Positions 1 to 64,000 of a DNA stretch of 64,000 nucleotides are shown piece by piece. Every line of letters begins with the position of its first letter. Positions within the stretch are counted from its first letter, which is position 1. Below the pieces are notes generated by a model. It did no database searches, had not been told where the DNA came from, and saw only the letters and a list, made by a program, of their open reading frames with translations. The DNA is from Nitrosomonas sp. Its GTDB lineage: Bacteria > Pseudomonadota > Gammaproteobacteria > Burkholderiales > Nitrosomonadaceae. The stretch spans positions 1-64,000 of the forward strand of contig JAMXAG010000007.1 of NCBI GenBank assembly GCA_024281675.1, written 5' to 3'. The position numbers were made by a program, and so were the translations under genes.

Positions 1-36
1 AATGTAATAGTCGCTTAATTTACTGTTTCTTAACAT
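1..36 (-). CDS. IS1595-family transposase, N-terminal fragment at window edge
   Basis: By alignment with the full copy (start codon at 40134), position 36 is the first base of the transposase start codon. The first 12 codons (MLRNSKLSDYYI) are visible and the frame runs open off the left edge. Nothing can be said about whether the remainder is intact. Confidence 0.75.
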   Translation of the reverse strand, partial: MLRNSKLSDYYI

Positions 37-75
37 CTTACTAGACTAACAGATCGTGTCTGCTAGTCTAGAGCC
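1..75 (-). mobile_element. IS1595-family element, right end only (cut by window edge)
   Basis: These 75 bases match 40099-40173, the right end of the complete IS in this window, base for base as read by eye. They finish with the same terminal inverted repeat TAGTCTAGAGCC. The rest of the copy lies left of the window. Its orientation equals that of the full copy, with the transposase read on the minus strand. That it is a full-length second copy is inference. Confidence 0.9.
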
Positions 76-203
76 TTGATATTACCTGGCAATAAAGCGC
101 CCTAACCCCTACAGTCAAACGGGGCGGGGCGGGGCGCCACGCTGGCTATCGTGGCAAATGTGCAGTCAACAGAACGCAAATCATTTTGCTATGCTCACGA
201 GAT
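76..203. other. Intergenic stretch with G-rich tandem repeat, downstream of dnaE
   Basis: This short stretch between the IS end and the dnaE stop contains three consecutive GGGGC units near 119-136, flanked by GC-rich sequence. A perfect 7-bp inverted repeat (198-204 / 213-219) overlaps the dnaE stop codon but is not followed by a T run, so it is a poor terminator candidate. No gene is seen. Confidence 0.5.
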
Positions 204-3200
204 TCAATAAACAATCTCGACATTTTCCGTTTTGAAACGTGCATACAAGGCTTGCAGCAAATCATTGTGCAAAATCACTTGCCAATTTTTTCCAAATTCG
301 ATCGGGCTTACGGCAAATTCATTGTGATAGATCAAAGTAACCGGGCAGGCGGCTAAAAGGTTATGCGATTCAACGGCCGATACATTAGCTGCATACAGTA
401 CCAGTAAGTCTTTAAGATTCGCGATGGATCCAATTGTGGTTGCATTACAATGAATTTTAAGTTGCTTGGCAAAGCGTGTGCGAATTTGCGCGAGATCATA
501 CAATTGTTCGGCAGTAATTCGGAGCTCGTCATCGCCTTCGCTATTATAGTTCCGGTTACTGATTTTCACTTCGACAATCAGGAGTTGATCTTCTTTCAAC
601 CGTGCCCGGTGAACATCAAATAACTCATTAAAAACGACGACTTCAACCCGTGCGTTGCCATCATCCAAATTAATGATAGCCATACGCCCACGACGTGTCA
701 TTTGAATGCGGATCGAGTGGATGATACCGGCAATCAATTGCGTTTCGCGCTGTGGGTTTAACTGATTCAAGCGTGTGCGAATGAAACGTTTGAGTTCCAA
801 AGCATAGGTTTCATAAGGGTGCCCACTGAAGTAATACCCCAAGCCGATTTTTTCTTGGTGCAATTTCTCGCGCTCCGACCAAGCCTGCGTTTGAATAAGC
901 TGCATTTTCGGCAACGCTTCACTGGTTTCAGCAAACAAATTGGCTTGATTGGACGATTGATTCATTTGTTCGGCCGATTCGATTGCCATTCCGACCGAGG
1001 CCAGTAAGCTGCCACGATTGGCATCAATCAAATCAAATGCGCCGACGCGTATCAAAGATTCAATGGTACGGCGATTGACAATGCGCTTGTCAATCCGGTT
1101 ACAAAAATCAAACAAATCACCAAAATAACCACTGCATTTGCGTTCTGCAACAAGCATGTTAATCGCTGACTCACCCGATCCTTTGATCGCGCCCAAACCA
1201 AAACGAACGGTTTTGTCATTCACTGGGACAAAGTGATACGTTGATTCATTAATATCGGGTGGTAAAATGGTCAGCCCGTTCGCCAAGCAGTCTTCAATAA
1301 AAATATGAACTTTGTCAGTGTCATCCATATCAGCGGACAAACACGCCGCCATGAATTCTGCCGGATAATTCGCCTTTAGATAAGCGGTCTGAAAAGCAAT
1401 CAACGCATAGGCGGCTGCATGTGATTTGTTAAAGCCGTAACCCGCAAACTTTTCCATTAACCCAAAAAGTTCGGTCGCTTTGCTTTTATCCAAACCATTG
1501 TTAACTGCACCCGTCACAAAAATGTCGCGCTGTTGGGCCATTTCTTCGACCTTTTTCTTGCCCATCGCACGACGCAGTAAATCTGCACTGCCAAGACTAT
1601 AGCCTCCAATAACCTGGGCAATCTGCATCACTTGTTCCTGATAAATCATGATGCCATAAGTGGGCCCTAAAATTGGCACGAGGCGCGCATCAAGGTATTC
1701 AATCTGTTTTTTACCATGCTTGCGCTCAATAAATTCCGGGATCAAATCCATCGGGCCAGGCCGGTATAACGCCACCAACGCAATAATGTCTTCAAAACAA
1801 TCCGGCTTGGCGCGCTGCAGCAAATCTTTCATGCCTTGCGATTCAAACTGAAATATGCCGACTGCATTGCCTTTGCGCATCAGCGCATAGGTTTTTTCAT
1901 CTTCCAGTGACATCGTTTGCAAAGAAAAAATCTCGCCATCTTGAGTTGTATTTACTTCTGATTGTCTCTGAGATTCACGGATGTAAGTGACTGCACGATC
2001 AAGTGTGGTTAAAGTTTTTAAGCCCAGAAAATCGAACTTGACCAGGCCGATTTTTTCGACATCATCTTTGTCAAGCTGACTGACAACAGATTCGGCCGAT
2101 TCGGTACAGTAAATTGGGCAAAAATCGGTAATGTCGCTAGACGCGATCAACACACCTCCCGCATGCATGCCGATATTGCGCGTGACACCTTCAAGGCTTT
2201 CAGCGAGCTCGAGCAAAGTGCGCACATCTTCTTCTTGGTCGGCACGCTGATTGAGTTGCGGTTCCAATTGGCGTGCCTTTTTTAATGTCATGCCTATTTC
2301 GAAAGGTACCAGTTTGGCCAATTGGTCAACAAAGTTGTAGGGTAAATCCAATACTCGACCTATGTCTCGAATCACTGCTTTTGCGGCCATCGTACCAAAA
2401 GTAGCAATTTGCGAGACTTTATTGGTGCCATAACGTTGCTTTACGTATTCAATGACCAACTCACGCCGATCTTGGCAGAAATCGATGTCAAAATCCGGCA
2501 TCGATACGCGCTCCGGATTTAAAAAACGCTCAAACAATAAATCGTATCGCAATGGATCAAGATCCGTAATGCCGAGTGAGTAAGCTACCAACGAGCCCGC
2601 ACCAGAACCCCTTCCAGGACCAACCGGAACATTATTTTGCTTTGCCCAATTAATAAAATCAGCGACGATTAGAAAGTAACCGGAAAACCCCATCTGAATG
2701 ATAGTGTTGACTTCAAATTCCAGTCTCGCTTGATATTCTACTATCTTATTTTGGCGTAATTCATTTTCTGGAAACAATTGTGTCAAGCGTTGTTGCAATC
2801 CTGCGTCAGCTTGTTCACGCAAATACTGTTCTAAACTAACATTATCAGGCGTAGGAAACATCGGTAACCGATTGATACCCAATTCCAAAGTTAAATTACA
2901 CCGTTTCGCGATTTCAATGGTATTAGCCAAAGCACTTGGAATGTCGGCAAATAATTCAACCATTTCAGTTTGCGTTCTGAAATACTGTTGTTCAGTAAAA
3001 TTTTTAGGACGGCGCTTGTCCTCCAAAACGTAACCTTCAGCTATGCAGACACGCGCTTCGTGCGCCCGAAAGTCTTCTGGATTTAGAAACTGCACGGCTT
3101 GTGTAGCAACCACCGGCAAATCGCACTGCTGTGCCAACAATAAGGTGCTTTGGATCAAGGTTGCTGCGTTTGCATGGCCATCGCGTTGAATCTCCAGATA

Positions 3201-3710
3201 AAATCGATCTGGAAAAAGCGCTGACCATTGTTGCGCAAGTATTTTTGCGGGTTCAAAATTTTGATGCATCAACGCAATTCCGACCTCTCCCAAACGCGCG
3301 CCGGATAGTGCAATTAAGCCTTGCGTACCCCATTCAGTAGCATGAAACCACGCAGATTTGATTTCCGCGCGACCATGAAACTGGTTTTCACGATAAGCAC
3401 GTGATAGCAGTCGTGAGAGTAATAGATACCCTTCGCGAGACTGACACAGCAGTAACATGCGATAAGGCTTATTCCGATCTATCTCGTTCGTGATCCATAC
3501 ATCGCACCCCACAACCGGCTTGATTCCGCTTTTATGCGCAGTTTGATAAAACTTTACCAGTGCAAATAGATTGGCCAAATCCGTCAATGCGAGCGCAGGC
3601 ATCTGATCAGCCACCGCTTTGGCGATCACTTCTGGAATCCGGATGGTGCTGTCCAAAATAGAATATTCGCTGTGCATGCGCAAGTGAATAAAGGCGGGGT
3701 AAGTTGGCAT
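204..3710 (-). CDS. dnaE: DNA polymerase III subunit alpha
   Basis: This is the catalytic subunit of the replicative DNA polymerase. The N-terminal PHP domain opens with the HLRMHSEYS motif usual in DnaE. The polymerase core carries GPGRGSGAGSLVAY and the metal-binding aspartates of PDFDIDF near residues 405-410. Further on are the helix-hairpin-helix region (GFNKSHAAAYA is visible) and a C-terminal OB-fold and tail. At about 1168 residues it has the size of proteobacterial DnaE. The open frame extends three codons upstream to a TTG at 3719, but the ATG at 3710 (MPTYPAF) fits family N-termini better, so I use it. Neither start has a strong ribosome-binding site. It stands alone, divergent from trhP. 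Confidence 0.97.
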   Translation of the reverse strand: MPTYPAFIHLRMHSEYSILDSTIRIPEVIAKAVADQMPALALTDLANLFALVKFYQTAHKSGIKPVVGCDVWITNEIDRNKPYRMLLLCQSREGYLLLSRLLSRAYRENQFHGRAEIKSAWFHATEWGTQGLIALSGARLGEVGIALMHQNFEPAKILAQQWSALFPDRFYLEIQRDGHANAATLIQSTLLLAQQCDLPVVATQAVQFLNPEDFRAHEARVCIAEGYVLEDKRRPKNFTEQQYFRTQTEMVELFADIPSALANTIEIAKRCNLTLELGINRLPMFPTPDNVSLEQYLREQADAGLQQRLTQLFPENELRQNKIVEYQARLEFEVNTIIQMGFSGYFLIVADFINWAKQNNVPVGPGRGSGAGSLVAYSLGITDLDPLRYDLLFERFLNPERVSMPDFDIDFCQDRRELVIEYVKQRYGTNKVSQIATFGTMAAKAVIRDIGRVLDLPYNFVDQLAKLVPFEIGMTLKKARQLEPQLNQRADQEEDVRTLLELAESLEGVTRNIGMHAGGVLIASSDITDFCPIYCTESAESVVSQLDKDDVEKIGLVKFDFLGLKTLTTLDRAVTYIRESQRQSEVNTTQDGEIFSLQTMSLEDEKTYALMRKGNAVGIFQFESQGMKDLLQRAKPDCFEDIIALVALYRPGPMDLIPEFIERKHGKKQIEYLDARLVPILGPTYGIMIYQEQVMQIAQVIGGYSLGSADLLRRAMGKKKVEEMAQQRDIFVTGAVNNGLDKSKATELFGLMEKFAGYGFNKSHAAAYALIAFQTAYLKANYPAEFMAACLSADMDDTDKVHIFIEDCLANGLTILPPDINESTYHFVPVNDKTVRFGLGAIKGSGESAINMLVAERKCSGYFGDLFDFCNRIDKRIVNRRTIESLIRVGAFDLIDANRGSLLASVGMAIESAEQMNQSSNQANLFAETSEALPKMQLIQTQAWSEREKLHQEKIGLGYYFSGHPYETYALELKRFIRTRLNQLNPQRETQLIAGIIHSIRIQMTRRGRMAIINLDDGNARVEVVVFNELFDVHRARLKEDQLLIVEVKISNRNYNSEGDDELRITAEQLYDLAQIRTRFAKQLKIHCNATTIGSIANLKDLLVLYAANVSAVESHNLLAACPVTLIYHNEFAVSPIEFGKNWQVILHNDLLQALYARFKTENVEIVY

Positions 3711-3769
3711 GATGTACAATTCAGGTCAGCGCATTAAACTATGAATACAATTGGACACTATTTTACCTT

Positions 3770-5140
3770 ATGTTGAAATCACCTGAACTGTTACTTCCCG
3801 CTGGATCACTGGAAAAAATGCGGATGGCATACGCCTTCGGCGCGGATGCCGTATACGCTGGACAGCCCCGTTACTCGCTACGTGCACGCAACAATGAATT
3901 TGCTTTGGAGCAAATCCAAATAGGCATCACCGAAGCGCACAAACTGGGTAAAAAATTTTTCGTTGCCAGTAATATTATGCCGCATAACGCTAAAATTAAA
4001 ACTTATCTCGCGGATATGGCGCCTGTTATGGAGCTGAAGCCAGATGCGCTGATCATGGCAGACCCAGGATTGATCATGTTGGTACGCGAACAATGGCCGG
4101 ACATGCCAATTCATTTGTCAGTACAAGCCAATACCGTGAATTATATGGGCGTCAAATTTTGGCAAAAAATCGGTTTGACGCGCGTGATTCTATCGCGCGA
4201 ATTGTCATTAGATGAAGTTGCACAAATTCGCGATTATTGCCCCGATATGGAATTGGAAGTTTTTGTGCATGGCGCATTATGCATTGCCTATTCTGGACGT
4301 TGCTTGCTTTCCGGCTATTTCAATCATCGCGACCCGAATCAGGGAACTTGCACCAATTCTTGCCGCTGGGACTACAAAGTAAAACCTGCTGAAGAAAATG
4401 CCAGTGGTGATATCCAAACCATCGAGAAAATTGATTTCAATTTTGGACAAGCCATGCAGCAATCGAATCAACAAGATATGTCAGGTAGCGGTTGTGGCTC
4501 GATCCCCCGCCATCCATTGGCTGATGAAGTGTATCTGATCGAAGAAAGCGAACGGCCGGGGCAGTTGATGCCCATTATGGAAGATGAACATGGTACGTAC
4601 ATCATGAATTCTAAAGATTTACGGGCGGTAGAGCATGTGGAACGACTCGTGAAAATTGGTGTTGATTCGTTAAAAATCGAAGGTCGCACCAAATCACTTT
4701 ATTACGTAGCACGTACTGCGCAAGTCTATCGCAAAGCGATTGATGATGCGGCGGCTGAAAAACCGTTTAACCCAGCGCTGCTTGGCGAATTGGAAGGACT
4801 GGCAAACCGCGGCTATACCAGTGGTTTTTATCAACGTCATAGCACACAAGAAACACAAAATTATCTGCGCGGCCACTCAGAATCCAACCGCAGTCAATAT
4901 GTTGGCCATGTGACTGGGTTTGACAACGGCAACGGATTAGCAGAAGTATTAGTTAAAAATCGCTTTCAAATCGGAGACCGACTGGAAATCATTCACCCCA
5001 GTGGAAATGAAATCATAGAGTTGTCACACATGCTCGATTCAAAAGGCCAATCAGTACAAGTTGCACCGGGTAGCGGTCATCGAGTGCGGATTCCATTCAC
5101 AAAAAACATTGAAAATGCATTTATAGTCAGGTTTTTTTAA
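3770..5140 (+). CDS. trhP: U32-family tRNA hydroxylation protein TrhP (YegQ)
   Basis: This is a peptidase-U32 family protein of 456 residues, the length of E. coli YegQ/TrhP, which is needed for prephenate-dependent formation of 5-hydroxyuridine at the tRNA wobble position. The N-terminus (PELLLPAGSLEKMRMAYAFGADAVYAG) is the typical U32 opening. The four-cysteine cluster expected to bind an Fe-S centre is visible around residues 167-200 (C in HGALCIAYSGRC, then GTCTNSC). The C-terminal part has the beta-barrel-like extension of the YegQ group. It is divergent from dnaE with about 60 bp between them. The family assignment is firm. The exact tRNA role is transferred from E. coli. Confidence 0.9.
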   Translation: MLKSPELLLPAGSLEKMRMAYAFGADAVYAGQPRYSLRARNNEFALEQIQIGITEAHKLGKKFFVASNIMPHNAKIKTYLADMAPVMELKPDALIMADPGLIMLVREQWPDMPIHLSVQANTVNYMGVKFWQKIGLTRVILSRELSLDEVAQIRDYCPDMELEVFVHGALCIAYSGRCLLSGYFNHRDPNQGTCTNSCRWDYKVKPAEENASGDIQTIEKIDFNFGQAMQQSNQQDMSGSGCGSIPRHPLADEVYLIEESERPGQLMPIMEDEHGTYIMNSKDLRAVEHVERLVKIGVDSLKIEGRTKSLYYVARTAQVYRKAIDDAAAEKPFNPALLGELEGLANRGYTSGFYQRHSTQETQNYLRGHSESNRSQYVGHVTGFDNGNGLAEVLVKNRFQIGDRLEIIHPSGNEIIELSHMLDSKGQSVQVAPGSGHRVRIPFTKNIENAFIVRFF

Positions 5141-5607
5141 AATTTGCAAGACCAATCATTTAAGAATTATTTCTCATTATTAATTATATACTTAGAATCT
5201 ATTATTAGCATTCTGTAACACTTAAATAAAACTTCACACTGTACTTATGTCGTAAGTCGTGTATAATTTTCCCACGTAGAATTCATTCGTTGAGAACTAT
5301 AACAATGACCTCAACTCAAAATTTGCTGCTTCAATAAGTGATCTCTGTGGTCTTGTCCTCTCTGTAAATTAATTACAGATATTCAAAGTAAGCACTTAGC
5401 AGAATTGATAATACGCTTTGCTAAAACTTGAATAACGCAACTCATGGGGATTGTCGCAATATATTGAGCTTAACGACCTAAGGATTTCTCGCTAAGTATG
5501 TGTACGCTAAAAATTAATCAATAGTGACACTATTTTTTCTCTTCGCATTCAGTACTCATGAATCAGCTTCATGTTCTATGGTATTGGTATCACAAAGGAG
5601 TTGAACT
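5141..5607. other. 467-bp intergenic region upstream of the PQQ-type dehydrogenase
   Basis: No gene of ordinary size is seen. A TATAAT hexamer at 5262-5267 is a possible -10 box but lacks a good -35. Just downstream, an ATG at 5305 opens a 10-codon frame (MTSTQNLLLQ, with three consecutive leucine codons). A 6-bp hairpin lies at 5362-5378. Together these could be a long leader of the following gene, which itself has a clear AAGGAG site before its ATG. I do not recognise a riboswitch. Confidence 0.4.
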
Positions 5608-6744
5608 ATGGTTTCAAATCAATTATTCATATTCAAGAACATCCGCTTCGCACGAAAATATTTCGTAATATTCACTATAGCAATTTTGCCCGTGTTATTC
5701 ATATCCGCTGAAATACAAGCTGGGGTACCTGCTGGATTCACGCAAACCAACATCATCAAGGGCCTGAACAATCCAACACGAATGGCGATTGCACCTGATG
5801 GCCGTATTTTTATTACCGAGCAAGCTGGACGCATCAAAATTGTGGAAAAAGGCCATCTACTGGCACAACCATTTCTAAATATCGCTACACGCGTTAATAG
5901 CCAGGGTGAGCGCGGATTATTAGGCATTGCCTTTGATCCAAATTTTTTGACAAATCAATGGGTTTACGTCTATTACACCAGCAAATCTCCGACTATCCAT
6001 AATCGCGTAAGTCGCTTTAAAGCCAATGGCGACACGGCGTTATCTGGCAGCGAAGATGTGCTGCTAGATATTCAACCATCCGGCTCTCAGACAAAACACA
6101 ACGGTGGTGCAATTGGTTTTGGAGCAGATGGAAAGCTCTATATTGCAGTAGGTGATGGAGACGTTCGTAGCAATGCACAGTCTTTATCAAATCTAAAAGG
6201 TAAAATACTGCGCATTAATAAAGATGGCAGTATACCGAACGACAATCCATTTTATCAAAGTGCTGTTGGTGTCAATCGCGCCATTTGGGCAAAAGGACTG
6301 CGTAATCCCTATAGTTTTGATGTACAACCCGGTTCTGGACGCGTTTATGTCAATGATGTCGGCGCAAACTCCTGGGAAGAAGTCAACCAAATCACCAAGG
6401 GCGCAAATTACGGTTGGCCAATCGTCGAAGGGAAAAGTAACGATACACGATTTCGTAATCCCATCCTCGCTTACAAACATAATAACACTGCACCTTGTTA
6501 CGCGATTGTCGGTAGTGCGTTTTACAATCCAATCAATGATCGATTTCCAAAAGATTATGTAGGCGATTACTTCTATGGCGATTTCTGCGGCGGCTGGATT
6601 CGTCGCTATGATATTGCAACGAAGAAATCATTTTCTTTTGCTTCCGGAATGGGCATGATCGTCGATATTCAAGTGTCTTCTGACGGAAACATGTATGTTC
6701 TAAGAAAAGAAAATGGAATAATGCAGATACGTTCAGGCAATTAA
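5608..6744 (+). CDS. Secreted PQQ-dependent sugar dehydrogenase-like protein
   Basis: This protein belongs to the soluble glucose/sorbosone dehydrogenase beta-propeller family (also the aldose sugar dehydrogenase YliI group), which oxidises sugars with PQQ in the periplasm. An N-terminal signal peptide ends near residue 38. Family motifs follow: RMAIAPDGRIFITEQAGRI, ERGLLGIAFDP, the metal/cofactor-region HNGGAIGFGADGKLYIAVGDGD, and the conserved RNPYSFDVQPGSGRVYVNDVG block with a following WEEVN. The length of 378 residues is normal. The start is supported by AAGGAG seven bases before the ATG. No PQQ biosynthesis genes are nearby, so cofactor supply and substrate are unknown. Confidence 0.85.
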   Translation: MVSNQLFIFKNIRFARKYFVIFTIAILPVLFISAEIQAGVPAGFTQTNIIKGLNNPTRMAIAPDGRIFITEQAGRIKIVEKGHLLAQPFLNIATRVNSQGERGLLGIAFDPNFLTNQWVYVYYTSKSPTIHNRVSRFKANGDTALSGSEDVLLDIQPSGSQTKHNGGAIGFGADGKLYIAVGDGDVRSNAQSLSNLKGKILRINKDGSIPNDNPFYQSAVGVNRAIWAKGLRNPYSFDVQPGSGRVYVNDVGANSWEEVNQITKGANYGWPIVEGKSNDTRFRNPILAYKHNNTAPCYAIVGSAFYNPINDRFPKDYVGDYFYGDFCGGWIRRYDIATKKSFSFASGMGMIVDIQVSSDGNMYVLRKENGIMQIRSGN

Positions 6745-6805
6745 CATGATGGCTTAAAAAAGCAAGCGTTATCCTGCATGAAACAGCGCATTGATCATTG
6801 AATAC

Positions 6806-8158
6806 TCAAATAAAATACACATCATTCAATGCAACTCCAATCGCGCCACAAGCAATGATCACCGGGATAACGCCAACTTTGAACCGCACTAAAGCCAACA
6901 ATGCTAACGCGCCGATGAATGCGGCCACTATATCGAAGCTACTTTGTAAGCCTTGCGGCCAAAAGACATGATAGGCAAAGAATACCGCCAAATTGAGAAT
7001 AACGCCGACCACAGCAGCCGTAATAGCGGTTAAGGGTGCAGTGAATCTTAAATTGCCATGGGTAGATTCCACGAGTGGCCCACCCGCCAGGATAAACAAA
7101 AAACTTGGTAGAAAAGTAAAATAGGTAACAGTGCAAGCACCGGCAATCCCTGCCCAAAGTAGTTGCTCGGAACCAAACAATTCTTTCGTCCAACCGGCAA
7201 CGAATCCGACGTAGGTCACCACCATAATCAATGGTCCGGGGGTAGTTTCTCCTAATGCAAGGCCGTCGATCATTTGTGTGGCCGTAAGCCAATGAAAGTG
7301 TTCAACCGCACCTTGATAAACATACGGCAATACCGCATAGGCACCACCAAAAGTCAGCAATGCCGCCTTGGTAAAGAACCATCCCATCTGCGTTAATGCA
7401 CCATCCCAAGTATATTGGTAGGTAAGATAAGCCATGACACTGCTCCATAAAATCAACCCAGCCACTATTATGGTGCTGAATCGTTTCAAACCAAATCGAG
7501 CATAGTCGGGGATAGGCGTATCATCATCTATAAGTGCTTTACCGTAACTGTGTTTTAGCGCGCCATGTCCGCCGCCAACAGTAAACTTTCCAGGCGCTAA
7601 TTGTCCCCCTACCATTCCCAGTAAAGCTGCGGTTAGAACAATCAAAGGAAACGGTGTTTGTAACAGGAAAATCGCCAGAAAAGCTAAAATTGCAATGCCC
7701 CACAACCATTCATTTTTTAATGTACGAGTTCCAATACGATAAGCCGCAAATGCGACAATCGCCGTGACCGCAGGCTTGATGCCATAAAGTACACCAGCAA
7801 CAGATGCTAAATGCCCAAAACTCAAATAAACATAGCTTAATCCAATCAGCATGAAAAGCGCCGGCAGAACAAACAATGTTCCTGCGACAATACCGCCCCA
7901 AATACCGTGCATAAGCCACCCAATATAGATGGCTAATTGCTGCGCTTCCGGCCCTGGCAACAACATGCAGTAATTCAATGCATGCAGATAACGCCGTTCT
8001 GAAATCCAACGTTTTTTCTCCACCAAATCCTGATGCATGATCGCAATTTGCCCAGCCGGGCCGCCAAAGCTAATAAACCCCAATTTCAACCAATACCAAA
8101 AAACTTCACGAAATGAAACGGGTTTCGGGGATAATTCGGAGGATTGTGTTTCACGCAT
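6806..8158 (-). CDS. chrA: Chromate transporter ChrA (long-chain, two-domain)
   Basis: This is a CHR-family membrane protein of 450 residues, the long form made of two homologous halves. The N-terminal half shows the signature FGGPAGQIAIMH followed by LPGPEAQQLA. The second half repeats it as TFGGAYAVLPYV and GLALGETTPGPLIMV. About ten hydrophobic segments are visible. ChrA proteins expel chromate by proton-coupled export and often confer resistance, though many homologues have not been tested. No chrB regulator is adjacent. It converges with the upstream dehydrogenase gene, with about 60 bp between them. Confidence 0.93.
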   Translation of the reverse strand: MRETQSSELSPKPVSFREVFWYWLKLGFISFGGPAGQIAIMHQDLVEKKRWISERRYLHALNYCMLLPGPEAQQLAIYIGWLMHGIWGGIVAGTLFVLPALFMLIGLSYVYLSFGHLASVAGVLYGIKPAVTAIVAFAAYRIGTRTLKNEWLWGIAILAFLAIFLLQTPFPLIVLTAALLGMVGGQLAPGKFTVGGGHGALKHSYGKALIDDDTPIPDYARFGLKRFSTIIVAGLILWSSVMAYLTYQYTWDGALTQMGWFFTKAALLTFGGAYAVLPYVYQGAVEHFHWLTATQMIDGLALGETTPGPLIMVVTYVGFVAGWTKELFGSEQLLWAGIAGACTVTYFTFLPSFLFILAGGPLVESTHGNLRFTAPLTAITAAVVGVILNLAVFFAYHVFWPQGLQSSFDIVAAFIGALALLALVRFKVGVIPVIIACGAIGVALNDVYFI

Positions 8159-8282
8159 GGCAAACTACCCGGCACAATGAAGCTTGAATTTTAAATAACT
8201 CTTTTAGAAAAAAATGCTTTGGTGCAACAGTATTACCAGTAGCGGCTCGAAAGAATCGGTCACACCAATAAAGCAGTTTATC

Positions 8283-8307
8283 GGCTAGCAGATAGCCTCT
8301 GCTAGCC
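8283..8307 (-). terminator. Strong 10-bp hairpin behind the proline-rich secreted protein gene
   Basis: A perfect inverted repeat, GGCTAGCAGA / TCTGCTAGCC, is separated by the 5-base loop TAGCC. It begins 25 bp past the stop codon of the minus-strand gene ending at 8332. No convincing T run follows, so it may be a weak terminator or an RNA-stabilising hairpin. Confidence 0.5.
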
Positions 8308-8331
8308 AGATAGAAACAATCATGATTTGAT

Positions 8332-8769
8332 TTAATAACCCGAATCCACTGGTCTTCCAGGATTCAACATTCTTTGTTGACTATTGGCTGGAGGAGAACT
8401 GTTTATATTCAATCGATTATTCAATGGATTGGTTTGCGCAGGCATGCTTGAAGCAGACGGATTGGCAGGACTCATCATGGGAATCTCCTCACGAAGTTTT
8501 GCAGGCGCATCTTCAATTGTCTTAGCTTGTGCGGCATCTGGGATTTGATCATTGGGTGGAGAAACACCGGCGCCACTCTTATTGCGACTCATTAAAGTCG
8601 GATCGGATTTTTCGGTTTGTCCAATATTTTTCCTGTCATCCGTAATGGGCTTCGGTGCAGGAGGTGCAGGGGGTGCAGGTGAGTTGGCCAATAATGATGT
8701 ACTAAACAACCCAAGAACCAAACAACCGGTAATACGCAAAAAATGGCTTTTATTTTTAAACATATCCAT
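8332..8769 (-). CDS. Hypothetical secreted proline/asparagine-rich protein
   Basis: I do not recognise this 145-residue protein. It begins with a clear Sec signal peptide (basic MDMFKNKSHFLR, hydrophobic core, LLA cleavage region near residue 28) followed by a PAPPAPPAPKP segment. The rest is low in hydrophobic residues and rich in Pro, Ala, Asn and Ser, with no cysteines in the mature part, suggesting a disordered periplasmic or surface protein. The start at 8769 is chosen over the ATG two codons later because AAGGAG sits seven bases before it. Both neighbours on this strand are separated by gaps, so it is probably its own unit. Confidence 0.7.
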   Translation of the reverse strand: MDMFKNKSHFLRITGCLVLGLFSTSLLANSPAPPAPPAPKPITDDRKNIGQTEKSDPTLMSRNKSGAGVSPPNDQIPDAAQAKTIEDAPAKLREEIPMMSPANPSASSMPAQTNPLNNRLNINSSPPANSQQRMLNPGRPVDSGY

Positions 8770-8909
8770 ATCAATACTCCTTTAATAGTAGATATCCATG
8801 AACAACAGACCATGACTTTACTGTAGTCATACATTTATAAGCATAGTCTACGCTGGTGAGATTCACAATCCTTTTATAACCGTCTGTCATTGTGATCTCA
8901 CCCACTGAC

Positions 8910-9905
8910 TTACGTTTGAACTTGGCTCTGATTAAAGAAATTAAATATCCTTTCCGGCAACCAATCCAACCTGCCCGGGAATGTGCCTTGTAGAAACCCA
9001 GCGTGTCCGCCGTGTTCGGGAAATTCCAGCGTCACCTTGGACGATACTTCTTGCTGTTTGGGTAAAACGGAAGCTGGCATAAAAGGATCGTTGCATGCAT
9101 TGATAATCAAAGTAGGTACGGTTATTTTTCCTAGCCATTGCTTGCTGGAAGACATGCGCCAATAGTGATCGGTATCACGGAAACCATGTAATGGTGCCGT
9201 CACCAGATTATCAAAATCATAAATAGTGGCGCATTTCTTCAGTGCTTGACGATCAAATAACCCAGGAAATTGCTGAAGCTTATAAAAAGCTTTGCGTTTC
9301 AACGTTGCCAGGAAATGCCGGGTATACACTTGATTAAAACCGGTATCCAACGCAACCCCCGCCGCCGCCAAATCGAGTGGAACAGAAATGGCGGCCACAC
9401 GGGAAACCAGGCTGTTTGCCCGTTGGTTCTGTTCCCCCAACCATTTTAACAAGGCATTGCCACCCAACGATACCCCTACAACAAACAGCGGTTGCGGAGA
9501 TCGACTCTCTCCAATCTGGAGAATCACACGTTGTAGCATCTGCTCAATTTCTGCAGAATCACCGGCATGATATGCACGTGGTAACCGGTTAGGTACCCCA
9601 GAACAACCACGAAAATGAATCACCACACTCGACCAATGATGCCTTTTTAAGCTATTGATAGTACTAACAATATAATGACTGGAAGAGTTGCCTTCCAAAC
9701 CATGAAAAAACACCACCAAAGGCGAATGGACAGCACCATCGACCCAATCCACATCGACGAAATCACCATCATCCAATTCCCAGCGCTCCCGCCGGTATTG
9801 AAACAGTCGCACCGGCTTGAAGGCATAAGGATAGATGGTTTGTAGGTTCCCTCCAGGCAACCAAATCGGAGGCGAATACGTAGAAATAGTGTGTAATCCT
9901 GGCAT
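8910..9905 (-). CDS. YheT-family alpha/beta hydrolase
   Basis: This is a 331-residue cytoplasmic serine hydrolase of the YheT/ABHD1-3 group. The N-terminal PPIWLPGGNLQTIYPY motif is characteristic of the family. The oxyanion/HGLEG block (VFFHGLEGNSSSHYI) and the nucleophile elbow GVSLGGNALLKWLG follow. The acidic residue lies in the NACNDPFMP segment and the histidine in EHGGHAGFL near the C-terminus. All expected triad positions look intact. Substrates of bacterial YheT proteins are not well established. No operon partner is evident. Confidence 0.88.
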   Translation of the reverse strand: MPGLHTISTYSPPIWLPGGNLQTIYPYAFKPVRLFQYRRERWELDDGDFVDVDWVDGAVHSPLVVFFHGLEGNSSSHYIVSTINSLKRHHWSSVVIHFRGCSGVPNRLPRAYHAGDSAEIEQMLQRVILQIGESRSPQPLFVVGVSLGGNALLKWLGEQNQRANSLVSRVAAISVPLDLAAAGVALDTGFNQVYTRHFLATLKRKAFYKLQQFPGLFDRQALKKCATIYDFDNLVTAPLHGFRDTDHYWRMSSSKQWLGKITVPTLIINACNDPFMPASVLPKQQEVSSKVTLEFPEHGGHAGFLQGTFPGRLDWLPERIFNFFNQSQVQT

Positions 9906-10233
9906 CGTTTGAAACAGTAGAATCGATTTTTGACAGGGCTGAATGATATCACTTGCAAACTGAATATTTGCCGGTGATTTGCTTTTGGGCGCTTAAAAAA
10001 CTGTTTGGCTGAGTGATCTGCTTGAGTACGTGAAAGGTTTACGAGCAGGAGAAAATGGATATTGGCCCATCTGAATTTTAATCGTTTGCCACGACCATCT
10101 TCCATAGGCAAACCATCATCCACGAATCTAGCTTGTATAACAATTCTTGAACGCATTCAGTCAATCTAAAATTGATTGACTGAATATCTCCTTGACGTTT
10201 CCCAGATCAAGCTTGAAATGTTATACAGATATC
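9906..10233. other. Intergenic region between sucB and the YheT-type gene
   Basis: No supported gene is present. A 169-codon minus-strand frame covering part of it overlaps the hydrolase gene and has no recognisable protein character. The region holds the hairpin terminator of the sucB operon (10155-10185) and the upstream region of the hydrolase gene. Confidence 0.5.
10155..10185 (-). terminator. 12-bp hairpin terminating the sdhB-sucB operon
   Basis: A perfect 12-bp inverted repeat, ATTCAGTCAATC / GATTGACTGAAT, surrounds a 7-base A/T loop. It lies about 50 bp past the sucB stop on the minus strand. The stem is long, but the sequence after it is not a clean T run, so a Rho-assisted or mRNA 3'-end-stabilising role is also possible. 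Confidence 0.6.
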
Positions 10234-11547
10234 TTATGCCTCCAACAACGGACTAACCGGATATTCCAAGGCTTCTTTCATCGCCACCAAGGCTAGCACT
10301 GCTTCCCGACCATCGATAATGCGATGATCATAGGAAAGCGCTAGATAATTCATCGGGCGGATGACAATTTGGCCATTTTCCACAACGGGTCGATCTTTGG
10401 TGGCATGAATACCGAGGATCGCGCTTTGTGGCGGATTGATAATTGGCGTTGACAGCATCGAACCAAATACGCCGCCGTTAGTGATCGAGAAAGTACCGCC
10501 ACCAAGTTCTTCGAGCGTGAGCTTACCTTCCTGCGCGCGTTTAGCAAAGTCCGCAATTTGTTTTTCAATTCCCGCCAGCGTCAATTGATCAGCGTTGCGA
10601 ATCACCGGAACCACCAATCCACGTGAACTGCCCACTGCGATACCAATATCAAAGTAATCGTGGTAAACAATATCAGTGCCTTCGACCGAGGCATTGATAA
10701 TCGGGTATTTTTTCAGCGCTGCGACAACTGCTTTAACAAAGAATGACATGAAGCCGAGCTTGACGCCGTGTTCTTTTTCAAACTCCACCTTATAACGCGC
10801 ACGCAGATCCATCACAGCTTGCATGTTGACTTCATTAAAGGTCGTTAAAATCGCCGCGGTTGACTGTGATTGTACCAACCGCTGTGCAATCGTTTGACGC
10901 AAACGGGACATCGCTACCCGGCGCTCTTTGCGGGAACCGCTAGGTTGATTTACGTTGACCGCGTGTTGCGGTGAAAACGTTTCTGGCTGTGTTTGAGGCT
11001 GTGACTGTGATTGTGGTATCGGCTGTGCGACTTGTTCGGTTGTATTAACCACTTGCTTATCGATCGAAGCTTGCACATCTTCTTTAAGAACGCGCCCCCC
11101 TAATCCGCTGCCTTTAAGGCGAGCCACATCAGAAGAATTCAAATTAAGATCAGCCGCCAGTTTGCGCGCAGCAGGCATCAACACAGGCGCTGTTTGTGAA
11201 TCCTCATTCGCAGCAATCGCTTTTTCAGTAGACGCTACCGGTTTTTTGGGTTGAATATCGGTAATCGGCTTAGTTTCCGCTTCGCTTGCTTGCGTTTCTT
11301 CAGCCACAGCATCCGTGTCGATTACAGCGATCACTTCACCGCTGGTGACGGTTGCCCCATCGGGTTTACGGATTTCTTTCAGCACACCGGCTTTCGGTGC
11401 AGGCAATTCCATCACGACTTTATCGGTCTCGATATCGATCAGATTCTCGGAGCGCTTGACCGCTTCACCAATTTTTTTATGCCACGCTACCAAAGTAGCT
11501 TCAGCAACAGACTCTGATAACACAGGTACTTTTACTTCAACGAGCAT
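10234..11547 (-). CDS. sucB: Dihydrolipoamide succinyltransferase (E2 of 2-oxoglutarate dehydrogenase)
   Basis: This is the E2 core of the 2-oxoglutarate dehydrogenase complex, transferring succinyl groups from lipoyl to CoA. It has an N-terminal lipoyl domain with the modified lysine in IETDKVVMELPAP, then an Ala/Pro/Gln-rich linker. The E3/E1-binding domain (PAARKLAADLNLNSSDVARLKGSGLGGRVLKEDV) follows at about residues 123-160. After a second linker with repeated Gln-Ser-Pro comes the catalytic acyltransferase domain, ending in the active-site motif SYDHRIIDGREAV. The length of 437 residues is normal. It starts 17 bp after sucA and is the last gene of the operon. No lpd (E3) gene follows, so E3 must come from elsewhere. 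Confidence 0.97.
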   Translation of the reverse strand: MLVEVKVPVLSESVAEATLVAWHKKIGEAVKRSENLIDIETDKVVMELPAPKAGVLKEIRKPDGATVTSGEVIAVIDTDAVAEETQASEAETKPITDIQPKKPVASTEKAIAANEDSQTAPVLMPAARKLAADLNLNSSDVARLKGSGLGGRVLKEDVQASIDKQVVNTTEQVAQPIPQSQSQPQTQPETFSPQHAVNVNQPSGSRKERRVAMSRLRQTIAQRLVQSQSTAAILTTFNEVNMQAVMDLRARYKVEFEKEHGVKLGFMSFFVKAVVAALKKYPIINASVEGTDIVYHDYFDIGIAVGSSRGLVVPVIRNADQLTLAGIEKQIADFAKRAQEGKLTLEELGGGTFSITNGGVFGSMLSTPIINPPQSAILGIHATKDRPVVENGQIVIRPMNYLALSYDHRIIDGREAVLALVAMKEALEYPVSPLLEA

Positions 11548-11564
11548 AATGTTTCGTCCTCTGG

Positions 11565-14384
11565 TTAAATTTTGTCTCTGAAAGCTGCTTCTATCAATTC
11601 ATTTTGGGTAAATTTATGTCGGGCCGCATAACCCACTGCCGGTGATGCAGCTGAAGCGCGCAAAGCGTAATCCAGTATTTGATTTGGCCACATATGCCGC
11701 AACAGATAATGTTGGATCCTATGCCACGCGCCTTGATTGCCGGGTTCTTCCTGACACCATATCACTTCTTTCGCATTTTTGTAACGGTCAATTTCGGCTT
11801 GAAATTCGTCATGCGGGAACGGATACAGTTGCTCCAGACGAATAATCACCATATTGGTTATTTTTCGTTCTTTCCGGTAAGCAATCAGCTCATAATAAAT
11901 CTTTCCGCTACAAACAATGATGCGCCTGACTTTTTTTGCATTCAGATTATCCACCTCAGGAATCACTGGATAAAAATGACCTTGAACTAAATCTTCCAAA
12001 CGCGACGCGGATTCTTTAAGCCGCAACATACTTTTGGGACTCATGATGATCAGCGGTTTGCGTAACGGACGAATGATTTGCCTACGCAGCATGTGAAACA
12101 TTTGCGCGGGCGTGGAAGGAATACAAATCTGAATATTATAATCCGCGCAAAGCTGCATAAATCGTTCGAGCCGCGCAGAGGAATGCTCCGGTCCCTGCCC
12201 TTCATAACCATGCGGTAACATCATGACCAAACCGCACAAACGCCCCCATTTAGCTTCACCGGCGGCAATAAACTGATCGACGACGACTTGCGCGCCATTG
12301 ACGAAATCGCCAAATTGCGCTTCCCATATGACCAATTCGTTGGGTTGCGTTGTGGCATAACCGTATTCAAAACCAAGCACGGCTTCTTCGGATAGCATCG
12401 AATCAATGACCACAAAATCGGCTTGCTGCGGATCGATATGGCACAATGGCACATAAATTCGTTCATTTTGATCCGCCGCAACTTGATCGCGTATCACCGC
12501 ATGCCGATGAAAAAACGTACCACGCCCAGAATCCTGTCCGGTTAACCGTATACCATGGCCTGTCTGCACCAGAGAAGCATAAGCTAAATTTTCTGCCATG
12601 CCCCAGTCTATCGGCAACTTTCCCTCACCCATAGCGCGTCGATCCGTGATGATTTTCTCAACACGCGAATGCAGCTTGAAATCGCTCGGGATATCCGTCA
12701 ATCGGTTGGCAAGTTTCTTCAGTGTCGCAAGCGGAACGCCCGTTTTGATGCTTTGGTTCCATTTAATCGGCTTTAGGAAAGGCGCCCAATCACTCGTTGA
12801 TTTATAATCGTGATAGATGCTTTTATTGGGATTCGTCCCAGCATCCATGGCGGCACGATAGGCCTCAATCATGGCTTCAGCGTCTTGGTTACTGATTACA
12901 CCGACTGCAGTCAGCTTATCGATATATAGCCTCAGCGTACCAGGATGTTTGTTGATGATTTGGTACATGCGAGGTTGCGTAACCATCGGCTCATCTTGCT
13001 CGTTATGACCTTGGCGCCGAAAACATACCAAATCGATGACGACATCCTTGTGAAAGCGCATCCGAAAATCGAATGCCAACTCCCCTATCATCGACACTGC
13101 CTCTGGATCATCGCCATTCACATGAAAAATGGGCGCTTCAATCATTTTCGCCACATCCGTGCAATAAAATGTCGAACGGCTATCCCGTGTATCAGAAGTG
13201 GTAAATCCTATCTGGTTGTTAATAATGATATGCACCGTGCCACCGGTACCAAAACCCCGTGCTTGCGATAAATTCAGCGTTTCCATTACCACGCCCTGCC
13301 CTGCAAAAGCCGCATCGCCGTGGATCAAAACCGGCATCACCTTATCACCCACCAAATCTTTTAAAATATGCTGCCGTGCTCTTGCAGATCCCTCCACAAC
13401 AGGATTGACGATTTCTAAATGCGAAGGATTAAATGCCAAAGCTAAGCGCACCACGCCACCCTGGGTTTGGATCGCCGAGGAAAAACCTTGATGATACTTG
13501 ACATCGCCTGATGGTAAATCAGATGGCTGTGTTCCTTCAAATTCACGGAATAAATCGGCCGGCATTTTCCCGAGTGTATTGACCAATACATTCAACCGGG
13601 CGCGGTGTGCCATTCCCATGACAATTTGCTGCACACCGGAAGCTCCTGCTCGCTGAATCAAGCCATCCAATAGAGGAATTAGGCTTTCGTTGCCTTCCCC
13701 TGAAAAACGTTTTTGTCCTACGTAGCGGCTGTGTAAATACCGTTCAAGCCCCTCTGCAGCCACCAGTCGTTCCAAAATATGACGTTTATATTCATTGGAA
13801 TAATTCGGATTCGATCGTTGCCCTTCCAAGCGTCCCTGTATCCAGCGCTTCTGCTCCACCGAGGAAATATACATATACTCGGCACCGATAGAATTGCAGT
13901 ATGTTTCACGCAGAATCTGCAGCATATCACGCAGAGTAGCGTGCTCAGGGCACACCAAAGAACCACTGTTAAATACTTTGTCCAAGTCTGTTTCGGTGAA
14001 ACCAAAATAGGCAGGATCGAGTTCCGGTACGTTGACTTGTTGAACCAACCCAAGCGGATCCAGCTTTGCTTGGCTTAATCCACGATAGCGATAGGTATTA
14101 ATCAGTTGCAGTACGGCAACTTGCTTACGATCATCCGACTCAACCGGCGCAACGCTAGTCGGTGTTTCGGGCTCCCCAATAACCTTATCGACCGCTACCG
14201 AAGCGCCATTGATTCGTTGCGAATTGGTTTCAATATTCGCCTGATTAGCGTGCATGGTATCGAAATAATCCCGCCAGATCGGTACCACGGAATAAGGGTC
14301 GTGCAAATAGTCCTCATATAAAGCTTCGATAAAAGCAGCATTTTCTCCGTACAAAGCCGACTGATCAATCGCTGGATTATTCAT
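11565..14384 (-). CDS. sucA: 2-oxoglutarate dehydrogenase E1 component
   Basis: This is the thiamine-diphosphate-dependent E1 subunit, which decarboxylates 2-oxoglutarate and loads succinyl onto the lipoyl group of SucB. At 939 residues it has the standard size. The N-terminus (SALYGENAAFIEALYEDYLHDPYSV) is the short E2-interacting segment. The TPP-binding core includes GMAHRARLNVLVN, HGDAAFAGQGVV and NNQIGFTT. The transketolase-like C-terminal half carries TGQDSGRGTFFHRHAV and GFEYGYA. A complete 2-oxoglutarate dehydrogenase is of interest because obligate ammonia oxidisers were long thought to have an incomplete TCA cycle. The gene is followed closely by sucB and preceded by gltA with 28 bp between. 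Confidence 0.97.
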   Translation of the reverse strand: MNNPAIDQSALYGENAAFIEALYEDYLHDPYSVVPIWRDYFDTMHANQANIETNSQRINGASVAVDKVIGEPETPTSVAPVESDDRKQVAVLQLINTYRYRGLSQAKLDPLGLVQQVNVPELDPAYFGFTETDLDKVFNSGSLVCPEHATLRDMLQILRETYCNSIGAEYMYISSVEQKRWIQGRLEGQRSNPNYSNEYKRHILERLVAAEGLERYLHSRYVGQKRFSGEGNESLIPLLDGLIQRAGASGVQQIVMGMAHRARLNVLVNTLGKMPADLFREFEGTQPSDLPSGDVKYHQGFSSAIQTQGGVVRLALAFNPSHLEIVNPVVEGSARARQHILKDLVGDKVMPVLIHGDAAFAGQGVVMETLNLSQARGFGTGGTVHIIINNQIGFTTSDTRDSRSTFYCTDVAKMIEAPIFHVNGDDPEAVSMIGELAFDFRMRFHKDVVIDLVCFRRQGHNEQDEPMVTQPRMYQIINKHPGTLRLYIDKLTAVGVISNQDAEAMIEAYRAAMDAGTNPNKSIYHDYKSTSDWAPFLKPIKWNQSIKTGVPLATLKKLANRLTDIPSDFKLHSRVEKIITDRRAMGEGKLPIDWGMAENLAYASLVQTGHGIRLTGQDSGRGTFFHRHAVIRDQVAADQNERIYVPLCHIDPQQADFVVIDSMLSEEAVLGFEYGYATTQPNELVIWEAQFGDFVNGAQVVVDQFIAAGEAKWGRLCGLVMMLPHGYEGQGPEHSSARLERFMQLCADYNIQICIPSTPAQMFHMLRRQIIRPLRKPLIIMSPKSMLRLKESASRLEDLVQGHFYPVIPEVDNLNAKKVRRIIVCSGKIYYELIAYRKERKITNMVIIRLEQLYPFPHDEFQAEIDRYKNAKEVIWCQEEPGNQGAWHRIQHYLLRHMWPNQILDYALRASAASPAVGYAARHKFTQNELIEAAFRDKI

Positions 14385-14412
14385 AAGTTAAACAAGTCTA
14401 TTAAAAATCAAA

Positions 14413-15711
14413 CTATTTTTTGCAATAGGCAGCAGGAATGTCGCGCATCGTCGCTCCTTTGTATAACTGACGGGGACGGCCAATCTTGTAATCCGGATCA
14501 GAAACCATTTCGTTCCATTGCGCTACCCAACCCACTGTCCGCGCCATTGCAAAAATGGCCGTAAACATGATGGTGGGTATACCAAGCGCACGTTGCACAA
14601 TACCGGAATAAAAATCGACATTTGGATAAAGTTTTCTGGAAATAAAATAATCATCTTCCAACGCAATTTTTTCAAGTTGTAACGCTAGTCTAAATAAGCG
14701 ATCGTTCTCTAACCCCAGCTCGTTCAAGACTTCATGGCAGGTTTCCCGCATCAATTTGGCACGTGGGTCAAAATTCTTATAGACACGGTGCCCAAATCCC
14801 ATCAAGCGATAATTACTGTCTTTATCTTTGACACGTTTGATATATTCATCAATGCGTGATACATCGCCGATTTCCTCCAGCATGTTCAAGCAGGCTTCGT
14901 TCGCACCGCCATGTGCTGGCCCCCATAAACACGAAATACCTGAAGAAACACACGCAAATGGATTAGCGCCGCTGGAACCCACCAAACGCACTGTTGAAGT
15001 CGAAGCATTTTGCTCATGATCAGCATGCAGGATCAGAATACGATCCAGCGCCCGTACAATCACAGGATTGGTGATGTATTCTTCCGATGGTACAGAAAAC
15101 ATCATGTGCAAAAAATTTTCCGCATAGCTCAGACGGTTCTTCGGATAAACATACGGTTGGCCAATGTTATATTTATAGGCCATTGCTGCAATGGTGGGTA
15201 GTTTGGCAATCAATCGGAAAGCCGATTTTTGGCGATAAGCGGGATCGGAAATATTCAGTGCATCATGATAAAAAGCGGACAATGCGCCAACTACACCGAC
15301 CATCACAGCCATCGGATGCGCATCGCGGCGAAAACCATTGAAGAACCGCACGAGTTGCTCGTGCAACATCGAATGGTCTTTAATGGTTCCACCGAATGTG
15401 GATTTTTGCTCTGGCGTCGGCAGTTCCCCATTCATCAATAGATAGCATACATCGATAAAATCGCAATGCATGGCCAATTGTTCGATGGGATAACCGCGAT
15501 ACAACAATATGCCCTTTTCGCCATCTATGAAGGTAATCGAGGAATTATTACTAGCCGTGGATAAATAACCCGGATCATAGGTAAACATACCGCTTTGCTT
15601 ATGCAATGTGCGGATATCAATGACATCGGGGCCCATCGTTCCAGACAAAATCGGCAGCTCAATGGGTGCTGAACCATTATTAAGATTTAAAGTTGCTGTT
15701 TTTTGTGCCAT
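14413..15711 (-). CDS. gltA: Citrate synthase
   Basis: This type II (hexameric, Gram-negative) citrate synthase condenses acetyl-CoA and oxaloacetate. The start chosen is the ATG at 15711 (MAQKTATLN), giving 432 residues, the length of the E. coli enzyme. It has GGTGGAGAG directly upstream, while the longer frame to 15759 has no such site. Catalytic signatures are visible: the first active-site His in [11 protein letters not shown], then [12 protein letters not shown] and [15 protein letters not shown] with the second His and Arg, and the Asp in NVDFYSG. It follows sdhE in the same orientation with about 80 bp between. Confidence 0.97.
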
Positions 15712-15792
15712 GTTACTCTCCACCAATTGCTCATTAATTGACCAGTATGCACGATGCACACCTTAAAGAATTCCCCAAATACACCCAGAAAA

Positions 15793-16026
15793 TCAGCTCT
15801 TTTGCAGTAGATTCAACACGATAAGCAAACGACTGTCTGTTGCCACTTGCCGTCCCGTGATTAAATCCCATAAATCATTATCGGGCAAATCGAGCAAACG
15901 CTCAAACTGCTCCAGTTGCTGATTGTTTAACTGTAGGTAGTCGCGATCTAAGAAGCGCTGCAGAACGATATCCAACTCAAGCATCCCACGCCGACACCGC
16001 CAGCGCGCCCGCTCAAGTGCTTTCAT
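15793..16026 (-). CDS. sdhE: Succinate dehydrogenase flavinylation factor SdhE
   Basis: This small protein of 77 residues promotes covalent attachment of FAD to SdhA. It carries the family motif RRGMLELDIVLQRF (the RGxxE core) near residues 13-26 and the conserved LLDLPDNDLWDLITG segment later on. Its ATG overlaps the sdhB stop by four bases (ATGA at 16026-16023), so translation is coupled to sdhB. Its presence indicates that SdhA exists in the cell, although sdhA is not in this window. Confidence 0.95.
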   Translation of the reverse strand: MKALERARWRCRRGMLELDIVLQRFLDRDYLQLNNQQLEQFERLLDLPDNDLWDLITGRQVATDSRLLIVLNLLQKS

Positions 16027-16718
16027 ACCATCCTTTTAACCATCATGTCTTTGATTTTACCAATTGCGCTGGTTGGATTTAAACCTTTAGGGCAGGCATC
16101 CACGCAATTCATAATGGAATGGCAGCGAAACAGTCGGTAAGGATCTTCCAAGTTATCTAACCGTTCGGCCGTCGCTTGGTCGCGACTATCGGCCAAAAAA
16201 CGGTAAGCTTGCAACAATCCCGCAGGACCTACAAATTTATCGGGATTCCACCAAAAAGATGGACACGATGTCGTACAACAAGCGCATAAGATACATTCGT
16301 ACGCCCCGTCTAGTTTAGCCCTGTCTTCTGGAAATTGCAGTCGTTCGGTTTCAGGAGGCGGATCATTATTGATCAAGAAAGGTTTGATCGAATGATATTG
16401 TTGAAAGAATTGCGTCATATCAACAATCAAATCCCGAATCACCGGCAATCCAGGCAAAGGACGGATTTCAATCGGTTCTTTCAAGCTGCTGATCGGCGTG
16501 ATACAAGCCAATCCATTGCGACCATTGATATTCATCGCATCCGAACCACATACCCCTTCGCGGCAGGACCGGCGCAAGCTCAGGCTATCATCGATCGATT
16601 TGATCCGTAACAATGCGTCCAGCAACATTTTGTCAGTACTGGCCAATAGCACGTCATAATCATGCATGTAAGGCTTTTCATTTTTATCGGGATCATAGCG
16701 GTAAATAGAAAATTTCAT
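16023..16718 (-). CDS. sdhB: Succinate dehydrogenase iron-sulfur subunit
   Basis: This 231-residue electron-transfer subunit of complex II carries electrons from the SdhA flavin to the quinone site. The N-terminal plant-type ferredoxin domain holds the [2Fe-2S] ligands in SCREGVCGSDAMNINGRNGLAC. The C-terminal domain holds [4Fe-4S]/[3Fe-4S] ligands in CILCACCTTSCPSFWW and CHSIMNCVDACPKGLNP. The ATG at 16718 has CGGAG just upstream. The usual partners sdhC, sdhD and sdhA are not upstream. Instead there is a 224-bp gap and then a TIR-FGE gene. sdhB is therefore the first gene of the sdhB-sdhE-gltA-sucA-sucB unit here. Confidence 0.97.
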   Translation of the reverse strand: MKFSIYRYDPDKNEKPYMHDYDVLLASTDKMLLDALLRIKSIDDSLSLRRSCREGVCGSDAMNINGRNGLACITPISSLKEPIEIRPLPGLPVIRDLIVDMTQFFQQYHSIKPFLINNDPPPETERLQFPEDRAKLDGAYECILCACCTTSCPSFWWNPDKFVGPAGLLQAYRFLADSRDQATAERLDNLEDPYRLFRCHSIMNCVDACPKGLNPTSAIGKIKDMMVKRMV

Positions 16719-16779
16719 GTCGGCTCCGGGTGATTGGAAAACTGATTAGAATCGATCACAATAACTCAGCATAGTGCAG

Positions 16780-16806
16780 AGTATACAGATTTGAAGCCAG
16801 ATTAAC
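16780..16806 (-). promoter_or_regulatory. Candidate promoter for the sdhB operon
   Basis: On the minus strand a TATACT hexamer (16785-16780) lies 16 bp after a TGTTAA hexamer, about 60 bp upstream of the sdhB ATG. The match is moderate. It is offered because sdhB is separated from its upstream neighbour by 224 bp and a hairpin, so it needs its own promoter. Confidence 0.35.
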
Positions 16807-16890
16807 ATGTTTGGTTTTTGGGGGTCAAACAGCTCGGTTTACAATACACATTATAAGAAACCTTCTCTTACAATCGAAAAAATCAAACCC

Positions 16891-16945
16891 GCAGGGACTC
16901 CGCCCCTGCATCCCGCAAAGGACAAAAAACAAAGATCAAAAATCA
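16891..16945 (-). repeat. T-rich tract plus GC hairpin directly behind the TIR-FGE gene
   Basis: Read on the minus strand, the TIR-FGE stop codon is followed by a T-rich stretch with repeated TTTTTGAT-like units. A GC-rich hairpin comes next, with arms GCAGGG and CCCTGC at 16891-16896 and 16904-16909 around a 7-base loop. The order fits either an unusual terminator or the initiation site and hairpin that lie behind variable regions in diversity-generating retroelements. In a normal intrinsic terminator the T run follows the hairpin, whereas here it precedes it. Confidence 0.5.
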
Positions 16946-18430
16946 AAAATCCCTAGCGATGCGAAAACCAAGGAGTTCGCCGGCCCAACCGCCGTCCCCG
17001 CCACGGTTAGCCGACCGCAGGCCCAGTGGACTGTTGAACCAAGAACCGCCCCGAGCCACTCGGCGAGCGCAATCGCCACCCTCCTTTTTCAACCACGCCG
17101 AGCCATCTGTCGGCATATTGTCATAATGGTCATGCCAACAATCCTGCATCCATTCCCACACGTTACCGGCAGTATCGTGCAACCCGAGCGCATTGGCTTC
17201 GAACGAACCCACTGGCGCGGTTTGTTTTCCACCCCACTCACTCCTGCAGCCATCGCAGTTGGCATTATTGTGACCAATTTCATCACCCCACCAGTAGCGC
17301 GTTTGCGTGCCTGCTCGTGCGGCGTATTCCCATTCTGCTTCCGTTGGCAAGCGATATGACTTACCGGTTTGATCAGATAACCATCTTACATAGGCTTGCG
17401 CATCGTCAAATGAAACGTTGATCACCGGTCGCCTGCCCCGTCCCCAACCTTGATCATGTGGTAATATACGTTGGGTATACTTGGCAAACGCATCGTACTC
17501 GTCGAACGTGACTTCATATTGACCAATTTCAAACGCATACGCGATGCTGACTTCATGTTGTGGACTTTCATTAGACTCTCGCCCAAGTTCTGTTCCGGGT
17601 GAACCCATCAGGAATTTGCCAGGTGGAATGCGCACCATTTTGGGTTCGATGACAGAAACTTTGGATTGCTCGGTGACCGGTTGAACAACTGGATCGGGAG
17701 TCGCCTGTTGCAGTTGTTCTGCAATGAGCGCTTGAGTTGGAGTTGTTTTGTTACGCACTGCCATACCGTCCATACCGATTTGCTCAATTATCCCGTTCCA
17801 TGGTTTTAACGTGTCCACCGGTTGAATAGGAATTGTCTTCGGTGGCATAACGATCAAGTATCCTCCCGTTATCAAAGTGATGCCGATCACACCTGCGATT
17901 ACCGCAAATCGTAGGTAGCTTGGTTTTCCCGGCTTTTCCGGTATCTTAGGTGTCTCTAGGGATAGCGCGCCCACGATTTTTTCCAGCGCTTTAATCAACT
18001 TGTCAGCATCGGTATGAAAACGGGGATGACTGGCAATTTCAAGCGCATGGCGCCGTATCAACGGTATCATGCATTCAGGCAATTGCGTCGGTTTTGGCAT
18101 TGTGGCACCACCAACCAACACCGGGATGACACGAATATTGCGCTCCAGTAAAGTGGTAATTTCGAGCCGCACCCAATCATCGGGATTATCCAAACGCCGT
18201 TGCCCGCTCGCATCGGCGATGTCCAGCCAGCGTTCTCCGATCAGTACCACGGCCACTTGTACCGCTGCCAGCTTATCTTTGATTACTTGATCAAAAACCT
18301 CACCCGGCTCGATTTGATCAATATCCATAAACACATGACCACGACCGAAATGACTGACCAACCGATCATATAACCGGCCTGCATAGGCTGCACTATCATC
18401 GCGGCGATAGCTAATGAAAATTTTGGACAT
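16943..18430 (-). CDS. TIR - transmembrane - FGE/C-type-lectin fusion; candidate DGR target
   Basis: This 495-residue protein has three parts. Residues 1-155 are a TIR domain (MSKIFISYRRDD, VFMDIDQI) with a WVRLE motif whose Glu90 matches the position of the catalytic Glu of TIR NADases. Residues 172-194 form one transmembrane helix. A variable linker leads to an FGE-sulfatase/SUMF1 fold at 265-495 (VRIPPGKFLMGS, LPTEAEWEYAARAG, GLHDTAGNVWEW, RVARGGSW, LGFRIARD). The FGE catalytic cysteines expected near GGSW are absent, so it is a binding module rather than an enzyme. Codons 457-495 resemble a DGR variable region. It is encoded just upstream of sdhB on the same strand. The function is unknown; a sensor or defence-type effector that senses a ligand outside the membrane is inference. 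Confidence 0.85.
   Translation of the reverse strand: MSKIFISYRRDDSAAYAGRLYDRLVSHFGRGHVFMDIDQIEPGEVFDQVIKDKLAAVQVAVVLIGERWLDIADASGQRRLDNPDDWVRLEITTLLERNIRVIPVLVGGATMPKPTQLPECMIPLIRRHALEIASHPRFHTDADKLIKALEKIVGALSLETPKIPEKPGKPSYLRFAVIAGVIGITLITGGYLIVMPPKTIPIQPVDTLKPWNGIIEQIGMDGMAVRNKTTPTQALIAEQLQQATPDPVVQPVTEQSKVSVIEPKMVRIPPGKFLMGSPGTELGRESNESPQHEVSIAYAFEIGQYEVTFDEYDAFAKYTQRILPHDQGWGRGRRPVINVSFDDAQAYVRWLSDQTGKSYRLPTEAEWEYAARAGTQTRYWWGDEIGHNNANCDGCRSEWGGKQTAPVGSFEANALGLHDTAGNVWEWMQDCWHDHYDNMPTDGSAWLKKEGGDCARRVARGGSWFNSPLGLRSANRGGDGGWAGELLGFRIARDF
16946..17062 (-). repeat. Candidate DGR variable region (last 39 codons of the TIR-FGE gene)
   Basis: The segment from RVARGGSW to the C-terminus has the layout of DGR variable regions in FGE-type lectins: a fixed RGGSW, then a run of odd residues (FNSPLG), the fixed LRSANR, a second odd run (GGDGGWAGELL), and the fixed GFR.AR end. 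Many codons in the odd runs end in C (TTC, AAC, GGC, GGC, GAC, GGC, GCC, GGC, CTC), as expected if they arose from AAC codons of a template by adenine-specific mutagenesis. No template repeat or reverse transcriptase is visible in this window. Confidence 0.5.
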
Positions 18431-18722
18431 GCAAGTTGCTCGTTAAAGTACCCCACCGTCAGCGGCGGGAATTCCATCTAAAAATGAATGCTATCATCAT
18501 ACTTACTCGCGCATTATCTCACGCAATAGCCCATCGGTTAAAGCTCAACGCACTATCAACATGCACTGTGTGCTCAAAACACGGCAAAAATACAAAGTCC
18601 ATCAGGATTCAGGTAGAATTACCCTGTTAGGTTCGTGTGGCTGAGCCGACACCAAGCGATTGAAAAATCAACATGTAAATCAAGCCATAGAGAATATTTA
18701 TACAGGAAGAGGAAATTTTTAA

Positions 18723-18932
18723 ATGAAGAATAAACACAGTGTCGTTTGCATGATTGGCCTTAGTATCGCTTTAATCGGTTGTGACGGCGTTCCTACGCCC
18801 GATTCAGCCAATTGCTCTGGAAGGGGCATGGAATCATCACTGACAGCATTCAAAAAGGACGAAGCTGCACGCCAAGCTTTTATCGATAAATGTACTGAAA
18901 TCAACAGAGAAAACGCTAAAAACAATAACTAA
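18723..18932 (+). CDS. Small hypothetical lipoprotein
   Basis: This 69-residue protein has a lipoprotein signal peptide: MKNKH, a hydrophobic core, and the lipobox LIGC with Cys20. The mature part contains two more cysteines (SANCSGRG and DKCTEI) and is otherwise charged and helical in character. A good ribosome-binding site (AGGAAGAGG) precedes the ATG. The layout resembles short entry-exclusion-like or uncharacterised lipoproteins of proteobacteria, but I cannot assign a family. It stands alone between two gene-free stretches. Confidence 0.7.
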   Translation: MKNKHSVVCMIGLSIALIGCDGVPTPDSANCSGRGMESSLTAFKKDEAARQAFIDKCTEINRENAKNNN

Positions 18933-18965
18933 AATCAGCAGATTTTAGTCGAACTGAAAATTCGA

Positions 18966-18999
18966 GTACGCGTCGACCATCATAAAAAAAGACGCGTAC
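18966..18999 (+). terminator. Putative terminator of the small lipoprotein gene
   Basis: Perfect 9-bp arms GTACGCGTC (18966-18974) and GACGCGTAC (18991-18999) surround an A-rich 16-base loop. The first arm starts about 34 bp after the stop codon. No T run follows, so termination is only suggested by position. Confidence 0.4.
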
Positions 19000-19064
19000 C
19001 TATCTCCGCTTTAACAACAGAACCCCTCCCTTCGCACTATTTTCAGATAAAGCCTTTGTGATCT

Positions 19065-19159
19065 AAGGAAACGCTGAATAACACATCGAGCAAAGCGGAT
19101 TTTCAAGTACTGCCTAACGAAGCAATTCATTTGCGCGGATGATTATTCAGGATTTCCCT
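19065..19159. repeat. Possible MITE-like element of about 95 bp
   Basis: Imperfect 17-bp terminal inverted repeats face each other: AAGGAAACGCTGAATAA at 19065-19081 and the complement of AGGGAAATCCTGAATAA at 19143-19159 (14 of 17 match). The enclosed 60 bp has no coding capacity. Such short elements with GGAAA...CTGAATAA ends resemble trimmed IS ends. No clear target duplication is seen. Confidence 0.4.
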
Positions 19160-19258
19160 GAGAGATTCCATTAGATCAAAATAATATATTTCCCAATATT
19201 AAAAGACATTCCACTTGGTTACACTGCGACGTCTTTAAAGTTTATGGGGAATTACATT

Positions 19259-19645
19259 ATGAAAACATCAAAATCTCTAACTGGCATCGCAGCATTCGCT
19301 TTTTCAAGCCTCTTGCTGGCGGGCTCCGTCTCAATTGCAGCAGAAGTTGAAGGTATCGATGACAAAGATCACGCTGCCTTGGCTAAACACTATGAAGATC
19401 ACGCCAAATCAGAGCAAGTTCTGCTAGAGCGTAATCAAGAAATTGTTGAAGAATATGAAAATCATCCTTTCTACTTTGGCCCAGAGGGCTTGTCAGAGAA
19501 ATCCCACGCCGAAGCCAATGTACGTGAACATGAAGCAACAATCGAAGCAGATCTGGAAAAAGCAAAAATGCACAAAGAATTGGCTACAACCGTGCCCAGT
19601 GAGAACAAAACTGTTGACGTTAACGAAGCCCCAGCAACAAAATAA
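19259..19645 (+). CDS. Hypothetical periplasmic helical protein
   Basis: This protein of 128 residues is not recognised. The ATG at 19259 (MKTSKSLTG) is preferred to the one 15 bases earlier because it begins a textbook signal peptide ending near AEVEG and has GGGGAAT at suitable distance. The mature part is rich in His, Glu, Lys and Ala (DHAALAKHYEDHAKSEQVLLER, EKSHAEANVREHEATIEADLEKAKMHKEL), predicting amphipathic helices with regularly placed histidines, loosely like SmbP encoded 10 kb downstream. Metal binding is therefore conceivable but not shown. It is monocistronic and convergent with the cytochrome gene. Confidence 0.75.
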   Translation: MKTSKSLTGIAAFAFSSLLLAGSVSIAAEVEGIDDKDHAALAKHYEDHAKSEQVLLERNQEIVEEYENHPFYFGPEGLSEKSHAEANVREHEATIEADLEKAKMHKELATTVPSENKTVDVNEAPATK

Positions 19646-19703
19646 AATATAAACCATAGATAATAATTCAGATCGTATCCATCCGATTTAACTGAATTAT
19701 TAT

Positions 19704-20084
19704 CTACCTTGGTTTCATTGGTATACCTTCCTGCAGTACCCCATTAGATCGGGCTTTAAGATAGCGGTACATATTGCGCATATTATGCATCACCTCTTGA
19801 TTGGCTTTCCAAGGCGGCATCAGCCCTTTTCCATTCGTCACAATACGAGTAAAGTCTTCTTCTGATAACGTTTTAATTTGTTGCGTTAAATCGGGTGCTA
19901 TTTTACCTTGACCAAAATCACCGTGGCATGATCCACAGGCTTCTGAAAATACTTGCCATCCTTGGAATATAGCTTTATTGACTTGATCACTGATATGAGT
20001 CGCATTGTTTGATGCATAACCAGCGGCTGAAATAACCAATCCAACAACCAAAACCACGTATCTAGATAATTTTGCTGCATTCAT
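19704..20084 (-). CDS. Periplasmic class I c-type cytochrome
   Basis: This 126-residue monohaem cytochrome c has a signal peptide ending near GYASNN, haem attachment CGSCH (Cys50, Cys53, His54) and the sixth ligand methionine in GLMPPWK (Met89). I choose the ATG at 20084 (MNAAKLSRY). The longer frame begins with a TTG at 20120 and its extra residues are not part of a normal signal peptide, while 20084 has AGGA upstream. The fold matches small electron carriers that accept electrons from periplasmic dehydrogenases, but no dehydrogenase gene is adjacent. The partner is unknown. Confidence 0.85.
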   Translation of the reverse strand: MNAAKLSRYVVLVVGLVISAAGYASNNATHISDQVNKAIFQGWQVFSEACGSCHGDFGQGKIAPDLTQQIKTLSEEDFTRIVTNGKGLMPPWKANQEVMHNMRNMYRYLKARSNGVLQEGIPMKPR

Positions 20085-20312
20085 TCCGGTAATCCTATTA
20101 AGCATAGTGCTTTTATTCAATCAGATGCGTATCCATTGCGTCAAGCATCGTTTAACACATTCAGCACATGAAAATAGCTTATTGGAAGTTTTTTCAATCC
20201 AATGACAGACTCATTCCCGCGGTGTCTTCAATTGAATTGTCAAGATTGCGCTATTTTCTGAATTGCGTATCATCACATCTGTTTTACTTCTATTTTTCTT
20301 TGAAATCCTGTT

Positions 20313-22682
20313 ATGTTGCCCTCGATAGAACAACGCTTAGCCAGTGAGTTATCAGCCAATACGCATCAGATCCAAGCAGCCATTACTTTACTCGATGAAG
20401 GAGCTACGGTCCCTTTTATCGCGCGTTATCGCAAAGAATTAACGGGCAATTTGGATGATACGCAATTGCGCTTATTGGAAGAACGTTTACGTTATCTGCG
20501 TGAATTAGAAAGCAGGCGCAAAATCATTCTGGCGAGTATTGAAGAACAAGGAAAACTGACACCGGAACTACAAAATAGTATTTTGCTCGCTGAAGATAAA
20601 ACGCATTTAGAAGATTTATATTTACCCTATAAACCGAAACGCCGAACTAAAGCGCAAATCGCTATCGAAGCAGGATTGGATGCCTTGGCGGATAATCTCA
20701 TAGCCAACCCAATGCTTGATCCCGAACAAGCAGCGCAACCATTTATTAAACCAGCTTTCACCACACCCAATGGTGATAATCCAGGTATACCTGATGCAAA
20801 AGCAGCCTTGGAAGGGGCACGTCAAATTTTAATGGAGCGCTTTTCTGAAAATGCTTCACTGCTACAATCCTTGCGCGAATATTTACTAGAACACGGTGTA
20901 GTAGAAACTAAAGTCATAGCCGGTCAAGAAGAAGCTGGTATTAAATTCAGTGATTATTTTGATTACACTGAAAATTTGAATAAAATTCCCTCGCACCGTG
21001 CATTGGCTATTTTCCGTGGTCGTCGTGAAGAATTCCTGAATGTCACCTTACGCTTGGACTGTGAAGCAGAAAAACCCAAATGGGAGGCTCCATTTAACCC
21101 TTGTGAGGTACGTATCGCCAAACATGTCGGTGTAGAAAACAAAAAACGGCCGGCCGATAAATGGTTGCTGGAAACGGTACGTTGGGCATGGCGCGTGAAA
21201 ATATCATTGCATTTAGAAACCGAATTGATGACTGCCCTGCGTGAAAAATCAGAAACTGAAGCTATTCAGATATTTGCGCGAAATTTAAAAAATTTGCTAT
21301 TAGCATCACCCGCCGGCCCTCGAGCCACGATTGGCTTGGATCCTGGGTTGCGCACCGGTGTCAAAATAGCCGTCGTCGACAACACCGGCAAAGTATTGGA
21401 ACACGACACGATCTACCCCCATGCGCCACGCAACGATTGGCAAGGCGCTTTGCACAAATTAGCCATGCTCGCTAAAAAACACAACATTGCACTCATTTCT
21501 ATCGGTAATGGCACCGCATCACGCGAAACTGATAAATTAGCACAGGATCTAATCAAACAATTTCCAGAGCTAAGTTTAAGTAAAATCGTGGTATCCGAAG
21601 CAGGCGCATCCGTCTATTCCGCTTCTGAATTTGCTTCCAAGGAATTGCCTGACTTGGATGTGTCGATTCGCGGAGCCGTTTCTATTGCACGCCGCTTGCA
21701 AGACCCCTTAGCGGAATTGGTCAAAATAGATCCGAAATCTATCGGTGTTGGCCAGTATCAACATGATGTTAGCCAAACCCAATTAGCGCGCTCATTGGAT
21801 GCCGTAGTAGAAGATTGTGTCAATGCAGTGGGTGTGGATGTGAATACCGCTTCCATCGCTTTATTGGCGCGTGTTTCTGGTTTAAGCAACAGCGTGGCGC
21901 AAAGTATTGTCAATTATCGTGACAAGCAAGGTGCGTTTACTTCTCGCGAACAATTGAGGTCTGTTCCCCGTTTGGGCGAAAAAACCTTTGAACAAGCCGC
22001 AGGTTTTTTACGTATTATGAATGGCGAAAACCCGCTAGATGCTTCTAGTGTTCACCCAGAATCCTATCCTTTAGTCGAAAAAATTCTTAAAGATATCCAA
22101 AAAGACGTAACAACCATCATTGGGGATGTTGCTACGCTCAACAAACTCAGTCCAGGTAAATACGCCGATCATCGATTTGGCGTGCCAACCATTACGGATA
22201 TCTTAAAAGAATTAGAAAAACCCGGCCGCGATCCTCGCCCGGAATTCACTACGGCTGTTTTCAAAGAAGGTGTGGAAGACATCAAGGATTTACATCCTGA
22301 CATGATTCTCGAGGGTGTAGTTACCAACGTAGCAGCCTTTGGCGCATTTGTGGACATTGGTGTGCATCAAGATGGCTTGGTGCATATTTCCGCACTCTCC
22401 AACACTTTTGTTAAAGATCCGCACAGCGTGGTAAAAGCAGGTCAAGTGGTCAAAGTAAAGGTTATCGAAATCGATGAAAAACGTAAGCGCATCTCGCTTA
22501 GCATGCGTTTGGATGACAATACCAGTAGCACCAAGCAGCACACAATGCATAACGAGCACAAAATCGACAAAACCGATATACCGCGTAATAAGCAACGCTC
22601 CCAGCCTTCCAAAAACCAAGATTCCACTAGCACACCGATACCAAGCGCAATGGCCAACGCATTTGCGAAGTTGAAAAAATAA
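20313..22682 (+). CDS. tex: RNA-binding transcription accessory protein Tex
   Basis: This Tex-family protein of 789 residues binds nucleic acid and helps release stalled transcription complexes in several bacteria. It has the N-terminal Tex region ([38 protein letters not shown]), a YqgF/RNase H-like domain ([18 protein letters not shown]), helix-hairpin-helix repeats ([24 protein letters not shown]) and a C-terminal S1 domain ([28 protein letters not shown]). A short Lys/Ser/Thr-rich tail ends in [10 protein letters not shown]. It is complete and of normal length, and the gene stands alone. Confidence 0.96.
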
Positions 22683-22936
22683 CCATCTATCCAGTAAACA
22701 ACATCATGATCGCCTACTTCGATTGGTGGTCAAACCTCCTTGCGCCAAAACCATGTTATCCCCGAAAATGCTGAGGCAGTACAATTCGTGGTGCTATTTC
22801 GGATACAGGCTCAATCAATAACATAAAGATATTTTCAGATGGTTATTTCAGCATTTACCTGTATCGCAAATTGTTATACTTTAACGAATAATCCAATAAA
22901 TTTAAAACTGTCAATATCTTAAAGTGAATTATCCGA

Positions 22937-23161
22937 ATGGGAAAAATCTTATTTCTAATCATCATTGCGATCCTTATTTTCTGGTTGATCAAGATTCAAA
23001 AAACCAAGCGAAACAATCCAAAGGATTCTATTGAATCGATTGAAGATATGGTCGTATGCTCGTATTGCGGCACTCACATTCCGAAAAATGAGGCACTTAG
23101 CAATGAAAATAATCAATATTTTTGCTCTGCTAAACATCGTGAGTTGCACATAAAACCATAG
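22937..23161 (+). CDS. PP0621-family small membrane protein with zinc-ribbon-like motif
   Basis: This 74-residue protein has a single N-terminal transmembrane helix (ILFLIIIAILIFWLI). A short basic stretch follows, then a cytoplasmic metal-binding-like motif: CSYCGTHIP near residues 42-50 and FCSAKHRE near 62-69. Proteins of this kind are commonly encoded immediately before a PilS-type sensor kinase, as here, with 13 bp between. The biochemical role is not known. The conserved position suggests a link to PilS or to membrane signalling. Confidence 0.85.
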   Translation: MGKILFLIIIAILIFWLIKIQKTKRNNPKDSIESIEDMVVCSYCGTHIPKNEALSNENNQYFCSAKHRELHIKP

Positions 23162-23174
23162 TCTCATCAATGCC

Positions 23175-24848
23175 GTGACCAACCATAGATCCCTCTTAAT
23201 AAACAGAAATGCAAACCAAAACAGAATAATTCATTCATCATCCGGTTCAAAAACATCGGAGCATGATTACTCTGAGCAGCACTGGCGATTTTTATATTAC
23301 TTCAATATCTATCGCTTACTGATTGGATGCTCGTTGATTTTGATTTCATGGAAGTTTGATCAAACCAATTTTGGTGCATATCGTTACCTGTTATTTGTTT
23401 ATACCGCTGCGGCGTACGCTATCTTTGGTTGTTTATGCATGTTATTAACACGATTGCGTTTTTCCAATCTGGATAGACAACTCTCTTTCCAACTTGTTGG
23501 GGATATTCTTTTCTTTTCCATCATGCTTTATGCCAGCGGTGGATTACAAAGTGGATTAGGCGGGCTAGCAATGATCTCACTGGCGGTTGCAGGATTAATC
23601 AGCCAAGGTCGAATGGCGTTATTTTTCGCATCGATTGCGACTATCAGCCTGTTGTTACAAGAAGTTTATGCCTCTATGACCATAGATTTCTATTCTGCGC
23701 AATATTCACAAGCTGGCTTACTGAGCATGGCCTATTTTGCAGTTGCCTGGCTAGCACATCAGCTCGCAGAAAACACCTTGCGCAGTGAAAAACTTGCTAA
23801 CGAAAGAGGCATTGATTTAGCCAATATGTCTCAAGTTAACCAATTGATCATACAAGAACTTCCAGAAGGAATTTTGGTCATAGATGAGGATGGCAATATT
23901 CGGCAACGTAATGCTTTAGCCGAAACAATGTTGAATCTGGATTCCGCTAACAAACAAAGTAGTTCCCTTAAAGTATCTGAGCTTTTGCCCGAATTTGTCG
24001 ACCTACTGTCTGATTGGCAAAAACAAAGCATGATCGAGCATACGAAAATATTACGTATCAATTGTACGAATACCTTGGCTCATGTACGGTGGGTTCCCAT
24101 ACAGTCAAGTACGCGTAATGGTGCTGTTATTTTTCTTGAAGATATGGGTCGTATGGAAGCACAATTACAGCAATTGAAATTGGCTGCATTGGGTCGCTTG
24201 ACAACGAATATTGCGCATGAAATCCGCAACCCGCTTTCAGCTATCAATCATGCTGCCGAATTACTACAAGAGGAAGGTGTTCAGAATAACACTGGTACAC
24301 GGCTCGTGCATATCATTTGTGACAATACGCGGCGCTTGAATAAAATCGTTCAAGATATACTTCAACTTCACCAAGCGCGTGTCTCAAATCCAAGCATTAT
24401 CAATGTTCATCATTTCATGGAAAAATTTTTGGAACAATTTTGCCTAAGTGAAAAAACCCTTAGAAATCGGTTTAATTTCATTGAGAGTAACAACCGCCAA
24501 ATCAGTTTTGATCACGATCAGCTCAACCAAGTATTATGGAATTTATGTAGTAATGCACTGAGACACTCCACCAAACAAGAAAACAGTATCCAGATTAAGC
24601 TGTCTACCGATACACAAAAAATCCATGTTATTTTGGATATCATTAATGATGGTCCTCCTCTGGATTTACAAAAAAGCAAACAAGTTTTTGAGCCTTTTTA
24701 CACCACTGCACCTGGAGGCACCGGCTTAGGACTATTTATCGCACGTGAATTATGCGAAGCCAATCACGCCACCTTAGAATTTGTTGAGAATCCTATCGGC
24801 ACACAGTTTAGGATCAAATGTAAAAATATCATGACACCTTATGAATAA
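23175..24848 (+). CDS. pilS: Sensor histidine kinase PilS
   Basis: This is the membrane sensor of the PilS-PilR system that controls type IV pilin transcription. It has about six N-terminal transmembrane helices (residues 40-200), a PAS-type segment (VNQLIIQELPEGILVIDEDGNIRQRN), a HisKA box with the phosphorylated His in NIAHEIRNPLSAINHAAELL, and a HATPase domain (N box QVLWNLCSNALRHS; GGTGLGLFIA). The length of 557 residues is normal. The start in this frame is a GTG at 23175. No better start follows within the first 40 codons, so the exact N-terminus is uncertain. It overlaps pilR by eight bases. Confidence 0.93.
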   Translation: MTNHRSLLINRNANQNRIIHSSSGSKTSEHDYSEQHWRFLYYFNIYRLLIGCSLILISWKFDQTNFGAYRYLLFVYTAAAYAIFGCLCMLLTRLRFSNLDRQLSFQLVGDILFFSIMLYASGGLQSGLGGLAMISLAVAGLISQGRMALFFASIATISLLLQEVYASMTIDFYSAQYSQAGLLSMAYFAVAWLAHQLAENTLRSEKLANERGIDLANMSQVNQLIIQELPEGILVIDEDGNIRQRNALAETMLNLDSANKQSSSLKVSELLPEFVDLLSDWQKQSMIEHTKILRINCTNTLAHVRWVPIQSSTRNGAVIFLEDMGRMEAQLQQLKLAALGRLTTNIAHEIRNPLSAINHAAELLQEEGVQNNTGTRLVHIICDNTRRLNKIVQDILQLHQARVSNPSIINVHHFMEKFLEQFCLSEKTLRNRFNFIESNNRQISFDHDQLNQVLWNLCSNALRHSTKQENSIQIKLSTDTQKIHVILDIINDGPPLDLQKSKQVFEPFYTTAPGGTGLGLFIARELCEANHATLEFVENPIGTQFRIKCKNIMTPYE

Positions 24849-26244
24849 AATCAATAGCACTCATCCACAACACGACAGTTCTTCAATAAAAATACTGATT
24901 GTTGATGATGAACCCGATATCATTGAGCTGCTCGAATTGACACTCGCTCGTATGGGCATGGATGTAGCAAGCGCACAATCGATTGATGCGGCAAAAACGC
25001 AATTGAAGTCGCAACATTTTCAATTGTGCCTAACCGATATGCGTTTACCGGATGGCGAAGGATTAGATTTAGTTAAGCATGTTAATCAATACTATACGGA
25101 TCTCCCGATTGCTGTAATCACTGCCTATGGATCGACCGAAAATGCAGTAGCCGCACTTAAAGCAGGTGCATTTGATTACTTATCCAAACCGGTTGGATTA
25201 AAAGATTTGCGCGATCTTGTCAAATCCGCATTAAGCATTCCAGCGCCCGAGCAATCGCTCTCTACTCAACGTACACTTCTCGGCAATTCCCTCCCCATGC
25301 ATCAACTACGAGCTACGATAGACAAGCTAGCACGGAGTCAAGCCGCTGTTTATATCAATGGTGAATCAGGAAGCGGAAAAGAACTAGCGGCACGAATGAT
25401 TCATGAAAAAAGTACACGCCATACCCAACCTTTTATTGCTGTAAATTGTGGTGCAATCCCAGAGAATCTCATGGAAAGTGAATTTTTTGGTTATAAAAAA
25501 GGTGCATTTACTGGTGCCGACAAAGACCATGATGGTTTTTTTCTTATGGCACAAGGTGGCACTTTATTTCTTGATGAAGTGGCTGATTTACCATTGGCAA
25601 TGCAAGTAAAATTGCTGCGCGTAATACAAGAAAAACAAGTCAGACGGGTTGGTGATACACAAGAAAAAGGTATCGATGTACGCATCATTAGTGCCACGCA
25701 CAAAAAACTTTCACAATGCGTTGAATCAGGTCAATTTCGTCAAGATTTGTACTATCGATTGAATGTTATTGAACTTGGTATGCCGGCCCTTCGTGAGATG
25801 CGAGAAGATATTCCAGTCATTGCCGAAAAAATTATTGCCAAACTTTGCCGCGAAGCAAGTAGACCTCCGTGTCAGCTAAGAAATGAAGCTATCGAATTGC
25901 TGATGTATTATGATTATCCTGGCAATGTGCGTGAGCTCGAAAATATCTTGGAACGCACACTCGCGCTTTGTTCTGACATTGAAATTGGTCGCAAAGAACT
26001 GCAAATGCCTGAGAAATTTAAGGCCCCCATAAAAACTGAAACAAGCAAAATCGAAATACCCCCCCCTCCTTTACTGGTTGAAGAAGGATTACCGTTACAA
26101 GATTTTCTCGATAAACTAGAAAAAGATTCAATCGAAAGAGCGTTGGAACAAAACCGTTATAATCGAACTAAAGCCGCAAAAGTACTCGGCATAACCGTCA
26201 GATCACTGCGTTACCGCATGGAAAGGCTCGGCTTAAACTCTTGA
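24841..26244 (+). CDS. pilR: Sigma-54-dependent response regulator PilR
   Basis: This is an NtrC-family activator of 467 residues. The receiver domain (residues 18-130) has DDEPD and the phosphoacceptor Asp in CLTDMRLPDGEG. The AAA+ domain has Walker A GESGSGKE, the sigma-54 contact loop GAFTGA, and Walker B GGTLFLDEVADL. A C-terminal Fis-type helix-turn-helix (NRYNRTKAAKVLGITVRSLRYRMERLG) follows. Encoded with pilS, it should drive pilA from a -24/-12 promoter. No pilin gene is in the window. It converges with ctaA at 44 bp. Confidence 0.95.
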   Translation: MNKINSTHPQHDSSSIKILIVDDEPDIIELLELTLARMGMDVASAQSIDAAKTQLKSQHFQLCLTDMRLPDGEGLDLVKHVNQYYTDLPIAVITAYGSTENAVAALKAGAFDYLSKPVGLKDLRDLVKSALSIPAPEQSLSTQRTLLGNSLPMHQLRATIDKLARSQAAVYINGESGSGKELAARMIHEKSTRHTQPFIAVNCGAIPENLMESEFFGYKKGAFTGADKDHDGFFLMAQGGTLFLDEVADLPLAMQVKLLRVIQEKQVRRVGDTQEKGIDVRIISATHKKLSQCVESGQFRQDLYYRLNVIELGMPALREMREDIPVIAEKIIAKLCREASRPPCQLRNEAIELLMYYDYPGNVRELENILERTLALCSDIEIGRKELQMPEKFKAPIKTETSKIEIPPPPLLVEEGLPLQDFLDKLEKDSIERALEQNRYNRTKAAKVLGITVRSLRYRMERLGLNS

Positions 26245-26288
26245 ATCAATAAATATATCAACTATTCTCGCGTATCCATAGTTTCATT

Positions 26289-27323
26289 CTAGGTATTTCC
26301 GGTCAACCGCAATCGATGGCTCACCCACAAAGCTGCTGCAAACAATAACACGGCTCCTCCTTGATGTGACGCCGCCAAAGGAATCGGTACCACGTATAAA
26401 AGCGTTGATATCCCTAAACTAATTTGAATCACCAGCATGATTAAGAAAAGATTACAAGCTATGCGCGTCGTCTCAGACAAATTATATTTTTTTGACTTAA
26501 ACCAGAATAGTGGCACTAAAAAAGCCAAAATCCAAGCGATTAAGCGATGATTAAACTGTACTGTTGCCATGTTGGCAAAGAAATTACGATACCAGGGCTC
26601 AAGCATAAAAATTTCTGGTGGCATAAAATGTCCGTTCATTAGTGGAAACGTGTTATAAGCAAAACCAGCACGGATTCCTGCAACAAAACCTCCTGACAAA
26701 ATCATAATGAAAATTAGCCCTGCTAACCCCGCCGAAAACTTGTAAAGCGGTCGAATCTTCTCATCCGTATCAGGATTATCAGCTTTAGGCGATAAAATTC
26801 CTAGCGCGACCCAAAACATCGCTGCAAAAATAACAATAGCTAACCCTAGATGGGCAGTCAAACGATATTGACTCACATGTGGATCATTCACGAGACCACT
26901 CATTACCATGTACCAACCCATAAAACCTTGCAAGCCTCCCAGAATAAAAATCCCTATTAATTTCACTCCTAGGGGTCTGTCAATGCGCTTTTGAATCAAA
27001 AAACAAACAAATGGTATAAAAAACACCACCCCAATTAATCGACCTAGTAAACGATGAAAGTATTCCCACCAGAAAATACCTTTGAATTCATCAATACTCA
27101 TTCCCTTGTTAATTTTTTGATACTGGGGTGTCGAGCGGTATTTTTCTAATAGCACTTCCCAATCGTTTTGAGTAACAGGGGGAATTGTTCCAACTATCGG
27201 TTGCCATTCAACAATAGAAAGACCTGAGTCGGTCAATCGTGTTACACCGCCCACTATAATCATGGCGAATACCAAAGCACAACAAATTAATAACCATATT
27301 GCAATCGGTTTTTGCTTATTCAT
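26289..27323 (-). CDS. ctaA: Heme A synthase (CtaA/COX15)
   Basis: This integral membrane protein of 344 residues has about eight transmembrane helices and hydroxylates the C8 methyl of haem O to give haem A for cytochrome c oxidase. Diagnostic motifs are [25 protein letters not shown] at the N-terminus, [17 protein letters not shown] with the haem-ligand His, a second conserved His in [20 protein letters not shown], and [12 protein letters not shown]. No other cox assembly genes are adjacent. SmpB follows the same strand upstream with 34 bp between, so they might be cotranscribed. Confidence 0.96.
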
Positions 27324-27357
27324 AGATTAAAGTATCTTCAATTTAGTTTAGTAATAA

Positions 27358-27801
27358 TTATTTGCTTCGCATTAAACGTTGTTTAGTACGTTCCCATTCT
27401 TTTTGTTTTTCGCTATCGCGTTTATCGTGCTGTTTCTTGCCTTTCGCCAATCCGATTTCTAACTTGATTCTCCCGGATTTATAATGCATATCTAATGGAA
27501 TCAGTGTATATCCTGCGCGTTCAACTTTACCAATCAGTTTTTTAATTTCTTCTGCATGAAGTAACAGTTTCCGTGTTCGAACTGGGTCTGGGTTGATATG
27601 CGTCGACGCGGTCTTGAGCGGGCTAATATGGCTGCCAATCAAATACAATTCACTGCTACGAATAATCACATAAGCCTCTTTGAGTTGCACTCGACTATCA
27701 CGAATGGATTTCACCTCCCACCCATGCAGCATCATTCCTGCTTCATATTTTTCCTCGATAAAATAATCATGAAAGGCTTTTTTGTTTTGTACTATACTCA
27801 T
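27358..27801 (-). CDS. smpB: SsrA-binding protein SmpB
   Basis: This partner of tmRNA delivers SsrA RNA to stalled ribosomes for trans-translation. The 147 residues match family size. It shows the N-terminal [29 protein letters not shown] signature, the conserved [11 protein letters not shown] block, and a basic C-terminal tail ([26 protein letters not shown]) that inserts into the mRNA channel. It is divergent from ratA, the neighbour arrangement common in proteobacteria. The ssrA RNA gene itself was not found in the window. Confidence 0.97.
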
Positions 27802-27886
27802 ATAGGGAACCTAACCGCAGGAATCAGCAGGTTTAATTTTATCAGTTTTTTTAATATTGTCTTATTGGCGACAGTGATTTACTTTT

Positions 27887-28360
27887 ATGGCAGAAATAGA
27901 AAAATCAGTATTGGTTGAATACTCAGCAGACCAGATGTTTGCGCTCGTTGACAACGTTGCAGATTATCCAAAATTTCTTCCCTGGTGCGGCGGAACTTCC
28001 GTCACAATTCAGGATGAAGTGATTGTACACGCTAAGGTTAAAATTAATTATCATCAAATACAACATAGCTTTACCACCGAAAACAAACGCTATCCCATCA
28101 ACAAACCTGCAGCAAATAAAGCTATTAAAGATGCCTTAATCGAAATGAGCTTACTTGATGGGCCCTTTAAACACCTGGAAGGATACTGGCATTTTGTTTC
28201 ATTGTGTGAAACAGCATGTAAAATAAATTTCCGTCTACACTATACATTTTCCAATAAAATATTGGAAAAATTGGTTGGTCCGGTGTTTCATATGATTGCA
28301 AATAGTTTTGTAGAATCGTTTATCAAACGTGCTGATGAAATTTATGGTAAAAGGTTGTAA
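27887..28360 (+). CDS. ratA: RatA/COQ10-type START-domain protein
   Basis: This polyketide-cyclase/START-fold protein is of the group named RatA in E. coli, where a ribosome-association toxin role was reported, and Coq10 in eukaryotes, where it binds ubiquinone. Visible motifs are the N-terminal SVLVEYSADQMFALVDNVADYPKFLPWC and the conserved MSLLDGPFKHLEGYWHF and FVESFIKRADEIYG. At 157 residues it is about ten longer than usual because of an insertion between the SFTTEN and EMSLLDGPF strands (KRYPINKPAANKAIKDAL). The two roles cannot be distinguished from sequence. It overlaps rnfH. Confidence 0.88.
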   Translation: MAEIEKSVLVEYSADQMFALVDNVADYPKFLPWCGGTSVTIQDEVIVHAKVKINYHQIQHSFTTENKRYPINKPAANKAIKDALIEMSLLDGPFKHLEGYWHFVSLCETACKINFRLHYTFSNKILEKLVGPVFHMIANSFVESFIKRADEIYGKRL

Positions 28361-28643
28361 TTACTTTGAAATTGAGATTGCTTATGCGTTGCCGAATATA
28401 CAAATTCTAAGGCAAATTACAATTAGAGCTGGCGATACCGTCGAACAGGCGATTCTACAATCAGGCATTTTAGATCAATTTCCTGAAATAGCATTAACGG
28501 AAAACAGAATTGGCATTTTCGGTGATTTTGTGAAACCAAGCACAATTCTCCGACCGAATGATCGCCTAGAAATATACCGGCCTTTAACAATTGATCCTAA
28601 AAAAGCAAGATTGTTGCGTGCCAAAAAACCAAGAATAAAGTAG
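28344..28643 (+). CDS. rnfH: RnfH-family ubiquitin-fold protein
   Basis: This is a beta-grasp (ubiquitin-like) protein of about 99 residues. Family motifs are EIEIAYALPNIQ near the N-terminus, GDTVEQAILQSGI, LTENRIGIFGDFVKPSTIL and the hallmark LRPNDRLEIYRPLTIDPKKAR. Possible starts are GTG 28329, ATG 28335 and ATG 28344. I use the last, which leaves a 17-base overlap with ratA and an N-terminus closest to known RnfH proteins. The ratA-rnfH pairing is widely conserved, but the molecular function of RnfH is not known. Confidence 0.9.
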   Translation: MVKGCNYFEIEIAYALPNIQILRQITIRAGDTVEQAILQSGILDQFPEIALTENRIGIFGDFVKPSTILRPNDRLEIYRPLTIDPKKARLLRAKKPRIK

Positions 28644-28754
28644 CTATCTGTTTCAGTGAAAAACTGCCCCAGATGATAAAACATACCTATAAATTAACTA
28701 GCTATAAAAAAACAATTCGATCCCAATGTTAACTGAAACATTGTTAAAAGCTTT

Positions 28755-29435
28755 ATGAATGACCCATCATCAAAAGAACTGATTCGAATTGTATTGATAG
28801 GACAATACAATATTATCCAATACGCTTTTGAAAAGCTAATCCTCCAGCAAAAAAACAAGATGGCTGTTGTCGGCAATTATATGGATTGTACCGAAGCATT
28901 GCCACACCTTGATAGCCTTGCACCTAATGTGATCATCATCAATCCCACGATAGAGGAGGAGAAAAGTTTAGGGACTGTTTTCGATTTAATTATCAAAACT
29001 CACGCCAAGGTACTGATTTTTAAATGGCTAAATAGCTCTGAGATTTATGATAAATTTATTCTCGCAGGTGCACGCGGCTTTCTAGAAAAAGAATTTACCT
29101 TAGATAACATCATAAAAGCTATTGAGAAAGTACATGAAGGGCAATTATGGTTAAGTCAAACGACTATCATACGATTACTCAATGAATTATCTTTGCAAAG
29201 CCTGAAAAAGAGCCATATTCAAAATAAAGATGAAATTCACAAGCTAACGCCTAAAGAAAAAAAAGTATTTTTTACTATGATTGAAAATGTTGAACTACCA
29301 GGCAAAATTGTTGCAGCTAAATTATGTATTACTGAAAGTACCTTGCGAAATCACTTAACTTCGATCTATGAAAAACTGAATATACACAATAAATCAGAAC
29401 TATGGAATTACGTATATAAGCACAAACTTAGATAG
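28755..29435 (+). CDS. LuxR/NarL-type regulator with degenerate receiver domain
   Basis: This 226-residue protein has the length and layout of a NarL/FixJ response regulator: a receiver-like domain at 8-130 and a LuxR-type helix-turn-helix at 155-222 (LTPKEKKVF, ESTLRNHLTSIYEKLNIHNKSELW). The receiver lacks the usual phosphorylation chemistry. The phosphoacceptor Asp is Asn63 (NVIIINPT), and the acidic pair after the first strand is replaced by Gly-Gln (IVLIGQYN). The late Lys in GARGFLEKE remains. It probably acts independently of phosphorylation or through another ligand. No kinase gene is adjacent. smbP follows on the same strand after 182 bp. Confidence 0.85.
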   Translation: MNDPSSKELIRIVLIGQYNIIQYAFEKLILQQKNKMAVVGNYMDCTEALPHLDSLAPNVIIINPTIEEEKSLGTVFDLIIKTHAKVLIFKWLNSSEIYDKFILAGARGFLEKEFTLDNIIKAIEKVHEGQLWLSQTTIIRLLNELSLQSLKKSHIQNKDEIHKLTPKEKKVFFTMIENVELPGKIVAAKLCITESTLRNHLTSIYEKLNIHNKSELWNYVYKHKLR

Positions 29436-29509
29436 TATCCATCTCTGTATATAGTATCGCCCAGTCATTCAATATCTATGGTATAAATAAGCTGTGTATC
29501 GCGGTTAGT

Positions 29510-29538
29510 TTGCCAGAATCACAGTTTAGGTTTTATAT
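29510..29538 (+). promoter_or_regulatory. Candidate sigma-70 promoter of smbP
   Basis: TTGCCA (29510-29515) and TTATAT (29533-29538) are separated by exactly 17 bp and lie about 80 bp before the smbP ATG. The match to consensus is moderate. It is a prediction only. Confidence 0.4.
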
Positions 29539-29617
29539 TCTGTAAAACTGATTCTGTTAATACATAGCAAGTGGTTTTTATTTGTTTTTTTACAACAATA
29601 CAGAAGGAGTTGTCATT

Positions 29618-29956
29618 ATGAAATTGATATCTATGTTTATTAGTGCACTTGCGCTTTTAGCAAGCACCCAACTTCTCGCTTCTGATGCCGGACATACCTC
29701 CGAAGCAATGGAACATGCTGGAAAAGCACAAGCACATGGAGAAATGGGGCATGCAAAAGAAGCTCTCCAGCATGCTAAAGATAGTTTAGCGCACGCCAAA
29801 GCTGCCGGTAAAGAACATGCCGAAGCACATAAACACATGGACGAAGCAGTTAAGCACTTAGAAGAAGCAATTAAACATGCTGAAATGGGACATGGCGAAG
29901 AATCTGCAAAACACACTTCAGAAGCCATGAAACATATCCGCGAATCTGGTCATTAA
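29618..29956 (+). CDS. smbP: Small metal-binding protein SmbP
   Basis: This periplasmic protein of 112 residues is homologous to SmbP, a copper-binding protein first purified from Nitrosomonas europaea and built of repeated seven-residue units folding as a helical bundle. The signal peptide ends near LLASDAG. The mature part is a run of heptad-like units with His and Glu in register (TSEAMEHAGKAQAHGEMGHA, KEALQHAKDSLAHAKAA, HMDEAVKHLEEAIKHAEMGHG). The ATG at 29618 is chosen over the ATG-like start 36 bases earlier because AAGGAG precedes it and the signal peptide begins there. The role is probably copper buffering. It is the best taxonomic marker in the window. Confidence 0.9.
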   Translation: MKLISMFISALALLASTQLLASDAGHTSEAMEHAGKAQAHGEMGHAKEALQHAKDSLAHAKAAGKEHAEAHKHMDEAVKHLEEAIKHAEMGHGEESAKHTSEAMKHIRESGH

Positions 29957-29962
29957 TTTACT

Positions 29963-30017
29963 TTTGCTACTCTTTGCGTTTTTGCTCACAAAAAACAACT
30001 CGGCAAAGAGTAGCAAA
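29963..30017 (+). terminator. Long perfect hairpin behind smbP
   Basis: Fifteen-base arms TTTGCTACTCTTTGC (29963-29977) and GCAAAGAGTAGCAAA (30003-30017) are perfectly complementary across a 25-base loop, starting just after the smbP stop. A T run is lacking, so it may act as an mRNA-end stabiliser or a Rho-assisted terminator. Confidence 0.6.
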
Positions 30018-30122
30018 TCACCCCCCTACTTCATTCAACACTTTCATTCGCTACACTCCAGTTAGTTACAATAATTTTTCATAAAAAATTCAACGGGTTA
30101 CACATTAAGTTTCTTTTCTACC

Positions 30123-30151
30123 TTGAAATTCCTGAAAAGAGTTCATATTAT
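30123..30151 (+). promoter_or_regulatory. groESL promoter (-35 TTGAAA, -10 TATTAT)
   Basis: TTGAAA at 30123-30128 and TATTAT at 30146-30151 are spaced by 17 bp. The predicted start site, near 30158, falls inside the CIRCE operator, so HrcA bound there would block initiation. This is the arrangement expected for HrcA-controlled groE operons. Confidence 0.75.
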
Positions 30152-30177
30152 TAGCACTCATAGTTGATGAGTGCTAA
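30151..30177 (+). promoter_or_regulatory. CIRCE operator (HrcA-binding site)
   Basis: The sequence is a perfect match to the CIRCE consensus: TTAGCACTC, nine bases, GAGTGCTAA. Complementarity extends a few bases further on both sides. It overlaps the last base of the -10 box and the predicted transcription start of groES-groEL. The repressor gene hrcA is not in the window. Confidence 0.97.
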
Positions 30178-30287
30178 TAATTCTTTTGTTAGCCATCTAC
30201 TAGACGCTTAAAATCTAAGATCAGATTCACCAATGGCTTGATATATAAGCTTTGTATTATTTTTTAACCATAAATAGGAGAAGAAGC

Positions 30288-30578
30288 ATGAAAATTCGCC
30301 CCTTACATGATCGTGTTGTAGTAAAACGCCTCGAAGACGAGCGTAAAACAGCTTCAGGTATTGTTATTCCAGATAGTGCAGCTGAAAAACCAGATCAAGG
30401 AGAAGTCATCGCAGTTGGTAAAGGAAAAGTAGGTGATGATGGGAAAGTTCGTCCTTTGGAAGTTAAAGTAGGCGACAAAGTATTATTTAGCAAATATGGC
30501 GGTCAATCGGTAAAAATTCAAGGTGAAGAACTTTTAGTCATGCGAGAAGAAGATATCATGGGTGTTATTGAAGGGTAA
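30288..30578 (+). CDS. groES: Co-chaperonin GroES
   Basis: This 10-kDa co-chaperonin caps GroEL rings. The ATG at 30288 ([17 protein letters not shown]) gives the standard 96 residues and is preceded by AGGAGAAG. The 12 additional codons upstream in the open frame are not translated in the family. The mobile-loop region [12 protein letters not shown] (here [12 protein letters not shown]) and the C-terminal [16 protein letters not shown] block are intact. It is the first gene of the groESL operon, with 67 bp to groEL. Confidence 0.98.
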
Positions 30579-30627
30579 ATAATACACTTTGTTGCATTAA
30601 CTCAATATTCAATATCGTATTTTTTAA

Positions 30628-32298
<1,671 letters not shown>

Positions 32299-32327
32299 TT
32301 TCCCTCAGATTTACCTTTCTATTTCCT

Positions 32328-32362
32328 AAAAAACCCCCAATTATTTTAATTGGGGGTTTTTT
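32328..32362 (+). terminator. Intrinsic terminator of groESL
   Basis: The arms (CCCCCAATTA and TAATTGGGGG around a TTT loop) are flanked by an A6 run on the left and a T6 run on the right. This is a textbook Rho-independent terminator that also works in the opposite direction. Confidence 0.95.
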
Positions 32363-32456
32363 ATTCAAAGCAGAATATCTATGCATTAGCAAAATAATTG
32401 CTCTTGCTGTCTTTTTTATTTTTTGAATAAGAACACAATCATGATAAATTCAAATA

Positions 32457-33206
32457 ATGGAAACATTTAAAGATTATTTACCTGCAGAAAACTTTCTCCA
32501 AGATCGCGTTATTTTAATTACTGGTGCAGGACAAGGAATAGGACGAGAGGCTGCTCTCGCTTATGCTGCGCATGGTGCAACTGTGATACTGCATGGACGC
32601 AAAGTACAGAAATTAGAATCAGTTTTTGATGAAATTGCTCTTTTAGGTAAATCTGAAGCATTTATTTACCCTTTAGATCTCGAGAAAGCGGAAGAAAAAG
32701 ATTTTCAAATCACAGCACAATCAATTGCACAACAAATCGGGCGCTTGGATGGAATTCTTTATAATGCTGCTTTTTTGTATGGCTTAACACCCATGCAGAA
32801 TCAAACTATTGAACAATGGCGTACGGTGTTACAAGTTAATCTCATATCTTCTTTCGCATTGACTAAAGCGTGTCTACCCCTTCTTAAAGCGGCTCCCGAT
32901 GCAAGTATTATTATGACCTCAGATTCGCATACGGCCGAACCAACAGCTTACTGGGGACCGTTTCTTGTAGCAAAAGCAGGTATCGAAGCCTTGGTAAAGA
33001 GCTTGGCAGATGAATGGGAGAAAACGATACCGCACCTACGTATTAACAGCATAATACCAGGAGTGGTAAATTCCCCTCAACGAGCAAAGACTCACCCTGG
33101 CGAGGTAAAACAAAATATACGGCAACCTCAGGACATAATACCAACCTATCTATATTTGATGGGTTCAGATAGTTGTCATATGAGCGGTAAAACGATATTT
33201 TGCTGA
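32457..33206 (+). CDS. YciK-like SDR protein with altered catalytic residues
   Basis: This short-chain dehydrogenase/reductase fold protein of 249 residues is closest by eye to YciK. The nucleotide-binding motif TGAGQGIGRE, the structural NAA (YNAAFLYG) and the lysine of the active site (Lys173) are present. Compared with the YciK block TSSS...WGAYAASK, it reads TSDS...WGPFLVAK. The catalytic Ser is therefore Asp156 and the catalytic Tyr is Phe169. The enzyme is likely inactive as a classical dehydrogenase or has another role. It lies between the groEL terminator and tRNA-Leu and appears monocistronic. Confidence 0.85.
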   Translation: METFKDYLPAENFLQDRVILITGAGQGIGREAALAYAAHGATVILHGRKVQKLESVFDEIALLGKSEAFIYPLDLEKAEEKDFQITAQSIAQQIGRLDGILYNAAFLYGLTPMQNQTIEQWRTVLQVNLISSFALTKACLPLLKAAPDASIIMTSDSHTAEPTAYWGPFLVAKAGIEALVKSLADEWEKTIPHLRINSIIPGVVNSPQRAKTHPGEVKQNIRQPQDIIPTYLYLMGSDSCHMSGKTIFC

Positions 33207-33289
33207 TCTAATAAAAGGCAAGCTGCGATTAGTCGGAATAGTAGGTATAATTTGCCGGGTTCAAAGTATTCTGACGAGAACAATCGATT

Positions 33290-33374
<85 letters not shown>

Positions 33375-33484
33375 AATCAATTAATAAGAATACTCACATT
33401 GTTCTATTTGTCGCTTAAACCGGCATTCGTTGTCAGATAATAGTTTGACACATATTTGCACATATTAACAAATCAGGAATTTGG

Positions 33485-34810
33485 ATGGAATCAAATATAG
33501 AAAACCTCGGTGCATTGAAACGACGTATTGCCGTTTCAATTGCTCCTGAGAAACTTCAAGCTGAAGTCGAGAATCGCTTAAGAAAAATCGCAAGAACTGC
33601 CAAACTGGCCGGTTTTCGCCCTGGTAAAGTTCCTTTAAAGATTATTACACAAATGTATGGCGCTCAAGCACATCAAGATGCGCTTAACGATAAGATACAC
33701 GATGAGTTTATTAATGCGGTTAAACAGCATAACCTTAAAATTGTAGGTCATCCGCACTTCGAAGCAAATTCAATAAACGATAATGCTTCATCTATTGAAT
33801 TTGCTGCTACCTTTGAAGTTTATCCAGAGATATCAATTGGCGATTTAAGTCAGCATTCAATTGAACGACCCGAAACACAAATAACCGATGTTGATGTAGA
33901 TAAAACACTTGATGTAATACGCAAACGTCAAACACACTATGAACCAATCAGTAATCGAGAAGCTCAAGAAGGAGATCAAGTTAAAATAGATTTTCATGGA
34001 TTATTAGGCGGTAAAGACTTTGCTGGTGGCAAAGCGCAGAATGTCCATTTAATCATTGGAGAAGGAAGGTTCCTTAAAGATTTTGAAGCATTCTTGTTGG
34101 GTATGAAAGCAGGAGAAAGCAAAACATTTGATGTAACTTTCCCGGAGAATTACCATAATAAAGATCTTGCCAACAAAACCGTTACATTTGAAGTAAAACT
34201 CATTGCAATCAATAAGCCAATACTACCCGATATTGATAGTGATTTTGCTAAATCCCTAGGTATTAATAATGGCGAGATAAGTGAATTACGAAATGCGATA
34301 AAACGAGATTTAGAAAATGAGGCCTCAAAACGAGTAAAATCAAAACTCAAAGAGCAAATTATGCAAACACTATTGGATGCAGCACAAATTGAAGCACCCG
34401 ATGTTTTAATTAAGCAAGAAACCGGAAGACTTATGCAAGATGCTCAAGAAAATTTGCAAAATAAAGGTATAAAATCGGCTGAAATACAACTGACTCCCGA
34501 ACTCTTTAGGCAAAAAGCGGAATATCGCGTTAAATTAGGGTTGATTTTGTCAGAACTGGTAAAGCTTCATTCCCTTAAAGCAAAACCAGAACAAGTTCGA
34601 GGTCTTATTGAAGATATTGCACAAAGTTATGAGAACCCAGAACAAGTGATCAAGTGGCATTATTCCTCAAAAGAACATTTACAAGAAGCAGAAGCATTGG
34701 TGTTAGAAGAAAATGTCGTCAAATGGGCACTTGACAAAGTAAGGCTCACCACTAAATCTATAACCTTCGATGAACTAATGGGATTGCCACAACATGAAAC
34801 AAGTATTTGA
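33485..34810 (+). CDS. tig: Trigger factor
   Basis: This ribosome-bound chaperone and peptidyl-prolyl isomerase is 441 residues long, the usual size. The N-terminal ribosome-binding domain contains the signature [10 protein letters not shown] (family GFRxGKxP). The FKBP-like domain (about 150-245) includes [11 protein letters not shown] and [23 protein letters not shown]. The C-terminal helical arms complete the protein. It heads the tig-clpP-clpX-lon cluster and overlaps clpP by 17 bases. Confidence 0.97.
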
Positions 34811-35444
34811 TCAAATTTCAGATTTAGAGCCAAAAAACCTAGGATTAATTCCTATGGTGATCGAAACCAGTGGAAGAGGTGAGCGAGCTTATGATATTTA
34901 CTCACGCTTACTTAAAGAAAGGGTCGTTTTTCTAGTTGGGCCTGTTAATGAAATCTCTGCCAATCTCATTGTTGCACAATTTCTATTTCTGGAATCTGAG
35001 AATTCAGAAAAAGATATTTATTTTTATATTAATTCGCCCGGAGGAATGGTATCTGCAGGTTTAGCCATTTATGACACAATGCAATATATCAAACCTGATA
35101 TTAGTACTTTGTGTATTGGTCAAGCTGCGAGCATGGGTGCATTGTTGCTTACTGCGGGACAAAAAGGGAAACGTTATTGCCTGCCTAATTCACGCGTGAT
35201 GATTCATCAACCCTTAGGAGGATTCCAAGGGCAAGCTTCAGATATTGAAATTCATGCACGCGAAATACTGTATCTTAAAGACAAGCTCAATGAGATCATG
35301 GCACTGCATACAGGTAGGTCGATATCAGATATCGAAAAAGATACTGATCGAGATAACTTCATGAGCGCTTCCGAATCAGTTAACTATGGTCTTGTTGATG
35401 CGGTATTGACACATAGGGATGAAAATAAAAACCAGATGGGTTAA
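34794..35444 (+). CDS. clpP: ATP-dependent Clp protease proteolytic subunit
   Basis: This serine protease of 216 residues forms the double-heptamer chamber served by ClpX. The N-terminal propeptide region precedes the conserved [23 protein letters not shown]. The catalytic Ser is in [11 protein letters not shown], His in [10 protein letters not shown], and Asp further on in the [16 protein letters not shown] segment. Its start lies within the last codons of tig, suggesting coupled translation. clpX follows after 64 bp. Confidence 0.98.
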
Positions 35445-35508
35445 TGTTGCATATTAAAACTTAACAAGATTTTTTGTATTTCAATTCGATTACTGTAGGA
35501 TAAAGAAT

Positions 35509-36786
35509 ATGCCAGACAAAGCTAGCAGTGAAAAACTTCTATATTGTTCTTTTTGTGGCAAAAGTCAACATGAAGTAAGAAAACTTATCGCAGGTCCTTC
35601 AGTATTTATTTGTGATGAATGCATTGATCTATGCAACGATATTATTCGAGAAGAAATACAAAATGATGAAGCTTCCAAGCTAGTTAAATCTGATTTGCCT
35701 GTACCGCGAGAAATTTCTCAAATTCTTGATCAATACGTAATTGGTCAAGAATCGGCAAAGAAGATCCTATCTGTGGCCGTTTATAATCACTATAAACGCC
35801 TCAGAAACACTAGTGATCTTAACAAAAATGATGAAGTAGAATTATCAAAAAGCAATATTTTGCTTGTTGGCCCAACGGGGTCAGGTAAAACTTTATTAGC
35901 ACAAACCTTAGCGCGACTTCTGGATGTACCTTTTATTATGGCTGATGCTACTGCATTAACCGAAGCAGGCTATGTAGGTGAGGACGTAGAAAACATTATC
36001 CAAAAATTACTACAAAAATGTAATTATGATGCAGAAAAAGCGCAGACAGGGATCGTGTATATTGATGAAATCGATAAGATTTCACGTAAATCAGACAATC
36101 CATCCATCACAAGAGATGTTTCAGGTGAAGGTGTACAACAAGCACTATTAAAATTAATTGAAGGAACCATTGCAATGGTTCCTCCGCAAGGGGGACGAAA
36201 ACATCCTAATCAAGAATTTATTCAAGTGGATACCACTAACATTCTGTTTATTTGTGGCGGTGCCTTTGATGGATTAGATAAAGTCATTAGAGCACGGACT
36301 GAAAAAAGTGGTATTGGGTTTAGCGTAAACGTTAAAAGCCAGAAAGGTGAAAGTATTAACAAAGCGTTAGCACAAGTTGAACCCGAGGATTTAGTTAAAT
36401 TTGGATTAATTCCAGAATTCGTCGGACGATTGCCTGTTGTTGCGACATTAGAAGAATTAAATGAAGAAGCGTTGATCCAGATTCTTACTGAACCGAAAAA
36501 TGCACTTATTAAGCAATATCAAAAAATGTTCAACATGGAAGGCGGTGTTGATCTTGAATTTCGCGATGCCGCTTTAAAATCCATTGCAAAAAAAGCATTG
36601 ACACGAAAAACCGGCGCGAGAGGATTGCGATCAATCCTTGAAGAAATATTATTGGATATTATGTACGATCTTCCCTCATTGGAAAACGTTTCAAAAGTTG
36701 TCATTGACTACAACACCTCTAATAACGATATAAAACCGATACTTATTTATTCTGATCAACCTAAAGTTGCTAAACGATCAAAATAA
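35509..36786 (+). CDS. clpX: Clp protease ATPase subunit ClpX
   Basis: This AAA+ unfoldase of 425 residues feeds substrates to ClpP. The N-terminal zinc-binding domain has CSFCGK and CDECIDLC. The ATPase module has Walker A GPTGSGKT, Walker [11 protein letters not shown], the pore-loop region and the IGF loop for ClpP docking (KSGIGFSVN). Sensor and arginine-finger motifs follow ([22 protein letters not shown]). It is complete and of normal length and belongs to the tig-clpP-clpX-lon cluster. Confidence 0.98.
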
Positions 36787-36964
36787 CCCTCTTATTCAAT
36801 GATCTGAAATTGACTATTTGGTATATAACCTAATTAAGATTCACGAGTTGGTAAATTATAGAAGCTTTAGTAGCTTAAAAATTTTCCTGCTCTTGAATTT
36901 ATTGGGAGTATGCAAATCTAACTAGCAAATACAATCAACCAATAACTCATCATTAAGTAATATT

Positions 36965-39376
36965 ATGATTCCTTCAAACGATAACTCTGAACAGTTAGTT
37001 CTACCACTACTGCCATTACGCGACGTAGTAGTTTTTCCACATATGGTAATCCCTTTGTTTGTAGGCAGACAAAAATCCATCAAGGCGCTTGAATATGCAA
37101 TGGAGTCTAATAAAAATATTTTATTAGTAGCACAAAGAGTAGCCTCTACTGACGATCCTGAACCTGAAGATCTCTATCATGTATGCAGTGTAGCGAGCTT
37201 ATTACAAATGCTAAAACTCCCGGATGGAACGGTTAAAGTATTAGTAGAAGGCAATTATCGCGCTAGGGTATTAGAACTTATTGATACGGGAAATCATTTT
37301 TCTGCGAATGTTACAAAGATAACATCTGAAAGTAACAATAACGCAGAAGCAGAAGCTATGCGGCGTGCTATTGTTACTCAGTTCGATCAATATGTAAAAC
37401 TTAACAAAAAAATTCCCCATGAAATCATTACTTCGCTCAATGAAATTGAGGATGCAGGGCGTTTAGCCGATACCATCGCTGCTTATTTGCCACTCAAGTT
37501 AGAACAAAAACAAGAAATCTTAGAGTTATTTGATGTTTCCAAACGCCTTGAACATATGCTCGGGTTGTTAGAAACAGAACTGGACATTCTTCAAGTTGAA
37601 AAACGCATCCGTGGCCGGGTAAAGCGCCAAATGGAGAAGAGTCAACGTGATTACTATCTCAATGAACAAGTTAAAGCTATTCAGAAAGAGTTAGGTGAAG
37701 GTGAGGACGGTGCAGATTTAGAAGAAATCGAAAGAAAAATTAAGCTCGCACAGATGCCTAAAGAAGCGCACACAAAAGCAGAATCCGAGTTAAAAAAACT
37801 TCGACTTATGTCACCAATGTCTGCTGAAGCAACAGTAGTGCGTAATTACATCGACGCATTGTTGGCGTTACCTTGGAAGAAGAAAAATAAAGTCAATGCA
37901 AATTTAAAAACAGCAGAGGCCGAGCTTGATAAAGATCATTATGGATTAGAAAAAATTAAAGAGCGGATTGTTGAATATCTAGCTGTACAACAACGCGTCA
38001 ATAAACTTAAAGCTCCTATTCTATGTCTAGTAGGTCCCCCAGGTGTCGGCAAAACATCACTCGGTCAATCCATTGCTCGCGCTACTAACAGAAAATTCGT
38101 GCGAATGTCACTAGGTGGCCTGCGTGATGAAGCTGAAATCCGTGGTCACCGCAAAACTTACATTGGCTCAATGCCCGGTAAAATTTTGCACAACATGAGC
38201 AAAGTGGGAGTAAAAAATCCACTATTTCTATTAGATGAAGTCGATAAAATGGGTATGGATTTTCGTGGCGATCCTGCTTCGGCTTTGTTGGAAGTACTCG
38301 ACCCTGAGCAGAATAGCACCTTTGTCGATCACTATATTGAAGTAGAGTATGATTTATCTGACGTCATGTTTGTCGCCACAGCAAATTCTTTAAATATACC
38401 CCCGGCACTGTTGGACCGTATGGAAGTTATTCAACTATCTGGATATACGGAGGAAGAAAAACTTAATATTTCGAAACGATATTTGTTAACTAAACAAATG
38501 CAAAATCATGGTCTGAAAGATATTGAATTATCAGTTTCAGATAATGCGCTACGCGATATTGCTCGCTATTATACAAGAGAGGCAGGCGTTCGCTCAATGG
38601 AACGAGAAATTTCAAAAATCTGCCGTAAAGCTGTAAAAGCTATACTAACCAAGAAAAACAAAATTAAAGTAGTGGTTACATCGCGTAATCTTGATAAATT
38701 CTTGGGTGTCAGACGCTACAGTTATGGTATCGCTGAAGAAAAAAACCACGTAGGGCAAGTAACTGGATTAGCATGGACCGAAGTTGGTGGTGAACTGCTA
38801 ACAATTGAAACTGTTGCAATGCCAGGTAAAGGAAAAACGATCACTACTGGAAAACTGGGTGAGGTGATGCAAGAGTCTATCCAAGCGGCCCTTTCAGTGG
38901 TTAGAAATCGCTCTCATATGTTAGGCATAGCAGAAGATTTCTATCAAAAAAATGACATTCACATTCATCTTCCAGAAGGTGCAACTCCTAAAGACGGCCC
39001 AAGCGCAGGGATTGGTATTTGTGTTGCCATTGTATCTACTCTGACAAATATTGCAGTAAGAGCTGACGTTGCCATGACGGGTGAAATCACTTTGCGAGGA
39101 GAAGTATTGCCCATTGGTGGTTTAAAAGAAAAGCTACTCGCTGCGCACCGAGGTGGAATTAAAACAGTAATTATTCCAGAGAAAAATGTTAAAGACCTAG
39201 TGGATATCCCTACAAACATTAAGGAACAACTGGATATTCATTCCGTAAAATGGATAGATCAAGTGTTAGATCTTGCTCTAGAACATAAACCTGAAACTGC
39301 TTCGACAAAACTTTCGATTGCACAACTACCATCAACTGAAGAAACTCTCATAGAGCCTATGATCATTAAACATTAA
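36965..39376 (+). CDS. lon: ATP-dependent protease La (Lon)
   Basis: This 803-residue Lon has the N-terminal LAN domain ([23 protein letters not shown]), the AAA+ domain with Walker [12 protein letters not shown] and Walker [12 protein letters not shown], and a C-terminal protease domain with the Ser/Lys dyad (catalytic Ser in [10 protein letters not shown], Lys in [14 protein letters not shown]). A 178-bp gap separates it from clpX, so it may also have its own promoter. Its terminator hairpin at 39390-39439 is interrupted in the T tract by an IS insertion. Confidence 0.98.
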
Positions 39377-39389
39377 TTTCTTATGCAAC

Positions 39390-39448
39390 TATATACGCGT
39401 ATCTTAAGTGCTATGGAAGCCATAAAATGCGCGTATATAAATTTTTAA
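39390..39448 (+). terminator. lon terminator, T tract occupied by IS insertion
   Basis: Perfect 10-bp arms TATATACGCG (39390-39399) and CGCGTATATA (39430-39439) are followed by AATTTTTAA. The ATTTTTAA at 39441-39448 is the left target duplication of the IS, and the second copy continues at 40174-40181. The hairpin is intact. The original downstream sequence has been moved to the far side of the IS. Confidence 0.7.
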
Positions 39449-40173
39449 GGCTCTAGACTACAGAGTTAATAATATCTGATGATTTGCCATAGTTCATTAG
39501 CAAGCTCATCAGGTTGTTTTTTCCAACGCCACTCAGATTCTTTTAAATGCAGCGCAAAGTTAACCGACACACCGTTAAACTTTGCCAGCCGCCGCTTGGT
39601 AAAACTCCAAAACGATTCAATACCGTTAATATGGCAATGCCCATCCCGAGCAAATTCATTATCACCATGAGATACACGAAAATGCTTGGAATATCCTACA
39701 TCTACCAAACCATTGTAACCGCGCCAACCATCACTATAAATGACACTTTCAATGGATACTTTACCCAGTATCACCGCTTGTAAAGTCAGTCGCTTACAGT
39801 CTGACACTATTTCGGTATATACCCTGCCATCTCGCTCAAACACACCAAATACAGGTTGCTTTAGTGTACCGCGACCGCGCTTGAGTTTGCCATGATAACC
39901 ACGTTGCCGTTTTCCACCAAAATAGCTTTCATCAACTTCCACTTTGCCTAACAGCTTGTCTTTAAGGGCAGTCTGATGGTTATAGATTACTTGCCTGAAA
40001 ATGCCATACCAACGATTAATCGTGTTACGATTTTTACCTATCAGCAGAGCTGTTTTGCTGGCAGGTATATCAATGCAAAAGCATTGAATTATTTTTTTAA
40101 TGTAATAGTCGCTTAATTTACTGTTTCTTAACATCTTACTAGACTAACAGATCGTGTCTGCTAGTCTAGAGCC
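39449..40173 (-). mobile_element. Complete IS1595-family (IS1016-like) insertion sequence, 725 bp
   Basis: The terminal inverted repeats GGCTCTAGACTA (39449-39460) and TAGTCTAGAGCC (40162-40173) are perfect over 12 bp. An 8-bp target duplication ATTTTTAA flanks the element (39441-39448 and 40174-40181), matching the duplication length typical for this family. One transposase gene fills the element on the minus strand. The intact ends and perfect duplication indicate a recent insertion. A second copy end lies at 1-75. Confidence 0.95.
39466..40134 (-). CDS. IS1595-family transposase
   Basis: This complete transposase of 222 residues catalyses cut-and-paste movement of the host IS. It has an N-terminal region with a helix-turn-helix-like segment (LLIGKNRNTINRWYGIFRQ). 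The ISXO2-like DDE domain has Asp68 in GKVEVDESYFGG, Asp135 in VIYSDGWRGY, and the HINGIESFWSFTKRRLAKFNG motif with Asn170/Glu173 for the last acidic or polar position and basic residues typical of this family. It lacks the N-terminal zinc ribbon of longer relatives, as in the IS1016 group. No frameshift or stop interrupts it. Confidence 0.93.
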   Translation of the reverse strand: MLRNSKLSDYYIKKIIQCFCIDIPASKTALLIGKNRNTINRWYGIFRQVIYNHQTALKDKLLGKVEVDESYFGGKRQRGYHGKLKRGRGTLKQPVFGVFERDGRVYTEIVSDCKRLTLQAVILGKVSIESVIYSDGWRGYNGLVDVGYSKHFRVSHGDNEFARDGHCHINGIESFWSFTKRRLAKFNGVSVNFALHLKESEWRWKKQPDELANELWQIIRYY

Positions 40174-40191
40174 ATTTTTAAAAACAAGAAA

Positions 40192-40509
40192 TTAATAAGA
40201 AACGGCTGGTCCTTCAACCCATAAGCAGTCGGAAATCAAACACATTCCTCCCAATCGTTTCATAATCGGTCTTAGCTGACCAACTACTAACTGTGCTTGG
40301 TCTTCCTTACATGCAAGTACAACAACAACATTTTCTTGTTCATACAAAACATCATCGGGATTACGAGCACCGCGAGACCCGTAACCTCCGGCATTTTTAA
40401 TTACGGTATATCCACGAACACCGTTCTTTCCCAACAATATCATCAATTCCTCTAGTTGTTCAATACCGATCACAATCTCGAGCCGTTTCATGGCAATTGT
40501 ATTATCCAT
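40192..40509 (-). CDS. PII-like signalling protein, SbtB-type partner of SbtA
   Basis: This protein of 105 residues has the ferredoxin-like PII fold pattern: KRLEIVIGIEQLEELMILLGKNGVRGYTVIKNAGGYGSRG at the N-terminus, then strand ENVVVVLACKEDQAQLVVGQLRPIMKRLGGMCLISDC. It differs from GlnB/GlnK. The T-loop is short and has no uridylylation Tyr in the usual context, and the C-terminus ends in DCLWVEGPAVSY without the Cys pair of cyanobacterial SbtB. Position next to sbtA suggests it controls bicarbonate uptake in response to adenine nucleotides. That is inference from the SbtA-SbtB pair in cyanobacteria. The IS ends 18 bp from its stop. Confidence 0.82.
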   Translation of the reverse strand: MDNTIAMKRLEIVIGIEQLEELMILLGKNGVRGYTVIKNAGGYGSRGARNPDDVLYEQENVVVVLACKEDQAQLVVGQLRPIMKRLGGMCLISDCLWVEGPAVSY

Positions 40510-40740
40510 ACTATTTCCTTTCCAATTTTATTTTAAATAGTTTATTGTTGAATTCTCTGACAATCTGAAATAATACTTATACATCTTAACAACTTAGTAA
40601 GAGCGCGTAGCGACCAAGTTGTTGACCTAACTAATAACAACCATCGCATTGCAAATCACTCGTGTGTATAGTGTCATTCTTATTGACCAAAAAATCCAAC
40701 AAATTAATTATATTTTTCTTAGTACACCTTTTGTGTGTAA

Positions 40741-41697
40741 TCAGTATTGAATACTGTGGAACCATTCCGCCATCTGCCAATAAATTGGCACACCAACGAA
40801 AATGTTAAATGGAAAGGTTACCCCCAGCGATGCTCCGATTGAAACAGCCGGATCAGCATCTGGTACCGCAATACGCATTGCGGCAGGCGCAGCAATATAA
40901 GAACAACTTGCATATAATACAGCTAACAACATGGTTCCACCAGGCGACAAACCGAATAACCAGCCCAAATAAGCACCAAACATACCCATTGCTATCGGGA
41001 ATAAGATGCCGAACGCAATAATGAACACCCCTTTTGCCATGACTGCTTTCAAGCGCGACGCGGCCAATAAACCCATTTCTAACAAGAAGAAAGCCAGTAC
41101 CCCCATGAACAAATCCATAAACATCTTGTCAAGTGGCGATACTAAATTGACCACCCCTGCGTAATAACCAATGATCACACCGACAATTAACAAATAAAGG
41201 CTGGTACCTGTCAAAATTTCGTGCATCAGTTTACCCCATTGGGTTTTTTCACCTGCAGCTCCCGCACGCGCCAAAATCGTACCCGTTACCAAGGCAGGAA
41301 TTTCCATTAATGCCATAATCAGTACCATGTACCCCTCAGAGGTTTCACCTTTCGCTTGCAAGAACGCCACCCCCACAGCAAAAGTCACCGCACTAACCGA
41401 ACCATAATGAGCTGCAATCGCCCCTGCATCCGCCTGGGTAAATTTACCGATAAATCTCAGAATCGGATAAGCCGTCAAAGGAATCAAAGCTGCCAAAACA
41501 ACCATAGAGAGCGCAATGGGTAGCACTTCCATAATTTCGTACTTCGCCATTGAGACTCCCCCCTTGAAGCCAATGGCAATCAATAGAAACAAACTCAAGC
41601 TTTTATACAAAGCCTCTGGTATTTTAAGGTCAGACTTGATTACACCCGCCAGAACCCCAAATACAAAAAATAATACAACCGGTTGCAAAGTTGCCAT
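40741..41697 (-). CDS. sbtA: Sodium-dependent bicarbonate transporter, SbtA family
   Basis: This membrane protein of 318 residues has about ten helices in two inverted halves. Characteristic blocks are FGVLAGVIKSDLKIPEALYKSLSLFLLIAIGFKGG, DAGAIAAHYGSVSAVTFAVG (the substrate/sodium-binding crossover region) and the second half with LYASCSYIAAPAAMRIAVPDADPA and LGVTFPFNIFVGVPIY. It is shorter than cyanobacterial SbtA because the cytoplasmic insertion is smaller. In a carbon-fixing ammonia oxidiser it would raise internal bicarbonate. The PII-like gene follows on the same strand with a 231-bp gap. Confidence 0.9.
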   Translation of the reverse strand: MATLQPVVLFFVFGVLAGVIKSDLKIPEALYKSLSLFLLIAIGFKGGVSMAKYEIMEVLPIALSMVVLAALIPLTAYPILRFIGKFTQADAGAIAAHYGSVSAVTFAVGVAFLQAKGETSEGYMVLIMALMEIPALVTGTILARAGAAGEKTQWGKLMHEILTGTSLYLLIVGVIIGYYAGVVNLVSPLDKMFMDLFMGVLAFFLLEMGLLAASRLKAVMAKGVFIIAFGILFPIAMGMFGAYLGWLFGLSPGGTMLLAVLYASCSYIAAPAAMRIAVPDADPAVSIGASLGVTFPFNIFVGVPIYWQMAEWFHSIQY

Positions 41698-41935
41698 GCA
41701 AAACTCCTATTTATTTTGATTATATTTAAATCAATTCTTTGTAAAGATACTTCACTCTATTCTCAAAATGCCCTTTAAAGTAACGTAAATGCAGAACATA
41801 AGACGCTTGTTATCTGTTACTAAAAGTAAAAATTTTCGAGCTTACTTATTGGTTACGAAACCTTAAGGCTGAAAACGTTAACACAAGAAATGTGAAGAAA
41901 GCGTGAAGGCAGATTTACCTGTTAGTGAGATTCGA

Positions 41936-43210
41936 TCAAGCAAAATGGATATGAAATGTTGTACCTTTTCCGGGCATACTATCGACCTCAATACGCCAAT
42001 GATAGTGATCGCAAATACGTTTAACGATTGCTAACCCAATTCCCAGCCCCTCTCCATCGGATGAACCGCGAAAAAATCGCTCATACAGCATCGGCATATA
42101 AGCGGGCTCAATACCAATACCAGAATCCGATACAGAAAGCTGCTGATCATTGAAATCAACCCGGATAGAGCCTCTATCTGTATATTGAACTGCGTTGCGC
42201 AGTAAATTCATTAATACCGTATACAATGCTTGACGGTTTACAGTAACCGTAATAGACGGTGGAATATTCACTTCAAATTCCAAATTTTTCCTAGCTATTT
42301 CCATATAAATGGGTTCCACTGCGTCGCGCACACACTCAGCAACAGCAACTACTTCTGTTCCTCCTAGTGACTGCTCACGTGCAAGAAATAGCAATGCCTG
42401 TAACTGTTCACCCATTCGAGTAGCCGCTGACTCGATCATTTTTATCCGATAGTGTAATCGTTCCGACAAACTATCATCAGCCAACAATAATTCGCAGCTG
42501 GTTAAAATAGTTGTAATGGGAGTTCTCAATTCATGACTAATATTCGCGGTAAATTCATGTTCACGCTGAAGCATGCGCTTAATACGCGCCTGATAATCAT
42601 CCAGCGCACTTGCTAGCTGCGCTACTTCTTCATCCATTTCTGGTCTCGCCAGCAAATCGACACCTACAACTCCAGGCGCTAGCAAATTCACTCTTTCTGC
42701 TAAATCAGTGACTTGCCGAACCAATACTTTAGCCAACAAATAACCGACAATAAATGAAATTGCTATGACGATAATCCAAGACAGTAATATCGATAATCTT
42801 AATTTTTTTAAGCGTTGTGTATGTAGTTCAATACGATAGGCCACCAAAAATTTGGTTTCACCGATAATACGCACAAAAATATGGAGCTCTTTTGTGTCAT
42901 AAAGAATACGATGTAAGCCGGGATTTAAACCCCGTAAATAGGCAGGTATCTGCAATTCGTCATCCATATTACTGATGACAAAACTTCTAACATGCAAACC
43001 TACCTGAGAATTAAAATCGGAGTGTTTCTGATAGCGACGTATCAGGTGATCCATCTCCATATCAATCACCTGTTCAATATGTGCCTCTTCAATATTGTCG
43101 GACAGGAAATAAAGAATAATACAAAGTGTTCCAACAATAAAAATACTAAATGTGGCCAGCGCTACCGCAACACGGTAACGCAGGCTTTGTTTAATCCCGT
43201 AGCTGTTCAC
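41936..43210 (-). CDS. Membrane sensor histidine kinase
   Basis: This EnvZ/QseC-type kinase of 424 residues has a transmembrane helix (VAVALATFSIFIVGTLCIILYFL) and a periplasmic sensor segment of about 100 residues. A second transmembrane helix follows (ILLSWIIVIAISFIVGYLLAKVLV). Next come a HAMP-like linker, a HisKA box with the active His in FTANISHELRTPITTIL, and a HATPase domain with N box LMNLLRNAVQYT, DSGIGI and GLGIGLAIVKRI. It overlaps the response regulator gene by 20 bases, showing coupled expression. The signal it senses is unknown. Confidence 0.92.
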   Translation of the reverse strand: MNSYGIKQSLRYRVAVALATFSIFIVGTLCIILYFLSDNIEEAHIEQVIDMEMDHLIRRYQKHSDFNSQVGLHVRSFVISNMDDELQIPAYLRGLNPGLHRILYDTKELHIFVRIIGETKFLVAYRIELHTQRLKKLRLSILLSWIIVIAISFIVGYLLAKVLVRQVTDLAERVNLLAPGVVGVDLLARPEMDEEVAQLASALDDYQARIKRMLQREHEFTANISHELRTPITTILTSCELLLADDSLSERLHYRIKMIESAATRMGEQLQALLFLAREQSLGGTEVVAVAECVRDAVEPIYMEIARKNLEFEVNIPPSITVTVNRQALYTVLMNLLRNAVQYTDRGSIRVDFNDQQLSVSDSGIGIEPAYMPMLYERFFRGSSDGEGLGIGLAIVKRICDHYHWRIEVDSMPGKGTTFHIHFA

Positions 43211-43880
43211 GTAGTATCAAGCAATAACCTAAACCATGCACCGTTTCAATCGGATCATAACCACCCGCTTTGGTCAGAGCACGCCTTAAAATATGCATGT
43301 GACTACGTAAAGTGTCGCTCGTTTCTTGTGCCTCTTCCCATGCCTCTTGTTCAAGCTCCTCCCGACTAAATACTCTACCCGGTTCACTCATCATTAGCGC
43401 CAGTAAGCGAATGCATTTAGGTGGAAGCTTAACGTTCTTATTTTCAAAACGTATAGATACCGTCTTGGGGTCAAAAAATAATTCCCCAACTTCTAAAATC
43501 CGGTTAGCCACCTTACCGGCATGTCGCTTGTGCATTGCTAGTAACCGTGCTTCCACTTCTTTCAAAGCAAATGGTTTGACCATGTAGTCGTCAGCCCCTT
43601 GCTCGAAACCAATGAGCTTATCTTCCAAGGTATCACGTGCTGTTAACATCAAAATTGGCGTATCAATTTGTGATTCTTGACGTAATTTCCGACACAAAGT
43701 GATTCCGTTCATTCCAGGCAACCCTAAATCTAGCAGTATTGCATCAAACCGTTGCGTTACGGCAAGATGAAGTCCCGCCATCCCGTTTGCAGCCGCATCA
43801 ACGCTATGACCACGGGATTCAAGAAAATCATACAGATTCGCTGCAATAGCTAAATCATCTTCGATAATCAAAATATGCAT
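43191..43880 (-). CDS. OmpR/PhoB-family response regulator
   Basis: This 229-residue regulator has a complete receiver domain: EDDLA at the start, phosphoacceptor Asp in AILLDLGLPGMNG, Thr in MLTARD and Lys in VKPFALKE. A winged-helix DNA-binding domain follows (LPPKCIRLLALMMSEPGRVFSREELEQEAW, SDTLRSHMHILRRAL, VHGLGYCL). It is transcribed ahead of its kinase. sbtA lies downstream on the same strand after 238 bp, so control of bicarbonate uptake by this pair is possible but unproven. Confidence 0.93.
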   Translation of the reverse strand: MHILIIEDDLAIAANLYDFLESRGHSVDAAANGMAGLHLAVTQRFDAILLDLGLPGMNGITLCRKLRQESQIDTPILMLTARDTLEDKLIGFEQGADDYMVKPFALKEVEARLLAMHKRHAGKVANRILEVGELFFDPKTVSIRFENKNVKLPPKCIRLLALMMSEPGRVFSREELEQEAWEEAQETSDTLRSHMHILRRALTKAGGYDPIETVHGLGYCLILREQLRD

Positions 43881-43898
43881 AAATACATGTCTACCACG

Positions 43899-44972
43899 CT
43901 ATTCCTCTGCTACATGAAATTTACGACTTAACGAATGAACTGCACTCACCAGTTCTGCAGCATGCTCTGGTGGAGTAAATTGAGAAATTCCGTGCCCCAA
44001 ATTGAATACATGGCCGCTTCCACTTCCATAACTAGAGAGAATCTTCTCCACTTCCCGTTTGATAACTTCAGGCGAAGAAAAAAGTACTGACGGATCCAAA
44101 TTGCCTTGCAATGCTACTTTATTACCCACACGCTTACGTGCCGAGCCAATGTCGATTGACCAATCCAAACCAATCGCATCGCATCCGATAGCGGCAATTG
44201 CTTCTAACCAAAGCCCACCACCTTTTGTAAATACAATACTAGGAATTTGCACACCATCCTTTTCACGCTTCAATCCTGCAACGATATGCTGCATATAGCG
44301 CAATGAAAACTCTTGATACGCTGAATGTGCAAGCGCTCCTCCCCAAGTATCAAAAATCATCACGGCTTGTGCACCGGAGTCAATTTGCGCATTAAGATAC
44401 GCCGTCACAGCTTTAGCATTTACTTCTAAGATATGATGCAGCAATTCCGGGCGCTCATACAGCATGGTTTTTATCTCTCGGAATTCAGTACCACCACGTC
44501 CTTCTACCATATAACATGCCAGCGTAAACGGACTCCCAGAAAAACCAATCAAAGGTACTCGATTATTCAATGCTCGGCGTATTTCCGACACGGCATCCAT
44601 TACATAACGCAATTGCTTATTTATATCCGGTGGACTTAATGCTCTGATTTCTTGTTCACTGCGTAAAGGACGTTCAAACATCGGACCTTCACCTTGCGCA
44701 AAATACAATCCTAACCCCATAGCATCGGGAATCGTCAAGATGTCTGAAAATAGTATTGCGGCATCCAGTGGAAATCGTTCTAACGGCTGTAAAGTTACTT
44801 CTGTAGCAAAAGCAGGAGTTTTGCATAAGGTAAGAAAATCACCAGCACGTGCTCGCGTTTCATTATATTCCGGCAAATATCGACCAGCTTGGCGCATCAT
44901 CCAAATAGGCGTATATTCAACGGGCTTTTTCAATAATGCGCGCAGAAATGTATCATTCATCAGCATTGTCAT
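43899..44972 (-). CDS. hemE: Uroporphyrinogen decarboxylase
   Basis: This haem-pathway enzyme of about 357 residues converts uroporphyrinogen III to coproporphyrinogen III. Signatures are [15 protein letters not shown] (here [20 protein letters not shown]), the catalytic Asp in [34 protein letters not shown], and the GLDWSIDI and [14 protein letters not shown] blocks near the C-terminus. Three in-frame ATGs occur within the first five codons (44972, 44966, 44960) and cannot be separated with confidence. It ends 18 bp before the response regulator gene starts, so the two may be cotranscribed. Confidence 0.97.
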
Positions 44973-45248
44973 TAAAAACCTATAAAAAGTCTGTAAGCGT
45001 GTGTTTTCTAAAAAGATGACACGCTGTTAAATTTTGTATTTTACCAGCGAACCTCTATTTCGTGTTTTACCATTACAGGTAACAGAGAGTCGAGGAACAT
45101 ACCCAAGGTTGATAATGCAAGACAAAAGGAATGAAAAAGTGCTCTTAATAAATAAGCATCTTGAGTCTGTTTTAACATCTCAATGGCAACCCAGATCATT
45201 TTCCAGTAGCTACTCAGTCATTTCTTAAGCACCAATAGCTATTTCCAT

Positions 45249-46370
45249 CTAAGTTTCAGCAATATTAAACAATCGTTGATATTCCTTAATCGCGTATCGA
45301 TCCGTCATTCCGGCAATATAATCAGCAATTGCCTGATGCCCTTCCTGCTCGAATTTTTTCTGATATTTAGTAGGAAGCATTCTGATTTCATGACTAAATG
45401 CTGTGAATAGCTGTTCAATTGTATGCTGGGCACGTTTATTCATACGCATGACCAGAAAGTGTCGATATAACTGATTGAATAAAAATTTCTTTAATTCTTT
45501 CTGTTCTTTATCCACAGCAGGGCTAAAGCCAATCAAAGGGGATGCTGCGCGCACATCCTCAAGTATAGTGATTCCTGCAGATTGAATGTTATGTCGGCTT
45601 TGTTGAATGAGATCATTGACTAAAGTATTAATCATGCTACGAACGGTTTCATAGATCATACGACGTTCTTTCAAATTGGGATAACGATCCTTGACCTGAT
45701 TGAGATGGCGACAAAAAATCGTGACTTCCTTCAGTTGTTCCAAAGTAATCAAACCAGAACGCAATCCATCATCGACATCGTGATTATTATAGGCGATCTC
45801 ATCCGCAAAATTAGCCAATTGCGCTTCCATAGACGGTCGCTCACCTTTTAACAAACGCTCGCCAAGCATGCCTAATTTTTGTGCATTCTTCTTGGAAACA
45901 CGTTTTAAGATACCCTCCCGAGTCTCATAACAAAGATTCAAACCATCAAAAGCTGCATAACGCTCTTCAAGTACATCGACAACACGTAGTGACTGTAGAT
46001 TATGCTCAAAGCCCCCATAGTCTCGCATGCAGTCGTTTAATGCATCCTGACCAGCATGCCCGAAAGGTGTATGACCAAGATCGTGTGCAAGCGTAATGGC
46101 CTCGACCAAATCTTCATTCAATCTGAGATTTCTCGCAATAGAACGCCCTATCTGTGCTACTTCAAGGCTATGCGTCAAGCGGGTACGAAATAAATCGCCT
46201 TCATGATTAACAAAAACTTGTGTTTTATATTCCAATCGACGAAATGCTGCGGAATGAATGATACGATCACGGTCTCGCTGAAACTCACTACGCCCTTCCG
46301 GAGCCGGTTCAGTAATAGTACGCCCTTTCGAGTTGTGCGTAGATACCGCATATTCAGCTAAGCTATTCAT
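45249..46370 (-). CDS. dgt: dGTP triphosphohydrolase-like protein (dNTPase)
   Basis: This HD-domain dNTP triphosphohydrolase of 373 residues removes triphosphate from deoxynucleotides. The metal site is formed by the first His in [20 protein letters not shown], the HD pair in [21 protein letters not shown] and the later Asp in [16 protein letters not shown]. The length is that of the short, type 2 group rather than E. coli Dgt. I use the ATG at 46370, which overlaps the aroK-aroB stop as ATGA, instead of the ATG four codons earlier. Pairing with aroKB is common in beta- and gammaproteobacteria. Confidence 0.94.
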
Positions 46371-48079
46371 GCGCCCGTACATACCGATATAGTTTCCTTC
46401 AAAACTGCAGATGATATATCAGCGCGCATGACTGCTTCACCAATCCGATTCAACAAAATAAAACGAGTTTTCCCGGATTCTACTTTTTTATCCAGCGCCA
46501 TCAACTCAAGATATTTTTCTGGCGGCATGTTGGGTGGAATAACTGGTAACTTCGCTTGCAAAAAAAGATTCCGAATACGCTCCACATCTGCATCGTTAAT
46601 CAATTTCATCCGCAATGACAGTTCAGCAGCCATCACAATACCAGCAGCCACCGCCTCTCCATGTAGCCAAACTCCATAGCCCATGCCATTTTCAATCGCA
46701 TGGCCAAAGGTATGTCCCAAATTCAATAAAGCCCGGACACCCCTTTCCTTTTCGTCTGCCGCAACAATTTCTGCTTTATTTTCGCAACTGCGCTGAATCG
46801 CTTGATTCAAAATTTCAGGATCACGCGCAATTAAGCGATGCATATTACGCTCTAGCCAATCAAAAAACTCTGGATCGCGAATCAAACCGTATTTTATGAC
46901 TTCTGCGAGTCCAGCATATAATTCCCTGTCCGGCAAGGTATTTAAAGTAGCACTATCAGTCAGCACCATGCGCGGCTGGTAAAAAGCGCCAATCATATTT
47001 TTGCCCAAAGTATGATTAATTCCGGTTTTCCCTCCCACAGACGAATCCACTTGCGCCAACAGTGAAGTGGGTATCTGAATGAAAGGCACTCCACGTAAAT
47101 AGGTTGATGCCGCAAAGCCCGTTAGATCGCCGATAACGCCACCGCCAAGCGCTATTATGGTGGTATTACGCTCACAGTGATTTTTAAGTAATGCATCAAA
47201 AATCACATTTAGGGTTTGCCAATTTTTATGTACTTCGCCATCCGGCAGAATGATAGGAATGACAGCGATATTTTTTTTTGCCAATGCTGCCGTTAATTCG
47301 CCTAGATATAGAGGTGCTACCGTTTCATTGGATATAATCGCCACTCGCATTTGAGGAATATGCGATAACACTAAATCTATCTGATTAAGAATTCCATATC
47401 CAATATAAATGGGATAGCTACGCTTTTCCGATACCGTAGCAAAATCGACTGTAATGGTCTGCATATTATTTTGGTGATGATTCCTGTTGAATTCCTGAAA
47501 ATCAAATGATGTTAATTTATGAATAAGTTTTTGTATGAGAAAACGCACCCCCTGCTTACCACTATCCATGATGATATGTGCTGTTTCCCGATAGTAAACA
47601 TCACGTTGTGCATGCAACTCATTCAAACGCTCCAAAAGATTTTTAGTTTGCAAAAGCGGTCGATTTTTATCATGCCGTGTACGACGGTATAAATCATTAA
47701 CTGAAGCTCGCAAATAAATAACCACACCGTTTTGTCGTAAAGCTTCCCGATTTTCTTGACTCAGAACTGCGCCCCCACCAGTCGCTAAAATCATATTGCG
47801 CTTTTTTACTAAATCAGCAAGCACTTCAGATTCACGCTTGCGAAAACCTGCCTCCCCTTCTATCTCAAATATAACCGGAATTTTTACCCCGGTGCGATCC
47901 TGAATTTCGTGATCGGAATCAACAAAGTCTTTATTAAGCAGAACTGACAGAGCCTTACCGATAGTAGTTTTACCTGCCCCCATCATTCCGACCAATATGA
48001 TATTGGCATCCTGTAGTTTTTTTTGTACGGTTTGGGCTGTTTCCGTTTTATTAGATTTACTTAGATCCATAAGTATCAT
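46367..48079 (-). CDS. aroKB: Fused shikimate kinase / 3-dehydroquinate synthase (AroK-AroB)
   Basis: This 570-residue protein joins two enzymes of the shikimate pathway that are separate in most bacteria. Residues 25-190 are shikimate kinase with Walker [13 protein letters not shown], the substrate region DSDHEIQ, and LATGGGAVL. Residues 206-570 are 3-dehydroquinate synthase with NAD-binding [12 protein letters not shown] and [19 protein letters not shown], the lysine in [14 protein letters not shown], and zinc ligands in [12 protein letters not shown] and the later [10 protein letters not shown]. The linker ends at Met206 (47464), the old AroB start. No frameshift separates them. dgt follows by a 4-base overlap. 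Confidence 0.95.
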
Positions 48080-48161
48080 TGTAGCGCAATTATGACAAAT
48101 ACTTTATTAGCGCAAACACGCCAATGCACTCTGTCATAACCCTTTTAATCAACACAATACT

Positions 48162-51100
48162 TTACTCTGGGTTGGTGTCAGTTTTTTTTGTAATAACAGT
48201 ATGTCTGGATACGATCAGAAAAAATAGTGGCACAAAAATAGTCGCCACACAGGTTGCCATGATCATGCCACCAAAAACGCCCGTGCCCATGGATTGCCTC
48301 GCTGCAGAGCCTGCTCCGGTTGCGATAACAAGCGGCACAACACCCAAAATAAATGTCATGGAAGTCATAACAATCGGTCTGAAACGTAATCGTGCTGACT
48401 GGATAGCCGCTTCATGCACGGTAATACCTTGTTGTATTTTTTGATTGGCAAATTCAACCAATAAGATCGCATTTTTTGCAGTCAAAGCAATGAGAGTTAC
48501 CATACCAATCTGGAAATAAATATCATTATTCATTCCTAAGATGAAAATTGCGAGTAATGCTCCGAGTATCGCGAAGGGAATCGCAAGAATGACAGCCAAT
48601 GGCAATGCCCATGTCTCAAATTGCGCGGCCAGAATGAGAAAAACCATGACGATTGCCAAGCTAACTGCTAATATCGCAACCGAACCCAGTTTCTTTTCTT
48701 GAAAAGCAGCTCCCGTCCAAGCAATTTGATAGCCTTCCGGCAATGTTTGCTGAGCAATCTCTTCCACCAATACAATGGCGTCTCCCGAGCTAACGCCACT
48801 CACCGTAGTACCCATAATTTTCGCTGAAAGTAAACCATTGTATCGTTCTAATTGCTCAGGACCTACAACATGTTTAACCTTACTCAAGGCGGATAAAGGA
48901 ATCATCCCTCCAGATTCTGAACGCACATACACTTTACCTAAATCATCTGCTTTCATGCGATACTCAGCTTCGGCTTGCAATTGCACCCGGTATGTTCTGC
49001 TTGAACGATTAAAATCATTGATATACAACGTGCCCATAGTACTTTGTAAAGCAGTGTAAATATCAGTAATGGATACTCCCTGTGCAATCGCTTTAGCTTC
49101 ATCTACTTCCACATAGTATTGCGGTACTGATGTACGGAGAAAAGTATTTGCCGAGGCCAAGCTCGGTTCTTGTTTTAAAGATCTCATCAATTCATTCACC
49201 GCCTCAGTCAACTGCGCAACATCGGTACTGATACGGCTTTGCACATAAAACTCAAACCCTCCAGTACTTCCTAAACCACGAATTGCCGGAGGGTTAAAAG
49301 CAACGACCAGGCCATCAGATTGTTGCATACCAATGGCCGATAATTTATCTACCACATCGTTGGCATTCACCGTTCGCTCTGACCAATTTTTCATACGCAC
49401 AAACACGGTAGAAACATTGGTCCTATTTCCACCGCCAATAAAATCCAATCCATTCACTGAAAACTGATATGCAATTGCTGATTCTTTCGCTAATGCTTGT
49501 GTAACCTCATCTGCGACTTTAATTGTTCGGGCCAAAGTCGCACCGTCAGGCAATATCACCACACCGATCACGTACCCCTGATCTTCGGATGGAATAAAAC
49601 CACTTGGAATGCTGCGCACCAGATAAGCCAAAATCAAAACCACCAATAGAAAGAGCATAAGACTGCGTGCAGCATAGTGAATACTCAGCCCAACCATCCG
49701 AACGTACCAACCACGAACTCGCTCAAATTGACGATTAAAACCAGTAAAATAACCCGGCATACGTCCAGTTGACCTAAGTAACAGCGTGCATAATGCCGGC
49801 GTTAAAGTTAACGCAACAATACCTGAAATCACGCTAGCCACAGCGATTGTCACCGCAAACTGTCGATACAATTCGCCCGCGATCCCACCCAAGAAAGCCA
49901 CTGGAATAAATACCGCAACCAATACTAAAGTCATCGCTATCACAGCACTCGATATTTGTTGCATGGCTTTGATCGCTGCTTGAAGAGGTGAAAGTTTCTC
50001 TTCAGACATTAAGCGCTCAATATTTTCAAGCACAACGATCGCATCGTCGACCACGATACCGATCGATAACACCATGGCAAATAACGTCAATGTATTAATG
50101 GAATACCCTAATAGCCACAAGCCCGCAAAACTGCCAATCAACGAAATGGGTATGGCAATAATCGGAATCAATGCAGCGCGCCAAGTCTGTAAGAATATGA
50201 AAACCACCAAGATCACGAGCAATAGTGCTTCTCCCAATGTTTTGACCACTTCCCATATAGAAGCTTTAACAAATACGCTCGTATCGTGTGAAATGACATA
50301 CTGCATTCCTTCCGGGAAATTTGGTTGCAAAGCATGCATCTTAGCTTTCACGGCGGCTGCGGCATCCAGAGCATTCGCACCCGTACGCAGAAAAATGCCG
50401 ATCCCAAGACCTAATTCACCATTGATATAAGTACGCGTTGCATAATCTTGCGCACCCAGTTCGATGCGCGCGACATCTTTCAGATACAACACACCACTAG
50501 GCCCGCTGGCTCGCAAAATGATCCGTTCAAACTGTTCAGGTTCAAGCAAGCGACCTCGGGCTGTCATGGTATACACCAATTGCTGATCAGCCAAAGCAGG
50601 CTCCTGACCGATTTTCCCTATTGCCTGTTGGGTATTTTGTGTACGTATCGCATCAGCAATATCACGCGCGGTAATACCTAATTGCGCCATTCGATCGGGC
50701 TTTAACCAAATGCGCATCGAGTAATCTTGCGCACCAAAAATCCGCGCTTCGCCTACACCTGGAACACGCTTAATTTCATCCAGAATGTTAGCTGTCATAA
50801 AATTACTTAGGAACAATGGCGTATGATTGACATCCTGTGATGTAAACGCAAAAACTAGCAGTAGATCATTCGAGCGTTTTTGCACTGTTATGCCGGTACG
50901 TCGCACTTCATCCGGTAAACGTGCCAGTGCTGTATTAACTTCATTACTGACACTAAAGACAGCACGGTCTATGTCAGTGCCAATCTCAAATGTAATCGTG
51001 ATGGCCAATCGCCCACTCGTATCTGCGCTAGAGCTAAAATACAGCAAGCCTTCTAGGCTGTGCAGTTTTTCTTCAATGGGTGCGGCCACGGTTTTTATCA

Positions 51101-51269
51101 ATGTTTCAACATTTGCTCCGGGGTATGTCGCCGTCACAACCACTGTAGGTGGTGTGATTTTGGGATATTGTTCAATCGGTAATTGTATCGCTGCAGCCAA
51201 TCCGGCCAGAACAATGAAGATAGATAACACCGACGCAAATATCGGCCGTTCAATAAAAAAACGAGTCAT
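48162..51269 (-). CDS. RND efflux pump permease (HAE1 family)
   Basis: This inner-membrane proton-driven exporter has 1035 residues, about twelve helices and two large periplasmic loops. The start MTRFFIERPIFASVLSIFIVLAGLAAAIQLPIEQYPKI and the blocks LFAMVLSIGIVVDDAIVVLENIER (with proton-relay Asp pair) and GMVTLIALTAKNAILLVEFAN (with the relay Lys) are typical of AcrB/MexB/MexF-like pumps for organic substrates. It follows the adaptor gene by about 57 bp. No TolC-type outer-membrane gene or regulator is adjacent, so the channel must be encoded elsewhere. The substrate is unknown. Confidence 0.95.
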   Translation of the reverse strand: MTRFFIERPIFASVLSIFIVLAGLAAAIQLPIEQYPKITPPTVVVTATYPGANVETLIKTVAAPIEEKLHSLEGLLYFSSSADTSGRLAITITFEIGTDIDRAVFSVSNEVNTALARLPDEVRRTGITVQKRSNDLLLVFAFTSQDVNHTPLFLSNFMTANILDEIKRVPGVGEARIFGAQDYSMRIWLKPDRMAQLGITARDIADAIRTQNTQQAIGKIGQEPALADQQLVYTMTARGRLLEPEQFERIILRASGPSGVLYLKDVARIELGAQDYATRTYINGELGLGIGIFLRTGANALDAAAAVKAKMHALQPNFPEGMQYVISHDTSVFVKASIWEVVKTLGEALLLVILVVFIFLQTWRAALIPIIAIPISLIGSFAGLWLLGYSINTLTLFAMVLSIGIVVDDAIVVLENIERLMSEEKLSPLQAAIKAMQQISSAVIAMTLVLVAVFIPVAFLGGIAGELYRQFAVTIAVASVISGIVALTLTPALCTLLLRSTGRMPGYFTGFNRQFERVRGWYVRMVGLSIHYAARSLMLFLLVVLILAYLVRSIPSGFIPSEDQGYVIGVVILPDGATLARTIKVADEVTQALAKESAIAYQFSVNGLDFIGGGNRTNVSTVFVRMKNWSERTVNANDVVDKLSAIGMQQSDGLVVAFNPPAIRGLGSTGGFEFYVQSRISTDVAQLTEAVNELMRSLKQEPSLASANTFLRTSVPQYYVEVDEAKAIAQGVSITDIYTALQSTMGTLYINDFNRSSRTYRVQLQAEAEYRMKADDLGKVYVRSESGGMIPLSALSKVKHVVGPEQLERYNGLLSAKIMGTTVSGVSSGDAIVLVEEIAQQTLPEGYQIAWTGAAFQEKKLGSVAILAVSLAIVMVFLILAAQFETWALPLAVILAIPFAILGALLAIFILGMNNDIYFQIGMVTLIALTAKNAILLVEFANQKIQQGITVHEAAIQSARLRFRPIVMTSMTFILGVVPLVIATGAGSAARQSMGTGVFGGMIMATCVATIFVPLFFLIVSRHTVITKKTDTNPE

Positions 51270-51326
51270 GGCGAAAATATGGTTAAATTGCGCTTGTTAT
51301 CATTGTGATCGTGTATTGGAGTAAGT

Positions 51327-52466
51327 TTATGAGCGAGGCTCTATCAATTTACCCGGTGCCAATCGCATTAAATTATCGATCACAATACGGTCCCCTGGAT
51401 TTAACCCGGCTTCAATAAGCCAATCTTTTCCGATCCAATTGCCTACTGTCACCGGCCTCGAAGATACCGTAAGATCGTCATTAATGATGTATACATACTT
51501 GCCCAAATCCGATGTCAATACGGCCACTTGAGGAATGCGATAGACTGTACGCAATTTTCCCGCAGCAACACGAACGCGAACAAATTGACCTGATAACACC
51601 CGCTGCTCGGGGTTCTCAAAAGTTGCTCGGATTTGCTGGGTTGCCAGTACTGAATCAATTTTACTTGCAGCAAAATTAATGCGTCCTGGCAATGGATATT
51701 CTGATCCATCTGAGAGAATCATGGTGATGCTGTGGACGTTTCCTTCATTCAAATACCCCCCATACTGCATCACTTCGTTTTCCGAAAAGCTAAAGCGGAC
51801 CCAAATCGGAGAAAGCTGAGATACTGTTGTCAGCATAGTGGTATTAGCCAACACCAAAGCCCCTTCAGAAAACTGAGAACGCCCGGTTACACCACTGACA
51901 GGAGCTTTAACCGAGGTATAAGAATAATTCAATTGCGTCTGGCGAGCGCGTGCTTTAGCTGACTGTAGTACTGTTTCCGCCACCGTCAATTCGGTTTTAA
52001 CCAAATCATAAGCGCGACGACTGATAAAGCCTTTTTCATATAACTGATGTTGTCGCTGCAGATCTTCGCGAGCGAGCTTGACGCGGGCTTGCTGCTCCTG
52101 CAAATTCGCATTGGCTTCGGCCAGCATATTCTTGTATGGTTCAGGGTCAATCAAATACAGTGATTCGCCGGCTTTCACTAGCATTCCTTCATCATATAGG
52201 CGTTTTAGCAAAATCCCTCCAACTCGAGGACGAATTTCGATTTCTTTGGCACCTTCCGTTTGAGCGACGGTTTCGAGAGTAACCGGCAAATCTACCGGTT
52301 GTGCAACGATGAAATTAACCGGAACAGCTTTTGTAACGATGGGTGCGAGTTGATTAGCATCTTTTCCACATGAAACCAACAATAACCCAAACAATACGCT
52401 TAAACAGTTGAGGAAACGAATTCCTTGCTGCTTGATTAGAGCATTCGGTTGTCCTGTATGACCCAT
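51327..52466 (-). CDS. RND periplasmic adaptor lipoprotein
   Basis: This membrane-fusion protein of the MexE/AcrA type links the RND pump to an outer-membrane channel. After a lipoprotein signal peptide with lipobox VSCG come the barrel-sandwich/lipoyl-like halves (EIRPRVGGILLKRLYDEGMLVKAGESLYLID and YTSVKAPVSGVTGRS), the alpha-hairpin between them, and the beta-barrel segment (RVRVAAGKLRTVYRIPQVAVLT). I use ATG 52466 (MGHTGQPN), giving 379 residues. The longer frame up to 52571 adds 35 residues that do not fit a signal peptide. It is divergent from the multicopper oxidase gene. Confidence 0.9.
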   Translation of the reverse strand: MGHTGQPNALIKQQGIRFLNCLSVLFGLLLVSCGKDANQLAPIVTKAVPVNFIVAQPVDLPVTLETVAQTEGAKEIEIRPRVGGILLKRLYDEGMLVKAGESLYLIDPEPYKNMLAEANANLQEQQARVKLAREDLQRQHQLYEKGFISRRAYDLVKTELTVAETVLQSAKARARQTQLNYSYTSVKAPVSGVTGRSQFSEGALVLANTTMLTTVSQLSPIWVRFSFSENEVMQYGGYLNEGNVHSITMILSDGSEYPLPGRINFAASKIDSVLATQQIRATFENPEQRVLSGQFVRVRVAAGKLRTVYRIPQVAVLTSDLGKYVYIINDDLTVSSRPVTVGNWIGKDWLIEAGLNPGDRIVIDNLMRLAPGKLIEPRS

Positions 52467-52793
52467 TTCTGGTCTAAAAAGAAATTTAATATACACCACG
52501 CAATTCACTAATTCAGCCATGGAAAAGACACAAAAACATATAAGGGTTCTGTATAATATAGAAGATAACAAATTGATAGATTATGTAGAAGTATTGCATA
52601 GGTAAATAAAGATATTCCTCACAATTCTACTTGCCTGTGAATATAACATTAAGGATAGTTCCAACAGGTCTGTCATTCAAGTCAATACACATTACACTGA
52701 TAACTCTAAATTGAGCAAGGTCGTGTCAAATGGTACGATCAGAGCGATTATGTTTTTAATTTTATACTCGATAAATAATAAAGGTACGTTGAT

Positions 52794-54509
52794 ATGCCTA
52801 ACCCTATTCTCATTGTCATACTAATTTTCTATTTGGCATTTACTGCGGTCGTCGCACAAGCGTCGTTACTACTGCCTAAAACGATTAAAGTTGATCGCGC
52901 CGCATTAACATCTGAGCCGCCCTGCGATCCAAAAATATCCCCTGCATGGCGTGAAGCACAGGTTATTGATGGCGTAAAAATCGAAGCTTCTCCTGGATGC
53001 AACCCCGATAATCCGGCTTGGATCGCAGCGGCTGTCAAGGGAACCAACAATATTTCTATGGATACTCTAATGAAGACCGGATTGTCACCGGATACCATCA
53101 TCAAAACGGATGATTTGGATGGCGACGGCGACCCTGACCGGATCATCATTAAGCTTGAAGTCATGGAATTGAACGGCAAATCGCCAGACTTTCCCGGCAT
53201 TCTCCCTACTTTTGACATCGCACCCGGCGTACAACCTGGCGCTTGGGTATTTGCACCGAAAACCAGCGGAATGTCTACCGAAAATTTTGAAAGTGTTAGA
53301 GCTAATCCACTGCTGAGATTACCCGCACCGGTTATTCGCGTAGAACAGGGTGACATCGTGCAGATTATCTTAGAAAATACGCATTATTTTCCCCACAGTA
53401 TTCATTTGCATGGTGTAGATCATCCCTTTGCCCATAAGGAACACGGTGGTAACGATGGCGTACCACAAACCAGCGAAATAGAGTTAATGCCTGGTGAACG
53501 TCGCATTTATGAATTCCAAGCACGCCAACCCGGCACCATGTTTTATCACTGCCACGTGCAAACCCATACGCATTTATCGATGGGCTTGGCTGGTATGATC
53601 ATCGTCGAAGAAAACAGACCGAATAATTGGTTACAAACCCTAAATATCGGTGGTGGCCATGTACGCCACCCATCCGTTGCAATCAGAGAAAAATTCGATC
53701 AAGAGTATGACCTGCATTACCATGCGATGGATAAAGAATTAGGTGATATTATTAAGAAATATAACGACCCTCGATTGATAGCACGTGATATGAATCAGCG
53801 TTATGACATCACTGATTCGACTGAGGATTATTATACGATCAACGGCTTGTCTTTCCCCTACTCACTTCGGGAATCATTAATCATTGTCAAACCCGATCAA
53901 AAGATCAAGCTGCGCTTACTAAACAGCGGCGGAGAAACAATAGCTATTCATACGCACGGACATCACGCCACGATCACGCACTATGATGGCGTGGAACATA
54001 ATCCGGTTGCACAAATCATGCGCGATGTTTTCGATATAGCGCCCGCACAACGCCTGGATTTGACATTAGATACCACCAATGATGGTAAACACAGCTACGG
54101 TGAAGGAGATTGGTTGATTCATGATCACCGTGAAAAGGGAATTACTACCAATGGTATGGCTGAAGGAGGCAGTATGAGTTCCATCGTATACACATCCTAT
54201 CTTGGCGAAGATGGCTTACCTAAAACCAGTCATTTTGGTATTGACCTCAGCAACTACTTTACTCAGGAGTTTTGGCAAAGAAGAGTGCCCATATGGCAAG
54301 ACCTTGATGAGGTGGCCAGTTTGGGTTCGCCAGCCGGACAAGCCATCAACATAGATATTACGACACAAAATTATCTGTTGAATGCTTTGTACGGTTTAGC
54401 TGCAGGCCTTTTAATTTATTTCATCTTTGCAAAGCGCGAATACTTCAAGCAATGTGCTATGGCCGCCATTTCACGTGTTAGAAGTGATAAAGGGAGCAAA
54501 CAATCATGA
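52794..54509 (+). CDS. Membrane-anchored periplasmic multicopper oxidase
   Basis: This 571-residue protein has an N-terminal signal peptide or anchor and one C-terminal helix (LLNALYGLAAGLLIYFIFA). Copper motifs fall in two cupredoxin halves. HSIHLHG at 201-207 and YHCHVQTHTHLSMG at 251-264 (with Cys253, His258 and Met263 as type 1 ligands) lie in the first half. HTHGHH at 386-391 and HDH at 443-445 lie in the second. The second half lacks the Cys, so the type 1 centre lies in the first domain, as reported for the two-domain blue copper oxidase of N. europaea. The DLDGDGDPD loop near 107 may bind calcium. Its stop overlaps the next gene. Confidence 0.88.
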   Translation: MPNPILIVILIFYLAFTAVVAQASLLLPKTIKVDRAALTSEPPCDPKISPAWREAQVIDGVKIEASPGCNPDNPAWIAAAVKGTNNISMDTLMKTGLSPDTIIKTDDLDGDGDPDRIIIKLEVMELNGKSPDFPGILPTFDIAPGVQPGAWVFAPKTSGMSTENFESVRANPLLRLPAPVIRVEQGDIVQIILENTHYFPHSIHLHGVDHPFAHKEHGGNDGVPQTSEIELMPGERRIYEFQARQPGTMFYHCHVQTHTHLSMGLAGMIIVEENRPNNWLQTLNIGGGHVRHPSVAIREKFDQEYDLHYHAMDKELGDIIKKYNDPRLIARDMNQRYDITDSTEDYYTINGLSFPYSLRESLIIVKPDQKIKLRLLNSGGETIAIHTHGHHATITHYDGVEHNPVAQIMRDVFDIAPAQRLDLTLDTTNDGKHSYGEGDWLIHDHREKGITTNGMAEGGSMSSIVYTSYLGEDGLPKTSHFGIDLSNYFTQEFWQRRVPIWQDLDEVASLGSPAGQAINIDITTQNYLLNALYGLAAGLLIYFIFAKREYFKQCAMAAISRVRSDKGSKQS

Positions 54510-55468
54510 TTAAAACTATAAAAATTGCTTGCTTGCTAACAGGCATACTAACACTTTGTGTTGATGCAACGGCACAACAATCGAATTCCGTTGAGCATGA
54601 GCAGCATAAAACGCAAAATGATAAACATCACGATCATAGTGGTCACAGCATGAGCCAAGAAAGTGGAGCCGCAAGCGATCATCTGCATGAGCATAATGAA
54701 GACCACAGCGCTGTAGATAAAACACATGAACACGCCATCGATCATAGCCAACACTCTGACGAATCAACGGAGCATGGTGATCTGCACCATCACCATCATA
54801 TGGATCATGACCACATCATGGACCATGAGGGTACTATGATCATGGGACAAAACATTGATAAGTTACCCAGTAGTTGCAAAAGCATTTCTGAAGAAAAAGA
54901 GATTACCGTGCGTGCTGGCAGAAAATATGCGGCAAAATTCCCCGGTACGATGTTTGCATTTGATCAACAGGAATGGCGAGTCAAACCTTGCTCAAAAGTA
55001 ACATTCCACTTCATCAATGAAGACCAGGTCCGCCATCAATTCATGATGCACGGCTTGCCCAAATATCTCTACAAATACGGCATGTTCCATTTAGAAGTAA
55101 CGGGGCCAAAAACGGTATCCGGAACCATCATTGTTCCTGGCTCAGATGATACCTTTTTGGTGCATTGCGATATTTCACACCACATGGAAAAAGGCATGAA
55201 AGCACAATTGGTGGTTGGAAAAGGGGGAGAAAACATTCCAAGCATCCCCGGTTTAACGCCTTACAATATAAATGATATCTATGAAGCAGAGAATTTGCCG
55301 AAGGTTTCGGACAAAGCAGAACAAAGTGCAGTGGTTAGACAGATAACGACCGCGCTCACTAAATCCGATACACAAAACTATCTCATGATCTTGATAGGTG
55401 CTTTAGTGGGATTACTCAGCATACCGCTCATCAAGAAGATGATGCCAAGTAAAAAGACAGAAAATTAA
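54506..55468 (+). CDS. Membrane-anchored cupredoxin with His-rich N-terminal segment
   Basis: This 320-residue partner of the preceding oxidase overlaps it by four bases. After the signal peptide comes a strongly histidine-rich stretch (residues 31-107), including HDHSGH, HHHHHMDHDH and HEHNEDH, a likely copper store. A cupredoxin domain follows (about 130-237) with type 1-like ligands His177 (RHQFMMHG), Cys221, His225/226 and a Met in VHCDISHHMEKGM. A C-terminal helix (YLMILIGALVGLLSIPLI) anchors it to the membrane. Both proteins probably act together on copper or a small electron donor. The reaction is unknown. Confidence 0.85.
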   Translation: MIKTIKIACLLTGILTLCVDATAQQSNSVEHEQHKTQNDKHHDHSGHSMSQESGAASDHLHEHNEDHSAVDKTHEHAIDHSQHSDESTEHGDLHHHHHMDHDHIMDHEGTMIMGQNIDKLPSSCKSISEEKEITVRAGRKYAAKFPGTMFAFDQQEWRVKPCSKVTFHFINEDQVRHQFMMHGLPKYLYKYGMFHLEVTGPKTVSGTIIVPGSDDTFLVHCDISHHMEKGMKAQLVVGKGGENIPSIPGLTPYNINDIYEAENLPKVSDKAEQSAVVRQITTALTKSDTQNYLMILIGALVGLLSIPLIKKMMPSKKTEN

Positions 55469-55486
55469 CATTATTTCTGATTAAAA

Positions 55487-55537
55487 AACCAGCTAAATGA
55501 GATTCGCAAGTACTCCACGACAATTATTTAGCTGGTT
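55487..55537 (+). terminator. Hairpin behind the oxidase-cupredoxin operon
   Basis: Perfect 12-bp arms AACCAGCTAAAT (55487-55498) and ATTTAGCTGGTT (55526-55537) enclose a 27-base loop and are flanked by A-rich sequence. It begins 18 bp after the cupredoxin stop. The absence of a T run makes it an atypical terminator. It could also serve the convergent Cys-rich gene. Confidence 0.55.
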
Positions 55538-55649
55538 ATAAAATACTCTCGGTTCTATTTTTACTATCAAACTCACATAAGCTACTTATTGATTTACTTG
55601 CAATGAATGTAGTAGCAAGTCATGTGAATTAAACTATTAGCAAAATGGT

Positions 55650-55928
55650 TTAGCTACATTTTCCTGTTTCAGAACCATCATCTTTGGTTTCTGAGCCGTC
55701 TTCATTAACACAGGTATTTTGACAAACACCCGATTTTTTACAAGCCTTCCCAGCAGGGAGACTTTTCTTATCAATACAAGCACCTTCCACCAAATAGCAA
55801 ACTTGGTTTGCATCACAGGCAGATTTGCCATCTTTTTCAGTATCAAGACTACATTTTGCAAAAGCGTGGCTCGTCATAAAAGTAAGCGCGACGAGAAGTA
55901 AAGCAATATTTATTGTTTTTTTAAACAT
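55650..55928 (-). CDS. Small secreted cysteine-rich protein
   Basis: This unrecognised protein of 92 residues is preceded by a strong AAAGGAG site. The signal peptide ends near HAFAK. The mature part of about 67 residues has eight cysteines, consistent with four disulfides in the periplasm. They are spaced through motifs such as KCSLD, SACDANQVCYLVEGACI, GKACKKSGVCQNTC and GKCS. The pattern recalls small disulfide-knotted domains, but I cannot name a family. Its 3' end faces the oxidase-cupredoxin operon. A link to copper is only suggested by position. Confidence 0.75.
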   Translation of the reverse strand: MFKKTINIALLLVALTFMTSHAFAKCSLDTEKDGKSACDANQVCYLVEGACIDKKSLPAGKACKKSGVCQNTCVNEDGSETKDDGSETGKCS

Positions 55929-56070
55929 ATTTTCTCCTTTCGTTTTTCAACAATATGCAAAAATTTATTTTTGCATATTTAGCATAGCAGAAAAATATTT
56001 AAAACAAGCGTGAATATTTCAGTCAATTAATCTATATCAAAAAATCAACTCAAGCCCCCTCCCCTAGGGT

Positions 56071-57702
56071 TTAGCGCACATCTTTGTAGCGTTCCAAGTG
56101 TTCTTCGACATCCTTTTGACTGAAACCGATGGCACTGGCCACACGATCTGCATGACTCACTCTGGATACACCCGGAATCAAACGGTGAGTCGGCTCATTT
56201 AGTGCAAACTCTACTTGCAGGTAACGCCCAATTTGATCTTTCCGCAGCAATTCGCACAGCTCGTGATTATGTGTCACCAACAAAGTACTGGCGCCAAGCT
56301 TATGAAATCCTTTTAAAATATATTCTGAAATGGTCATCTTCTCTTCGAATGTGGTGCCCTCTGACAACTCATCCAGCACCACCAAACTCAACGAAGTAGA
56401 ACTGAAAAATATCTCTCGAGTACGCGTCAATTCATGCGCAAAACGCCCCATACCTGCACTCAGTTGCCCTGGATCGGGAACTTGATAATACATATGTTCA
56501 GCGGGTACTAATTTTCCTTGTTTTGCCGGTATATAACACCCTATTTGCCCCAATAATTGAATTTGCACAACCGTTTTGCAATAAGCTGTTTTGCCACCAC
56601 TATTCGGACCCGTGATGATTAAGATTCGGTCCTTGACATCCAAATGAATATCATTCGGAACATACTCAGTCATATCAGTAATTAATAGCGGGTTTCTTGC
56701 ATGGCTGACTATCAACTGATGTGATTTCTCATCGAGAATTTCCGGCAAAGTCTTGTCGACCGTTAATGTCTCGCCATAACGATAAAATGACAACAATTCA
56801 TCCAGCATTCCCAGTATTTCAATCACTCTCGCTAGCTCTAAACTTTCACGAAACTGTTTACGTAATGGATAAATAATTGAATCACGGTCGGACACCCCCA
56901 TGGCCAATAAAATAATAGGAAAAATCGGAACCGTCAGTCCCAAAATTGCGTAACTGATATAAGATCCGCGAAAATCCGGCATCAGCATCTCCATAAACAG
57001 CAAAATACCATACGATGCAGCAAAAAAAAGCAAGGCAGGTATCACTTTAAACAATGTAGGATGAAAACGCGTATAAAGATCAAAACCCGACTTTTCTTTT
57101 CTGGTTTTAAATTTACCATTGGAAGAAAAAACCGGACCTTTAATTAAAGCGTATATATCCGAATTGCCAAATTCACGGATTGCATTGAGCAAAGTCCGTA
57201 AATAAGCCGATTTAGGTGATGGGATTTTGGCTACTTTTTCTACCAGATCAACAACAAATTCGGTACCATCTCTGTACTGGTGATAACCATAACCGCCAAA
57301 TTCAAGCTTATCGGATGAACTGGGTTCTTCACTAGCAAGACCGCCAACAAATTCACCATACAAAAGATACTTCAGTGATTTTTCATGTTTAGCTGACTCT
57401 GCTATATATTGCATCAAAGCGTCGCGTAATTTCGGGTCAGATTCAATTTCCATTAATGCCGCCTGTTTTTGCTGTAACACCGATGCATCAACAAGTGGGT
57501 GAGCAATCGAGCGAAATAGCACCAACTGTCCTATCTCGGTTTGTGTTCTATTGATCACTTTAAACAGTTTTTCGGCTTCAATTGCTCCGAATGTTTTCGA
57601 ATCAAGCACCGAGAAATTGCTTTCGTTAGGACGAATATCTTCCATATCAGTGGGTCGGTCTCCATCCGATTGAATGAATTTGTTACACCAAAGATCAGTC
57701 AT
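56071..57702 (-). CDS. MutS-like ATPase with two transmembrane helices
   Basis: This protein of 543 residues has the MutS-family ATPase at its C-terminus: Walker A TGPNSGGKT (364-372), a signature-like block PDPGQLSAGMGRFAHELTRTREI, Walker B VVLDELSEGTTFEE and an H-loop VTHNHE. The middle is the MutS-type helical core. The mismatch-recognition domain is absent. Two hydrophobic segments (about 218-238 and 249-270) interrupt the core, so it is probably membrane-bound. It is related to MutS-like proteins not involved in mismatch repair. Its role is unknown. The gene stands alone. Confidence 0.85.
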   Translation of the reverse strand: MTDLWCNKFIQSDGDRPTDMEDIRPNESNFSVLDSKTFGAIEAEKLFKVINRTQTEIGQLVLFRSIAHPLVDASVLQQKQAALMEIESDPKLRDALMQYIAESAKHEKSLKYLLYGEFVGGLASEEPSSSDKLEFGGYGYHQYRDGTEFVVDLVEKVAKIPSPKSAYLRTLLNAIREFGNSDIYALIKGPVFSSNGKFKTRKEKSGFDLYTRFHPTLFKVIPALLFFAASYGILLFMEMLMPDFRGSYISYAILGLTVPIFPIILLAMGVSDRDSIIYPLRKQFRESLELARVIEILGMLDELLSFYRYGETLTVDKTLPEILDEKSHQLIVSHARNPLLITDMTEYVPNDIHLDVKDRILIITGPNSGGKTAYCKTVVQIQLLGQIGCYIPAKQGKLVPAEHMYYQVPDPGQLSAGMGRFAHELTRTREIFFSSTSLSLVVLDELSEGTTFEEKMTISEYILKGFHKLGASTLLVTHNHELCELLRKDQIGRYLQVEFALNEPTHRLIPGVSRVSHADRVASAIGFSQKDVEEHLERYKDVR

Positions 57703-57855
57703 AGAGTTGATTATTACACTTCTGGTTAAATAATTTCCTGCACAGCTATTTGCCGGAATTTCAGCTTAAAGATGTAAAATACGCAGTTTTAAATTGAAAC
57801 ACAACTTTGAAACACAACTGATGCGTTACTCTTTCCAAAACAACCGGCATATCAC

Positions 57856-59016
57856 ATGAAACCTCATGCTCAGAATTCACTCCGATGGATAGTTACTATC
57901 GCTGTGATCAGTATTTTATTACTGGTTGGTTGGTATTACACGCGCCCCAAACCAATATTAGTAGAATGGATCACTGTTTCTACAGGTGACGTAGAAGCAA
58001 CCATTGTGAATACCCGCGCGGGTACAGTCAAAGCTTGCCAAAGATCTAATCTTGCACCAGCTTCAGGCGGACAGATCGCGAAGATTTGGATAAAAGAAGG
58101 TGACCGTGTGCAAGCAGGGCAAGTTTTATTAGAGCTGTGGAACCATGATTTGCAAGCACAACGGGATTTAGCACAACGGCAACTTACGACAGCACAAGAA
58201 CGTAGGCGAGAAGCTTGTATTTTGGCTGATAATGCACAACGCGAATATATTCGTACGCAACAGCTGCTCAGCAAAAGCTTTGTTAGCCCTCAACGAGTGG
58301 ACGATACTCGTGCAAATGCAAATTCCCGCCGCGCAAGCTGCGAAGCAGCTATATCCGATATTAAGCGAGCAGAAGCGCAAATTCGTGTTAGCCAGGCAAC
58401 CATTGATCGCACCATCATCACCGCACCATTCTCTGGCATCATAGGCCATATCAGTGGCGAATTGGGGGAATTTACTACCCCTTCCCCCCCTGGGATTCCC
58501 ACTCCTCCAACGATTGATCTTATCGATGATCAATGTTTATACGTTTCGGCGCCGATGGATGAAGTCGATGCCCCTAAAATTCAAATCAACCAGGAAGTTC
58601 GTATTACGCTGGATGCCATGCCGGATAAAGTTTTTCCAGGAAAAATTCGACGCATCGCACCTTTCATCACTGAAATAGAAAAACAAGCACGTACTGTGGA
58701 TATCGAAGTAGATTTTCATCCTTCCCCCACGCAAGGGCTTTTAGTAGGCTACAGCGCCGATGTAGAAGTGATACTGGCAAGGAAGAAGAATGTGTTACGA
58801 ATTCCTACACAGGCACTCCGACAAAATAACAAAATCTGGTTAGTTGATGCCAATAACCGCCTAATCGAACAATCTATTGAGAAGGGTTTAAGTAATTGGA
58901 GTTTTACTGAAATTACCAGCGGTTTAAAAGAAGGAGATCATATCCTCTTATCCTCCGACCAAGATGGTATTAAGAACGGCGCACTCGTTCAATCTACCCT
59001 CCAAAAAATTCCTTAA
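57856..59016 (+). CDS. Periplasmic adaptor of a MacAB-like ABC exporter
   Basis: This HlyD/MacA-type membrane-fusion protein of 386 residues has an N-terminal transmembrane helix (WIVTIAVISILLLVGWYYT). Barrel-sandwich halves (RSNLAPASGGQIAKIWIKEGDRVQAGQVLLEL and TIDRTIITAPFSGIIGHI) flank a long alpha-hairpin with many Gln, Arg and Ala. A beta-barrel and C-terminal domain (VLRIPTQALRQNNKIWLVD) complete it. It lies two bases ahead of the ATPase gene and so heads the four-gene operon. It is unusual in having the proline stretch PPGIPTPPTIDL inside the second half. Confidence 0.9.
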   Translation: MKPHAQNSLRWIVTIAVISILLLVGWYYTRPKPILVEWITVSTGDVEATIVNTRAGTVKACQRSNLAPASGGQIAKIWIKEGDRVQAGQVLLELWNHDLQAQRDLAQRQLTTAQERRREACILADNAQREYIRTQQLLSKSFVSPQRVDDTRANANSRRASCEAAISDIKRAEAQIRVSQATIDRTIITAPFSGIIGHISGELGEFTTPSPPGIPTPPTIDLIDDQCLYVSAPMDEVDAPKIQINQEVRITLDAMPDKVFPGKIRRIAPFITEIEKQARTVDIEVDFHPSPTQGLLVGYSADVEVILARKKNVLRIPTQALRQNNKIWLVDANNRLIEQSIEKGLSNWSFTEITSGLKEGDHILLSSDQDGIKNGALVQSTLQKIP

Positions 59017-59018
59017 GC

Positions 59019-59702
59019 ATGATTCGTCTGATCGATATTACCCGTACATTTACAATGGGTGAACAAACCGTACTGGCATTGAATCAAATTAATTTACAAA
59101 TTGCCTCCGGTGAATATCTTTCCATCATGGGCCCCTCCGGTTCTGGCAAATCCACTTTACTCAACATCATTGGATTACTTGATCAACCTGATTCAGGTCA
59201 ATATGAATTAGACGATAAAGCGGTAACCGATCTGACCGAAATCGAGCAAGCGCAAATTCGCCGAGAAAAAATTGGCTTTGTTTTTCAATCATTTCACTTA
59301 ATACCACGCCTGACTGCAGCGGAAAATATTGAGTTACCCTTAACACTGGGAGGCGTGCCAATCGATGAAAGAAAGATGCGCGTACAAAATGCTTTGCAGG
59401 CTTTTGAACTCGAACAACGCGCCAATCACCGGCCGGCGGAGCTTTCTGGTGGACAACGCCAACGTGTTGCGATCGCGCGAGCAACCATTATGCAGCCAAG
59501 TATCATATTGGCCGATGAACCAACCGGTAATTTGGATCATCAAATTGGCGCTGAAGTCATGCTATTGTTGGAAAATCTTCAACATCAAGGAACTACGTTG
59601 ATTATAGTGACGCATGACCGAGAATTAGGCTCTCGTGCAAATCGACAAATTGCCATGCGTGACGGCAAAATACTCACGGACCAAACACGTGACACTCCTT
59701 GA
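59019..59702 (+). CDS. ABC transporter ATPase, MacB/LolD type
   Basis: This protein of 227 residues is a cytoplasmic ATPase with Walker [11 protein letters not shown]-loop [10 protein letters not shown], the signature [14 protein letters not shown], Walker [13 protein letters not shown] and H-loop IVTHD. Residues around [26 protein letters not shown] are typical of exporters that work by mechanotransmission (MacB, LolD). It is encoded between the adaptor and two permeases. The next gene begins 14 bases before its stop. Confidence 0.96.
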
Positions 59703-60891
59703 CACATTGCGAACTGCACTTAAGGCAGTCATTAGCTACCGTATCCGGTCGGTTTTAATTGTACTCGCCATGTCGTTGGGCGTGGCGTCTGTCATAATAC
59801 TAACGGCTCTCGGAGATGGCGCTAGAAATTTCGTTATCAATCAATTTTCTTCTATCGGCACCAACTTACTAGTGGTTTTACCAGGTCGCGCGGAAACGGC
59901 AGGGGCATTTCCTGGAGCTGTTCTTGGTCAAACGCCACGAGATTTGACGCTACACGATGCGCAATTATTAGGTAGACTTCCGCAAGTTAAACGCTATGCA
60001 CCGCTGAGCATTGGTGCCGCAGAACTTTCAACTGCAAATCGCTTACGAGAAGTAACCGTGCTAGGTAGTAACGAAAATCTGATACCCATTCGTCATATGA
60101 GGCTGGCACTAGGAAGCTTTATTACACAGGGTTCTGAAAGAAGCGCGCAAATTGTGTTGGGTGCCAAAATCGCTGCAGATTTCTTTCCACACAATCCAGC
60201 GATAGGACAACGCGTTCGTTTGGGCGACAGCCGTTTCCTAGTTTCAGGTGTACTTGCATCACAAGGCGAATCGATGGGCTTTAATACGGACGAAATTGTG
60301 ATTATCCCCGTCGATTATGCGCAAGCGCTATTTAATACCACATCGCTTTTTCGAATTCTGGTAGAGGCTAACAATCACGGGGAAATAGCAGCTACAAAAC
60401 AAGCAATACTAGCCACATTAAAGCAAAGTCATGATGGTGAGGATGACAATACCGTCATCACACAAGACGCCGTACTGGCAACATTTGATCGTATTTTACA
60501 TGCACTGACGCTGGCAGTAGCCGGCATTGCTGCCATTAGCTTGATTGTCGCTGGGATTCTGGTCATGAATGTGATGTTGGTAGCCGTCAGTCAACGTACT
60601 TCAGAAATTGGTTTGTTGAAAGCCATCGGTGCTACTTCGGGCGATATTCGACGATTATTTTTCACTGAAGCTGCGTGGCTATCATTGGTTGGCGCTTTGT
60701 TAGGATTTTTACTGGGTCAGTTGGGTAGTTTATTGATCCGCATTTTGTATCCACAATTTCCCGCTTGGGCACCCACTTGGGCTTCCGCAGCCGCTATTGG
60801 TATTGCATTAATCACCGGAATCATAGCTACTACACTGCCTGCGATCAAAGCTGCGCAGTTAAATGCGGTAGCAGCATTGAATAGAAAATGA
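59689..60891 (+). CDS. MacB/FtsX-type ABC permease, first
   Basis: This permease of about 400 residues has an N-terminal helix (SVLIVLAMSLGVASVIILTALGDG), a large periplasmic MacB_PCD domain, and three C-terminal helices in the FtsX fold (VAGIAAISLIVAGILVMNVMLVAVSQRTSEIGLLKAIGAT). The start is best placed at GTG 59689 ([14 protein letters not shown]), because the frame upstream is translated from the ATPase gene in another phase. Its ATG-type alternative at 59635 lies well inside that gene. Its stop overlaps the next ATG by four bases. Confidence 0.88.
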   Translation: MTLLDTLRTALKAVISYRIRSVLIVLAMSLGVASVIILTALGDGARNFVINQFSSIGTNLLVVLPGRAETAGAFPGAVLGQTPRDLTLHDAQLLGRLPQVKRYAPLSIGAAELSTANRLREVTVLGSNENLIPIRHMRLALGSFITQGSERSAQIVLGAKIAADFFPHNPAIGQRVRLGDSRFLVSGVLASQGESMGFNTDEIVIIPVDYAQALFNTTSLFRILVEANNHGEIAATKQAILATLKQSHDGEDDNTVITQDAVLATFDRILHALTLAVAGIAAISLIVAGILVMNVMLVAVSQRTSEIGLLKAIGATSGDIRRLFFTEAAWLSLVGALLGFLLGQLGSLLIRILYPQFPAWAPTWASAAAIGIALITGIIATTLPAIKAAQLNAVAALNRK

Positions 60892-62087
60892 ATTGGCTGG
60901 ATATTTTGCAATTTTCCTACCGTGCATTGACCGCACATCGTTTACGCACTTTTTTATCAGTCTCTAGCATTGCAGTCGGAATCATCGCAATCGTTCTACT
61001 GACAGCTATTGGTGATGGTGTACAGCGTTTTGTGTTATCTGAATTTACCCAATTTGGTACCAATATTATTAATATCAATCCGGGGAAAATTAATACGCAT
61101 GGTGGATCATTAGGCGCCATTGGAAGCGCTCGACTGCTTACGATCGAAGATAGTCTTGCGTTAAAGCAAAGCCACTATGCACAACACACCAATGCGAATG
61201 TCGTCGGTAACGCAGAAATCCGAGCACAAGGGCGTAGTAGGCGCGTCACAGCTTATGGTCAAGGACCGAATTTTGCAGAGGCCTTTAACATGCACGTTGC
61301 AATGGGGCAATTTCTGCCTCATGATGATCCACGCAATCCCCGTCCTTATGTGGTACTCGGTGCCAAGGTCCATCATGAATTGTTTGGCAATGCTAATCCA
61401 CTTGGAGCAATGCTGCAGATTGGTGGAACACGTTTTCGTGTAATTGGCGTTATGGCATCAAAAGGCCATGTGTTAGGTTTTGATTTGGATGATACGGTAT
61501 TTATCCCCACCGCGCGGGCATTGGAAGTATTTAACCGGCAGGGTGTGATGGAAATCAATTTTTCTTATTTTCCCGATGCACCGATGCAGGCAGTTATTGA
61601 TGACATTCGCCGTATCCTCATTGCACGCCATGGCCGCGAAGATTTTACCATTACACCGCAAAAACAAATGCTCAGTACCTTGACAACCATTCTAAATATC
61701 CTCAAGTTTTCAATTGTAGCTTTGGGTGGTATCTCGTTACTCGTGGGTACTGTGGGCATGATTACTTTGATGTACATTACTGTATCGGAACGCGTCGCAG
61801 AAATCGGTTTGTTAACCGCACTCGGTGCAACTCGCGCTCGTATCCGTATGCTGTTCTTACTGGAGTCGATTACACTCACTACTATGGGAGGATTAACCGG
61901 CTTAGGTTTAGGCGTTGCAATTGCTGGATTATTAAAATGGCTGGTGAACGGTTTACCCGTTAATATTCCATGGGATTATGTACTCGGAGCATTATGTATA
62001 TCAATACTCATCGGTCTTTTAGCTGGCATCGCACCTGCAATATACGCGGCAAAATTAAACCCAGTGGATGCATTAAGGGCGGAGTAA
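60888..62087 (+). CDS. MacB/FtsX-type ABC permease, second
   Basis: This 399-residue permease is a paralogue of the preceding gene with the same topology: N-terminal helix (SVSSIAVGIIAIVLLTAIGDG), periplasmic domain and the C-terminal FtsX helices (VGTVGMITLMYITVSERVAEIGLLTALGAT). It starts in an ATGA overlap with the first permease. In E. coli, MacB carries ATPase and permease in one chain and forms a homodimer. Here they are three chains and the membrane unit is presumably a heterodimer. It converges with the signalling gene at the window end. Confidence 0.92.
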   Translation: MNWLDILQFSYRALTAHRLRTFLSVSSIAVGIIAIVLLTAIGDGVQRFVLSEFTQFGTNIININPGKINTHGGSLGAIGSARLLTIEDSLALKQSHYAQHTNANVVGNAEIRAQGRSRRVTAYGQGPNFAEAFNMHVAMGQFLPHDDPRNPRPYVVLGAKVHHELFGNANPLGAMLQIGGTRFRVIGVMASKGHVLGFDLDDTVFIPTARALEVFNRQGVMEINFSYFPDAPMQAVIDDIRRILIARHGREDFTITPQKQMLSTLTTILNILKFSIVALGGISLLVGTVGMITLMYITVSERVAEIGLLTALGATRARIRMLFLLESITLTTMGGLTGLGLGVAIAGLLKWLVNGLPVNIPWDYVLGALCISILIGLLAGIAPAIYAAKLNPVDALRAE

Positions 62088-62135
62088 AGCTTAGTTCAAA
62101 CCAGGAATATAATTGACTTGTTTAACAGACGCCGT

Positions 62136-64000
62136 CTATTTAGAAGGCAAATTTCTTTCAGCTAAAAATTGTTCAATGGGAGATGGTCTACCGATGTAAT
62201 AACCCTGTGCATAATCAATATCCATCTGCTCAATAATTTCCAGGATTTTTTCACTTTCAACAAATTCTGCAGTGACTTTCTTCCCAAACCCTCGAGCTAC
62301 ACTGCATAAGGCATTTACTAAGATAACATCATCGCTATTATCTGCTAAATTTTTAATAAACGATCCATCAATCTTGACAGCATCTACCGGTAATTCTCTC
62401 AAATAAAAGAAAGAAGAAAAACCAACACCAAAATCATCTAATACAAAACCACATCCTAATTCCTTAATTTCCTTCATCAAAGTACGTGCGCCCGGAATAT
62501 CTTCCAATGCTGCGGTTTCTGTGATTTCAAACATCAAATTTTCTGGGTCTATATGATATTCAGCCAATTGTTGTTTGAGAATCGGCATCAATTCAGGATC
62601 ATTAAAAGCATGTGCAGACAAGTTGATAGAAAAACTAGCAAAAATCCCGGCCTCATAAATCATCGCTGCCTGCGCAATCGCTTTGCGCAATACCATATGA
62701 TCAATGGCATGTATCAATCCAGTATTTTCTGCAGCAGGAATAAAATCGCCCGGCGACCGTATCGTGCCATCTCTATCTTGCATGCGAATTAACACTTCAT
62801 AATGTGAAACTCGCTTGGTTTTGATATGCATAATCGGTTGCAAATACAACATGAAGTTATCATGAGTTTGCGCGTATTCAATTCGCTCTTTCCAGTCCAC
62901 CAATAATTGAATGCGATCACGGATACGATCGTCATCTGAAAATAAATACCATGCGTTTCGTCCGATAGCCTTTGCTTGGTACATCGCAAGATCAGCCGCT
63001 GCAAGTAGATCCTGAATATTTCCACCATGTTGAGGAAATAACGCAATACCAATGCTGGCCGAAATTTTATGGGTGCGACCATTAATGGTGAGTTGCGCCT
63101 GATTAAGCTGACTTAAAACTTTCTTCGCGACCTCAATCGCACCTTCTGCATTAATTTCCGGTAAGATAATGGCAAACTCATCTCCTCCTAACCGACCCGT
63201 AATGTCACCAGTCCGTGTTGTTTTAGCCAACATGGTAGCCACCATTTTTAACAAGCTATCTCCTGCTTGATGACCACTGACATCATTAATGTATTTAAAT
63301 CGATCCAAATCAAAAAACAACAATGCGCCCGGATGAAGATATCGCTCCGAACGATGCAATACTTGCTCTAATTCTTCGCTGAAACGGCGCCGATTAAGCA
63401 TATTGGTCAAGGGATCATGATCTGCTAACCATGCTAAATGACCCTCTACACGCTTATATTCGGTAACATCCAAACCAACAGACAAAATAGAGGGGTCTTC
63501 TTCGGAAATCCAGGAAAGATGAGAATGAAGCCACGCCACATGACGTTTTGATCCATCTTTACAATAAGTTATTGCTTCATGGCGTAATTGCATTTTTTGT
63601 CCAGAATGGATCTCTGCAAAACGACTCACAGCATCTTCCGAGTCATACTCTGGAATCAATGTACCCAAAAATGATTTGCCTAACAATTCTGCCTCTGTAT
63701 AGCGAGTTAGCATTTCTCCATAACCATTCAGGGTAATGATTCTTCCTGCTGAATTTTGTGTCAAGACAATCGCTTGTGCTGTATCCAATAGATTTTTTAC
63801 AAAATCTCTTTCTCGACTAAGTTCATCTCTTTGTTCAATCAGCATCTTTGTGCGAGATGATATTTTCAATTCAAGCTTTTCCAATTGATACGACAAGGTA
63901 ATCGCAGCTTCAGACAAAGTATCGACTTCATCTCTGGAATTTCGTATTAATTCTGAGACAGAAAGAGACTGACGGAAACTCTCAAACTGACCACTTGCCA
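62136..64000 (-). CDS. PAS-GGDEF-EAL signalling protein, N-terminus outside the window
   Basis: This is a cyclic-di-GMP protein, partly seen. The visible part begins with a coiled segment (ITLSYQLEKLELKISSRTKMLIEQRDELSRERDF) and a PAS domain with PAC (about 50-160). A GGDEF domain with intact RLGGDEFAIILP follows, then an EAL domain with the altered signature EVL (SHYEVLIRMQDRDG) and later blocks FEITETAALED, DDFGVGFSSF and KIDGSFI. The glutamate of EVL is kept, so phosphodiesterase activity is possible. The frame is open without a stop to base 64000. The TTG at 63917 is therefore not the start, and the gene continues to the right. Confidence 0.92.
   Translation of the reverse strand, partial: ASGQFESFRQSLSVSELIRNSRDEVDTLSEAAITLSYQLEKLELKISSRTKMLIEQRDELSRERDFVKNLLDTAQAIVLTQNSAGRIITLNGYGEMLTRYTEAELLGKSFLGTLIPEYDSEDAVSRFAEIHSGQKMQLRHEAITYCKDGSKRHVAWLHSHLSWISEEDPSILSVGLDVTEYKRVEGHLAWLADHDPLTNMLNRRRFSEELEQVLHRSERYLHPGALLFFDLDRFKYINDVSGHQAGDSLLKMVATMLAKTTRTGDITGRLGGDEFAIILPEINAEGAIEVAKKVLSQLNQAQLTINGRTHKISASIGIALFPQHGGNIQDLLAAADLAMYQAKAIGRNAWYLFSDDDRIRDRIQLLVDWKERIEYAQTHDNFMLYLQPIMHIKTKRVSHYEVLIRMQDRDGTIRSPGDFIPAAENTGLIHAIDHMVLRKAIAQAAMIYEAGIFASFSINLSAHAFNDPELMPILKQQLAEYHIDPENLMFEITETAALEDIPGARTLMKEIKELGCGFVLDDFGVGFSSFFYLRELPVDAVKIDGSFIKNLADNSDDVILVNALCSVARGFGKKVTAEFVESEKILEIIEQMDIDYAQGYYIGRPSPIEQFLAERNLPSK

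Follow-up and report, generated by a model that had tools for sequence, protein, structure and literature searches.

The window analyzed here, a stretch of 64,000 nucleotides of DNA from the ammonia-oxidizing bacterium Nitrosomonas, carries a TIR-lectin gene (16943..18430, minus strand) that is probably targeted remotely (in trans) by a diversity-generating retroelement (DGR) residing elsewhere in the same genome, here called DGR1, with the 3' end of the gene copied from the template of that element and altered mainly at adenines; as such, the gene would specify a hypermutable sensor. The end of this gene had been proposed as a DGR target in a first-pass annotation made from the sequence alone, which also called for a search of the whole genome for a template repeat, a reverse transcriptase (RT) and Avd. 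This search bore out the proposal, yielding on contig C1 an RT recognized by its RVT_1 match (C1:306537-307670, 377 aa), an adjoining 116-nt template repeat (TR1, C1:307612-307727) and an Avd protein scoring over its NCBIfam cut-off. The variable repeat had been placed at 16946-17062, which is the right region with a slight offset; the 113-nt repeat proper, designated VR3, occupies 16953..17065 on the minus strand.

The window gene is an intact open reading frame of 495 aa, with a TIR-TM-FGE/C-type-lectin arrangement deduced from Pfam, hydropathy and a low-confidence model. On the minus strand, it comprises a TIR domain (residues 4-114, 18089..18421; Pfam TIR_2 43.5 bits, cut-off 28), a predicted single TM helix (residues 173-194, 17849..17914; Kyte-Doolittle and low-confidence model) preceded by a Lys/Arg-bearing linker, and an FGE-sulfatase/C-type lectin domain (residues 263-493, 16952..17644; Pfam over cut-off, and domain model). 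The Kyte-Doolittle hydropathy maximum of 2.22 over 19 residues falls at residue 177. The full-length structure model, built from a 10-row alignment, had a pLDDT of 44 and was poor in the lectin half, so the topology of the protein rests on hydropathy, from which we infer an N-in/C-out orientation. The gene is flanked by sdhB-like and citrate-synthase-like genes on one side and by two short ORFs followed by a Tex-like gene on the other, these labels coming from reading of the neighbour sequences rather than from a database search. A total of 37 loci were found in the named genomes, with the closest named relatives being Nitrosomonas. Eleven loci were examined for the helix, and the count excluded L136, with its partial frame, and L155, the frame of which is broken. 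The nine TIR-lectin genes with usable frames come in two forms, a similar helix being present in five (L126-L130, hydropathy maxima 2.15-2.68) and absent from four shorter ones (L131-L134, maxima 1.26-1.43).

Alignment of VR3 with the DGR1 template (113 vs. 116 nt, with one 3-nt gap) revealed changes at 20/30 template adenines vs. 8/83 other bases (Fisher p = 4.8e-9); the expectation of the first-pass annotation that mismatches would be confined to template adenines is thus correct for the most part and not wholly. A longer stretch aligned with adenine-tolerant scoring gave 23/37 adenines vs. 11/100 others (p = 5e-9). Within the core of VR3 (template nt 16-75; 16991..17050, minus strand), 12/19 adenines and 0/41 other bases were changed. 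The 8 non-adenine differences are concentrated at the two edges and comprise 2/13 in the 15 bases of template nt 1-15, one beside the gap, the position of which varies with gap placement, and 5/20 in the last 26 nt (template nt 91-116; 16953..16978, minus strand), where an IMH-like initiation site is expected. For the two cis repeats of DGR1, the corresponding counts against the template were 15/31 adenines vs. 2/85 others (VR1) and 16/31 vs. 3/85 (VR2). As a control, the same test was applied to 30 lectin-domain stretches, yielding a lowest p of 0.011 and a next lowest of 0.05; these overlapping stretches were 116 nt long, 10 for each of three comparisons (window against cis target, the reverse, and the syntenic gene of another species, genome G024, against window), and in every set the final one or two ran into the repeat.

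The pattern extends to the codons. As remarked in the first-pass annotation, many codons in the variable runs end in C, with 9 of the 10 template AAC codons retaining C in VR3 (counted by eye), and the alternation of fixed motifs with variable residues at the C-terminus was also recovered. Among 12 Nitrosomonas sequences, zero entropy was found at residues 457, 460-463, 471-473, 476 and 488-490, vs. 2.36-2.86 bits at residues 465-467, 470, 475, 477, 479, 480, 482 and 484-486, all of which are on adenine-bearing template codons. These sequences were rows of a 32-row alignment (A2) that excluded, from the 37 loci, L152, L154, L155, L159, L160 and L162 (frame wrong or broken, distant sequence, or insufficient length). 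Residue 455, directly before the 116-nt template match, also reached 2.86 bits, and residues 483 (1.78 bits) and 459 (1.21 bits) vary without a template adenine. Fast evolution is general among lectin loops, and variation at the latter two residues would suit a scenario without a DGR, in which positive selection drove the ordinary divergence of an FGE-like loop that binds ligand. However, the adenine-specific pattern against a real template adjoining a DGR RT, the zero entropy of the fixed positions and the preserved third bases of the AAC codons leave this explanation with next to no probability, and it was dropped as contradicted by the RT, template, Avd, adenine bias and controls.

As to which template wrote VR3, the adenine count alone does not single out that of its own genome, since VR3 scored identically against the template of genome G093 (20/30 adenines and 8/83 others). 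The own template is favored by the T24 marker (TCT codon), at which VR3 agrees with its own template and that of G009 and not with the genus's other three, but not by position 112, at which VR3 agrees with the other four templates and not with its own. Besides VR3, the only matches to TR1 in the host genome (E<=1e-4) were TR1 itself, VR1, VR2 and the template of a second element, DGR2, with no other template for VR3 found in this search. DGR2 was rejected as the source of VR3, its template being 72% like that of DGR1 over 105 nt.

The RVT_1 search of the host genome (G000) produced two matches, both on contig C1. The DGR1 locus (L017, C1:300.3-309.0 kb) contains genes for a TIR protein, a MoxR-like ATPase, a 1062-aa lectin target, Avd and the 377-aa RT, together with the template and a 420-aa lectin target; Pfam matches in this locus comprise TIR_2, AAA_5 and FGE, the last on both the 1062-aa and 420-aa targets. 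Avd, RT and template are all open and intact. The Avd scored 91.7 bits with NCBIfam NF033474 (cut-off 80) and 60.3 with bAvd (cut-off 40), and no PDB match for it was found; the Avd profiles used were PF22296 and NF033474, with PF05635 matching nothing anywhere, controls included. The RT carries LGNLTSQ, which we take to be a DGR-type RT motif, and its nearest solved chains, 8ub7-8ube, are titled 'Reverse transcriptase' and presumably represent the Bordetella phage DGR complex. A MoxR-like ATPase upstream, two lectin targets of which one is long and the other short, and an adjacent TIR gene give DGR1 the layout of a clade 5A MoxR-type ternary locus; by gene layout, it resembles the clade 5A loci described in PMC10907252, which combine MoxR with a long and a short lectin target. 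The window gene and the template are far apart: the gene resides on contig C5 at a distance of 17 kb from one contig end, and more than 230 kb of C1 lie on each side of the template. In DGR2 (C1:519860-524656; L018 3861-8657), a TIR-nSTAND1-lectin target is accompanied by a template of its own and an RT, and by an Avd on the other strand that falls just below the cut-off (79 vs. 80 bits). A further locus of the same genome (L019 1378-7375; C12:239-245 kb) contains TIR, MoxR-like ATPase and two lectin genes, with lectin C-termini resembling a third template class present in G108 and G100; since DGR1 and DGR2 account for the only two RTs of the genome, L019 may be a further DGR locus that has been orphaned.

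A model of residues 255-495 (domain only, 32-row alignment) reached a pLDDT of 89.2, with structure matches to PvdO (5hha, TMq 0.87), formylglycine-generating enzymes and the Treponema denticola variable protein TvpA (2y3c; rank 31, E 1.8e-14). A C-type-lectin fold with the variable repeat at its C-terminus is therefore present in the window gene, as judged by Pfam, model and fold search. TvpA likewise is a DGR variable protein with an FGE-type lectin fold; it is a surface lipoprotein and is not known to carry a TIR domain. PvdO 5hha being the top match by both sequence and fold, one may read the protein as TIR joined to an enzyme of the FGE type or to a maturation factor resembling PvdO, and not as a sensor at all, but we find this very improbable: the C-terminus is hypermutated, the NCBIfam PvdO profile scored 190 on the window protein against a cut-off of 500, and TvpA shares the fold. 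In addition, the FGE catalytic cysteines are missing, as the first-pass annotation had pointed out, with no cysteine found in residues 455-495, the region where the catalytic pair would presumably fall. On the other end of the protein, the TIR domain matched SARM1 NAD+ hydrolase chains (E 3e-9), with residue E90, invariant across 10 TIR sequences, aligned with the SARM1 glutamate that we take to be the catalytic one; to judge from these alignments, the domain fits a TIR NADase or signalling domain with E90 as the candidate catalytic glutamate.

Based on the known DGR mechanism, we propose that the RT of DGR1 would copy the template RNA, placing random bases at adenines, and that the cDNA, with homology at both ends as its guide, would then take the place of the target's 3' end. 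In the protein, a C-type-lectin fold outside the inner membrane would present the variable residues as its ligand face, with the single helix crossing that membrane and the TIR domain in the cytosol, where the SARM1-like TIR, with E90 kept, may act on NAD+ or make a signal upon lectin binding. This arrangement would amount to a signalling receptor, and the window gene would accordingly be a hypermutable sensor in a defence-type pathway.

The first-pass annotation had left a choice between a target served in trans and a relic, and with the template on another contig, both remain for the window gene. Judged from sequence, the evidence shows past writing of VR3 by a template of this lineage and not present activity. 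Rewriting of the window copy is nevertheless still possible, at a shade better than an even chance: the intact machinery, the core free of non-adenine changes and an inverted repeat 43 nt downstream speak in favor, whereas the drifted 3' end, the 3-nt gap and the higher load of non-adenine changes (8/83 vs. 2/85 and 3/85 in cis) speak against. Over the template 3' end, VR1 matches at 20/20 and VR2 at 19/20 non-adenines, whereas VR3 differs at 5/20. This drift, together with the 3-nt deletion, would be in accord with a frozen relic, in which DGR1 or an ancestor wrote VR3, the initiation site drifted thereafter and the gene is now fixed, a reading to which we assign somewhat less than an even probability. 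The clean core (0/41) and the open, intact Avd, RT and template in the host genome argue against it. Moreover, according to the relevant passages of PMC3240598, a 21-bp part of the IMH in Bordetella phage BPP-1 normally has 5 mismatches with the template, next to five non-adenine differences in the last 26 nt of VR3, so drift of this kind need not by itself be disabling.

The GC-rich inverted repeat downstream of VR3 (16891..16909, minus strand) may be a terminator or a homing hairpin. Its exact pattern occurs once in the genome, and its DNA fold has a z of -2.35, with 6/200 shuffles folding as well. By eye, a similar GC-rich inverted repeat, in some cases imperfect, follows 8/11 targets of other genomes, both cis and trans (bearers in the 3' flanks of L064, L114, L081, L078, L079, L073 and L068); it is absent after G022 VRa and G006 VRa, partial in G016, and was not found after VR1 and VR2 of G000. 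The element after the window gene may be a plain terminator. The same passages of PMC3240598 place hairpins of the compared DGRs 4-34 bp from the variable repeat; with the BPP-1 mismatches, this means that neither the 3' drift nor the inverted repeat decides activity. As far as that source goes, BPP-1 resembles the present system in having RT, template and variable repeats, a 3' IMH with template mismatches and a downstream hairpin, but differs in its cis phage target, in a GC-only 14-bp element, which was not seen by inspection at the 3' end of VR3, and in hairpin distance (4-34 bp vs. 43 nt).

The gene of G024 (L064 4890-6374), from another species, is the same gene in the same place as window 16943-18430, with long aligned stretches of the neighbourhood being 90.8-92.6% identical, the first of which takes in some of the lectin. 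Compared with the G000 template, the G024 repeat is changed at 19/31 adenines and 4/85 others. It also differs from the window gene at most variable positions, so the conservation in relatives that would have refuted the first-pass reading is not seen in this species; no RT, Avd or template was found in G024 in template, Avd and RVT_1 searches. Between window and G024, the TIR part has a dN of 0.07 and dS of 0.52 (NG86; 0.09 and 0.28 by YN00) vs. a dS of 2.5 for the lectin body, and the G024 lectin body is close to the G000 cis target (dN 0.04, dS 0.44). These values argue for replacement of the lectin domain in one lineage, and we infer that the lectin domains of the two syntenic orthologues differ in origin.

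Such a difference in origin would also suit a repeat acquired not by trans cDNA homing but from a cis target of DGR1 through ordinary recombination, be it gene conversion or a domain swap. Third-base identity to the window gene rises from ~0.4-0.6 (VR1 gene) and 0.1-0.6 (VR2 gene) in the lectin body to 0.6-1.0 over the last 70 codons for both, with the raised identity beginning ~30 codons before the repeat, an extent not necessarily expected from homing alone. However, the step-up over roughly the last 60-70 codons also appears in VR1 vs. VR2, i.e. among the cis targets themselves, and other within-genome pairs show similar, noisier steps. At most adenine codons, VR3 encodes a residue other than those of VR1 and VR2, so a swapped repeat would have to have been rewritten later or come from a lost variant. 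In addition, a trans gene of G093 has a diverged lectin body despite 0/85 non-adenine changes in its repeat. Recombination thus appears to us an unlikely origin of VR3, and remote writing by DGR1 is the reading we carry forward.

Remote targets, TIR-bearing targets and Nitrosomonas DGRs are already published, and the window gene is a clear new remote target. In the passages of PMC10907252 considered, clade-5 DGRs of Thiohalocapsa PB-PSB1 diversify conflict-system sensors, with DGR 2 serving DGR 4/5 targets in trans, and Nitrosomonas is among organisms with multiple related DGRs; as here, the adenine-templated lectin targets have TIR, NACHT/nSTAND1 or MoxR partners, but a stand-alone TIR-TM-lectin target far from its DGR, and the Nitrosomonas locus in detail, are not described in those passages. 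The portions of PMC7517822 used here report 76 remote lectin targets in cyanobacteria and note TIR-like and TM-bearing variable proteins; like the window gene, these remote proteins have template homology at the 3' end, but kinases are commonest and targets were assigned by a 50% template identity threshold. Excerpts of PMC7159879 mention ternary-system lectins with templates elsewhere in the genome, and by its own excerpts, the survey of PMC8144416 would miss remote targets. Our literature search, covering titles, abstracts and selected passages, did not find a TIR-TM-lectin remote target described in Nitrosomonas.

Within the genus, DNA matches to the DGR1 template (E <= 1e-4) are present in 25/85 genomes. 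The RT occurs at 71-100% identity in 5/85 (G000, G006, G022, G093 and G009), all five of which hold the template, and RT matches at E <= 1e-20 number 12/85 in all. In G093, the genome of a related species, a 416-aa TIR-lectin gene on C80 differs from the genome's own template on C68 at 16/31 adenines and 0/85 others; this case and that of the window indicate that TIR-lectin genes are trans targets in Nitrosomonas. The remote copy in G009 differs from the template at 20/31 adenines and 12/85 others, and that in G006, split in two open frames, at 14/32 vs. 30/84, with the bias gone (p 0.28). We read the copies of G093, G009 and G006 as a series from fresh to decayed. In template-less genomes, 24 gap-free repeats (a set that excludes repeats with length differences and a second G090 copy) have 11-22 adenines changed each, with 20 of them showing 1-7 non-adenine differences from the nearest genus template and four showing 12-17.

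RVT_1 and Avd were searched in 19 genomes: G031 and, of the 20 genomes that match the template but lack a DGR1-type RT, 18; G100 and G108, which carry RTs of another class, were outside this set. Seven of the 19 had no RVT_1 match (G024, G016, G020, G090, G070, G079 and G075), and two (G071 and G016) had a sub-cut-off Avd. Most of the relative assemblies are drafts that could hide loci, so the firm machinery-less cases are the one-contig genomes G020 and G075. In G020 (L074, C1:1726-1731 kb), both diversified cassette targets are open, and ~330 bases stand where G022 (L077) holds Avd, RT and template; RVT_1, Avd and template searches of this single contig found none of the three. That relatives keep such genes where machinery was not found is what one would expect if the window gene were a relic. 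More tentatively, and as a rather doubtful extension of the remote-target reading, we speculate that Nitrosomonas may have a Toll-receptor-like class, with TIR inside, a single membrane helix and a hypervariable lectin outside, the tips of which are written remotely by a DGR; machinery would be gained and lost, receptors would persist in fixed form and whole lectin domains would be swapped between cis and trans targets, with a transient mutator thus giving rise to a heritable repertoire. In the window gene we have a clear example of remote DGR action on a TIR receptor encoded by a single gene, and the genus has intact, machinery-less and decayed versions. Two questions thereby become testable, namely whether the DGRs of bacteria supply immune-type receptors with variants and what becomes of diversified receptors once the mutator is lost.

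Two of the genomes exhibit DGRs in decay: G016 has an Avd remnant with an internal stop (C50:9124-9264, L165), and G071 has an Avd followed by a short RT frame (C3:11471-12665). In G093 (L081 ~8111, C68) and G022 (L077 ~5480-6638, C1), one cis target each goes out of frame inside its variable repeat. With the 3-nt deletion in VR3 and these frame breaks in mind, DGR copying may yield indels besides adenine changes.
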